DNA from: Antedon mediterranea
Lineage: Eukaryota > Echinodermata > Crinoidea > Comatulida > Antedonidae
Length of the DNA stretch: 64,000 nt
Reading direction: 5' to 3'
Assembly: GCF_964355755.1 (NCBI RefSeq)
Contig: NC_092679.1
Span: 18,466,932 to 18,530,931 of the forward strand
The notes under the pieces: model-generated
Told to the model about the DNA's origin: nothing
Database searches by the model: none
What the model saw: only the letters and a program-made list of their open reading frames with translations
Part shown: piece by piece, positions 1 through 64,000 of the stretch
How positions within the stretch are numbered: the stretch's first letter is position 1
How the letters are laid out: each line of letters opens with the position of its first letter
Position numbers and translations under genes: made by a program

Positions 1-221
1 ATTCATTTCCGTATAAAAAGACATTTTTTTTTAATACCAAAAATAAATCCATTGCAGTTTTTTCAGGTAAACAAATTTGTTTAGGTCCAATCTTTAGTGT
101 AGTGGATAACTATTATGTGACATTAAAATGGCATTTTCAACAACAACAAAAATAAAAATTATTTTTCAGGGGGACAATACATCTTTAATAGTTACATCAT
201 ATAATTAATACAAAAACTCAC

Positions 222-3200
222 TCCCATATCTGTCGTGTTTTTTGTTGCATCATTTTCATCGGAGATGCCTTCAGTTCTTGACTGGCAATCCAAAACCTGA
301 GAGATTACAATATTTTAAATTAAGAAAATCGCAAAACAAATTTAGAATGTCCGAGTTTTAAACATCAGTCAGATTCTATTTTGAGAATCCGGATGCAGAA
401 TGCTAAAAAAGAGAACAAATTTCACAACAACAAATGTAATTATTTATAAATATAGTTTTCTATGAGAAGCAGTGGCAATTACCACAAGCATGTTAACCTT
501 TAAAGGTCTTCGCTAGGTTTAGAATCGTGGATTAAATGACAGCTATAGACTATAATCTTGTTATATGCAAAGCATTACCGTACTCCACGACAACACACGC
601 TGTATCGAGAGTTATAAATACCCATGAAAATAGTCCCAGACAATTCGATCAGACTATATCTTCCATTCAAACAACGCACAGCACAAGCAATCGTGGAGCA
701 ATTAGGAAGAAGCGAGTATTTAAAATATCCGTTTCTGAATGGATATTAAAAATACAGTTATTTGCATAACAAACAAGCAAATGGTGAACCTATTTTAGCC
801 ATGGAGATTTTATTACAACTGGAACTACAGTGTATTTTCACACCTGGAAGTTCAATGTCCATCTTGCAGATACTGATTTTCATTCTTTTGTAAAAGCATT
901 GGTGAATAATATTATTATTAAAAGAAATAATGACATAATACATCCTAAATGTTATCTATTAATGTGAACATAAACAACCAGACATTTTATAAGTAGCAAT
1001 GGTTCAAGTAAAGACTACTAACTTTATTTTTATTTTATTTATTTTTTGTTTATTCAATTTTCTGCCATATACAATACAAAGAAGACAAAACAAATATAAA
1101 AGGCAAGGAAAGACCAAACAGGTGCTAAACACCTATGCTAGTCGGTCAACCCAGAAAAGAGCACAGAATTGAAAAAAAAATTACATTCTACAATTAAAGC
1201 ATATACAAGAAAGTGACCAACTACACACATTTTCACAATAAAAATAAGTACTGAGATAATTGAAAAATTTGGTTTTAAGTTGCGAATTTCATATAGTAAA
1301 ATTTAAGATAAATTAAGCACTCGGAAACAGAGCTAGAAACTTGTACACAATAATATTTCACAATCAAAATTATTTCATAATAAAATGTTTGCACAATATG
1401 GACATACAATGCTCAAAGACCAGTACAAGGTCGTATCCATTGTTTAATTTTCTTGACAAAGCACACCCCTACTCAAAAGACACTCTATTCAGGGGACACC
1501 TTATTCAGGGAACACCCTATTCAGGGTCCCCTTTATTCAGGGGGAACCTTTATTCAGGGGACAACCTATTCAGGGGACACCCTATTCCGGGTCCCCTTTA
1601 TTCAGAGGGAACCTTTATTCAGGGGACACACTATTCAGGGGACACCCTATTCAGGAACACCTTTATTCAGGGGGAACCTTTATTCAGGGGACACACTATT
1701 CAGGGGACATCCCTATTCAGGGACACCTTTATTTAGGGGGAAAACCAAACTTTCCTATGCAACACAAAAAAAAAAATACATATTTCCACACTAAGGTCAA
1801 CCTTCAGGGAACATTATTTATTAAGGGAACACTTTTTTTATCCTGACCCTTAAAAGGGATTCTACTGTAGTGTTTCCAAAAACTTGGCTTTTTGCTCCGG
1901 GGTTTTACTTTATGATTAAATAGCTTTTAGTTTTTTTATAAAATTGTTTTGTAATCTAAAAACGGGAACAATAAGGAAGCCACTCCCATGCAGTAGATAG
2001 TCATCCTTTGAATCCAAGGACTTAAAACAATGATGAAACAGAGATTAGAAGTTTATATCCTTTAAAGAGATCATGGAAAGGACATATATATGGGATAGTC
2101 TGAGTCCTACTTAACGGTCTTTCTCAAATGGTTTGACGGTAATATAACTTTTTTTTTTGGGCCTGTTACTGTATATGAATATGGATTTAAATACTGTATT
2201 TTGGAAAAACAGTACTAAATACAGTTATTTACATACGAAACTAACTAATGATGTAAATATTTTAGTCAATAATAAAGCTAATAATTCTCCCATTTTGATC
2301 AAATGAGGAAGTATTTAGGATATATTGAAAACTTTTCTTTTCAAGGTTTCACATGGGTTGGTGAACTATTTGTACTTTCAACAGATTTAACAAAATGTAC
2401 ATAAAATGCCCCTGGATACAAAATAATAGGTTTTGAATTTCACAAGTCATAAATTATACTGGTGCCTACTTAAAATTCTACCAGTTGATAGCAAAGTATT
2501 GTTGCTTAAGAAAAAATCCTTGATTATAATAAATAAATAAATAAACAAGTAGAAATTGATGTTTTACCTTAGATTTTCTCCACTGAATTCTGTTTCTAAG
2601 AATTTCGCAAACTGTTCACGACCTAAAGGATCTCGTAGTAGTTCATCGATACCAAATGTCCATTTTTTCACACGCCATGCAGGCACGTCTTTTAGGCTCC
2701 TTTTACAAAAAAAAAAAACAAAAAATCCTTTAGTTATAAACCTAATACTGTACAACCTTTGTGATTTTTTTTATCGGAAATTGTACAAATGTTGGTTACT
2801 TTTTTAAGGGGCAACTGACCATTGTGCTTTGTTTCTGTATCTGTCTATTGGTCGAATAAATAAATGAAATGAAATTTCAACCGATTTCATGTTTAAAGTA
2901 GGTAAAGCTAATCAGTGCTGTAAATAAATTGTACAGAATTATCAAAAAAAATAATGAATATCAAAACAAATATAATTTTAGGATATGCCCAGATTGTAAA
3001 CAGAAACAATTAGTAAGCAATATTATCTAGAACATATGTTTTAACTAAATGTAGGTCAAGTTATTTAACAATAGCAATAAAAAAAACAAAAACCACAAAA
3101 TCAAGAACTGAATAATATTTTATAATCTCAAGATGGCAGATGTTGTTGAAGAAGCAAGATGGCTAGGCACATACACATTCATGCTATTATTTTAAACAGT

Positions 3201-6200
3201 ATAAACATGGAGCTATATAGCTCCATGGTATAAAGAATACACTACTGTTAATGAAAGTATTGTCCACACCGGATTTTGTTGAAGAAGATGGCTAGGCCTA
3301 ACTATTTTTATTTTATTTTATTTTATTCAATTTTCAGGCACAAAAAAACATGACAACAAGACAGCGGTGCAGCACCCTGAGGATTGCCATGAGTGCAAAG
3401 CACTATCGAGATGGCTCTCCATATACTGCACTTGAACAAATAAGTAAACCATAAAAAGACAAAGATATAAAAATTTAAAATTGCGAGGCATCAAGTTGAA
3501 CAATCATTAAAATTGAATCTAAAAAATATATATATATAAATATTATGTACAGATAAAAATGATTGTTTAAAGATAAAAAAAAATAAAAAGTTTAAAGTTG
3601 CCTGACATAAGACCGGAGAGCTGTCACAAATGTGTTAAAACTAAATAAAGAATGTTCTCTAATATAATTAGGAATCTCTTGCCATACACGGGGAAAATTA
3701 GTGTACAATGAATATTTAAAAGAATTGGTTCTGGCATATTTGTGTTTAAAAATAACTGATTCGGAATACCTTGGATTAAAATCAACAAAATCGTGAATAT
3801 TAAGATCAATTCGACCATACATACATTTCATAATAAAAAGTATACTGAGAAAACACACTCTCTGGTCCATAGATGGCAAATTTAAATGTTCGAGCCGTTG
3901 CTCGTAATCGCCCTTAGCACACAATTTTGTGATCCTTCGAAGAGGTTTATTTATGCTAGTAATATGTTGTTTTTGATGAGGCACCCAAACAGGGGCAGCA
4001 TACTCAAGTATGGGCCTACATAAACCGTTAAAAAGCCTCATCAAAATTACAGGGTCGTTAAATATCACAAAACGCTTTATGAATCCGACAATTTGGAGAG
4101 ATTTTGTGGTAATTGCGGACACATGCGTTGACCAAGAGAGATTGCTTTCAAAGTGAATACCAAGATATTTGTAGGAGGTAACTGCTTGAAGGTCATTAGT
4201 GTGAATATGATAACGAGCATGAATGGGATTACGTTTGCGAGTAATATGGAGAACTTTGCATTTTTTAGCATTAAGTCTCATCATGTTATTTTGACACCAT
4301 TCATCGATGTTATCTAGATCTTTTTGAAGTAATATCGCATCATATTCACATCTAATTGGCCTGAACACCACCGTATCGTCGGCATATTGTCTAATTTGAG
4401 AGGTGATCGACATAGGGAGGTCAAAAACGAACGAGTTGAAAAGTAATGGGCCAAGTACCGACCCTTGAGGTACACCTGAAACAACTTGTGTACGGTCAGA
4501 TATCAGTCCATTAAGGACAATCTGTTGGCAACGATCAGTAAGAAATGAGCCCATCCATTTCAAAATTGGACCACATAGACCAAAATTGTGGAGCTTACGT
4601 AATAGTTTAGGGTGACTCACACGGTCAAATGCTTTTTCCCAATCAAGGAATATAGCATCGACGACTGGTGGGTTCGTACCATCTAATATTTTGGACCATT
4701 CGTGGTATATGGATGAAGCTTGTGTAACACAAGATCTTCCAGGATAGAACCCGTGCTGTACAGGACTAACAAACGCATTACATTGAAGATGAAATAAAAA
4801 ATGATCAGCCACAATACGTTCTAGAACTTTGCCAACAACTGAACAAAGTGATATTGGTCTATAATTACTTATATCATTTCTACTACCAGATTTAAAAATT
4901 GGTACAACATTGGCCAATTTCCATTCCTTCACCACAATGCCTTGGTCAAGGGACATTTGAAAAATTTTAAGCAAAATTGGGGATATAACAGGTGCAGCCA
5001 TACTCAACATCATAGGGGTAATCCCGTCGGGCCCAGGGGATTTATTAGTATCTAAAGATAACAGGGCACGGAAAATTTGATCCCTATTGATGACAATACT
5101 AGTTAAAGGTAAGACAATTTCACTGTGATTACAATAAGATGTTTCGTTTGTTACATTGAAATCATCATTATCTTCAGTAAAATTAGAATGAAAATATTTC
5201 GAAAATGCTTTAGTAGCATTTAAATCTGAATCTATGATATTGCCGTTTAAAGTATACTTTCTTTCTGTTGCACATTTTCGTTTTTTCTTAACATATGACC
5301 AAAATCGTTTAGGATTAGATTTACAGCCTAAACTAAGATTATGGAGGTAATCATAATGAGACTTTCTCGTAGTTTCACGCAATGCGTTACTAAATTTTCT
5401 GTATTTTTCCCACTTATACATGTTATTCGGATGTTTCTTTGCATCTCGATAAAGGCGTCTCTTTTTACGAGACATTTTAATAATTTCAGTTGTTATCCAG
5501 ATTGATTTTCTGCGAGGTTTGCTTTTAGCTTTGGGTATGCAATCATCAATTGCGGCTAGAAAAAGGTCTTTAAAACAAGCCCAAGTGGAATCTAAGTTAA
5601 GCTGTGTAAAGCAGATATCCCACGGGACTGAATTAAGAGTTTGGAAAAAATCATCATGATTAACCTTTTTATATTGATAAAAATATCTAGGAACTTGTTT
5701 AGGACAGACCAACCGTCCAGCTAAGTCAAAGAAGATACCTATATGATCACTTGTACTAATTCCAGGTTCACCTGTGACATTATGAATAATGTCATTATTA
5801 TTACAGAACACAAGGTCTAACATAGAATGTGATCCATTATTTGCATATCTGGTAGGAAAATTTACAAGTTGAACAAGATTAAGAGATGACATTATATTTT
5901 CAAACTCAATATTACAGTTCGAGTTCGAACCAAAGTCATAATTGAAATCACCAGCGATGATCACAGCAGTATATTTGTGCATGATGGAGAGTATATTGTC
6001 TGAGAGTTCTTGAAAATTGGTTAACCATTCTCTTGATGAACTCGGGGGTCTATAAACACAGCCAAGCAGAATACTTCCTCCAGATACATGGATTTCAGCC
6101 AGTTGAACCTCAATATTAGTGTCAATGTCCACAGATAATACATCTATAGAATGTTTGCATGCTATCAGAACACCACCACCGTGTCTGTTTCTGTCGTTTC

Positions 6201-9200
6201 TATGAACACAGTAATCTAACGGGAAAATCTCTGCACTCTTAATCGTTGGATCCAACCATGTTTCAGTCAACAACACTATATCAACATTATTTTCTATCCG
6301 TACTTGAAGATCCTGGATTTTATTAGCAATACTTCGGGCGTTGAACATAGCGATTTTTATGTTGTTGGGTCGGTGGATTTCGTTTAAATCTTTCATTCTG
6401 GAATTCATTGGACCTGGATTTGTTTCAATATCACCAGCAGACAAGATATCAATACTAAAACATGCCGTATGGTTACTGTAATAAGCGATCGGACGTGAGA
6501 AAAACTTACGACTTTTAGGCTGACGACAAGCAGTTCCACACTGACAGTCAGGAAGGTATGCAAACTCTATTGTATTGTGTTTCACACCTGACCACTGATC
6601 GTTGTTGTTGACAGTTCGAAAAACAATAGGCCTAGCACTTGTGGCGTCGTTGACGAACCCGTGAAAAACGTAGTTTTTGTTGTCATAAACACACCGATCG
6701 TTGAAATTTACAGTTACCTGACTCCATTGAACATATTGGTTACTATTGATTAAAATTATGTAGTAAAACCAAAGGTATAAAATCGAAAATTCCTTGATTT
6801 TCCGCAGACCGTAAAACGGTGCTGTGTGAGTCATTGTCGTCTAGCATTCGTATCGTAACTATACATACACATTATGCTATAATTTACATACACATTATGC
6901 TATAATTTAAATAGTAAAAGAATAACAATACTTTTAATAAAAGTATTGTCCACACCAGATTTTGTTGAAAAAGATGGCTAGGCCTAAATGCACATACACA
7001 TTTTAAGCTATCATTTTAAATAGTAAATGAATACACTACTTTTAATGAAACTTGATCATCAGATAAGAGTATTTAGAGCAATAATATAGAAATAGGCCAC
7101 TTTCACATGAGGTGAAAGTTTAATGAATTCCTAATGAAATTAACTTCATAGACATACAGTAACTGAATTTGTTGTATTTCAACGTACAAACAAGCCATAC
7201 TTAACAATATAGTAGAATGCATTTAAGACCCAAAAGAGTTTACTCTGAATAGGGGTTGACCACACAGTGTCAAGACATATATAATTTCACAAGAAAGTGT
7301 ATCGGTGTCCCTCAAATTTGGGTGTCCAAAAAAAGGTGTTCCACATTCACTTACAGATCGTTGGACATAGGTAACTCGCGTAGCACTTTGGTCTTCATAG
7401 AAACAGTCCACCTTCACATGGGGCAAGCGGGGCAAGCAGAGCCGTATATTCCTAAAGTATTAAACTCTTCATTCCCAGTATAAATACAAAGATGGGAATT
7501 CTTTGCTAAGTTCAATCACCGACCGCTACAAGAACTTAGTTACAAATTTCAGCAATCTATACAATCTATAATAATCCGCAGTATTTGAATCAATGTGAGA
7601 ATATTAAAACTCTTGGTATATCTACATAAAAAATGAACCTCTCACAATGAAAGCTTCAATTCAGTTATGGAAAGCTAAACTATGTGCTATCAGTATAAAA
7701 CAAGAGTTCCACTTCCTTCTGAAAAATCTACATACACTGAATGAACAGGAAACAGTTTTACAGAACCTTGCTTCCTGGTTCCACGGACGAAAGTTCACAG
7801 CCAATCATCTTCTAGCAACTTTGCTATGTGCTAAGATGACTTAATAAACAAGTAAAAGATAAGCTTTATGTCTCTCGTTAGGATTAGGGCTAACGAGCAA
7901 GGTTAATTTAACTATTCTTAGAGTGTGGGTGGTCATTGGGCAGTTCTAGCCGTCTATTTCGAATGTGGAATAATATTTGTTATTTCTGTATCTGTGACTA
8001 AAAACAATATTTATAAATAAATAAAATTAAAATTTTTTTTTTAAATAAAGAATTTTCCTAAGGATAATCTAATAATTGAAATGTATGAAAGAAATTCAGT
8101 TACTTGATCAGATGTTTTGTCTTAATTGGATATAACAATTTAAGTAAATATTGGGTGGGACTTGAACCCAAAACCTCTGTCTGGCATTCATATCCCAAGA
8201 CCACATAGCTTGCACTGATGGCCAATATATTCGATCCCAATAAAGCAGTATAAACTGCACTAAGGGCTAAGTTCAGATGTTTTGCCATACTGTGAAAAAA
8301 CCTTTCAAATTCACCTACATATACTTTGTCAAATTTCGTCCGTTTTTTAACCTTTTGTGGACAGTGTTCATTCAAGTCTTCGTACATGCATCATTTCATG
8401 ATTGTTCATTAAAGTTAATTATCATTTAACATAAATACTTTATACTATTTAAGTATTCTGGAATAGGGTCAGTAAACACGGTGAAATAAAGTGCTAGACT
8501 TAACACATTTTCCCATCTTTTAAATTATACTTTTCTGATTTAATTTTTTCCAAAACATATTAAAGCAGGAGCTTTGACATAGAACAAAATGTAATGAATG
8601 ACTATTGCCATATTGTTTTGAAAACTAAACTTAAAAAAAAAAAAAAAACCTCAATGTGGGCGGTCCAATGTAAGGGTGTCAAATTTTTCTTGACTATAGT
8701 CCAAGAAGGAAATAAAATGTGAAAAATGTGCAACTGAGTGTAATAAATATCATCAAAACCTCAAAAGAATATTTCCAAATTTTGCATTTTATTACCTCTG
8801 TCCCTACAGACAAAAACTGAAGTTTATTTTTTTAAACCTAATATTTAAAAAGTCATTTACCTGACCTAATATTTAAAAGGTCATTAACCATAGTAGCACT
8901 ATACTTTTTGAAAAATCACTTAATAACATTCTTTATTAGATATCTGCTGATTTCAATCTAGAAAATTGTATTTATTCAACTTCAACATATTTCTCGATTC
9001 TGATACATTTAGTACAAAAACGAAACCTCAATACTAAATCCTGTATAGATAATATAATATTGATATTTACATAATTTAATAACATAAACAGATGATGTCA
9101 TTCCAACTGAATGTGAAACTTGAAGTATTCTTAACCTAAGATGACCCTTGCTGGCAACCACCTTTATATCCTAGTTTCTGAATCCAAGATATCATAAACT

Positions 9201-12200
9201 CAAGACATACATTACTAAATGACAACAAATTTTAGCAAATATGACGTCCAGAAATAGAGCAACACCATTTTTATGATCTTAATGTTCACAGAAAAATTTA
9301 AACAATTCATTTTTAGTAAACAAAAATGTATGTCTAATCATTCATTAAATAGATATACCAGTGAAGACTCTTTCCCGACATACAGAATTAGCCTCCAAAA
9401 TGGACTTACTTCGTTTTCATTGCATCCCATAATGCCGTTTCGTCGGATATCCATGGATTCGGAGCCTCCATTGTCGTTATCAGGCCGTCGTATTCCCTAT
9501 ATTGCTGACAGTAAGACACCAATCTAAACAAAATGCAAATTTAAAATTGATATTTTTTCCTTAATTCTTTTCTCTGTATTTTAAAGGGGGGTTAAAAGCA
9601 ACCTGGAATTCTATTGTAATCCCAGCCTGCAACAATCACAAGGAATAACCCCATGCGTTGTAAAACAATCAATAGGTTAGACCATTATATACTGATACTG
9701 TGACCAGGACACAGCGACCAGGACTTAAACATAGGATCATGAAATTGGTAAGCCAAACACCAGGCTATGGTATTTCACCACAAAATGAGGAAAATAGTGG
9801 TAGAACAATTTAATATCTCTTTTCCTCCTATCACACAATCAAATTAAACACATTAGTACAATTACATAAACAAAACTAAATACAAGTTACACAAACTAAA
9901 ACCTGCTTCTAAGCATATAATTGTACAATCAATTGTCACCTTTCAGGCCTAAAAACTCTGTATGTATATGTATTACAAAAATCAACTTACAGTTCTGCTA
10001 CTTTTGAAGTTTTATATTGTCGCTTTTCAAGTCTTGCTTTTAGCATATCCACCTAAGAACAACAACAAACGTAAATATATAGCACAAAACACATCGAAGA
10101 GGAAGTATTAAAAATTACCACAACCCCAAAAAAATCACCACAATCTATATTAAAAGGTTACAGTAAAATTGAAACTGATTGTTCAAAACAAGGTAAAACA
10201 GATCATGGTTATACAATGTGAATTGTCCATGTGGAAAATCTGAGTGGCCCTCCACTGTTTTGTGTGACGTAGTTTAGTATAAAAATCAACATAATAGTAA
10301 CAATATTTTATATTATGTTTTGTACATTTCTCTCTGAATGCTTTCTTCACATTCTTTTTTGGCTTTATATTTTTTATCTCAATGGAGGTCAAAGGTCAAT
10401 TATTGTTGATTTTTGCATTTAGCATAGTATTAATATTTCACCTTTGGTTATAAATGCATAAACATTATCTGCAAAAACAATAATTATTTAATAACTATTC
10501 TAATTACAAAAAAATTACTCAATAATCTTTATTTCCTGAAGATACTATGACAGCTTTTTTAAATAAATATAATATTGTACAATGACCACATCAGTTGTAA
10601 TGCCACTATCAACAAGTTGATTATTATGCATTTTAAAAATAGTTCTATGTCCTGGGTGGGCTTATACCTGAAGAGCCAGGCCTCATAATCCTTCCCCCAC
10701 CCCCACCACCCCACACCCCTTAGTTCATATGAATGGACTAATACCAATATCCTAATAAGGGTAACACTAAAGGGGTTGGCAGAGTGTATATGATATGATT
10801 GATATATTGTCAATTTCAAGGGAAAGTTGTTCCTATAGGATGGAGGATGTTACACCAAAGGGGTCTACCATTGTATTTGTTCATTTTAAAAGTTTATAAG
10901 GTTTAATATTGTATTGCATTTTATCTTGATTAAATGTAATTCATTTACAGAGCGTAAAACTAGGGAGGTATAAAAATAATAATCAAATAATATAATAATT
11001 TTTTGATAATAACATTTATATAGCTGCCTGGTAAAACAATGGAGTAATTAGTTCATTTAGTTTCTAAATTCCTTAAAACAAAGTAACAATTTGGAATTCT
11101 GTGTGAAAAATACTAAAATTCAAAAGCTACAAGTTTAAGTTCATTAAAAAAAAAATTTGGATAACCGTTCAATTGACGTTTAAGAGGTTCATTTGGGATG
11201 GTCTTTGCGGTTGTAGTATTTAATCTATATATCCTCTAATAACGAAAAGGATATAACTATTTAACCACACAAGACCATAAGTACACAATACCTGTTTGTT
11301 AATGTTACATTAAAGGAATACATTTGACACCTTACGTCTGTCTCGATTATCACATGATGGCATATTATTCATTACTTTACCGCATAAAACGATGAGCTAT
11401 GCTAAACCATTTTTAACCAGTACCATGACGGAACTAGTCAGACAAGGTCCGGTTCCTGAATAAAACATGTGCACGTGGTGTTGTTTCCACACATTAAAGG
11501 TTGGTTCCCACTAGGACGCAACGCAGGGATGTAAGCACGCCTTAAGTAATTCAACTAATCTGGATCAACTCGTTTGTGTTGCGTACATGCGAGAACCAAG
11601 CTTATGTATGTTCGTCGGACAAACAATTTGGCGCCCATATACACATTTGTTCACTCATAATTACAAATCCAGCACACAGTTCCTACTACTGTAGCTGGCT
11701 ATCTTATTCAAAACCCAGCCAAGTATACTTCACCATGTGTGTTATACAGCATCATTGTGTGGCACTACATAGTTTCGTAGCATGCTGGCACAACTGTCTG
11801 TTTTTTACCAAAAAACTAGATCAATTCATAGAAAGCTCTACAACATAAAAATAAAATCTTACATATAGGTAGGCCTATCGTACATTGTAGCAAACTAGGA
11901 TCTTTTGTGTGTGGAAAAAATTGAATATCAGCTCTTTGTACTAGCTTATAATCCTCTTGTCCAAACACAATGCTTAGGCCTACTACACCAGCTTATATGG
12001 ATCATGTTTGTATGTGAATGAAGTCATGAGGAGTATATCTTAATTCCCGTCTCTCAGCTGTTACATTTTTCTCACACTTTGACCTAAACGCATTAAGTAG
12101 TGGTTTCAAAACGATGAACAAACTATTGTTTTACATAATCTCTGTGAAAGTTGAGCAATTTAGAATGTGAAGTAGTACACATGAGCATGAATGATTCTAT

Positions 12201-15200
12201 TGTACATGTCAATATCATAGTTCTGCCTCTTAACATAGACACTTAGCATTACATCAAATAATTAGTATATTGCGATTCTATATATTTAAATATACATAAA
12301 CATTTTTCTTTGTAATTGTACACCACCACCACTATGTATCTATGATTGAGGTAAAATATATCAAGTAATTATAAAAGTTGGCAATTGCCAATACAGTATA
12401 TAAAAATGAAAAATCCAAGGGTATATATTTATGCACAAATATATCTCTTTTAAAAAATAAGTGACAAAATAGATTAAACAAAAAAAGAATAAAAAAATGT
12501 TTTTTTACTGTATCGTGTGAATTTATACAACATTGCTTTCTTGATATTTTCTTCTAAATACATATTGTTAAATTTATTTTCTTGCTGAATGATGTAGTTA
12601 TAAATTTGATTGTAATTGGAGAGAATACACCAACCTTCTTAGTGTAAAGTGCCATTGGTGAGCAACATGCAAAATGCAGATCGGAACAGCTCTGAACAGC
12701 ATGAAGAAAAGCGCCCCCATACAACAAAAATGTAAAAGGAAAACAAACAATTGAAAAACATAACGTAGAGTATACCGTACAGTCAACTCCGACAAAACCA
12801 GATATCGAGCACATTGGAAACTTTTTACTATTGTTGCTATAAAAACAAGGTTGACATTTATCAATGTTTTTGATTAAGTCAAGATGTGAGTGAAAGGCTG
12901 AGACTTTATTTATCTTACTAAATGGTCTTTTTCATCTAAGATTTCAGTGTAAATAATCATTAAAAATAATTGATGTCTGATTTTAGGGGAGTTGACTGTA
13001 ATAAACAAAGGATAGACAAATAGATTTGAAACATTTGAAAAAAACTAAAGTAGAACCTCCATTATGGGGACAACGTCCGGGACCCAACAAAGTGGCGATT
13101 TAATAGGGGTTTCCTCTGAATAGGGGTTAGCAGCAGTTTTGAATAATATATTTGCCCTTGCTTTTTTCAATACGAAAAGTGTCCCTTTAATAGGGGTGTT
13201 CAAAAGGAGGAGTTCTACTGTATTCAAGTATACGGTGAGGGGAAAAGAGAGCTTGGATTTTATGACACAGTAAGTTACACCATGGCGAGTGCCACAACCA
13301 GTTGTTCAAATCCTCCATAGGAAGTGTTAACACAAAGGATTGTGGGAATGAGAAGAAACAGAATTTAAAAAAAAATGTCATTAACATAGCTGTAACTGGT
13401 CAATAACTAAGAATAAAAATATACATTTACATTGAAGTAAAAATGCATAAAGAAAAGAACGATGCAAAAATATATATATTAATACATATTAATGCGAGAC
13501 ATTCTAGTTTTTTTAACAGCAAACTTTGTAGTGACTAATATACAGTAGTACAGGTGCATTGTAAAAACAGAAGTCTTCAAACTTTGAATAAGGTATAGAT
13601 TTTTTTCTAATATATTGTAAGTACACATGGAGGGCGACAAACACAATATTATGCTTTTCTTTTTAGTTTGTCACAAACAATAATTAGATGAAAATTAATT
13701 CAGAATGTAATTTGTTGATGAATAAACCAATAATTAAGATAACAAAATTATTTGAGGCTATAGAGAGTGAAGTAGAAAGAGTTGTGAGTCACTAGGTCAT
13801 TTGATACTTTTTTCTGTAATATTGTTATGTATATGCTTTGAAATTAAAAAATGTAGGATTAAAAATTGAACTCTTTCGTAAAAGCTATATTATTAATGTG
13901 AACCCAATCATAGTCAATTGAATATAACCCAATAGAAATCCTTCTACCACATACAACAGAATAATGTTATATTAATAAGGGTACGTCTGCGAGCAATTAT
14001 GTTTCGCTGTTGGTACTACTCTATTAGTACTAGCTAGGCTAGATATCTCTACCGAAAACAACAGGTCTAAAAAAGGACATGCAAAAGATTGTTAGCCTGG
14101 ACTGGTGGGATGTAACGGTGTATTTCAAAAGTTAACGCAGAATCCTTTTTATCCTCTGGAGTCTCTCGGTATAATTCTCCCTACAAAATAACATGTTATT
14201 TCGGTCTGATCATCGATCGAGCAAATAAACAGCATGCTTTTTGAGTGAGTGTTGCCATACTCACAAGTTGACTAGAGGTCAAAGTGTGGTCAATAATCGC
14301 TATTTGTGTTGCAGCTAAAAACTGCTCTGCAATAATCGGTTAAAATACGCAATGGATTGAGTGTTTTTAATCGGTTATGTCATTTTGCATCGTTTCTGGT
14401 GCCCAAAAATAATCAATTAAAAAAATAATCAATTAATAACCGAATTATTCCTGCTCAGCAGAAACAGGCCCTAGACCAGGATTGAACCCTGGGCTTTGGG
14501 AATAGAAGGCAAGTATGTCAACTATCAAGGTACAAGCTCCATTAAGGTATACATTACCACAACAGGCTTTTATAGTGGGTTATAAATAAACAATACAACG
14601 AGGTCTACATGTAGATAAACTTGGGTGGTAGTATTTTAGCATGTTTTTTTTGCTTTGTTTGTGTTTTTTTTACCATATTTATATGGACACAAGATGCTCT
14701 ACAGTCTTTGGGAGTGGAGTTGTAATTTTGTCCTTAGAAAAAATCACGACATGTGATGGGAATTGAACCCAGGACCCTTGGAGTGGTAGCAAGCATCATA
14801 ACCACCAAGTAGCCACAACTCTACTCCTGTTTGATAGCAACTGTAGGCCATAGAGAGCAAACTGGCAAAAATTCTAGGATATACATCTTGTAAAAGTAGT
14901 ATACTCTCATGGAATCTCTTGACTACCTAAACTAAATCCTAGCCTATTTACATTTTCCCTTGACAGATGTGGGCAATACGTGCTAATAATACTATCATTT
15001 TAAATGCACTTGTTTGAAAAGTAAACATGCCAATTATCAGTTAGTATGTACAATCAAAATATTTACACACACACTTGACTGATAGTTAGTATAAATCTAA
15101 TTGATGAATCTACTCGCATACATTTAAAAACGACAGTGATGGTGGAAGAAGTGTAAATTTATCACTTTTTCACTCATTGTAGTATAAAGATATTAAATAC

Positions 15201-18200
15201 ATTTCACAAAAGACAGCTAGAGTAAATAGAAAAAGGATAAATTATCACTTAGTTCCTATTGTAGTTGATATTGTATAAATGTTCAATGATAGTTACTGAT
15301 AATAGGAGAAAATGATATTGTTGTTATCACTTTTATCTTTGTATCATTTTTTTTTATTGATCAATGATCTTCTGGTATGTGTGTATGATCAAATACAATT
15401 TTAAAAACTACTATGTCATAATTACAATAGATATCTTATATATATATATGCACTGATGAAGGGCTAGTGTTGCCCGAAAGCTCTGCTAACTTTTCTGGCT
15501 GTTTACTTTATCGTTTTGATTTAGCTTTTCGCTTTTTATTTTTGTATCTCCATTGAGATCCAGCCACTGATACCCACAGCATTGTCATTTTTTTCAGTAA
15601 TTTGCCTTTGGATTTATACATATATATATATATATATTATGTATTTAGAATTAATGTTCATTGCCTGATGTGTTTATATATATACATATATAAATATATA
15701 CGTTAAGTCTGGAAAAGAAGTAAAAACTACAGTTTGGTCTCTACAGGCTTGTTTCGTGAGTTGTGCAACTCACTCATCAGGAGACTATAATGAGAAGAAT
15801 CAATTACAACGCTGCTTATAAGCACATTTACTTGTAGAATTAGCATTTACAGGTGATATGTTTTGGAATGTCAGCTGTTATGTAACAATGCTTTCTTTCT
15901 GTGCCGGCAGGCGGACACAAGTTCGTTACGTTTGTTTAATGTCGATAATTCAGGGTGGCGGATGATAAATAATTTCTCTTTGAGGCAGAGATTGCATTTT
16001 TTGTTTGCGCTACTATATGCTTTAGTAGATGTCAAGATGCGCCATGAGGTTGTATAGTCTGTGTTATTGTCCTTGAGTGTCCAAATATGTTTACTGAGTT
16101 CAGTTGAGTTTCTAGAACGTGAATTACGGAATGATTAGGTGTGATTTCTGTATCGTGTTTTAAAATCATTTTCAGTTAGTCCGATATAAGTTTCCGAGTA
16201 TATTTACATATATATATATATATTATGTGTTTTAAATATGTATACCCAATTGTGAAACTATTTTTCAAAAAAATGTAAACAGTCCCTACTGTTTGTAAGT
16301 GATAATATAATAAATAACATAACCATTTGTGAAATGGTAAAAAAATATATAAAAGAGGGGTATAAAGTTGGCTTGGTTTGGATGTCCTGTTGGCACATTA
16401 TGGATTGAATTAGTACACATATAATGTAAGTGTAAACATAGCAACTAGCGTTTAAGAAATTATATAGCAAAAATGTTGCATTACAAACTTTACAAAATGC
16501 TATTAGTGTTAGCAAATAGTACAGTATCTAGGTGATGTCTGATATAGTAGCTAATTGTATCATAGAACAATGCTATGAGTGTAAACATAGAAAGTACTAT
16601 TGTGTAAAGACCCATGCACGGTAATATTTGTGACAATATCATCAACAAATTTGCACCTGTATATGTAAATATTCTAATGCCTCACCTGCTTTTGTATCTC
16701 TTCTTCATGTACCGTCATATCTGTAACAGCGTAACACTGCAAACAAGAAACAAAATGCGAGTAAATATTTAATACAAACTAAATCAACTTTGAGAAGGCG
16801 AGCGAATTAATTTATTTATGCCTATTCTTGGCAATTTTATACTGATTTTGTTGACTAACTTTAACAGTGTGTACCAGAGTCTTAAATCAGTTGCTCTGTA
16901 TGCAAATTATCCCTATATGAATGTCAATGTTTCAGAAGTGTAGTTCCCGAATAAATTATTATAATATACATCTTGCATACATTATTATCTTATCCAACAT
17001 TTATTTTCTAGATTCTGTCGGAGAGACAAACATGCCAAACTAACCTTTTTAGAAGATGACCGATTCATCCGACTAACTTTCTTAATGTCCATTTCCGTTG
17101 TGTTGACGCAGCCAGGTACAGGCCGATGAACGTCCCAAAATGCCCTCTCTTGGCTGTCCAGAACTTTTCGTTCCATTTTGTCTCTCTTCTTGTCAACCCT
17201 ATGATGGAAACAAATTCAAAAATTATTTCTCAATTATATTACTATTATTTAAACATTCTAAATTTAACCTAAATGACTGGATTAACCAAATTGTTAAATT
17301 ATAAATTGTAAATAAATGTAAAAATAAAATTTATTTATTGACATCTTTTGTGCAATGAATAAAATCATCATATAATTATCAATTATTAAGTGCTTAATGT
17401 GTTCTAAGAACTGTTAATATATTATATATAACTATTATTACTAATAATATGATAATCAATTTTCGAGTACTAGTGATGTTAAAACGAATTTCCTATTTTA
17501 GCATATGTAAACACACCACAATTGAAACGGCAGAAAGCTGCTTGTAAAAAGCGGTTCTGTTTGTACTCTCATTATGCTGCATATCCGCTTACCGGTGCCA
17601 ATAGCTTTTTAATCACAGCCTTGTATAGGAGTATGTAGACAAAGATGAACGATGTTAAATATTCAAAATAATACTTAAATCAAAAGCCAGTGTAATAATG
17701 AATGGAATTGAATGAAAAATATCCGAAAACCAAGAAAAGACAAGCTCTTTAAAGAAATGCACAGTAGTAACTAAATTGTTGATAACATTTAACTAATTTG
17801 TTGATAACATTTAACTAAATTGTTGATAACATTTAACTAAATTGTTGATAACATTTAACTAAATTGTTGATAACATTTAACTAAATTGTTGATAACAATA
17901 ACATTTAACTAAATTGTTGATACCATTTAACTAAATTGTTGGTAACATGCAACTGAATTGCTATTAACATGATTGTTGATAACATGTAACTAAATTGTTG
18001 ATAACATTAACAAATTGTTGATAACATTAACAAATTCTTGATAACATTAACAAATTGTTGATATCTTTAACAAATTGTTGATAACTTACTTTGCTTGTAC
18101 TTCAGCTTGCATGAATATAAATTCCCACTTTCTAGAAAACATTCGTTGCAATTTTGCCAAGTTTTCCTAAAAAATTTAAGGCAAATTTGAGGAATAAGGT

Positions 18201-21200
18201 CATAATTTGTATTATTATTTCTCAATGTGTAAACATTTTGTTTATTTATTTAGTTTATTTCAAAAATATTTTATGAGGGTGATCTATCCAGCATCACCTG
18301 ATCATTAGGGACCCTCAAACAATACAAACAAAAAAGACAAAATAAACTATAAAAACACAAAATTAACAAAGAAAAAAAAAAATTTGATTATACAATAAGA
18401 GTATTGATAATGATGAAACAAAAATTTGAGGCGATGTAATTATGATAATGAAGATGAGAAGATAATAATGATGAGGCATATTGATGCATATTGGTTGTGA
18501 TGCTAAGGTTATAATAATTTTTGTTTATTGATATCGATCAAAATCATACCAAATCATAATTATAATTAGTTATACTTACTGCTTCGTAGTCAGCCAACTC
18601 TAACCTGGACTTGTTTTGCATAGTTCTCTTACAAAGGTAAACCGCTGAAAAACAACAAAAGTTTGCATAAATTACACAGAAACTGTGCTCACTTTGATAC
18701 ATGACATATATATAGAATGATATGAACCGGAGACCTCTTGTATGCAGGTTGAGTACAATACTATTAGATCACTAACACTATTTTTTATATCTTTTTTAAA
18801 GACAACTTGACCATATTTTAACAACGTATTAGGTATGTAATGACTTCAGAACCATCACGAGATTAAGGATATCTTCGCAAAATATCAATGCTTATTTTCT
18901 TCCTCTGGACCCTGCTCTGGGGCCCTGAGTTTAGCAAGTAGCCACTGAAGTGATTTACACATGTTTGTATACAGTTATAATAATAAAAACTTTATTTAAT
19001 CACGGTCACACTTGTTCACCTCAATGGTGTTTTTCGACAAGGCTGTAAGACATTTTACACAAATCAAATTTAGCAATTAAACAATTAACAACAACAGTTT
19101 ATCTTAATTTACACTTAAATTAGAATGAATTAAAAATTTACAATAGATTGTAAAAGTTTGTTTGTTTGTAATTTACAAACTTGTGATGGTTACCTAGGCA
19201 AAAATAACTTTGCTGATAACTGAAATAAAACAAATACCCAATCAATTGATCAATTAATAATTAATAAATGCGCATTTTCCTACCATAATCTGTATTTTCG
19301 GGTTCCCAGCAATTTGACGGCCAGAAATATGGTGCCTGAAAGCGGTAGAACGTATTGTCGTCTTTTAAAGTCAGTACATGATCCGTAATTGGGAAGAAAT
19401 ATCCGTGTGCTGCAACTAACGAACCTAGATGTATCGCATTCACTAAAAGAAACAAAAACAAATGCACAAAATGAAAGATTATTTCAAAATATTTATACTG
19501 TTTAGTAATAATTAGTTTTACAGATTACTTTGAAAGAGAGTTTAAAGCTCTGTCTACACTATCAAACTAGTTTGATAAAAAAGTGTGATGTGCTCAAATA
19601 TGGTAGTGATATCACCATGTCCATATATGGGCACATTACATTTTTTTTTGTCACATAAAGTTTGATAGTGTGGACAGACCTTAAATCATAACATTGAGTT
19701 TACATGGCCACATGGTTATTTTGCCTGCACATCCTTCCATTAATAATAATATCCTGGATTTATATAACGCCTAATGTAATGAAGCGCTGAACATTATTAC
19801 CCCAGTCATTTTTTTGGATCAAACACGTATGGAAACATACTTCCATAATGCAGCTAGTAATCAGCGCAAAGTTGTGTATTGATCTAACCGGGTACCCATT
19901 TATACACCTGGGTGGAGAGAGGCAAACGTAAGTAAAGTATCTTGCCTACAGATACAAGCAATGCGGCGAGAGTTGGATTCGAACCTCGGTCTCACAATCA
20001 GTAGTCCAACGTCCAACACACTGCGCCACACGCCCTCACATTAATATAATAATAATATATATAATAAAATTCTTTAGTTCTATTAATTGTTTTCTTTACT
20101 TTATGAAAAACAAGCAATACAAAAAGGTTTGTATCATTTAAACAGAATAACTAGTATGAAAATACTAAAGCTCTGTCTACACTATCAAACATTATGTGAC
20201 AACAAAATGTGATGTACCCATATATTGACACGATGATGTCATATCACTACCATATTTGGCCATATCAGTACCATATTTGGGCATATCAAACTTATTTTGT
20301 CCAACTAGTTTGATAGTGTAGACAGAGCAAGTAATGTAGTGCTGTAGAAGCTAAATTAATACATAAGTTATTTATTTGTTTTCTTTCAGTTTGAATTACT
20401 CTATTAAAATATAAAGTTAGTAATGATCATCCTCGAGCTTCGGGAAACTGTGCGGAAATATGAGTAATAATAGTTGTAGACGAGATTAGAAATTTACTTT
20501 TTTAATCTAATAATAAAAATATATCTAATATTATCTAATCTAATATTTAATTTCATCTTTATTAATAATATTTAATTCATTTACTTTTGTAATTTTCATT
20601 TTGTTTAAAAATTGTATAAATGTTATTATTGGTGATGTACATTTGTACAGTGGGCCACTGATTTAAAGTCTATATCCAAATCAAAAACAACAACTACAGT
20701 ATTGTACAAAGTCTATATCCAAATAAAAATAATATGCAGGCATAAACTATTGTACAAATAATATATTTTTGTTTGTATTGTGTAAATTTGATAAACAAAC
20801 AATAAACAACAATAACTATTTTACAAAGTCTATATCCAAATAAAAAATAACAACTACAGTATTGTACAAAGTCTATATCCAAATAAAAATAATATGCAGG
20901 CATAAACTATTGTACAAATAATATATTTTTGTTTGTATTGTGTAAATTGTATAAATGTTATTATTGGTGATGTACATTTGTACAGTGGGCCACTGATTTA
21001 AAGTCTATATCCAAATCAAAATAATATGCAGGCATAAACTATTATACAAAAAAAGGTAGAAAATGTTTAGAAATTATGTAATGAAACATTGAATGATTAA
21101 AGGTGGTGGTGAACCACAAAAGATAAAAAAAAAAATATTATACAAACAATATAAGTGTATATGTATATGTATATATAGTGTATATATAAATATACATAGT

Positions 21201-24200
21201 GTATATATATGTATGTACAGCATGTCTATATGTATAATAAATGTTGTTATTATTGGTGATGTACAGTGGGCCACTGATTTGAAAGTCTATATCCAAATAA
21301 AAAATAACAATAACTATTGTACAAAGTCTATATCCAAATAAAAAATAATAACAACAATAACTATTGTACAAAGTCTATATCCAAATAAAAAATAATAACA
21401 AAAATAACTATTGTACAAACAATATAAGTGTATTTTATGTATTATAGAGTGTGTATGCGATGCGTATGTGATTTGAGCACTAATGCATGTGTTGCAACAT
21501 ACGATGAATCATATAAAGGTTAATAAGTAATTTGAAATGACCAAGTTCAGCAATATACATTATGCTAATTGGCTGTTCATAGGATTTCTACCATGGGTGC
21601 CGTGAAATTATAAATCTTAGCGATTTCATTATATTGATGAATCAAAAATACATATTTTTTTTAGAAAACATAATGATGATGATAATCAAATATTAAAAGT
21701 AATAAAATACTAGTGATATTCTGATATTTATTGGAAAATGTTTTATGATACAGATTATGCAATGGGAATGAGCGATTCGCAAGTTTTCCTGTTTTCAATA
21801 ATGGATTCCTATGGCGAAGGTTGTATCTGTAATATTATAGTGTAAAGCCTGGCCATTTTGCACCCGAAGTCTCCTCTTAATCCATGTAGCCAACATCTAA
21901 TTTTCCCGAGATGTATGTAGGCTAATTTCTCTGAAACGCTTCAACTCTTGGCCATTTTTACACAACACATGCATACAGTAGATGTCAGACATCCGAACAT
22001 GTGCAGTAGATAACAGCTAGTATTTAGTTTAATATAAACATCTGTCCACATAAGAATGTGCTATCCATGCTCTTTTAAGGTCTGTCCACACTATCAAACT
22101 TTATGCGACAAACAAAATGTGATGTGCCTATACGGCCATGATGATGCCATATCACTACCATATTTGGGCATATCACTACCATATATGTTATGAACTAAAT
22201 ACTAGCTGATACCTTTACTCCACAGATTTCCATTCTTCTGATTTAATATACTGTATTCTTTGAGGGAATCACTAGTAGTAGAAACAGAACCGTAATCAAA
22301 TTCTTTTCATTGGCATAATAGAAACAGTGATCCCGTATCGCGGTGGATTAAGCAAGGCAAACAAGCATTACACAAGGGAACACATACATTACCTGGATCT
22401 ATCTCAAGATTTTTCATTAACCATTGCACTAAATCACCTCCTGAAAGTCAAGAAAATAAAGCATTTCATTTAATTAATTTAAATATTCCCACAAGCTACA
22501 GATAAAAAAAGGATGTTGTTGTTGTGAACGCATTGTGGCCATCAGTTTGTGTGGACACTCATTGTGGCCATCAGCTTGTGTGGACACGCATTGTCGCCAT
22601 CAGCTTGTGTGGACACGCATTGTCGCCATCAGCTTGTGTGGACACTCATTGTGGCCTTCAGCTTGTGTGGACACGCATTCTGGCCATCAGCTTGTGTGGA
22701 CACGCATTGTAGCCATCAGCTTGTGTGGACACGCATTGTAGCCATCAGCTTGTGTGGACACGCATTGTGTCCATCAGCTTGTGTGGACACGCATTGTAGC
22801 CATCAGCTTGTGTGGACACGCATTGTGGCCATCAGCTTGTGGGAAAGTTAGTAAATATATAAATAAATTTGACTGGCATGGAGAAACTCTAAACTAAATA
22901 GACTGGAAATATATTTTTGAAACAGTAAAAATGAGAATGAGTCCCGAGATTCGAACCCGGAATCTTCTGTTTGATATGCAGGTTCTTACTATTAGATCAT
23001 TGTGATTTTTATGAATAAAAAATTTAATAGCAACTCGGTATATATAAAGTAGAACCCCTCTTGCGACACCCTGATGCAGGACATCCCTTTTACAGGAACA
23101 CTTACCTACACCCTGATGCAGGGGACATCCCTTTTGCGGCGGACACTAATACCTACATCCTGATTCAGGGGACATACCTTTTATGGGGGACACTTTCCTA
23201 TAAATATAACATGAGGAAATATATGTTTTAGCACTATGCCTAACCTGGGGCTAACCTCTATTCAGAGGACACCCTTAACCTTTGTTTGATTGCAATGGTG
23301 TCCCCTTATTAGAGGTTCTACTGTGATTGTGGTATAAAGACAATACCTGTAAAAACACTAGGAACTTTAGACATGAAGCTCCGTACGGTCTTCACTGGGA
23401 CACCATCCCTATCATCTTGCATCCGTTGGATTAGTTTCTCAATCTATCAAGAAAATATACACAACAGAAAATTAGTATAAAGGTTAATGAAAGGTCACGA
23501 GGTCAAATTAAATGTCAAAATATTCAGAAAAGTGATTAATAGAAAACCGTTATTATTAAAGAAAATAAAACGGGGCAGAGGATAGCAAGATCTTTGAACA
23601 TAACATTCTTTTAGTTCCTTAGTCTGTAGTGCATATTCCATTAAGTTAAATTCATTTGATCAAAACAGGATTTTAATTATGATTCGCACCAAGTATTCTG
23701 GTGCGTGTGCTTGTAAACACTCATATTTAGATTTAGCCACATCTTTATTTACTTGTACTGCATAATAAGCTTGATAGGCCATCCTTGTATCTAGCTGAAT
23801 AAATATGTATACACAAGCTAACAGGTTTACTATGTACATAGCGTATGTTATGCAAATTACACCAATTAACTCACATAAAATTACCAGCAAGTTAAGGGGT
23901 CATGTTTGTATACCTATTGTCATATATATTTATTCTTTCAAAGAGATAAGTACTCTGTGTATACCAAGTGTTGATTAATATTACGTTTTATTGTTTTATT
24001 ACAATTAAAATGACAATATCAATTATAATAAACTAGATATTAGAAAATTAATGATGATGGATTAGACAGTAATCTAACCTTGGTAGAACCTCTATTAATG
24101 GGACATCTTTGGAACCAAGCAAAGTGTCTCCTTAATAGAGGTTCTCCTGAATAGCGGTTGCTTTTAAAAGATATTTCTCATTTGTTTGTTCCACGAGAAT

Positions 24201-27200
24201 GTTTCCCCTTTGGGTTTAATAGGTGTCTAAAAAAAAAAGGTTCTCGCTGAATCTGCCCAACCCTTGGGGCCATAAACTTCATTTTTGGTTTGTTTCTTTC
24301 CAGTTTGTAAAAACGTGATAAAAAATATAAATTTGACGATGACAATAAGACAATAACAATGATAACAAACAAAATGATAATAATATGATAATGATCATAA
24401 TGATAACAGATGATGAGATTAAATTAATAATGATGAAGATAATGAAAATAATAATTATATCAATATGTTAAAGATATTTTTAAGTATAAAAAGCTACTAA
24501 TCATATAATTCTTAGAAAATACATCGGAAAATAAAAAAAAATTGTAATATAAATTTTTTATTTTTTATTTTAAATTATACATAAATTTATAAAGCTGTGT
24601 TATCACAAAAAAAAGCTAAAATAATAATTGTAATATAAATAAGAAAAATCTTACAGTTTTAAAGATCGTTATAATGTAATAATTTGTAGTATAATAATAA
24701 GGAAAGGCACTCCCTGTACTGATTATGTAAAATGTTTTATAATATTAATCACCTCTGATATCGTATCTGCAATTTAAAACAATATAAAATTCACAATATT
24801 ATAAATATCTGTATAATAATATAGGAAAGGATACGGCTAATATGAGCGCACAACATGCACACTATAGAAGGCATAGTTATAAATTATGTCTATGTTAATG
24901 TACCTGCCTTAAAAAACAAATTACAGAATTGAACAGTGAACCTGGCTTGCGCTGTAAATTTAAAGACACTCCGGTAAAATTACTCTATTATACTAAACTA
25001 GTTGTACATTTATCTTTCATACGTCTATATTTTAGGAATTTTAACCATATAACTGAAACGTTTATTGATATATTTTACAAGAGATATACAGGACAACGAT
25101 AACGCTAAACACCGAGTCTTTTCACAAAATTATTAGAAACAAGATAATTATAATTAATATGTCAAAAAACAAAACAGTAATTATTATTATTCATTTTTAA
25201 GAGATTGCAGCTAATAATTTCACTGGGATAATTAATTTGTGTGTTGTATTAATTATTTAATAGTATTCACAATTATAAATGTAAACTCCCCTGTTTTTTA
25301 AAATGGAATAGTCCCAGGCATAATTATGACAAAATGAAGGCCTATACAAAACTGAATACCAGGTGGCTAGTGTCATTACAGACAGACAACACATACATAA
25401 ATGCACTATAAATATAAAATATCATTTTATTATTACACATAAAACAAAACATTTTGTATATTTTATGTAAGAAATATTTATATAAAATCCATCATGAAAT
25501 ATAGACATAATTAATATTTTGTATTAAATTAAAGGCAGTAGAAGACATCTCCTCCGTAATAATAATAAGTGTTAATGCTATGCTATATTACACTAGGTAA
25601 TATATTCTATATATTATGTAATATTTCATACATATTTAATATTTTATAATCCACATTTGAGTATTTAATTAAAAAGATTATGGTAATGATTATTATTATT
25701 ATCATAATGTAAATACATATATTATTACTGTATATAAACATAATATTTATATAACCGATATCTTATCTATATGTATAAAATTGATAATAAATATTGATAT
25801 ATAATACATATATACAAATTTAATATATAAATTTAATATTTTTAAAGATATGAATATAAAGATAATAAATAATGAAATGTTTATATAGCATTTTATGTAA
25901 TATAAAATCAATATTTGATAAGAGTGATGATATTCGCTGTAAATATTAATATTTTTTATAATACTTTATACAAAAAACATTATTTATGTATATAATTGAT
26001 TTAAAAGGATAATACATTAGGATGACAAATATGAAGATGATGACGGCACTTGGGCTATCAAAATCAACAACTAGCCCAATGGGCTAGTGGGAATTATTAC
26101 CTCAAATATGCATACATGCTGAAAATATGTGAATAGCAGATACAGGAGACATTCCAATCCTTGTAACCTAGCAGGTGCTCAACAATCATGAAATCACACA
26201 TTATGGCAAGATTTTTAAAATCGGTGTGGTATAACAGAAATTGTCATACCTTCTATTTTGGTATGCAAAGCTTATTTTTGTTTTGTCCATAAACACACAA
26301 CATTTTAATAGATATTTATCCCATTGTGTACACAATTTTGAATAATATGAATGATAAATGATAATGTGAACTTAATAAAAAAAAATTTTAACAGTAAAAA
26401 CTAAATGGGATCAGCTAGCTGCCTTCAGATATGCTCATTCGGACTACGAATTAGTGACCGTTCGGTTTATTGATATGCCACTAGCCTATACGCAGCTGTC
26501 ACGTCGAAAAGTCAATCTGTGCACCTTCAGAAATATGAGCATACAGAGATTTTAATATTTGCGTAGTCGGTCGATATTAGTCAAATAGGAGTAGGTGTAG
26601 AACAAGGGGGAACCGTGGTAGAAGTCAATGGGTACGTTATAATCAAGAACGTTTTTTTAGGTCTTTTTAGTGGGGAAGTTGCATTGCACTGAACTTATAT
26701 CAATACTGTATAATAAAATCAATTATTAAAGTCCTTAAAATATTCTTGAGTATAAAGAACAAACAGGTTTTGAAACTTTGTAGTAAGCTCTTGATAATTA
26801 TAAAAAGGAACTTTTATTGATTGGTATTGAGAGATATTGATTGGGATTCTTATAGAATGCACTATATACAATGTTGTGTTTGGTTAGCTAAAAATATTTG
26901 AACTAGGATTTCACCAGTCAATCTTTGTGAACCAGGGCGGTTCACATTAAAACTATTCATATACAATTCAAACACAATTATACTGTGAAAATGTTGTTTA
27001 CATTGTGCAAATTCATTAATGCTAAAAATCTGGTAACAGGCTACATGACAATTTTGTAAATTGTCACCTTGCTTTTACAATGTCACAAAATTATTGTATC
27101 ACAAAACAAAAAAAATCCCCTGTTTTGCAAATGATAGGTGAATATATTTTTACTAAGAAAAGAATTTAAAAAATGTTTTGAAAACCATGGATATACCCAA

Positions 27201-28793
27201 ATTCTCGTTCAAAAACTCAAGTTCATATTCTATACTGCAATTCAATAATAATAATTTATACAGCAATTGAAATGTACCGCTTGACGTCTTATTGTTATTT
27301 TCATTTATGTGTTTTTATATTTTGTTAGCTTTAGTATGTTTTATTTTGGCGTCTGACACAAGCTTTTGCTTCATTGGCGACGCTACAATTTTGGAAAGAA
27401 ATGTTATTTTTTATTTGCTGTTCTATTTATTTGCTGTTAGCCGAAACCGTTCATATTAATGTAAATGTTTTTATGACATTTACAAATGACAATAAATTAA
27501 CTTGACTTGACTGAACAACATTTATACAATGTACTTCACTCAGAATGTTTAGATGGGGAGGGATAGGGAATCATCAAGCCTATTCCGATACATATGCTAG
27601 GCCAATTGGTAATAATGAGTATACATTACCAGTGTGTTTGGAGTATATACTATAATAATAATAACTTTATTTAAAAACGGATGCAACACTTGATCACCAT
27701 ATTGGTGTTTTTCACAAGGCCGTTACTTACAACAAAACTATTTAAACACAAGTTATCATTTACAGTACATATGATGAAAAAACTATACAAAAAAATTGAT
27801 TTCAATAAAAACATAAAGTTTCAAGTACAAAACGAAACCTGCATCGGATAATGAAGAACAGTTAAAAATAGCAGCAATTACACGTCACTTCATACTTCAT
27901 CTTGGGTTAGGAATTATCCGACATGTAGTATGGCAATACTATCAACTGCTAGCTCAAGAACGAAGCGATTGTTTTTTACGCTACAATGATTAAGCTCTTG
28001 TAATGACGTCATTATTTGTCAAAGCAGACATAGCCCTAGGATTTCTCACGCAGAATCCTGATTTTAACTAGTCTACTTTTTAACAGGATAGTTTCAACCC
28101 TGTGTAGATTACTATGATTGATTTCATTATTTATTCAGTCTATTTCAGTATATACATGACAAAAAAAAATCAAAATTGGGGAGACCAGGGTCAACCTTGG
28201 TGAACTTAATCACTGTAGCTGGGCCGGTTATTATATAGCCAGAGCGTCGGGTATACCTAAAATTTGTGGTGGGACGGAGCCACCCAGCATAAAGTTAATT
28301 CATTAATCTAAGCCCCCTGTTTTATCCCTAAGTACATAAGTGCTGAGTGTAATTTAAATATCTATATTGAAGTGTAAATATTAACTGTTGGTCCCCAAAT
28401 TAATGGTTAGCTAGATTAATACAGATTATATATAAAAAAGTATAATCCCACCCCACTAGAACATGAAATTGGGCCGAAATTGGGCCGACAGACTATACTC
28501 TGGGAAAATCAGGTTCAGGGAAAAAAAATGACTGTTAAAGCATTTATTGTAAACTCATCTGAACTGAATAGAGAGAGAGAGAGAGAGAGAGAGATAGGCC
28601 TACAACCAGATCAAAAGTAAATACTGGGACTATACCCGGGGATATGCCTTACATAAAGTAAACCCAAAGTGGGATTATACACGAGGATATACGGTATATG
28701 CAACATATTGTATATTACCTTATGATAAACTATAGCATTCGGATTGCACTGGTCATTAGCTCCATTGGTCTTGCGCCAATGGGCCATCTTCAT
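222..28793 (-). CDS. RGS7: R7-family regulator of G-protein signalling (RGS6/RGS7 type), 3' end off window
   Basis: GTPase-activating protein for Gi/o alpha subunits; R7 proteins act at membranes as dimers with G-beta-5. Coding exons (minus, 5' to 3'): 28793-28719, 23443-23347, 22440-22393, 19442-19284, 18644-18580, 18166-18090, 17198-17045, 16736-16686, 10052-9991, 9523-9410, 2699-2568, 296-222. All junctions keep frame with GT-AG signals and give about 369 residues. Domain order: DEP (about 26-110, including [14 protein letters not shown]), DHEX helices (to about 190, including [11 protein letters not shown] and [12 protein letters not shown]), GGL (about 232-275), RGS (from about 308, [12 protein letters not shown], then FSGENLRFW). 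Vertebrate family members are about 470-490 residues, so roughly the last 100 lie left of base 222. The start is the ATG at 28793; an ATG two codons later (MAHW) matches the vertebrate N-terminus in length. RGS6 versus RGS7 cannot be separated here. Confidence 0.95.
1026..1200 (-). mobile_element. LINE 3' end remnant
   Basis: Plus-strand sequence starts with a TTTTATTTTATTT-rich stretch followed by 'ttcaatttt', the same arrangement as the 3' end of the intact element at 3306 and of the fragment at 58380. Read on the minus strand it is a short retrotransposon tail ending in A/T-rich pentamers. It is heavily 5'-truncated and has no reading frame. Confidence 0.5.
1476..1870. repeat. Minisatellite of 'attcaggggacac' type inside a MITE-like element
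   Basis: About fifteen tandem copies of a 15-18 base unit (variants of tattcaggggacaccc) occupy 1476-1740. The array is followed by a shorter gapped copy and then 'ggattctactgtag' at 1857-1870, which matches the outer end of the 'agtagaacc' inverted-repeat family seen at 13055, 23049 and 24080. The open frames through the array are repeat artefacts. Confidence 0.65.
2760..2880 (+). mobile_element. Retrotransposon 3' tail remnant
   Basis: Short segment ending in 'gtcgaataaataaatgaaatgaaat', a polyadenylation-like signal followed by short tandem repeats. This is the usual look of a 5'-truncated CR1/L2-type LINE tail. No coding sequence remains. Confidence 0.35.
3128..3305. repeat. Left half of a local tandem repeat split by the LINE
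   Basis: Two partial copies of a roughly 100 base unit containing 'gaagatggctaggc', 'acatacacatt' and 'attgtccacaccggatttt'. Matching copies resume at 6866-7050 on the far side of the LINE, so the element landed inside a pre-existing local duplication. Bases 3299-3305 (taactat) form the likely target-site copy. Confidence 0.6.
3306..6855 (-). mobile_element. Near full-length CR1-like non-LTR retrotransposon with 2A peptide
   Basis: A 3.55 kb element on the minus strand: about 21 bases of 5' leader, one open frame of 1080 codons, then roughly 290 bases of 3' untranslated sequence ending in an (ATAAA)n-like tail. It is flanked by a candidate 7 base target duplication, taactat, at 3299-3305 and 6856-6862. 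The frame has no stops or frameshifts, which suggests recent insertion. Only one frame is seen; no separate ORF1 precedes it. CR1-clade assignment rests on the endonuclease-plus-RT architecture and on the published occurrence of 2A peptides in CR1-type elements of sea urchin. Confidence 0.88.
3592..6834 (-). CDS. LINE polyprotein: N-terminal segment, 2A peptide, APE endonuclease, reverse transcriptase
   Basis: 1080 residues. Residues 1-133 are a lineage-specific N-terminal segment with a hydrophobic stretch (about 17-30) and several cysteines. Residues 134-142 read GDIETNPGP, a perfect match to the 2A ribosome-skipping consensus; separation would fall between G141 and P142. Next comes an apurinic-type endonuclease (about 155-365) with [19 protein letters not shown] and TSDHIGI motifs. 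The reverse transcriptase (about 630-890) has the [18 protein letters not shown] and [13 protein letters not shown] blocks, with the catalytic YADD at 817-820. All catalytic motifs look intact. Predicted products are a 141-residue N-terminal peptide and a roughly 939-residue endonuclease/RT. The role of the N-terminal peptide is unknown; in sea urchin, some 2A-like sequences double as secretory signals. Confidence 0.93.
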   Translation of the reverse strand: MTHTAPFYGLRKIKEFSILYLWFYYIILINSNQYVQWSQVTVNFNDRCVYDNKNYVFHGFVNDATSARPIVFRTVNNNDQWSGVKHNTIEFAYLPDCQCGTACRQPKSRKFFSRPIAYYSNHTACFSIDILSAGDIETNPGPMNSRMKDLNEIHRPNNIKIAMFNARSIANKIQDLQVRIENNVDIVLLTETWLDPTIKSAEIFPLDYCVHRNDRNRHGGGVLIACKHSIDVLSVDIDTNIEVQLAEIHVSGGSILLGCVYRPPSSSREWLTNFQELSDNILSIMHKYTAVIIAGDFNYDFGSNSNCNIEFENIMSSLNLVQLVNFPTRYANNGSHSMLDLVFCNNNDIIHNVTGEPGISTSDHIGIFFDLAGRLVCPKQVPRYFYQYKKVNHDDFFQTLNSVPWDICFTQLNLDSTWACFKDLFLAAIDDCIPKAKSKPRRKSIWITTEIIKMSRKKRRLYRDAKKHPNNMYKWEKYRKFSNALRETTRKSHYDYLHNLSLGCKSNPKRFWSYVKKKRKCATERKYTLNGNIIDSDLNATKAFSKYFHSNFTEDNDDFNVTNETSYCNHSEIVLPLTSIVINRDQIFRALLSLDTNKSPGPDGITPMMLSMAAPVISPILLKIFQMSLDQGIVVKEWKLANVVPIFKSGSRNDISNYRPISLCSVVGKVLERIVADHFLFHLQCNAFVSPVQHGFYPGRSCVTQASSIYHEWSKILDGTNPPVVDAIFLDWEKAFDRVSHPKLLRKLHNFGLCGPILKWMGSFLTDRCQQIVLNGLISDRTQVVSGVPQGSVLGPLLFNSFVFDLPMSITSQIRQYADDTVVFRPIRCEYDAILLQKDLDNIDEWCQNNMMRLNAKKCKVLHITRKRNPIHARYHIHTNDLQAVTSYKYLGIHFESNLSWSTHVSAITTKSLQIVGFIKRFVIFNDPVILMRLFNGLCRPILEYAAPVWVPHQKQHITSINKPLRRITKLCAKGDYEQRLEHLNLPSMDQRVCFLSILFIMKCMYGRIDLNIHDFVDFNPRYSESVIFKHKYARTNSFKYSLYTNFPRVWQEIPNYIREHSLFSFNTFVTALRSYVRQL
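6856..7050. repeat. Right half of the local tandem repeat split by the LINE
   Basis: Contains two diverged copies of the unit described at 3128-3305 ('attgtccacaccagatttt', 'gatggctaggcctaa', 'acatacacatt'). Bases 6856-6862 (taactat) match 3299-3305 and mark the LINE 5' junction. Confidence 0.6.
9524..9990. other. RGS7 intron, nothing recognised
   Basis: Short AT-rich intron between the GGL exons. No repeats or coding signals were recognised. Confidence 0.5.
13052..13222. mobile_element. MITE-like element, 'agtagaacc' inverted-repeat family
   Basis: Begins 'aagtagaacctcc' and ends 'ggaggagttctactgt', so the two ends are imperfect inverted repeats. The interior has 'gggacccaacaaagtgg' and repeated 'aataggggt' motifs that recur at 7235-7260, 23049-23325 and 24080-24165. 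No coding capacity. Confidence 0.6.
14270..14545 (-). mobile_element. tRNA-derived SINE
   Basis: Read on the minus strand it starts with a tRNA-like head containing a B box (ggttcaatcc) near 14475-14490. The body includes 'aactgctctgcaataatcgg' (plus strand, about 14322). A partial copy of the body is inserted in an OTUB1 intron at 39569-39675. Confidence 0.5.
14640..14825 (-). mobile_element. tRNA-derived SINE
   Basis: The minus-strand head (14825-14750) has an A-box-like 'tggctacttggtgg' and a B box 'gggttcaattccc', about 40 bases apart as in a tRNA promoter. The body ends in an A-rich tail near 14640. Not a functional tRNA gene: it is embedded in a longer repeat. Confidence 0.55.
15440..15605 (+). 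other. Hammerhead-like motif, possible second Penelope-like terminus
   Basis: CTGATGA at 15453-15459 is followed by a GGGC/GCCC hairpin, GAAA at 15476-15479, and a short stem plus TA ending at 15488. These are core hammerhead elements. However, stem I does not pair and there is an extra A after the CTGATGA core, so this copy is probably degenerate. Confidence 0.4.
15737..15785 (-). ncRNA. Hammerhead ribozyme (type I)
   Basis: Read on the minus strand from 15785: stem I 5' strand GTCTC (15785-15781); core CTGATGA (15780-15774); an eight-pair stem II GTGAGTTG/CAACTCAC with a CA loop; GAAA; short stem III (CA, loop AGCC, TG); then T-A and the stem I 3' strand GAGAC (15741-15737). All invariant core positions are present, and stem I pairs over five bases. 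Predicted self-cleavage falls after the A at 15742. Hammerheads of this type are known in Penelope-like element terminal repeats, which fits the adjacent endonuclease remnant. Confidence 0.85.
15871..16195 (-). pseudogene. GIY-YIG endonuclease C-terminal remnant of a Penelope-like element
   Basis: Conceptual translation from about 16195 down to the TGA at 15871 reads as about 107 codons, with [36 protein letters not shown] and [13 protein letters not shown]. These are typical of the endonuclease domain of Penelope-like elements. One TAA interrupts the frame near 16138. The first half of the domain and the whole RT are missing, so it is a dead fragment. Confidence 0.85.
16737..17044. other. 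RGS7 intron, nothing recognised
   Basis: Short intron with no recognisable repeats or coding sequence. Confidence 0.5.
17770..18086. repeat. 22 base minisatellite running into an RGS7 splice donor
   Basis: About fourteen copies of a 22 base unit (ttgttgataacatttaacta plus aa), decaying to shorter 'ttgttgataacattaacaaa' units at the right. The last unit (caaattgttgataac) runs straight into the donor of the exon ending at 18090, so the first bases of that intron are repeat sequence. Confidence 0.85.
18238..18370 (-). mobile_element. Possible LINE 3' end remnant
   Basis: A/T-rich 'tttatttatttagtttatttc' start followed by 'agggtgatctatccagcatc' and an A-rich run. It resembles the 3' terminal region of a CR1-type or RTE-type element in reverse orientation. 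Weak evidence. Confidence 0.3.
18976..19110 (-). mobile_element. SINE-like 3' end, family also at 27655
   Basis: 'ataataataaaaactttattt' followed by 'caatggtgtttttc' and 'acaaggc'. The same order of blocks occurs at 27655-27780. On the minus strand this is a body ending 'aaataaagtttttattatta', an ATT-type SINE tail. Confidence 0.5.
19546..19681. mobile_element. MITE, 'agctctgtctacac' family, copy 1
   Basis: Terminal inverted repeats: 'agctctgtctacactatc' at the left, and its imperfect complement (gatagtgtggacagacct) at the right. It is flanked by TAA on both sides (19543-19545 and 19682-19684), the three-base TWA duplication typical of PIF/Harbinger elements. The interior shares 'gatatcacca' and 'gggcacatta' blocks with the other copies. 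Confidence 0.75.
19741..20035 (-). mobile_element. tRNA-derived SINE, copy 1
   Basis: The minus strand begins with a tRNA-like head (A-box-like gtggcgcagtgtg near 20030; B box ggttcgaatcc near 19985). It runs through a body with a conserved 'aggtgtataaatgggtaccc' block and ends in 'tattattatta' at 19741. It is about 80% identical by eye to the copy at 38813-39128. Confidence 0.8.
20169..20328. mobile_element. MITE, 'agctctgtctacac' family, copy 2
   Basis: Full-length copy: 'agctctgtctacactatcaa' at the left and 'ttgatagtgtagacagagc' at the right, with a left flank of TAA. The interior has 'gatgatgtcatatcactacc' and duplicated 'accatatttgg' blocks. Confidence 0.8.
20600..21425. repeat. Nested direct repeats around 'gtacaaagtctatatccaaa'
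   Basis: The 20 base block 'gtacaaagtctatatccaaa' or close variants recur at least eight times. Larger blocks ('ggtgatgtacatttgtacag' through 'ccactgattt'; 'atgcaggcataaactattgt') recur two or three times at about 160 and 340 base spacing. This indicates successive segmental tandem duplication. The hydrophobic reading frames here are repeat artefacts. Confidence 0.8.
22078..22190. mobile_element. MITE, 'agctctgtctacac' family, truncated copy 3
   Basis: Left end 'ggtctgtccacactatcaaa' and interior 'gatgatgccatatcactacc' are present. The right inverted repeat is missing: the homology stops near 22190. Confidence 0.7.
22524..22845. repeat. 29 base minisatellite in an RGS7 intron
   Basis: About eleven tandem copies of a 29 base unit containing 'catcagcttgtgtggacac' plus 'gcattgt'. 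Because 29 is not a multiple of three, all three frames stay open with a shared repeating peptide. These are artefacts, not genes. Confidence 0.9.
23048..23326. mobile_element. MITE-like element, 'agtagaacc' family, with internal repeats
   Basis: Left end 'aagtagaacccctc' and right end 'ttagaggttctactgt' are inverted repeats. Between them are three diverged copies of a roughly 55 base block ('accctgatgcaggggacatc'). Confidence 0.65.
24076..24168. mobile_element. Short MITE-like element, 'agtagaacc' family
   Basis: 'ggtagaacctctattaatgg' and, 60 bases on, 'ccttaatagaggttct' form an inverted repeat. Between them is 'aaccaagcaaagtgtc', related to the interior of the copy at 13052. Confidence 0.6.
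27270..27520 (+). mobile_element. LINE 3' end remnant
   Basis: Ends in 'atgacaataaattaacttga' followed by a second 'cttgac'. This is a polyadenylation-like signal plus short tandem tail, characteristic of 5'-truncated CR1/L2-type insertions. Confidence 0.5.
27655..27790 (-). mobile_element. SINE-like 3' end, family also at 18976
   Basis: 'ataataataactttatttaa', then 'atattggtgtttttcacaag' and 'gcc'. The same block order occurs at 18976-19110. Confidence 0.5.
28569..28594. repeat. (GA)n microsatellite
   Basis: About thirteen uninterrupted GA dinucleotides in the RGS7 intron just downstream of the start exon. Confidence 0.9.
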
Positions 28794-28920
28794 GATGCTC
28801 TCTCCAATGTAATAGTGGTCATTCGCTGTCTTTAGCCTGTAGGGACATAAACATTGAAAGCATTTTAAATAAAGACAATGATTAAAAAATGCAAAATCAT
28901 TCTTTTTTCAAAGTGACTAA

Positions 28921-29094
28921 AGGTCTGTTTACATTATAAAACATTATGTGACAAAAAATATGTGATGTGCCAATATATGGACGTGATGATGTCATATCGG
29001 TACCATATTTGGGTATATCACTACCATATCACTACCATATTACTGCACATCACACTTTTTTTTGTCAAACTAGTTTGATAGTGTAGACAGAGCT
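28921..29094. mobile_element. MITE, 'agctctgtctacac' family, copy 4
   Basis: Full-length: left 'aggtctgtttacattataaa', right 'tttgatagtgtagacagagct', flanked by TAA at 28918-28920 and 29095-29097. The interior carries 'gatgatgtcatatcgg' and repeated 'actaccatat' blocks. Confidence 0.8.
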
Positions 29095-30825
29095 TAAGTA
29101 AAAACCTTTTAAAAAGCTCAATTAATGTTAAATAATTTTAATTTCTTTCAATTCTCACCAACAGTGAGGATTTAAATCTAACTGCCACTCAATCTTGGTT
29201 ATATAATAATTATTTATCTTTTTTAACTATATTAAATTTCTTATAATTTTAGTATTATTCATTAAAAACACAAAAAGAAAAAATTGACTTATTTCACAGT
29301 GGTTCTTCTGCTTCATCGTTTCTCAGAAAAAAAAAATTGATGGTGCTAATTTTTAAACTAGTCCACAATCTCAAATGAAAAAAAATAAATTGATAGCATA
29401 GGGTAATTTTTTATTAACATTGTACAGCGGGCTAGTACTAATTCAAGCCCTGCAGTATATTTACTAGTCATTTAGTCCCAAAGCTCATCCAAAATAAGAG
29501 CGAAATTTTTCCATTATCATTAGCAAATGGCATTGCCATTTAAAATGTCATTATTACCATTATAGTTTTACATATTCGTTATACTGAAGATTCTGACAGG
29601 TTGAAATTGGTGTATGTTGTTGTGTTTTATGACTATGCTATATACGCATGCAATCTCTTACTTTACATGCATGTTACAAATTTGTAGTAACGTTTGATCT
29701 TTACAAAATGGAGTTACCGTTTTCAGGCGTACAGATTTAATTGATTGGAATTGAGAATATTCATTTGGTTTTGTAATAAGATGTATAACTGTAATTTTGG
29801 GATAAAAATGTAAACAGCAAATAAATTAATGACACAAATCTTTTTATTATCATTTAATACACATTATTGTAAGTATATTAGGCCACATAATGCAATTATC
29901 TGTTGTTGCATTTGCAGAATAGAATTTCTCTCTGCCTGTTAACAAATATAAATTACTTAACTTGCATATTATTAAATTTTGATTTCATAGCTATTGTGTA
30001 TTTGGTTCAGAAAAGGAATGAGATTAATTTTATAGTAAAATTAAATAATAGTTTTCATAAAATATTGGTGCAAGATAGAAAAATGACATTCGGGCTAGTT
30101 AAAGCCTATAGTACTGCCAAGACAGAAAACAAAATTAAAATAACAAATTAAAATGTTCTGCTTCAACTGTAATAATTGAAATAATATGTCATAATTGTAA
30201 TGTAGGTACAAGCTAGCAATAAATTAATAAAACTTGGGCTAGTACAGTACAGAAAACTAGAACAGTGGGCTAGTGATAACACAAAATTAAAATCATGTCC
30301 TGCTTTAACTGAATAATTGAATGAAATATCAATAGCCTCTAGGGAAAGAAACAATGATTTGGAAACTAAACAAATTAAAGGTGAGATGACAGGCAACATA
30401 AGGATTAGAATGGTCACACAACAATTAAATTCATTACGTATTCCGCATTTTGTGTCTGTCGGCGCCTTTGGGAGTTTCTATAATCCTTTGCAGCCAAACT
30501 GGAATCGTGTTTAAAGATACAAGCAAATAATGTAGAACAATATTCACAACATTAATTTGCATAAACTTATTTTTTTTGCTGCCATTTAAATGTTAATTTT
30601 AATACATGGTATGGAAAGTACAGTATACAAGATTAAAATGTTGTATCCTTGTTTTGTCAAAGAATACATAAATTAATAACTATAGGCCTACTTACAGTTA
30701 GTTATCTGTGATGAACTAATTAATACCAGTAAGGAAAAACAATAACAATGGCTCAAATTAGTATTAGCTTAGTATAAAATAAGTTGGAAAAAATCACTCT
30801 TGAAAGTTAATTCTTGTTTCCCCAG

Positions 30826-31737
30826 GCAAACAAATTCTTATTCACTCTGGGCAAGTCAAATAATATTCACTCTGGGTAAGCCAATTCTTATTCACTCTGG
30901 GCAAGCCAATTCTTATTCATTCTGGGCAAGCCAATTCTTATTCATTCTGGGCAAGCCAATTCTTATTCATCCTGGGCAAGCAAATTCTTATTCACTCTGG
31001 GCAAGCCAATTATTATTCACTCTGGGCAAGCCAATTCTTATTCACTCTGGGCAAGCCAGTTCTTATTCATTCTGGGCAAGCCAATTCTTATTCACTCTGG
31101 GCAAGCCAATTCTTATTCACTCTGGGCAAGTCAATTCTTATTCATTCTGAGCAAGCCAATTCTTATTCACTCTGGGCAAGCCAATTCTTATTCACTCTGG
31201 GCAAGCCAATTCTTATTCACTCTGGGCAAGCCAATTCTTATTCACTCTGGGCAAGCCAATTCTTATTCATTCTGGGCAAGCCAATTCTTATTCATTCTGG
31301 GCAAGCCAATTTTTATTCACCCTGGGCAAGCCAATTCTTATTCACTCTTGGCAAGGCAATTCTTATTCATTCTGGGCAAGGCAATTCTTATTCACTCTGG
31401 GCAAGCCAATTCTTATTCACTCTGGGCAAGCCAATTCTTATTCATTCTGGGCAAGGCAATTCTTATTCACTCTGGACAAGGCAATTCTTATTCACTCTGG
31501 GCAAGGCAATTCTTATTCACTCTGGGCAAGCCAATTCTTATTCATTCTGGGCAAGGCAATTCTTATTCACCCTGGGCAAGCCAATTCTTATTCACTCTGG
31601 GCAAGCCAATTCTTATTCACTCTGGGCAAGCCAATTCTTATTCACCCTGGGCAAGCCAATTCTTATTCACTCTGGGCAAGCCAATTCTTATTCACTCTGG
31701 GCAAGCCAATTCTTATTCACTCTGGGCAAGCCAATTA
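30826..31737. repeat. 25 base minisatellite, about 36 copies
   Basis: Tandem units built on 'gcaagccaattcttattcac' plus 'tctgg', with very low divergence between units; common variants are 'attc' for 'actc' and 'aggcaat' for 'agccaat'. The open frames of 116 and 159 codons across it are translated repeat, not genes: they end once the array stops. Confidence 0.95.
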
Positions 31738-34700
31738 AACTGCTTCAAGGCAAATCCTCTTTCCCCTTATGTTTATACAAAATCTATACATAATAAATTT
31801 ATTTTAATGTTTATTTTATCACAGTAGTGGGCTAGTCAAATATAACAATAACTAGTTCCGTTGGCTAGTAGTGACAAGCAAAATGGAATTGACTATGTGA
31901 GTAGATTTTCTATATGAGATACCAATAATTACACTGGTATATGATCAATAATTATATAATTCTTAATAGTAATATATTACTTGTAGGTGATGACTTTGGA
32001 TCTGATTATAAATATTATAATTTTATTATAATATTTCCCTTTAGAAATTTAAATATTTTAGCCAAGAGATTGTACTGTATCTGAACAGTTAACAAATTAG
32101 ATCATCTATAGAAGTATAAAAAGAGATAATCGAATAAGAAAGAACGAAATGGAAAGAAACAGACAAAAATAGCAACATAAAAACAAATAATAATATGAAT
32201 TAAAAAAATCCCTAATGAATGCAGTTGCAATAAAAAATGTATAAATTGATAAATTTCCACGGACGGCTTCTCCTGTTTAGAGAATGAAACAAAATGATTG
32301 ATTTAAATCATTAAATAATATAGTTGAAAAAAAATACCAAAAATAGAAATTAAAAACTAATAATTACTATCAAAACTCATAATAATTATTATAGCTCTAC
32401 TAGTTTTACCATTCAGATTTTTCAAAATTAATATGTATATAATAAATGTAAAATAATAATCATTTATATCTGAGCATATATATATGAATTAAATAACTAA
32501 AATAAAAAGAATGATAATTTTAGTGTATTCTAAAAAAATATAAAAACATAAGCATATAATGTATTTAACATAACATAAAATTACGTCGTATTTGAACGTT
32601 TTTTTTCCAAGTATTAATAATTTGTAAATATTAATTAATGTAACGATTAATTGCATATTATTTGAAGTTTTAATCCTCTTTATAATCAATTTAATAATTT
32701 AAAGAGAACGACAATAAACAGCGTTGGAACGATTTACCAAACACAATCCAGCCTACCTAACATACAGCTCACAGTAAACCTAAAAGATTCAGCGTCGTGC
32801 CATCAATTTACCCGCATAGTATTACGTGTGCACTCAGGCATGACCTAAAATTCATATCACAATCTGTAAAAGAGCTAGCTACATTACTAACCTATATTGC
32901 AGAGCATTCGCTACGATTCACGGTAACCTTACTCAACGGCATTAACTGTGCGCTGAAGTGTGACAGTATTATTTGTGTAATGAAGCATGACCTTCAACTC
33001 AAGGAGTTATTTTTTTAATACCGCGGTGCATATATTCTGAGAAAGAGACAGTGTTCCGGCCAAAATCATGATGTTAATCTAAATATTATTGATTTAATAG
33101 TGTTTAATTAATATTAGTATATTGTACATTAAAAGGCCCTATTTATATTGAAACAATTGACTCTATTACTATTCACAGTCAATATTACATTATTTTTTCA
33201 ATACATTTTTTAGCACATAAAACTAAAAAAGGTAAGCACATTACAAAATGTATACAATAACTGTATTAAACACAGCTGAGTCAGCTACAAGAAAATTACC
33301 TATTATGAGAATACTTTACTTGAAATAAAATATTTAGATTTTTTTTTCAATTTACACTGTCCATCATAATAAATCTATTAACTTTTTTATAATTAATAAT
33401 TATTAAATGATTAGGCTTATTACTGTACATACATACATTTCCTGCTAGTTAAAAGTTTGACAGAAAGAAACAAAATTTGTAAGAGTCCTATTACAAGTAA
33501 CAAAACAGACGAGGATTTAAAACCTGTGCTAACAAAATGTAATATTAAAATTTAGTCAAAGAGTAGTTCATAATTTAATTTAAATTTAGCTGTCAAAAGG
33601 GGGTAACATGTTCATCCCTAGATCCTCCGCTGCAGTCAGAATAATATCTAACAGTAGTAGGGGAAAATGGTGAACAGACATCTACATTTGTATTGGGTGT
33701 AAAATCAAAACAATTGAGGGTGCACATTTTTTTTTTTTTTTTCATTCTGTATTCTGTTCCAAATGTTTGTTAAAAACTATTAATTCCTGGTGTATTTATA
33801 ATATTACAGGCAAGGTGTGGCCAAAAAATATGTTTTGATCATACATTCTAATAATTATCGATAATATCTATAATTTCCCCTATGTTTCACAATTTTTTGG
33901 GATTTTTATTGTACTACAGGATTTTGTTGAAAATAAGCATTTTTCAGTGGGGGATACTGTAGTTAAAATTCTTATTCTTTTGTACACAAAAATAGAAGGC
34001 ATTTTTAAACAATTAGGAAAAATAAATGGTGTGGTGTGGTAAAAAATATTATTAGATGACTATTATATAGGTAATATAACTTGAATTTTACGTTTCTGGT
34101 ATTTTTATTTAACTTCAGACGTTTATTTTCGCCGTATAGCAAAAATAATTGATTGCATACTTTTTTAACTTTCTACTACTGAAAAAAGTCTATCTGGTTT
34201 TTATGACAGAAATTTGCCAAATGTTGTATTTGGCCATTTTAAGGGAAATTCATGTTTTTCTGTTACACATATTTGTTTTATGTATATTTAACCAGATATT
34301 ATATTTAAAATTCACGCCTGTACCTGATACGATGAGCTTTAAACATAATTTAAATTTTCAGTGAATGGAATATTTACATTTGTCTCACTGGAAAATATTA
34401 TCTACTATAAATGGTAAAGTAAAATTTATGGTTTAACCTGTCTTTAATAAAGTATTTTCTATTTGCACTTGAGTTATCTATTGAGTGTATGTATATTGTT
34501 TAGTCTACTGTGTAGATTGTAACACATTAATTACATTATCAATACTGAAGGCCTATCTGAATATAAATGACATTATCTGAATATAAATTAAAACTCTCAA
34601 ATATAATCTGTTAATTGCTTCCAACTAGAAACATGACCAAAAAAAAAAAAAAAATAGTAAAAAACTAACATTAAAAACATACAGTAGCTGTCTATATGAA

Positions 34701-35766
34701 TCTGTATGTAATGAATAGAAATATGAATATTAGGTATGGAAAGCCCAAACTGCCTTAAAATCTACTAATCTGTTTGTGGTATGACAATTTTGTCAACTAA
34801 AGTTTGCAGTTATCAGTTTTACATCAAAGTTTTGCAGAGAACTGAGAGTTTGAGCAGTATGAGGATCCTCGCTATACAATTTAACTTGATTAATCACATA
34901 GTTGCAGTCAGTCTATTGTTCTGGTTTGGATCCAGAGTTTTGTTTTAACTGGTTTCCATATAAAAAGGAGGCTCTGGTTTTCACATGCCCATAATAGTGA
35001 TATGGAATAAAAGGTCTAACAGAATAACCAGAGTAGTAAGTGAAAGTAACTGAAATTGGTAACACGTCACCACACTAATAATAGATTTACTTTTTGAAAA
35101 CATGCGTTTCTTGCAAAATTGAAGGTGTCCAGATCTCACACTCCTTCCACTGGTTGGATCCACCTAAATCTTATGTACAGTAGGTGTGTTGGGGTCAGCA
35201 GAGATGTTGCAGATATGACAAGAAAAGTGTTTTGAATTCAAAGTTTAACTTTCACTTCACTTGGCTTGTAAATATTTCTCACCCTGTCAATGGACTTTTT
35301 GAACTACAAGAGCACACTTAATTTCAAGTTCTATATACAATGAATTAAACAAAATAATCGTACAGTTTCATCCGACATGAAGAACTGTAGTGTAATTACG
35401 ACAGTGAGGCTACTAGGCTATCTTATAAATGCTGTGTATAAGAATTATTCTGGCCACAGTGACGAAAAGAAGCGTATTGATGTTCTTTACTTTCTAGAAA
35501 TCGCAAACAAAATTCCGATCTAAACTCTATGAAAACCACATTATTTTAGAGCATTTAATATAATTAAACAACAAACAGTGGCAAATATTTTAAATCTATC
35601 TGGATTAAACTCATATCATATGGTTAGGTAATATGAATAGACCTTTGATAAATCAAGTCTCATCACTACCAGCAGAGCCAAATATTTCATGGTAATTAAC
35701 ATACGATTTTGTCAACAAACATCAATAATACAATACACAATACATCTATTTAGTAGACCTACTTAC

Positions 35767-36400
35767 TACTCTCTAGTATCTCACAGCGTATGATGGGGAG
35801 GTTCAAGACAATTTTCTCAGCATTAACCTAAATTCAAGATGAAATACCAAAGCACCAGGATGTATCGTTAGATACCAAAAACTATATGTAAATCCCTTAT
35901 AAATTCCAAAGATATTTAATTCCAAGACTGAAAACTAAGATCACTGGTGGAAACCGGTTGCCAACCAAAACTACGTACAGTGGAGATCTGTCTCCCAATA
36001 AAATCGCGCCGCCGACCACGGAGAGAATCCCGTCCATCCAATCTCACCCGGCTATGACAACATGAATGAAAGCGATTTGATACACAAATATCATCCGAAA
36101 TGCAAGGTGTGTTTACAGAAATTAAATACAGGGAAATTGTACTCACTTCCAGCCCAAGATGTCATCGAAATGGTCCAAAATTATCACCGAATTTTCACTC
36201 ACATAATGATGATAGACTTTTTTAGAAACAGACAACCATCGGCACTTATTATTTTCACCACCTTTGTAAAAAGGGAGAGAGATGGAAGAAAATTGCGCTC
36301 AACCAATCAGAGAGGCGTATTGTGGAAACGTTCACTTAAGTACAGGGAGAGAATGTTCTTTATGATAGGAGGCTCACTTGTTAGAATACTGTATTAAAAT
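35767..36400 (-). promoter_or_regulatory. Probable 5' untranslated exons and promoter side of the RGS7 gene
   Basis: On the minus strand 35827-35767 is flanked by an acceptor (tttag) and a strong donor (gtaagt). A second donor-like site (gtgagt) at 36146 follows a segment reaching toward 36400. The first coding exon extends upstream of its ATG to an acceptor at 28836, so at least one upstream non-coding exon is expected. Joining 35827-35767 to 28836 puts a stop in the frame of the ATG, consistent with untranslated sequence. The precise transcription start is not visible. Confidence 0.4.
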
Positions 36401-37582
36401 ATGGTAAACATGCATTACCATTTACTCGCGTGTTAAACGCGTGTATTATTCCGATGAATATAATTTAATATTATCAAAATCTGTGTATTTCAGAATAATT
36501 ATTATGAAACTAACTCGACACATTGGGTGTCCCATACAAAAAAATATTGACCTAAGTAAACTAACTTCATTATGAACCTTTACGGCAATTAATTAACCAT
36601 AATTCCATGCCAATAATTTGACGTAGGGCCTACTCCGTATGTGCGTGGTACGATGATGCACGTGTGTTTTTAAGGGGGAATTCCCGGGGGCTTTATATGG
36701 CGAAAACACGTAACTGATTTGAAGAGGAAAGCAATGTTATACAGTATATATGATTGAACATGCCAAGGCCAATACCAATGAAAACTGTCATGCATAGACA
36801 AAAAACTAATGAAATTCAAATTATTATGAAGATTCATTTTTTACTAAAAACCACGAATACGATTTATTTTTGTATTATTTGTTGTTTTTGTGACGTGAAA
36901 AAATATTGTCCCGTCAAGATATTTCCATAAAGGTGTTCCAAAGGACGAAAATCAGAAAAAAACTTCTGCAGTTTTTTTTATTAGTAACGAAAATAAAAAG
37001 TGGTCTTTAATTGGTGAATTGTAGGCCTACTCTTTTATTTTCGTTCCCATCTTTAAAAAGGCTATTGTCCATCCAAAAACATGAAAATGAAGATTTAAAA
37101 ATCAGATTTTGAATAGGCCATTTTGTAGTTTTTAATAAAGTTAATCACTTCCCCAGAAAAAACCCCGAATAATATAATGTTGCACTAATATAAAAGACAA
37201 AACAAACGGTTAAATAACCAACAACCCATTGGCTGGCAGCTAATCTGACCATTTGCATAATTTTTTTCAGGTAACAACATTTTCTTTTCGATCCAACTTT
37301 TGGTTATTATAAAGTAGGCCTATAATAATTATAGAAGACCACCATATTATATTATCTATCCAACATTGATACACAATCGTAAAACGTGCACCAAATTAGA
37401 GTTAGATTTTGTAGTGAACATTAGAACATCTATTTGGAGGACCCTCAGTTTGACAGGCGTGAGCCACGCCAGTCAATCAACATGCGTCAATACGTCAATC
37501 AAAATAAAATGTTTACCTTTGACACAAAACCGGAACAGCGTCGATGATCAAAACAAAAAAAACAGTTTGCAAAATAAATAAG
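36401..37582. promoter_or_regulatory. Intergenic region between divergent RGS7 and OTUB1
   Basis: About 1.2 kb separating the probable 5' end of the RGS gene (minus) from the OTUB1 start (plus). AT-rich overall, with a slightly more GC-containing patch at 37440-37560 directly before OTUB1. No TATA box or repeat family was recognised with confidence. Confidence 0.4.
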
Positions 37583-40500
37583 ATGGCAGACAATGAGAAT
37601 TTAGATGCAGAGAGTATAGATAACAAAAAGAAAATTAAGTTATCTGAGCCAGATATAATATCAGATGTTGGTGAGTGTTTTTTAGAATAAACAGTGCTAA
37701 ATTACAGTTATAATAGAAAGCTATTTATTGAGTGAGAAGTGAGAAATTAGATGTGATTTATGCATGGTGTTTGCGAAGCTCTGAGAGACCAGCCAAGCTA
37801 AGCCTGGCCTATGTTCGGAAAGTCGGTCAATGAGCGTGTACGAGAGGACAATGGGTGCATATATCGTAGGCCTACAAATGCCTATTAGCAGTAGGTAGCG
37901 GAAAGTTCCAATATCATCAATAGCAAGAGGTCGGCCTAGGCCTAGGTCCTCTCATATCATCATTTCTTTTTCTATACTCTACTTACCAGTTTTCAATTGA
38001 TTATTAATTAACAGGGAGAGCCAAAGATGAAGACATCATTGCCCAAGAAGATCGAATTCAGAATGAGGTATATTATATTAAAATACATATTTTGCAATTT
38101 CTCATACTCATTATTTATAAAAATAGTACTAATATTATTGATCATGATTCATTAACAACACTTACTTTTACTTGGTTAACATATAATATTATATGCCTAT
38201 ATATTATATAATGTAACAAATAATTACCTAAAAGTTTTTAATAAGGTTTTCCAACTCAAAAAATTTAATATAAATATATAATATAAAATTAATAAAATAG
38301 AAGCTACTAAACATTACAATAGCCTCACTTTGTCATCTTAATATTCCTAAAAATACTTTTTTCCTACAATACAATAAAGTAGTGAGGTTGATTACTTATT
38401 AGATCAAAGAAAACACTGGCTTGATTGGCGCAAAAGAAGACTTGTCATCTTTACTTGAGCAATATGCAGATGATGAAGTTTACCAACAGAAGATTAGGGT
38501 GAGCTTGACTATTTAATAATGTACAATAAAAATTCAGGAAAACATGTCCTGATCATTAAATATACAAAACACACAGACCAGAGTATAGTACACTACGATA
38601 ATTACAAACTACTGTATTTTTCATTTATCAGGAACTTAGAGGGCGATATCACCATGTTAGGAAATCGCGACCAGATGGTAACTGTTTTTTCCGATCATTT
38701 GGATATGCTTATATGGAATATCTACTCTCAGACAAGGAAGAATTGCACAGGTTAGTGATGTTCTACATATACCTCCAAAAGACATGTTTTTTTTACCTCC
38801 TACAAATGTTGATAATAATAATAATAATACCACATTTATATAGCGCCCTTTTCATGAGTAATCATGCTCAAAGGCGCTTTACAAGCATTATTACCCCAGT
38901 ATTTTTTTGGGATCAAACACGTATAGAAACATACTCCCATAATGCAGCCGGTAACCAGCGCAAAGTTGTGTCTAGATCTAACTGGGTACCCATTTATACA
39001 CCTGGGTGGAGAGAGGCAACGTAAGTAAAGTATCTTGCCTACGGATATAAGCAATGCGGCGAGAGTTGGATTCGAACCTAGGTCTGACGATCGGTAGTCC
39101 AACGTCCAACACACTGCGCCACACGCCATTACTAATATTTTTCTTATTCACAGATTTAAAGAAATTGCTTTAAAAAGTAAGGATGAATTAGTTAGTCTTG
39201 GTTTTCCAACATTTACGATAGAAGAATTCCATGAAACAGTAAGTATATGTTAACAACAAAATATAATGCTGTCCTAGCAGATTCTTGCTAATGTATCTTT
39301 AATTTTTTCTTTATCATACAATAGGCAAATTCTATAATACAGTGTAACCTATGTATCACATGTGATGCCTGTATCATAGACCATTAGTCCTGACCTTACC
39401 ATAACATGATACTGGCACCACATACGATACGAAACACTAATACTAGAACATTTGCCTATTATGATATTAGACAGGTAATAACATAATAGTGACCTTTGAT
39501 ACTGGGCCGATAATACCAGTGACCTTTGATACTTGACATATAATACCAAAGTGACCTTTGATACTTGACAGGAGGTCAAAATGTGGTCAACAATCGCTAT
39601 TTGTGTTGCAGCTAAAAACTGCTCCACAATAATCGGTTAAAACATGCAATGGATTGAGTGTTTTTAACCGATATCATTCATATAATACCAGTGACCTTTA
39701 AAATGAGACCTTTGATACTGGACCGATAATACCAAAGTGACCTTTGATACTGGAACGAAAACACCAAAGTGACCTTTGATACTGGACCGATAACACCAAA
39801 TTGACCTTTGATACTGAGCCGATAACACATAAGTGACCTAATTTTTGTTTTCCTATCCAGTTTATGGAAGTAATAGATCAAGTAGAAACGCATCCATCCA
39901 TAGAAGATATACAGATGACATTTAACGATCAATCTACGTCAGATTACATTGTAGTGTATCTTAGATTATTAACTTCAGGGCAGTTACAAAAGCAAGCCGA
40001 TTTCTATGCTAGTTTTATCGAGGGTAATAGAACTGTAAGAGAGTTCTGTCATCAAGTAAGTAAAATAAATAAAAATTCATAATATTCTTGGTTTCTTATG
40101 TTCTGCTGTCATTGCTGAAAAAGCATCCAAAATTACAAAAGGCATATTGTGTTGTTCCCGTTAAGGATAGGTGAGAGTACTGCCATGGAAAATGGGAAAA
40201 TGGATGAGAAAATACTGCAGTGCTAATAATGCAAGATAGATATTTTTAAGAAAGAGAAAAAAGATCATTATATAAAGAAACACTTTCTTGTTGCACAAAC
40301 CCCTAAATAAACAAATAATTACTGTACATACAAAAAAAAAAATGACACTTTAACATTAATATATTATTACAAACTAAATTAAAAATTTGATTTATTTTAG
40401 GAAGTAGAACCAATGGCCAAAGAAAGTGATCATATACACATAATAGCGCTAAGCTCGAAACTACAAGTTGGCGTACGTGTTGTTTACTTAGATCGTGGCA

Positions 40501-40598
40501 GTACAGAGAAAGCCAATCAGCACGACTTTCCAGATGATTGGGAGCCCAAAATGACTCTACTATATCGTCCTGGTCACTATGATATATTGTATGCATAG
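37583..40598 (+). CDS. OTUB1: Otubain-1 deubiquitinase
   Basis: OTU-family cysteine protease that removes Lys48-linked ubiquitin; family members also block E2 enzymes of the UBC13 type without catalysis. Exons: 37583-37670, 38015-38067, 38403-38498, 38632-38750, 39154-39238, 39861-40055, 40401-40598 (stop TAG). All junctions are in frame with GT-AG signals and give 277 residues; human OTUB1 has 271. The catalytic triad is visible: Asp94 and Cys97 in RPDGNCFFRSFG, and His271 in RPGHYDILY at the C-terminus. The conserved block FNDQSTSDYIVVYLRLLTSG is intact. The start is ATGGCAGAC with a favourable aagATGG context. The N-terminus is acidic and poorly conserved, as usual. An intact, expressed-looking gene; its last codons are repeated downstream (40569-40821). 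Confidence 0.97.
38813..39128 (-). mobile_element. tRNA-derived SINE, copy 2, in an OTUB1 intron
   Basis: The minus-strand head 'gtgtggcgcagtgtgttgg' (39125-39107) and B box 'ggttcgaatcc' are followed by the same body as the copy at 19741, ending 'gcgctatataaatgtgg' and (TAT)n at 38813. It ends 25 bases upstream of the OTUB1 exon at 39154. Confidence 0.85.
39316..39464. mobile_element. Possible small inverted-repeat element
   Basis: 'acaataggcaaattct' near 39318 is mirrored by 'agaacatttgcctattat' near 39447, an imperfect inverted repeat bounding about 145 bases. Only one copy was seen, so mobility is uncertain. Confidence 0.35.
39484..39840. repeat. About 31 base minisatellite interrupted by a SINE body fragment
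   Basis: Units of 'gtgacctttgatactgg' plus 'accgataatacca' run from 39484 to 39568 and again from 39685 to 39840. Bases 39569-39675 are a partial copy of the SINE body found at 14276-14390 ('aatcgctatttgtgttgcag'), inserted in the array. Located in the OTUB1 intron before exon 39861. Confidence 0.8.
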
Positions 40599-40821
40599 GC
40601 CCATGGTAACTGATCAGGCCATACTGACCTGGTCACTATGACATATTGTATGCATAGGCCAATGGCAACTGACCAAGTCTTAATACTGACCTGGTCACTA
40701 TGACATATTATATGCATAGGCCCATGCTAACTGATCAGGCCTTAATATTGGCCTGGTCACTATGACATATTATATGCATAGGCCCATGCTAATAACTGAC
40801 CAGGCTGTAATACTGACCGGG
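40569..40821 (+). repeat. Tandem repeat of the OTUB1 coding end and stop codon
   Basis: Four copies, starting at 40569, 40628, 40690 and 40752, of a 59-62 base unit. The first copy contains the last codons of OTUB1, including the catalytic His and the TAG stop; the others lie in the 3' flank and keep 'cctggtcactatgacatatt' and 'atgcataggcc'. Each of the three 3' copies also retains an in-phase 'gcatag', but they are untranslated. Confidence 0.9.
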
Positions 40822-40850
40822 ATATCTTTTGTTGCTACACGATTATTAGA

Positions 40851-40856
40851 AATAAA
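40851..40856 (+). terminator. Candidate OTUB1 polyadenylation signal
   Basis: AATAAA 253 bases after the stop codon and 30 bases after the last tandem copy of the coding end. A second AATAAA lies at 41199-41204. Confidence 0.5.
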
Positions 40857-41635
40857 GATAGGGGCTTAAGGGGCATTTTTATTGTAACTTTTTTATAGAC
40901 TCGCTACCTAGCCAAGTAAAACAGCATAAATGCAAATAGTGCTTGCGGTATATCACATAAGTAATTGCGATAAATAGCTCTTAAATTTTATGGTCATTAG
41001 TGGGGTCACCTAGCAAAACTCTGGGAATATAAGATCACATGATGAGCTATGCCTGTCGAGCTATGCCTGTCACCTGATATGGGTATACCTATACCAACCT
41101 ACTTGATTTTGTTTTATTTACTCTGCCTATATCTCTTTCTTTTATATTCACTTTTAAAATGTATCTTTACACCAACTTGCATGTCACTGGACTTCTGGAA
41201 TAAAACAACTCAATGTGCTATCTAACACAATTTTTTATACTTATGTATTTATAATAATTTTTATTTATGTTAGTTTTATTTATGTCATTGATATATAAGG
41301 CTACAAAGTATTAATTAAACAATATTTTGATTTCTAGTTTAGTTTTAACATAACAGTGATAATAGAGTAACCTTTCAGTATCTTAATTCTCAGTCTAGTG
41401 GCAAATTTAATTACTTGTAGAAAATTCTAAAATATGTAATTTTTTTTGCTTAAAATAATAATTAATAATGCCATAAACTGTTTTTTATAAAGGTGTAACC
41501 TTTCTAAAAATGTTAATTTATGTCAAGAATTGATTAAATTATTTAGTTGAATAAATATTAGTATTCCTTTGAAATTCCATTTGTTGGACAAAAATCTCTA
41601 ATTATAAGGTCGACACGGAACTTAACTTTAATGCT

Positions 41636-42100
41636 CTTGACCGAGCGGAGCTGCTTTCCATGAATTGTGTGCTTGCGTACACTAGTCCCTCTTATCAACT
41701 ATGAATAGTGGGGCGTATGCGGTATCAGTAATCAAAACTAGCTGCGATCTGTTTGCTGTTGACAAAAGTGCTCGCATACACTAGTTCCTCTTTCAACTTT
41801 GAATAGTGAAGTGCATGCGATATGGGTAATCACGACTGGCTGCGATCATCTGTTGACAAAAGTGCTCGCGTACACAAGTTCCTCTTTCAACCTTGAATAG
41901 TGGAGTGCGTGTGGGTATGGGTAATCATGACTAGGTTCTGGTCATGTTGACAAAAGTGCTCACGTACACAAGTTCCTCTTTCAACTTTGAATAGTGGGAC
42001 GCATGTGGTATGGGTAATCACGACTAGCTGCGATCTGTTTGTCGTTGAAAAGAGTGCTCGCATAACACTAGTTCTTTTTTCAACTAACCAACACCAAACG
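41636..42100. repeat. 94 base minisatellite
   Basis: About five copies of a 94-98 base unit with 'gttgacaaaagtgctcgc', 'acactagttcctctttcaac' and 'tgaatagtg' blocks. Units start near 41758, 41852 and 41946, with more diverged copies on either side. Confidence 0.85.
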
Positions 42101-42985
42101 CACATACCCTAAAAAGTGAAACACAATCGGATCTGAAAGGCGTTTAATTAATTGAATTGAATATATAATTTACAATAATATTTAATTAATTGAATACATG
42201 ATATCCTGTTAATTATTCCAATTACAATATTTGGTACCTGGCAGTATTTCATTAATTATATTGCATATTACATCAAATCATTGTATATTATTTTATTATC
42301 TTAATATACATTTTTTATTTATTAGAGAATACAGTATTATAAACAGGTACTATCTTTATCAAAATGCCTAAAAGAAAGATTCAATCTAAAATTATTGTAA
42401 AAATTATCATTTCATAAAAAAATTAATTTTTAGATTCATACCAGATGAAACTATTATTATTATTATCTATTTTTGTATCAAACAAATTAGTATACACATT
42501 TATTTTATTATTAATTATTAATCAAACCACACTTTAGGGGTAAGTGGTTCTTGGTTTGGTCCCAATTCAGAATCACCCTTGATTAGGAACCAGCTATATT
42601 AGGGACCACTACACTGAAAAAACTAAAATAATGTCCTGCTATCTTGCATACTTTTACCTTACACTAAAACTAAACCCTATTTAGATGAGCATCAAATTGT
42701 ACTGTAGACCCGGAGACGTTTTCGGCCCAGGGACATTTCGTCCCACTTTTAATGTATATAATTTACATTTTACAATAAAAAAAAAAGGCGATATGCCAAC
42801 TTTTCCGACAGTACTATCACTACTATTCCACATGAATAAAAATTGCATTTAATTTGGAATTATGTAAATATTTTATTTAATAAATTTGGAACTTATATTA
42901 AAAAGCACATCAAAACATACACAAAAATTTCCTTCTATATGTATTGGCTAAACTGAAAAATATACGCACTCGATTTCCCTCCTGA

Positions 42986-43060
42986 CATCATATCACTACC
43001 ATATTTAAGCATATCACTACCATATTTGGGCATATAAAGTTTGATAGTGTAGACAGTGCT
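42986..43060. mobile_element. MITE, 'agctctgtctacac' family, truncated copy 5
   Basis: Only the interior ('catatcactaccatattt', twice) and the right end ('gtttgatagtgtagacagtgc') remain. Confidence 0.65.
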
Positions 43061-43269
43061 TTAGAAATATCAGTCAAACTGATGTGTTCAGAGAGATGAG
43101 ATACGGTTCATTAGTGTGAAATCCACTTAAAAATATAATTTTCAGGATTTTTTTTGCTATGAAAAAGACAAATTTCCATACACATTATACACAAGATTCA
43201 ATATATATCCACAACAAGTAAAAAATACAGTTGTTTTTTTCCAAATTTTGGCAGCAATCTTTCCCACGA

Positions 43270-46200
43270 TTAGGACTTTCCGTTACCCGGATTTGTCTGT
43301 TTTCTACCGACTACATAAGCTTGGAGAATGAGTACAAAGAAGAGAACAAACCGCCATAAAAATGCTGGCGATAAGAATAATCCGAGTGTACCATAGCATC
43401 GTCGTATACATACACATTCATACCACTGCCATATAATTGCGGGAATTAATAGAGCGTGACAAACCAACCCGCCAACCACTTTAAAAACGTTTTTCACAAA
43501 TTGTACTATTGGTCCGGATTTGAAGCGCACACGTTGAATCGTTTGATTTTTACGATACGAAATGCAAACAGCAAGAAAAATTGTTATTGGTAGTTGAATT
43601 AGTAGCATCTTAAATAAAAAAAGAAAACAATTAATAAAATTTTAATCATTTGTCTCAATGCCGATGACTTATTTTGACATTAGGAAGCTTTCGAATTGCG
43701 GCAACCGATGTGTCGTCGGTTGTCGTCTGGACCTAGAAATCATCAAAACTGTTCTGAGGTGGGGGGAGTGAGTTCCAATATCCTTGTATGCGCACAATGA
43801 ATAAATATGACGTACTTTGGTCGTCGCAAGTCAAAAGCTTTCTAAATGTCTGAAAGGCTAAATATGTGTCAACTATAACATTTACATAAAAATTGTTAGT
43901 TTATTAGAGAGTGAGGCTGTGATTCAAAAACATTTTATCTTTTTTAAAAACTAGTCACAAATATTAATTAGGAATATACTTACATCCATAAATATTATAG
44001 TATATGAAAACTTTTCTGGAATCCATTTACCTTCAACATAAATACCATACAATAAGGAAACTCCAACTCTATCTTGTACCATCTGACCAAATATCCATGG
44101 GCCTGAAAACAGTCAAGGATCATTTAATGTGAAATTATAAATATAAAAGATAATAATTGGTACAAACTTTTTCAAGTGAATAAAGGGATAAAGAGAAAGA
44201 ACAGAAAGTTTTTAAAAGAAAACATGAGTGTAGAATAGATAAAGAAAAAGTAAACTTTAAAGGAGATAGATTCTAAACTATAGAGTATAATAAACTGTAC
44301 ATATAAACTGAATTCTGATTGCAAAATTTTGGCTAATTTATATTGTAGACATGCCCCTCTATTGCAATGTCAAGTCAGTCCAATATTTCACAAAAAATTC
44401 AAAATATTTGGCATCGACTACAATTTATGTATTCATATCATAAATATTTGACAGTCAACATTGAATTGCACTAAACAAGACGTACCGATTGCTGGATATA
44501 GTCCCATTAACAGCAAAGAATAGAAGAAGAAATCGTGATGAACAAGGTATACTAAGGCTTTGGAAATGGCATCTTGCTGGTAATCTGAAATAAAAGAATG
44601 CAACACTGAATTGTGGGAGATTTGCACTGAATTGTGGATAGAAGAAGAAATCGTGATAAACAAGGTATATTAAGGCTTTGGAAATGGCATCTTGCTGGTA
44701 ATCTGAAATAAAAGAATGCAACACTGAATTGTGGGAGATTTGCACTGAATTGTGGATAGAAGAAGAAATCGTGATAAACAAGGTATATTAAGGCTTTGGA
44801 AATGGCATCTTGCTGGTAATCTGAAATAAAAGAATGCAACACTGAATTGTGGGAGATTTGCACTGAATTGTGGATAGAAGAAGAAATCGTGATAAACAAG
44901 GTATATTAAGGCTTTGGAAATGGCATCTTGCTGGTAATCTGAAATAAAAGAATGCAACACTGAATTGTGGGAGATTTGCACTGAATTGTGGATAGAAGAA
45001 GAAATCGTGATAAACAAGGTATATTAAGGCTTTGGAAATGGCATCTTGCTGGTAATCTGAAATAAAAGAATGCAACACTGAATTGTGGGAGATTTGCACT
45101 GAATTGTAGATAGAAGAAGAAATCGTGATGAACACGAAAATTGCATCTTGCTGATAATGTAAAATAAAAGAATGCAATAAGTCTACTTTATTCATTCAAA
45201 TATTTGCATTTAATAATCTTCAGGTCTGGACTGAATTATTGTAGATTGCCACTGAATTGTGGGAAATTTGAACTGAATTGTGGGAGATGTGCACTGAATT
45301 GTGAGAGATGTGCACTGAATTGTGGGAGATGTGCACTGAATTGTGAGAGATGTGTTGACATTTCGTTATGTGTGCTGCACAAAAATGTAATTAGCATACA
45401 AATAGCATGGGCTTAGGCTTCTTTGTGTAGTCAGGCTAGGCCTACTGTCTGCCTTCTTAGCGATAGGAAATATCACGAAACAAAATGATACACAAGACTA
45501 AATATTATTTTCTTTATTAAAAACATGTATGTATCACTTACTTGGTATTGGTCTTGTGTTTCTTCGTATAACAATTAGTGGAATGACTAGTACTAAAACT
45601 TCAATTACATACAGAGATAGGAACTGTTATAAAGGAGTTAAAATAGACAATTAATATATATATACTTAATTATAATAATTTTCAGTTATTTTTTAAGCAG
45701 ATGTACTCAGGGTCAGGATCCACAAAAGATTGATATACTGCACTAAGGGTCTTTCACACCTGCCCTGGCAAATAAAATTGAACACCAATATTTCGTTGTT
45801 CGCGTAGGCACATGAAAACAAACCATTGACGATCGATTTTATTTGTCGGTTTCCGAACCGAAACAGGTGTTAAAGACCCATTAATGGGCAGGGCTTTGGT
45901 CTTGTGTAAAGACAGAATGGGGTTAACTACCATTTTTGGACATGCATCTTTGAAATGGTTCCAGAGTACAGAAGATGATGAATAAATAAAAATGCTTTTA
46001 GAAAGACTATTGAATTAGCATGCATCTAGAAAAGTCAGATCTGAGTTTTCTAGACACCCAAAATTCAACTATATACGTCATAACTCACCAATGCTGGAAT
46101 ATCCGTCATGAGTACGATTGCCCCAGCTAGCCGCTGTAGAGGTCGGCTGCCATCCATAGAAAATTCTTGACTAGACTCTGATACTTGATTTGCAGAATCC

Positions 46201-49200
46201 TAAAATAAAATGAAATAGATTGCCCTAAATAGTGCATGTTGTCAATCTACTGTAGTTCTATATAATGCACTTTATGTACATATGACCAACAGCTTTACAT
46301 CCCATCTGAAGGGCGAGGCAATGAGTGTAAAGCATTTTGCCTGAGGATACCAACAACATGAGACAGTCTCAAACCCTCAAGCTCACACGATAGTACCTTA
46401 CCATTACATCAAATCAATCTCCACTTTGAGGTTAGATCTTTGTACTTTCAAAGGCAGATATGTGCCTCCTTGCTATTCCAAATTATATTAAAAAAGTATA
46501 TATTACTTTAGCAATAACTTTCATATTATGCATCCCTTCTGCGAAATTGTTTGGTTTCCATGGTAATACATATAGTGGTCCTTCTACATGTTCCGCTTGG
46601 CCTACTTGCTCTTCGTTTATAAACACAGTCACAGAGACAATCTTATTGGGTGAAAATACAAGCAAACTGCAGTAGAAAAAAAATATTTAAGTTTAAAGCT
46701 CTGTCTCCACTATCAAACTTTATGTGATGTGCCCATATATAGACATGATGATGTCATATCACTACCATATTTGGACACATCACACCAAAAATGAATACAC
46801 ATACCGTATATGCGTTGAATGCTGAATTTTCCCCAATGGTTCATGTTTTGGCGCCATAAAACGTGCTGCTTTAGGGTTTGTGATGACAACGAGAGGCCAT
46901 TCACCAAAACGTTTTTCAGCAAATGATAACATATCATGGTCAAACGCCACTACCCGGTATCTGAAAAAAAATTAAAATAGTTAGTAATTCATTTTATTTG
47001 AAAGGGTTAAATAATGTGACAACATTTAAAATAATGTGTTTTTATGTCTTACATGCGATTGACCTTCCAGTCCTTGACCTCAAGCTCTAACGACCCAGTC
47101 CGCTGCAACGTTTGCATGTCACTGACACCACCCATGAGGTTATGCAAATGACCGCACAAGTACGCAATTCCATTTCTGATGAAAATCAAGATACATAGTA
47201 GGTACTGGGCCTAATATTAAATTAATTAATTAACACATTGACTGCCAAGGCATTTTCCGTAATTTCTGTCCCAGTGCCAAGTCCCGTTTGAGATGATTAT
47301 ATTGAGTGTGAGGGCGCCATATTCAATGCATGAGGGAATAAACACAAACAAACATATGACATTTATTTTTAGATTATCGTTTACGTACATCATTCATAAA
47401 CTGCCATGCGATAATTCCTGTTCCAGTCACCACTGCCAGCGATCTACATACAATACAAAAGTGCTACGATTTTGACGTAGTATTACGTCTTGGCAAGTAG
47501 CGACACGCAATTTTTGACGTATAAATACGCCGTGGCAGTGAACGTGTTAATGCATTTTCTACATTTTAACTCTTAAATTAATGGAAGAACACTTACTGCA
47601 AAATATTTGATAGTCGTGCATGGTCGGTTACGATGATGGATGTTGGATAATGACCAAAGAAAACGGTTTGGTTGCTTTTTAAAGTTGTTTGTGAAAGATC
47701 TTCAATTTTCTTTAATTCGGGCTACAAGAAAAATCACACAATATTATGAACAATTTTAAAATCTTTATTTAACTATTAACATTTTTCAAAAATCACAAAA
47801 AATGGTTGGGTGAAAGATGGTTTACACATAAGCACCGGTCATTGATTGTTCAGTACACACTATATAAACATGGTTCACACATAAGCACCAGTGGCTGGTC
47901 ATGGTTCAGTACACACTATATAAACATGGTTCACACATAAGCACCAGTGGCTGGTCATGGTTCAGTACACACTATATAAACATGGTTCACACATAAGCAC
48001 CAGTGGCTGGTCATGGTTCAGTACACACTATATAAACATGGTTCACACATAAGCACCAGTGGCTGGTCATGGTTCAGTACACACTATATAAACATGGTTC
48101 ACACATAAGCACCAGTGGCTGGTCATGGTTCAGTACACACTATATAAACATGGTTCACACATAAGCACCAGTGGCTGGTCATGGTTCAGTACACACTATA
48201 TAAACATGGTTCACACATAAGCACCAGTGGCTGGTCATGGTTCAGTAGACACTATATAAACCTGGTTCACACATAAGCACCAGTGGCCAGTCATGGTTCA
48301 GTACACACTATATAAACCTGGTTCACACATAAGCACCAGTGGCCAGTCATGGTTCAGTACACACTATATAAACCTGGTTCACACATAAGCACCAGTGGCC
48401 AGTCATGGTTCAGTACACACTATATAAACCTGGTTCACACATAAGCACCAGTGGCTGGTCATGGTTCAGTACACACTATATAAACCTGGTTCACACATAA
48501 GCACCAGTGGCCAGTCATGGTTCAGTACACACTATATAAACCTGGTTCACACATAAGCACCAGTGGCTGGTCATGGTTCAGTACACACTATATAAACCTG
48601 GTTCACACATAAGCACCAGTGGCCAGTCATGGTTCAGTACACACTATATAAACATGGTTCACACATAAGCACCAGTGGCCAGTCATGGTTCAGTACACAC
48701 TATATAAACCTGGTTCACACATAAGCACCAGTGGCCAGTCATGGTTCAGTACACACTATATAAACCTGGTTCACACATAAGCACCAGTGGCCAGTCATGG
48801 TTCAGTACACACTATATAAACCTGGTTCACACATAAGCACCAGTGGCCAGTCATGGTTCAGTACACACTATATAAACCTGGTTCACACATAAGCACCAGT
48901 GGCCAGTCATGGTTCAGTACACACTATATAAACCTGGTTCACACATAAGCACCAGTGGCTGGTCATGGTTCAGTACACACTATATAAACCTGGTTCACAC
49001 ATAAGCACCAGTGGCCAGTCATGGTTCAGTACACACTATATAAACCTGGTTCACACATAAGCACCAGTGGCTGGTCATGGTTCAGTACACACTATATAAA
49101 CCTGGTTCACACATAAGCACCAGTGGCCAGTCATGGTTCAGTACACACTATATAAACATGGTTCACACATAAGCACCAGTGGCTGGTCATGGTTCAGTAC

Positions 49201-52200
49201 ACACTATATAAACATGGTTCACACATAAGCACCAGTGGCTGGTCATGGTTCAGTACACACTATATAAACATGGTTCACACATAAGCACCAGTGGCTGGTC
49301 ATGGTTCAGTACACACTATATAAACATGGTTCACACATAAGCACCAGTGGCTGGTCATGGTTCAGTACACACTATATAAACATGGTTCACACATAAGCAC
49401 CAGTGGCTGGTCATGGTTCAGTACACACTATATAAACATGGTTCACACATAAGCACCAGTGGCTGGTCATGGTTCAGTACACACTATATAAACATGGTTC
49501 ACACATAAGCACCAGTGGCTGGTCATGGTTCAGTACACACTATATAAACATGGTTCACACATAAGCACCAGTGGCTGGTCATGGTTCAGTAGACACTATA
49601 TAAACCTGGTTCACACATAAGCACCAGTGGCCAGTCATGGTTCAGTACACACTATATAAACCTGGTTCACACATAAGCACCAGTGGCCAGTCATGGTTCA
49701 GTACACACTATATAAACCTGGTTCACACATAAGCACCAGTGGCCAGTCATGGTTCAGTACACACTATATAAACCTGGTTCACACATAAGCACCAGTGGCT
49801 GGTCATGGTTCAGTACACACTATATAAACCTGGTTCACACATAAGCACCAGTGGCCAGTCATGGTTCAGTACACACTATATAAACCTGGTTCACACATAA
49901 GCACCAGTGGCTGGTCATGGTTCAGTACACACTATATAAACCTGGTTCACACATAAGCACCAGTGGCCAGTCATGGTTCAGTACACACTATATAAACATG
50001 GTTCACACATAAGCACCAGTGGCCAGTCATGGTTCAGTACACACTATATAAACCTGGTTCACACATAAGCACCAGTGGCCAGTCATGGTTCAGTACACAC
50101 TATATAAACCTGGTTCACACATAAGCACCAGTGGCCAGTCATGGTTCAGTACACACTATATAAACCTGGTTCACACATAAGCACCAGTGGCCAGTCATGG
50201 TTCAGTACACACTATATAAACCTGGTTCACACATAAGCACCAGTGGCCAGTCATGGTTCAGTACACACTATATAAACCTGGTTCACACATAAGCACCAGT
50301 GGCTGGTCATGGTTCAGTACACACTATATAAACCTGGTTCACACATAAGCACCAGTGGCCAGTCATGGTTCAGTACACACTATATAAACCTGGTTCACAC
50401 ATAAGCACCAGTGGCTGGTCATGGTTCAGTACACACTATATAAACCTGGATCACACATAAGCACCAGTGGCCAGTCATGGTTCAGTACACACTATATAAA
50501 CATGGTTCACACATAAGCACCAGTGGCTGGTCATGGTTCAGTACACACTATATAAACCTGGTTCACACATAAGCACCAGTGGCCAGTCATGGTTCAGTAC
50601 ACACTATATAAACATGGTTCACACATAAGCACCAGTGGCCAGTCATGGTTCAGTACACACTATATAAACCTGGTTCACACATAAGCACCAGTGGCCAGTC
50701 ATGGTTCAGTACACACTATATAAACCTGGTTCACACATAAGCACCAGTGGCCAGTCATGGTTCAGTACACACTATATAAACCTGGTTCACACATAAGCAC
50801 CAGTGGCCAGGCATGGTTCAGTACACACTATATAAACCTGGTTCACACATAAGCACCAGTGGCCAGTCATGGTTCAGTACACACTATATAAACCTGGTTC
50901 ACACATAAGCACCAGTGGCTGGTCATGGTTCAGTACACACTATATAAACCTGGTTCACACATAAGCACCAGTGGCCAGTCATGGTTCAGTACACACTATA
51001 TAAACATGGTTCACACATAAGCACCAGTGGCCAGTCATGGTTCAGTACACACTATATAAACATGGTTCACACATAAGCACCAGTGGCCAGTCATGGTTCA
51101 GTACACACTATATAAACCTGGTTCACACATAAGCACCAGTGGCCAGTCATGGTTCAGTACACACTATATAAACATGGTTCACACATAAGCACCAGTGGCC
51201 AGTCATGGTTCAGTACACACTATATAAACCTGGTTCACACATAAGCACCAGTGGCCAGTCATGGTTCAGTACACACTATATAAACCTGGTTCACACATAA
51301 AGCACCAGTGGCCAGTCATGGTTCAGTACACACTATATAAACCTGGTTCACACATAAGCACCAGTGGCCAGTCATGGTTCAGTACACACTATATAAACCT
51401 GGTTCACACATAAGCACCAGTGGCCAGTCATGGTTCAGTACACACTATATAAACCTGGTTCACACATAAGCACCAGTGGCTGGTCATGGTTCAGTACACA
51501 CTATATAAACCTGGTTCACACATAAGCACCAGTGGCTGGTCATGGTTCAGTACACACTATATAAACCTGGTTCACACATAAGCACCAGTGGCCAGTCATG
51601 GTTCAGTACACACTATATAAACCTGGTTCACACATAAGCACCAGTGGCCAGTCATGGTTCAGTACACACTATATAAACCTGGTTCACACATAAGCACCAG
51701 TGGCCAGTCATGGTTCAGTACACACTATATAAACCTGGTTCACACATAAGCACCAGTGGCCAGGCATGGTTCAGTACACACTATATAAACCTGGTTCACA
51801 CATAAGCACCAGTGGCCAGTCATGGTTCAGTACACACTATATAAACCTGGTTCACACATAAGCACCAGTGGCCAGTCATGGTTCAGTACACACTATATAA
51901 ACCTGGTTCGCACATAAGCACCAGTGGCCAGTCATGGTTCAGTACACACTATATAAACCTGGTTCACACATAAAGCACCAGTGGCTGGTCATGGTTCAGT
52001 ACACACTATATAAACCTGGTTCACACATAAGCACCAGTGGCCAGTCATGGTTCAGTACACACTATATAAACCTGGTTCACACATAAGCACCATGTGGCTG
52101 GTCATGGTTCAGTACACACCATAACGTGGTTCACACATAAAGCACCAGTGGCTGGTCATGGTTCAGTACACACTATATAAACCTGGTTCACACATAAGCA

Positions 52201-55200
52201 CCAGTGGCTGGTCATGGCTAAGTACACACTATATAAACCTGGTTCACACATAAGCACCAGTGGCCAGTCATGGTTCAGTACACACCATAAACTGGTTCAC
52301 GCATAAGCACCAGTGGCCAGTCATGGTTCAGTACACACTATATAAACCTGGTTCACACATAAGCACCAGTGGCTGGTCATGGTTCAGTACACACTATATA
52401 AACCTGGTTCACACATAAGCACCAGTGGCTGGTCATGGTTCAGTACACACTATATAAACCTGGTTCACACATAAGCACCAGTGGCCAGTCATGGTTCAGT
52501 ACACACCATAACCTGGTTCACACATAAGCACCAGTGGCCAGTCATGGTTCAGTACACACCATAACCTGGTTCACACATAAGCACCAGTGGCTGGTCATGG
52601 TTCAGTACACACCATAACATGGTTCACACATAAGCACCAGTGGCTGGTCATGGTTCAGTACACAACATAACCTGGTTCACACATAAGCACCAGTGGCTGG
52701 TCATGGTTCAGTACACAACATAACCTGGTTCACGCACCATCAATCCATTTCATATGAGGTCTGCCCTTTTCTCTTTTACCTTCTATTATTATTATATTCC
52801 AATCAAATATCAATATCACACTTTTTTTTTCTTGCTGCAGCAATCATGAAATGACAGATTATTATAGTGGAATCCAAAATAATCAAGCACAAACAACATA
52901 TTTTAGTTAACATTGTATTTTAATATTAATGCAAATGCGTTTTTTGTAAGACTATTTAAACAGACTATTATCCGAAAACTCAACTATTAGGATGCACTTT
53001 CAGGTAATAACTTAGGATTAAACAAATTCAGGGCACATTAAAAAAAACAAGTTAAAATAATACACACACAGAAAGTATTAGTTAGATATTAACAAACTGA
53101 TATTATATATTGCCATATTTTGTTATATTTACACATTATATATTTTGTCTAAAAACTATAATATGTATCAAAATAGCTTAAGATTAAAACGTATTGAAAC
53201 TATCTGTTAGTCTATCAATGTATGTTTGCTTACTAATACTTTGTAGAGTGCTAAACATTTTCTCAAACTCTGTATTTGTAGTTTGAATAGGTTTTTGTTT
53301 CTTTAATCTGTGCTTGGGGCCTGATATGCTAAATAGCTGATCAGGCATGATCATAATAATTCTTTTAATGATATGAACCTACATATAATTAATATGTTTA
53401 TATCAAATTTAGTTGAGTTTGGTTTTAATATTTTGCCAACGATGCAATATTGTGAGTTTTCAAAAAAAGGTCCTGATTAATTCTCCAATGTAAAATAATC
53501 ATGTGGTACTTCAGCATCTTTTTTGCTAACTCCTTCTCTGCAGTTATTGCCTGCATCTGCATTCGTATGCCTACTGTAGATGTAGTTAGTCTCGGCACTC
53601 TTTGTTGTATCTTTAATTGTGCAGTAGACTCCATCATCAGTTGTAGGGGGAATGTTAATAGTAGGCCTACGGACGGAATTCATAGTGGTGCTGTTTCTCG
53701 CATTACTTCCAGCAGGTTGTGGAGTTGTGCCAGATTTTCTCTTGAGTAGGTAGATGAGAATGAACACCACTATCAACAGAATGACTATAGTTGATGTCAG
53801 TGTTATGGTAAGGATGTTGGCATTCTCATTGGCATCTTTCACAGTAAATTCTTCCTCATCAGAACTACTTCGAGCATTAGTTGTCACCAGACACTTTATA
53901 ACATAATCACCAGCTGTTAAATTGTTGAAGCATCTTTCATTGCCATGATAATTATTTAAGTTTTGTCCATTTAACATCCAAGTATAGTGTTCCTCACCAA
54001 ACCCTCCTATAGCCTCACACTTAAAGCAACGTTCATGCATTTTCTTTATTTTAACTCTTAATTGTCTAGGATAAACTTTTAAAAGCATTGTATAGCACCG
54101 ATGGTTTTTAATCATCGAAGACATACTTCTTGTAATACAGTAAAAGAATATACCATCTCCCCGTTCATACCCTTTAAAGGTCTGATTAAAACTCATTGTG
54201 TTCCTATTTAAATTATACGACTTTGTAATGTTGTTTTTTCCTTGGATCCATCCAATTGTCAATTTATTTTGTTTGTTCTGTTTTTTTATCTGATTCACCT
54301 TACATTTGATTGTTAGTTCTTCACCTTCTATGATGTACTCCATGAAATCTTCACAGGCAATTCTCCAATTAGAATATAGTGTATCCATTTGTACAACACG
54401 TGAAGGAATCAGAAAATACTGATTATCGTCATCTTGGCAGGTGTATAATCCAACATCTTTTTGTACATTGAAGGAGATGAAGATTTCACATTTTACTTGT
54501 GTCAGCCTTGATGAGTATTGTTGGGAGCTATTGTTGCCAACAATATATGAAACATTGAACTCTTTACTTGACGGAATGATTTTAACAGCTTGTATCCCAT
54601 TTTTTTTGTTGGAGTAATACCGTGAATCAAACTTAACGTCCTGTTCTTCTGTAACAGCTTTGGCAAACAGCAAACTGATAAACGCCATTAGACACAACAT
54701 CATTTCTAAGTTTAATGAATTGGATTCAACTTCTTTGTTCTTTGATAACTTGGTTCGAGTAAACAGATTCCTATATTTTAACTGTATGTATTTCTCCTAA
54801 TAATGGTTAAACGAAACTGAATGTCTAGTAAAGTTTGCCAAAGGCAATAAAAACCTACAATTTACTTTGTTTTGCTGCCGTCACGTGTGCTATATTTATA
54901 ATTTAAAATATAATTACTTTCTTTTTCTTATGTAAACTTAATATGATTATGTTTGTAACTTCTGAGTATAAAAGTTAAATGCATATTACTGTACAAGCAA
55001 TGAAATACACACAATCATAATTGCACTGAATCATGTCACATCAGGAAAAGACATTTCTGTTGCTAACAGCTACCATGAAAAAAAAAAGTTTCAATGCATG
55101 TTTGCTTTCTAATACTTTGTACAGTGCTAAAAATTTCCTCAAACTCTGTATTTGTAGTTTGAATAGGTTTTTGTACCAAAGACCAGTCATGGTTCAGTAC

Positions 55201-58200
55201 ACACCAAATAAACCTGGTTCACACATAAGCACCAGAGACCAGTCATGGTTCAGTACACACCATATAAACTGGTTCACACATAAGCACCAGAGACCAGTCA
55301 TGGTTCAGTACATACCATAACCTGGTTCACACATAACTACCAGAGACCGGTCATGGTTCAGTACATACCATTCCTGGTTCACACATAAAGCATTTATATA
55401 TTTGTTCTTACCTCTTCTATTGCGCCAAAGAAATTAAATGGCCTTCCTGGGCCTGGATCTAACAGAGCATCAACTGCCACAAAAGAATATGTACCAAACG
55501 AAAACTTTTTTTCTACTACGAAGGAGCTAACATCACCTTTTTGGCCAGAAATGGAATACTTTCTATGATAAAGAGAAAAAGATAAAAACATACAATAGAA
55601 ACTGGAAAATAGCTGTGATAGCGAAAGAGACATTTCTTTACACTCTGTTCAAAAGCATTTTTAAATTGATTCATAAAATCTATTGATAAATAAATGGAAG
55701 CTTACCTAAAATAGCTACTATCATCATTTTTGGATAAAACATGAAATAAATCTGAAACAAATAAACAATAAAAATATTATTTATATCAATTGAAACTAGC
55801 GACCGTTTCTCTTTAGAAAGGTTCCTCAAACTGTTTAAGCCTGACTGACAGGTTCCCAGACAAACTGAATTAGGCTAGGTAATCTATCATTTTGTGTGAA
55901 ACTATTGCAAACAGACATTTTTATTTTTTAAATAGTCACATATAAAATTTGAGCATCACACCTCTGTCACTCATCTCAATGATATGCAAATTAGCTTAAA
56001 TATGCAAATTAGGGTGAATCTACAGGATTACTATATCTCAAAAACTACTAGTCAGAGAGAAGTACAACATTTGACTCTTGAACCCATTTCTCAATGTTTG
56101 CATACACAATGTGACTAAAATGTCCCTAGAGACTTTGTTTTGCCCTCAAATGATTTAGATACAGGTTTCAAATAGCCAGCGTATGACTGCTTTGTAATTC
56201 CCAAAATCACACCTAATTTTGGTTAAAATAATTTCATCAAAGGAAAAATTAAATAACAATACAAATTTTCCAATTTAATCTCTTCCCGAGGATTAGTTTC
56301 CAGAAATTTATCAAATTGCTATAATTTTTATGTGTTGTTTTCTGTTAAATCAATTGTTTTGAATATAATACTTGCTTCCTTGTTTCCTTTTGAAAATTAT
56401 GAAAAATATTTCCTTATATGGTCATCTACTTTTAGACAACATCAAAATTATTTTTAAAATAAGCATTGAGATAACTACTTATTAATTTATAATTTTAAAT
56501 AGTTTATCAAATTTTAATCTGATTGGTTTAAATTCTGTTCCTTTGTGACTCCCTTCGCAGAATGGCTGTTTTTTACTTAGACCGCATGCACACCAGCAAT
56601 ATCGTTTGTTTGCTTCTAATTTCTTGAAAGCTGGTATTTTCATTGGGATGAATGAAATCTCCTCATCATATGTGACCAGTTAAAAAAAAATCTCTGTTTT
56701 TTGTTTCACTTTGGGCTGTTTTTTTAGATAGATTGCCTAGCCTAAATCCTCTTACCATGGTTTCCTCGGACATCAACCCAATGCGTTCTTTCTGGTATAT
56801 TTGCTAATTTTAATATACTCCAATATGACTTCCATTCTATTTCATATTGTTCAGAGCCAATGTGATCAGGTTTTTTAGCATCTGTTAAATCACCTATATA
56901 AAATATAAAAAACGACTGATAAGTTGAGAACCACACGTCTGTAGAGGTGGAATGACCTGATAGTGTTACATCTATGTCCTACAGTAAGTTATATCATTGG
57001 AAAGGGATGTTACTGTACGCCATGCTATGTTGTTCCCAAGAAAAAAAAAATCACATAGAAAAAGACTCTCTCGGACGTAGGCAATCATGTTCTGCCACAA
57101 TTTTCTGCTTCTCTTCAGGTCCACTCCTTTTTGCATTTTTTTCTGTTAACCACTCAATTACATCCACATTACTCGTCTTCAACCCCTGCTCCCCTTTCCT
57201 TCTATCTTTCCAGTCAATAATAGGTTCTCCAAACCATCTTTCCTGACTATACGACCGAGTAATTACAGTGTAATTAATGTCTGTAAATAAGAGCATAATT
57301 TATTTACCTGTTGCAAGTACTAAAGGAGGATTTATTGCATTCAAGTCCTCATTACAAAACACTTTAAATTCTTCAGTCCTTGACGGATCTTTAAATCTTG
57401 ATAGATGAATGTCTGATATCTGTAAAAGAGAACAAACGTGTGCACTTTTTTTTTACTAAAACACAATGCTAACTTTAGTAATCGGACTACCTAGGTTTCC
57501 TGATAATTGCAAAAGGTTCTCGAAATTTTCAGTTTTTCTCTTGTCTCCCTAGCCTATGAGGCTCTACCATCAGACCCTTTTGTTAACTAAAGGTAAGAGA
57601 GACTCCGCGCAAATTCCACCATTGCCACATCTGGAAATTATCTGGCATTGTTTAACTGTAGATGGCAATACTTGAAATTTGTTGTGTGTCTCTATGGTTT
57701 GATGTTTTTGTAGCACCCTCTCTTGTTTTGCTAAGCTTTAATAAATTCTTCTGATATTTCACATTTCAAAGTTGGGATCTATTAGAGTACTGATAGTAGT
57801 CCTGTAGACAATACAGTAGTGTTTACACAGTATTTGTTTAGTAGTTAAGAACTCTTTAGGATAGAGAGGAACTTCCACCATACAATACACAACACATAAA
57901 ACCTTAAGTTGTTCAATGTTATGCCATAAATAATACATACATGTACAAACCACCATAGATTGTCCATATTTCCACCAGGATAGGGAGCCTTCTGATCATT
58001 TGGATGTCGGATTCCTTCAAATGTCACTGGTTTTGTGTAGAATTCCTTCGCTATTTCCCAGCCCCATGACCAGAGTAATACTAGTAGTAGCACTATGATT
58101 CCTAGTATGCCAAACACACGCAACATAATGCTCCACGTTATTTTTCCACCCTGCCTGCGTAAAAACAAAAGTTTTATTTGTTATTGAGTATCATCCAGCA

Positions 58201-59690
58201 AGTGATTTCAGATATGATTTTTTTCACATCAATTTCAATTATACACTTTAGTATAGATTAGAAATTAAATTGTCTCTATTTTTCTGTATTTATATATTGT
58301 TATTGTTTGTTTCTTGTTTGTTTAATGTTTTTTAAAAATTATTCATTTCAGTCTTGACTGACCCAACAATTATATATTTGTTTTAAATATTCAATTTTCA
58401 GGCACAAACAACAATATAAAATACATGACAATGGTGCGGCAACATTGTTCTTCTAGAGACTGAAACCTTCTTAATTCAATTTTACAGTACCAGAATTTTT
58501 TCATCAGATCTCTAGAAAAAAATAAATAAATTGAAGGTCTGTTTATCCAAATAAGCTAGGCACAAAAGACCTTTGAAGCATAACGGTTTTCCACCAAGCT
58601 TGAAATAATAAATTTGAAAACAAAGAAGATTTCTCAATATCCTGAACTAGGATGTGAAGTGGGTAGTTAAAAGCAAATGCAACAAAAACTTTCTTTTTAA
58701 AATGGTTAGTGACCACAAATAATCTGTGAAATTGATTAATAAGTTATTCATTTTATTCATTCATTCATACATATCATACTATTTTACAGAAGTGGCATAA
58801 ATAATCAATCAGTAAAGAATGGGCTCAATTGATCAGTGTGAATTTCAAATAAATCAATATATATTATAAACTAATAAACAAAAGAAGTTTTGTTTTAATT
58901 TAAGGATAGGAAAAAAAATATATATAAAAAATGTATAGGCTACTATACTGTTTATACAGTAGGCCTATTAGGTAAATATACAATGACAATTTGTATGTTT
59001 AAAGTAAATATGAATAGGCTAGTACAGTATGTGTATATGGACTTTGTTTCTGAAATAAACTGATATTGAAAACACAAATATTGTTTTAAATCAAATGTTT
59101 GTGTTTGTTTTGTGTATTATGCAGGCATACTAATTCAGTAGGCTCGTGAATTATATACTGACAAATTATATTAAGTGCATATTAACATGTGCACTAGTAG
59201 TAGAATTTAACCTGTGTATATTTTTCTTTACAGAAAAAAGTTAAAATTATCACCTAATCTGTATTTCGACATTAAAAATGTACTAAATTATTATTATTAC
59301 AACATAAAATAACCATAAATCCAGCAAAAATACATATTTACATTATAATAGGCTTTGATACACAATCAACAAAACATATTTTTAGGCATACTGACTAAGA
59401 CGGTATCCCTTTACTACACTACTATGGATGGGTACAGTAGTAGAAGAAGAGTGCACTGGCCGAGGCCTAGGCTAGGCCTACTATTTACTAAACTACAAAC
59501 AAAAAGAACGCGCTTCGCTGCTGGTTCAGCAATACAATACAAGTCTCAGTCAGTTTACTTCTTTCTATAGGTAAGAGGGCCTAGGGCCTAGCTTAAATTT
59601 CATTAGAAAAACTATATAAATAATTGTTCTTTACCTGTTATGGTCTATACAAGGTATTATATTCTGATATAACTTGATAAGGCTTTGCAT
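43270..59690 (-). CDS. TMEM62: Transmembrane protein 62, metallophosphoesterase-like
   Basis: Exons (minus, 5' to 3'): 59690-59635, 58154-57941, 57419-57308, 56893-56756, 55751-55706, 55562-55412, 47721-47597, 47175-47053, 46960-46805, 46666-46507, 46199-46089, 45623-45542, 44584-44486, 44102-43984, 43608-43270. All junctions are GT-AG and keep frame, giving 676 residues (human 643). An N-terminal membrane segment (about 33-51) precedes a calcineurin-type phosphoesterase domain with every metal-ligand motif: D93-x-H95 (HISDIHLSRF), GDLTD at 128-132, GNHD at 171-174, GH at 262-263, and GHLH at 289-292. Several hydrophobic segments follow in the last four exons. The substrate of TMEM62 is not established. 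The start at 59690 needs the upstream exon; M29 in the second exon is an alternative. The 7.7 kb sixth intron hosts a same-strand receptor gene. Confidence 0.94.
43676..43850. mobile_element. MITE with about 32 base terminal inverted repeats
   Basis: Left end 'gacattaggaagctttcgaa' plus 'ttgcggcaacc'. The right end, read on the opposite strand, is 'gacatttagaaagcttttga' plus 'cttgcgacgacc'. It lies in the last TMEM62 intron. No coding capacity; the superfamily was not determined. Confidence 0.7.
44526..45180 (-). repeat. 118 base tandem repeat made from a TMEM62 splice acceptor and half exon
   Basis: Five near-identical units (acceptors at 44585, 44703, 44821, 44939 and 45057) and a diverged sixth near 45150. 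On the minus strand each unit carries 'gcattcttttatttcag' and then about 67 exon-like bases encoding YQQDAISKAL-type sequence. Only the copy at 44584 continues into the real exon with a donor (44486); the others run into 'ccacaattcagtgcaaatc' spacer and have no donor. 118 is not a multiple of three. Confidence 0.93.
45230..45352. repeat. 21 base minisatellite
   Basis: About five units of 'actgaattgtgggagatgtg' plus 'c'. The same monomer appears inside the spacer of each 118 base repeat at 44526-45180, so the two arrays share an origin. Confidence 0.85.
46697..46789. mobile_element. MITE, 'agctctgtctacac' family, truncated copy 6
   Basis: Left end 'agctctgtctccactatcaa' and interior 'gatgatgtcatatcactacc' are present; the right end is lost. 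Homology stops about 15 bases from the donor of the TMEM62 exon ending at 46805. Confidence 0.7.
47230..47550. mobile_element. piggyBac-type MITE
   Basis: Starts TTAA-'cacattgactgccaaggc' and ends 'gccgtggcagtgaacgtg'-TTAA, giving 18 base inverted repeats with TTAA at both edges, the piggyBac target signature. About 320 bases, non-autonomous, in the intron between TMEM62 exons 47597 and 47175. Confidence 0.8.
47817..52735. repeat. 56 base minisatellite, about 88 units, with higher-order structure
   Basis: Unit blocks: 'ggttcacacataagcaccag', 'tggctggtcatggttcag', 'tacacactatataaac'. Two positions vary: ggctggtc/ggccagtc and aacatgg/aacctgg. The rare variant 'cagtagacac' occurs at 48248 and 49592, exactly 1344 bases (24 units) apart, and the order of variants after each is the same. 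A second rare variant, 'ccaggcatgg', recurs 953 bases apart (50811 and 51764; 17 units plus one inserted base). Units decay at the right end (52080-52735). It lies in the sixth TMEM62 intron. Confidence 0.97.
53216..53298. repeat. 83 base direct repeat, copy A (3' flank of the receptor gene)
   Basis: Shares 83 collinear bases with 55092-55174 without indels and with few mismatches (for example 'aaactctgtatttgtagttt'). It lies about 180 bases past the receptor stop codon. Confidence 0.9.
53477..54703 (-). CDS. Intronless immunoglobulin-domain transmembrane receptor
   Basis: 408 residues in one exon. Signal peptide about 1-19. Three immunoglobulin-like regions: the first has only the F-strand motif DVGLYTC (C89); the second is complete (C134, W152, C189); the third is complete (C229, W242, C271). 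Several N-glycosylation sites (such as NNSS and NQT). One membrane helix (about 297-320) is followed by KRK and an 88-residue cytoplasmic tail with Y360-CTI and Y403-FTL, YxxI/L sites of the kind bound by SH2 domains; the residues at position -2 do not fit a strict ITIM. This suggests a cell-surface receptor signalling through tyrosine phosphorylation. No ligand or orthologue is recognised. Nested in TMEM62 intron six on the same strand, between two blocks of minisatellite. A possible ATTAAA lies at 53429-53424. Confidence 0.8.
   Translation of the reverse strand: MMLCLMAFISLLFAKAVTEEQDVKFDSRYYSNKKNGIQAVKIIPSSKEFNVSYIVGNNSSQQYSSRLTQVKCEIFISFNVQKDVGLYTCQDDDNQYFLIPSRVVQMDTLYSNWRIACEDFMEYIIEGEELTIKCKVNQIKKQNKQNKLTIGWIQGKNNITKSYNLNRNTMSFNQTFKGYERGDGIFFYCITRSMSSMIKNHRCYTMLLKVYPRQLRVKIKKMHERCFKCEAIGGFGEEHYTWMLNGQNLNNYHGNERCFNNLTAGDYVIKCLVTTNARSSSDEEEFTVKDANENANILTITLTSTIVILLIVVFILIYLLKRKSGTTPQPAGSNARNSTTMNSVRRPTINIPPTTDDGVYCTIKDTTKSAETNYIYSRHTNADAGNNCREGVSKKDAEVPHDYFTLEN
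55092..55174. repeat. 83 base direct repeat, copy B (5' side of the receptor gene)
   Basis: Same 83 bases as 53216-53298. Here they end directly against the resumed minisatellite ('gaccagtcatggttcag'). Confidence 0.9.
55178..55389. repeat. Detached block of the 56 base minisatellite
   Basis: About four diverged units ('gaccagtcatggttcag', 'ggttcacacataagcacc') of the family at 47817-52735, separated from it by 2.4 kb carrying the receptor gene. It ends 20 bases before the TMEM62 exon donor at 55412. Confidence 0.9.
55752..56755. other. TMEM62 intron, nothing recognised
   Basis: 1 kb AT-rich intron between the GNHD exon and the short 46 base exon. No repeat or coding signal was recognised. 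Confidence 0.5.
58155..59634. other. First TMEM62 intron
   Basis: 1.5 kb AT-rich intron. Around 58380-58440 the plus strand reads 'ttcaattttcaggcaca', identical to the 3' end of the LINE at 3306, so a short 5'-truncated copy of that family sits here. Otherwise nothing was recognised. Confidence 0.55.
58380..58440 (-). mobile_element. LINE 3' terminal fragment
   Basis: 'ttcaattttcaggcaca' followed by 'acatgacaa' and 'ggtgcggca' follows the order seen at 3325-3375 in the intact LINE, so it is a short relative of that element. Confidence 0.5.
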
Positions 59691-60693
59691 TTACTCGCTA
59701 CAGCTCGGAAAGAAGATTTAAAAAGATTTAAGAGGCCAAGGTTCTCTCACCGCGATGCACAAACACGACTGATTATATGCAAACTAAATATCGGCCTTAT
59801 CTGACCTTTGACCAAAGGTGAAAATACATTACGTAATCAATAACATCGTCATAATTTATGAATTATATTTTAAAAAAACATTCAAAAAAATTATTATTGG
59901 AAATACTTATGAGGCCAATAATGTTTAATTTGAGACATATATTTTGAAAATAATTTAGGAAATAATGTGAGAAAATGGTCGAATAGTCTATGTATGATGC
60001 CTCGGCTATCTATCTCTGTTTTATTAATATTATATTATGATATTAAAAAGTTATCAAGCATTGAACTGCTGTTTATGACGATATAAATGGAAATAAAAAA
60101 AATCTCATTTTTTGTTTGCTTTTACTGTATACTGCAATTGATTGTGATCAACTTGTTAAAAAAAAACTATACCTCCATGTGTGTAAAGAACAAACTTATA
60201 AATAAGGTGTATACAATACAGTCAGTATACAACCTACAAACAACCTGCATTGTACAAACTAGAGAAGAAAGTCCGTAGATAAATGTGATACATTTTAAAC
60301 ATTTATTTAAACAAATTTACCAAGAAAAATTCATAGCCTATATTTTCTCTCTCTGGAAAAATCAGAACCATAATTTAAGCATAGCGCCCTCAACATATTA
60401 CGTCACTTACTGTGGGGTTGACATACAACAAACCTGTGATCTACACTATTTTGTTTGTGAAGCCAAGGCAACGTAAACGAGGTTACGGTAGGTATTGTTA
60501 CAAGATTAGGCATTGTATAGGTTTAGTTTTCTTGTGTTATTGAATATTCATGCAGGAGACGTTTGGGGTAATAGACAATCTGTGTCCTCTACTCCTTAAA
60601 GGCGGTCAAAATAGATAAAAAATATTAGTCTTTCTTGATTTCTTTCACTAAAATTTGGGGTGTGCGTATCGCGTATATTCAGCGCTCAACACG
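59691..60693. promoter_or_regulatory. Intergenic region between divergent TMEM62 and RSPH4A
   Basis: About 1 kb between start codons of head-to-head genes. TMEM62 5' untranslated sequence probably reaches to about 59750, where GC content rises ('accgcgatgcac'). The segment just before the radial spoke start (60640-60690) is likewise less AT-rich. Short open frames at 60087-60476 have no family resemblance. Confidence 0.4.
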
Positions 60694-63600
60694 ATGTCCA
60701 GTCCTGAAGTTTCGGCTGAAGTTCAGCAGCCTGATGGAGTTGCTACGAATGAACCAAATCCACAAGAGGCAACCGAGGTTGCACCATCACCACCAGCAGC
60801 TGAAATATTAAATAATAAATCTTCAAAACCTACTTCCCCTTCAGTTGCTTCCGCAAGATCTCCGGTACCAAACATGGCATTGAATGTTACACCAAAAGAA
60901 CAGGAATTTACAAATGCGAAATCGTACTTATTGACAGCAAGCACAAATTCAAATATCAATCTGTAAGTTTTTAAAATGAAGATTAGTTTTTATGATGTTT
61001 AGATTAATTAAATGTTTGCTTGTCACTGAATGTTGCCGTACTATAACTGTAAATATATATTTTTTTTTTACAGCTATGATCACCTAAGCAGAGTTCTTAC
61101 AAAAGTACTGGATGAAAGGCCAGTAAATGTTGTCGGTAGGTATCATTCATTATCAATAACTATCAATCAATGCCATAACAAATGTCCGTCCATTATCACC
61201 ATATCACAGATTTTATCAATATCATCATTGTTTAATTAAACTCTGATTTTTGTTTTTCAGATGTATTCGAAGACATAAGCAAAAATGTGAAAAAATCTAA
61301 ATTTTCACCAGATTTTGATACAATTCTAAACAAAGTAGATAAGACCACTGAAGTCGCATTAGCAGAATCACAAAAGAGTTTGTTTGAGGTGAGATTGCTG
61401 GTTACTCTACACATTAGTACAGCTTAACTTGACCCTCACAAATTGATAAATACTGATTCTTAATAAGCTATGATTTCATTCAGATTAGAAATGATTGTTG
61501 TTGTCGCTCAATTTGCTATTTTGAGTAGTGATAAACAAAACAGTAGACCTAACAAATCCTATTATTTTGATAATAAAAGTGTCAAAATTATTGTCATCAA
61601 GAAAATAGGAATCATAACAATTTTTTTTAAAACATTGACGATATTTTTATGATATTATTGTTTTTAATTCAGAGAAATCAGGATGAAGGGGAACACGAAG
61701 GAGGCGGAGAAGATGAAGTTGAAACTCCTCTACCAAATCTGCCAGAACTTATGAACTATTTTGAACAAGGAGGAGTAAGTGTTCTTCCTCATTGTCTTCC
61801 CTCGTACTATTTTATTAATTGTAACAATCGTACAGGGAATATGAAATGCGCCTAGTTTTATTTTATTAGTTTATTTAATTCAATGGCTAATGTTTATTTG
61901 TTACGTTACTGGTATTGATTCATATTGAGCTACAAAACTATAAAAACATTTTTTCAACAGGTTGGAATTAGTCGAGAGGAGACAATACGGATATTCCTTG
62001 CCCTCAAACAACTGGTAGATAACTACCCATTACAAACTTGCCGATTCTGGGGTAAGATACTCGGTACGGAGAAGAACTACATTGTAGCGGAGGTAGAATA
62101 CAGAGAAGGCGAAGAAGAGGAGGAGGAAGAGGAGGTAAGAAATTTTAAACTAAATTGTCATGTTATCTAAATTTAGGATGAAAAATTAGTAAATTCTTCA
62201 ATGCTGATGTCGTTGTCTTTTTTCAGGAACATGATGGAGATGAGGATATGGAAAAAGATGAGGAGGAAGGAGAGGGTGGTAAGTAAAGGGACAAGTTAAT
62301 TAATATATAAAGCTTTGTCTACACTATCAAACTTTATGTGACTAAAAAATGTGATGTGTCCATTTATGGACAGATGATTTCATATCACTACCATATTTAA
62401 ATATATCACTGCCTTTTTTGTCAAACTAGTTTGATAATGTAGACAGAGCTTACCTGGATAAAAAGAATGAGATGGCATTACATAATTAAGCTTGGAGTCT
62501 ACATGAGAGAGCAGCTCTTTAACATGGGAGACCCTTCTCTTTTTTAATGATGTAGTATTTTTCTACAAAATGTTTTTCTTAAGTCTTAAATTCAAACACA
62601 AGGATGATTCCTGGCCATAGTGCTATGTTGTTGTAGTCCGATATCCCTATCTTCTGTATATTTTATGGTCTGTGATAAATTAATTTCTGATGTGGTAACA
62701 ATTGTGATTTGTTTTGCAGAGGAACATGAGGAGGACGACACACCAAAGCCAGATTTCAAACCACCTCCTGTTATCCCGAAGGAAGATAACCACACCGGAG
62801 CTAACAAGAAACTTTTCTTTGTCTGTAATGAACGTAAGTAACAGTCCGAGGCAGATTAGATTATCAAACTGAGAAAAGCTACACAAAGTTTTCTTCTTAA
62901 ATATTAAGTTTTTAATTGAATTTCAGCTGGCAAGGCCTGGACCAAGCTACCCCCTGTCACCCCAGCACAGATTGTCTGTGCAAGACAAATCAAGAAGTTC
63001 TTCACTGGCAGGCTAGATGCACCAGTAAGTATTGGCTTATAAGGTTTTTATTTACTAATGGTGTGTAATACGTTAGTCTATGGCTAAAAAAAATGCTGGT
63101 ATAGACTGTGATGTTCCCTCTCCTTAATTTCTTTCATGTTAATTTGACAGATTATTAGCTATCCACCATTCCCTGGCAATGAAATCAACTACTTAAGGGC
63201 TCAAATTGCAAGGATCTCAGCAGGTACACAGATCAGCCCCCTAGGCTTCTATCAATTTGATGAGGAGGAAGAAGAGGAGGAGGAGGAAGGGGGTAAGTAG
63301 ACTTTCCAAATCTTCCATTTTGGTGTCTTTCCTTTGGTGATACTTTGTCTATACTGTGTGTGACAATAAATGAATTGATCTATTGCTATTGCTCATTAAA
63401 TTGATTTTGTATTTTTTCTCAGCTCGCGACACCTTCATCGAAAATCCAGACTATGAGGGCATTCCAGTTAAAGATCTCGTTGACCCATCATTAGCAAATT
63501 GGGTACATCATGCTCAACACATTCTGCCTCAGGTAACCTTTTTAAACATCTTTGAGAATTGATGACATTTGAAGGTTCAACATGATAATAGGGCTTACGC

Positions 63601-63921
63601 ATAAATGTGACATTGGTCGTCGACTGGATCTAGAGTATAAACTACCAACATCATTAAGAAGAAGCCCAACAACTTCCCTGCATGCATACAATTTAGTGCT
63701 TTCTATTGGTTAACAATGTTGCTAACTTTTTATAAAGAGTGAATTAGTTTTTCAATTTATCCATTGTTCTCCTTTATAGGGTCGATGCTCCTGGTTCAAT
63801 CCAATTCAACCACAGGAAGATGATTTTGAAGATGAGGAAGACGAAGAAGAGCGAGAGGAACCAGATGAACCGGAACCAGAGGTTGGACCACCAGTGCTGA
63901 CTCCAATTTCAGAGGATGTTG
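60694..63921 (+). CDS. RSPH4A: Radial spoke head protein 4/6 homologue, 3' end off window
   Basis: Structural component of the radial spoke head of motile cilia and flagella. Exons: 60694-60962, 61074-61135, 61261-61388, 61673-61774, 61961-62134, 62227-62278, 62720-62833, 62927-63024, 63151-63292, 63423-63532, 63780-63921. Frames join cleanly and give 464 residues so far; human RSPH4A and RSPH6A are about 717, so about a third lies to the right. Diagnostic blocks: [80 protein letters not shown], and [16 protein letters not shown] followed by WFNP. Long Glu/Asp runs at exon ends are typical. The ATG at 60694 is chosen because upstream in-frame codons offer no other ATG. It cannot be separated into RSPH4A or RSPH6A, which are vertebrate duplicates. 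Confidence 0.96.
62311..62450. mobile_element. MITE, 'agctctgtctacac' family, copy 7
   Basis: Full-length copy in a radial spoke gene intron: left 'agctttgtctacactatcaa', right 'tttgataatgtagacagagct', with a left flank of TAA and a right flank of TAC. Confidence 0.8.
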
Positions 63922-64000
63922 GTAGGTGTCTGTTAAGCTCCACTATGTCGTCATATTTTTGTTTTTACTTTATTCCATCAAAAGTGAAGATGAGAACCAT

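Follow-up and report, generated by a model that had tools for sequence, protein, structure and literature searches.

A hammerhead ribozyme motif from a probable Penelope-like element in an RGS gene intron of Antedon mediterranea

The locus and its element family

The window, that is, the whole 64,000-nt stretch of Antedon mediterranea DNA analysed here (NC_092679.1, positions 18,466,932 to 18,530,931), contains part of a host gene, a truncated copy of a repeated element and, within this copy, a hammerhead ribozyme motif, all on the minus strand (Table 1). The host gene, which we take from its exon sequence to be RGS7 or RGS6, is represented by an RGS_DHEX coding stretch and, immediately to the left of the window, by an RGS-domain match of the same orientation (C10:18466628-18466903). 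In the sense of the gene, the ribozyme is located downstream of the RGS_DHEX stretch and before the RGS-domain exon, so the preliminary description rightly placed it in an intron and on the transcribed strand. A G-gamma domain is expected between the DHEX and RGS domains; no match to it was found there, and it may be split over exons.

Table 1. Features of the hammerhead locus in window coordinates
Feature	Position	Strand	Remark
RGS_DHEX coding stretch of host gene	17084..17203	-	domain match
Whole 5'-truncated insertion, ~500 bp	15697..16198 (left end approximate)	-	AT repeats on both sides
3' end of RT-endonuclease-like frame	15871..16198	-	ETYIGLTEN to stop at 15873-15871
3' untranslated / pseudo-LTR part	15697..15870	-	short form without 60-nt tail
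Hammerhead ribozyme motif, type I, open stem I	15737..15785	-	predicted cleavage 3' of A at 15742
Stem I, 5' strand GTCTC	15785-15781	-	partner is 15741-15737
Core CTGATGA	15780-15774	-	read directly
Stem II, 7 bp, loop GCAC	15756..15773	-	
Stem II strands and loop	GTGAGTT 15773-15767; loop GCAC 15766-15763; AACTCAC 15762-15756	-	
Core GAAA	15755-15752	-	read directly
Stem III, 3 bp (A-U, C-G, A-U), loop AGCC	15743..15752	-	
Stem III letters	CA 15751-15750; loop AGCC 15749-15746; TG 15745-15744; T 15743	-	
A17	15742	-	predicted cut after 15742
Stem I, 3' strand GAGAC	15741-15737	-	read directly

The insertion belongs to a repeat family that we call PLE1. A search of the 354-Mb assembly (18 contigs) gave 143 candidate copies, 40 of which were scored, and the stretch 16200-15720 has at least 42 scored genome matches at 91–100%, the window's own included. 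The remnant said to adjoin the ribozyme is thus real, matching genome copies at 91–99% from 16198 to about 15697. Among ten loci compared (numbered with the prefix L), L010 is the closest, with 4 differences in 502. The reading frame in the window carries one premature TAA at 16137-16135, and the ribozyme lies 85 nt past the stop codon of the remnant; its hammerhead fold is intact, in line with the earlier claim that the ribozyme outlived a dead coding part. A structure prediction for the window remnant was unusable (pLDDT 46.7). Beside the insertion, window positions 15645-15668 contain a fragment of a different repeat (AGAATTAATGTTC..TTGCCTG). The same fragment is also found next to other PLE1 copies, among them L003 and L002 (the latter being the same copy as L010), and PLE1 seems to enter TA stretches of this repeat.

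The coding capacity of the family is seen in L003, where an open frame of 596 aa ends 85 nt before the ribozyme. Three copies (L011, L080 and L083) reach an ATG and share a common 5' end. The protein contains the motifs FDIVEFYPSIS, GLYRDDG, CxC..CPL..C and V[IV]YQATV..TY[IV]GLT, which we take to denote a reverse transcriptase (RT) and a GIY-YIG-like endonuclease. Searches of Pfam, NCBIfam, PDB sequences and PHROGs gave no firm match for this protein, and the GIY/YIG alignment obtained was in register and weak (E 0.017, probability 2.7%). The proposed Penelope-like GIY-YIG endonuclease is plausible from its motifs, although no search confirmed it. Named from motifs and anatomy, PLE1 is plausibly a Penelope-like element. 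An optional 3' tail, AT-rich targets, 5' truncation and head-to-head inverted copies are all found in PLE1, and these features have been described for Penelope in the available text of PMC3846280 and PMC11167929.

The 3' boundary of PLE1 takes two discrete forms, ending at reference position 515 or 575; the two differ by a 60-nt tail that appears hairpin-like by eye. Of the 59 rows spanning the motif, one of them the window's, 25 stop at reference 514-519 and 30 at 573-575, while four end elsewhere, the longer end being approximate since the reference stopped at 575; most of these rows continue into TA repeats. A tail similar to that of PLE1 follows the pseudo-LTR of a second, related family in L019. 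Head-to-head inverted partial PLE1 copies are present in L009, L041, L060 and L148, with some junctions close to the ribozyme, and L012 carries two ribozyme motifs on one strand. A third related family occupies L020:2393-4675 (a 760-aa frame in L020) and L022:1391-3187; a hammerhead scan behind its frame in these two loci found none.

The hammerhead motif, its fold and its conservation

The invariant core of the hammerhead consists of CUGANGA, GAAA, U16.1 and H17. This core is complete in the window motif: direct reading of the minus strand from 15785 to 15737 bears out every core base reported by the preliminary description, as well as its coordinates, the predicted cut after 15742, the five-pair stem I and the short stem III. 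In the energy model, three stems of 5, 7 and 3 bp surround the core. The eight pairs previously counted in stem II have to be reduced to seven, because the eighth would enclose a 2-nt loop, which the model forbids. Owing to an A at 15762, the window copy has a U-A pair in stem II where most family copies pair U-G. The folding energy of the motif is unremarkable (z -1.2 and -0.8); within 125 nt of context, the best fold (-21.8 kcal/mol) is more favourable than the hammerhead (-16.7) by 5.1 kcal/mol. As a motif, it is confirmed as a real, well-formed hammerhead, which by its sequence should be able in principle to cut itself.

Conservation was assessed on 59 pseudo-LTR matches extracted from the fetched loci. 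In 48 of these PLE1 copies the core is complete and each of the 15 pairs is kept; eight carry a defect and three, with length changes near the motif, were unscored, one of which (L062) is intact by eye and had been shifted by the extraction. When the 17 rows chosen by core pattern are left out, 42 rows remain, from loci reached through DNA similarity; in these, the fold is kept in 35, lost in five and unscored in two. The figure of 48/59 overstates the constraint, since the copies are young and the loci were partly chosen by an intact core.

The second family offers a more distant comparison. Its protein is about 57% identical to that of PLE1, its ribozyme differs in sequence, and its hammerhead lies 84 nt behind the stop as against 85 nt in PLE1. 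The hammerhead is the best fold of this ribozyme both alone (-21.1 kcal/mol) and with 20-nt flanks (-26.4 kcal/mol), in which case stem I continues past an internal loop. The catalytic core (CTGANGA, GAAA, TA) is kept in both families, while the stem sequence varies and pairing is mostly kept. In an alignment of eight sequences (four PLE1, three second-family and L034), 93.3% of the cells pair, compared with 19–47% in slid controls. Cells changed on both sides number 12, against 5.5 in shuffled alignments (0 of 500 as high), and paired cells, cells changed on both sides and the covariation score each exceed all 500 shuffles; these eight rows represent two or three families, hence few independent events, and the alignment of L034 is poor in stem II. 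Both-side changes occur somewhere in the alignment at five of the 15 pairs, a number reached by 61 of 500 shuffles and not exceptional; the same holds for the pair types (193 of 500). Between the families, the both-side changes fall in stems I and II, and stem III is invariant.

These comparisons bear on what the motif is. It is very probably the type I hammerhead of the Penelope-like family PLE1, situated in the pseudo-LTR behind an RT-endonuclease-like frame, presumably catalytic and presumably serving the element, the frame being named from its motifs. Alternatively, the motif could mainly be a hairpin with a structural or protein-binding function in the pseudo-LTR, recognized by the RT, with the hammerhead core kept by accident. 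This would accord with the available text of PMC11167929, in which cleavage of the RNA of a lizard Penelope element requires the element protein, and in vitro insertion still takes place with RNA that cannot be cleaved. However, the core is kept in both families while the stem sequences change, and a mere hairpin needs no such core, which makes this alternative improbable.

Chance expectation was estimated with a strict descriptor (exact core, stem I of at least 5, stem II of at least 8 with the eighth pair counted, and stem III of at least 3). It found one site in the window and one in 1292 Mb of first-order Markov sequence generated from the window, both strands included; with looser stems (4, 4 and 2), one match in the window compares with 73 in the same amount of simulated sequence. 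A looser core pattern matched 120 places in the genome as against 4 for the reversed pattern; these 120 matches, the first 100 of which were listed, take in other repeats without stem I. In many genome repeats, a hammerhead-like core and hairpin (CTGATGATGGGCTATGCCCGAAACATGTC and a longer relative) occur with an extra T before stem II and with stem I absent, for example at L023:865, L024:888, L028:926, and L031:752 and 5117.

The curated covariance models did not detect the motif. Rfam release 15 gave no match in the whole window at gathering scores and no hammerhead in 15000-17000 up to E 10; for the 73 bases around the motif, only the type III model responded, in the wrong register and with 13.5 bits against a gathering score of 48.5. 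The type I model RF00163 had no match in the whole genome, and this silence is uninformative because the control genomes likewise gave none. At E up to 1, Rfam also missed the second-family ribozyme in L019, L020 and L034; since that ribozyme folds in textbook manner, the Rfam test was judged uninformative. We count the miss as a limit of the models, as published Penelope hammerheads are described as atypical, and a score above a curated covariance model is not in itself a defining feature of a hammerhead ribozyme. In contrast, a model built from the second family alone (seven variants, hammerhead structure supplied by hand, short calibration, filters off) returned the window motif as its top match in the window, with 33.3 bits and E 1.9e-6, the next-best match reaching 13.9 bits. 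The covariance scan proposed earlier, in which a score below threshold was to count against the motif, thus falls below threshold with the Rfam hammerhead families and passes with the home-made model. The PLE1 copies in L009, L010 and L016 score 32.4–32.5 bits with this model; the stem-I-less repeats score 13.5–16.2 bits in L023, L024, L031 and L033 and have no match at E up to 1 in L028, L030 and L032. A chance or vestigial likeness, in which hammerhead letters have no catalytic role in the element, would agree with the silence of Rfam and with the stem-I-less repeats, which show that cores can persist without the full fold, but it is very unlikely in view of the chance rate of 1 in 1292 Mb, the pairing across two families and the match to the second-family model.

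Insertion junctions at the predicted cleavage site

In active elements, the ribozyme most likely cuts element RNA, possibly in tandem arrangement, after the UA at 15743-15742, and such a cut would separate units or set RNA ends. Copies that begin at the predicted 5' product end were sought with a 41-nt pattern downstream of the cut, which gave 73 matches, with 0 for the reversed control, and which would mostly miss starts beyond reference position 470. Among 19 further places read, L129 and L134 start exactly at this end. In L129, genomic DNA is joined directly to GAGACC, and in L134 (read further in L148) an internal stretch of the element's own ORF is joined to it, both without microhomology. 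L133 is compatible with a cleavage-site junction and ambiguous by TA. The fetched loci contain ten separate breakpoints at reference 431-470, counting L140-L142 (same flank) once and L134 and L148 as one place, with palindromic junctions included; two of the ten are exact at the cut, or three with L133. The binomial chance of at least two breakpoints at one site is 0.025, and of at least three 0.0016, both calculated post hoc, and reference position 459 also has two breakpoints. A TATA-context survey reaching 25 nt further gave three matches, namely L129, the ambiguous L133 and one elsewhere.

The corresponding second-family survey gave 48 rows, which by visual grouping represent C4:23326930 and about 12 other places; the latter, judged from the printed letters, showed no junction at the site. 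C4:23326930 itself had the appearance of a cleavage-exact second-family junction, but on reading it turned out to be a copy of the ribozyme that carries a point mutation (L149). The 5' junctions that cluster at reference 420-422 in L043, L131, L143, L041, L070, L054, L039 and L144 were likewise rejected as a boundary set by the ribozyme; because they coincide with the element's TATA beside AT-repeat targets, microhomology is the simpler reading.

The exact junctions in L129 and L134 are a weak hint only. That the ribozyme cuts in vivo and that the cut RNA becomes a template for reverse transcription, leaving PLE1 breakpoints exactly on the cleavage site, is a tentative and rather doubtful proposal. 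If it were true, the RT would run off a 5' end made by the ribozyme and then join or switch template. The genome combines two diverged families, dozens of young near-identical copies, a stem III and base-level junctions; with these copies and mappable junctions, the use of cut RNA in insertion becomes testable.

Relation to known hammerheads and to the host gene

Ribozymes of this kind are already known in Penelope-like elements, and the window find, real but ordinary, matches the published ones. Minimal type I hammerheads occur in the pseudo-LTRs of Penelope-like elements and Terminons (PMC6155905, PMC7229834, PMC7761336), and those of Penelope are presented in the available text as minimal, of unknown role and perhaps active as dimers (PMC7761336, PMC6155905). 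PLE1 shares with them the type I form, the probable location in the pseudo-LTR region of an element with a putative RT and endonuclease, the many dispersed copies and the lack of an evident loop-loop contact. A difference lies in stem III, which the published ones are said mostly to be without and which has 3 bp and a 4-nt loop in both families here; in the predicted fold of the second family, stem I is also longer and has an internal loop. The Poseidon element PAc of Anolis carolinensis, as portrayed in the accessible portion of PMC11167929, has AT-rich targets, a pseudo-LTR hammerhead and a 3' tail explained by an internal RT start, all of which recall PLE1. In PAc, however, the ORF starts at stem II of the hammerhead, whereas the PLE1 ORF stops 85 nt ahead of the motif; the three copies with an ORF start have another common 5' end. 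Animal non-LTR retrozymes also carry a type I hammerhead; they are characterized in the parts available of PMC7229834 as non-autonomous repeats of about 170–400 nt, while the motif here is part of a coding element.

The window copy appears to have arrived recently, as a 5'-truncated insertion into AT-rich DNA of the intron; its coding part is dead, and the ribozyme was carried along. The preliminary description had proposed that it could still cleave the host pre-mRNA. A stronger form of this idea, in which the copy cuts the RGS pre-mRNA in the intron and alters splicing or expression, a role put forward for the conserved hammerheads in amniote introns, draws on its sense orientation and intronic position and on the retention of all core bases and pairs, including the Watson–Crick pair formed by A at 15762. 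Against it stand the single motif with its unfavourable fold in context and the youth of the insertion, which, with 4 differences in 502 from another copy, gives no sign of long retention; we regard it as highly improbable. Cleavage of the host pre-mRNA by the window copy is putative and looks inefficient: a solitary intronic copy is likely weak, given its one strict motif, the other folds favoured and the published suggestions that Penelope hammerheads perhaps work through dimers or, in one case, only with the element protein. The host gene is probably affected little or not at all, and its regulation by the ribozyme is possible but unsupported. Most likely, the window copy is an ordinary intronic passenger. 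In the available text of PMC6155905, the hammerheads of amniotes in RECK, CTCL and DTNB are similarly intronic and thought to be derived from retroelements; they are conserved, whereas the window copy is a young, dispersed one that gives no sign of conservation.
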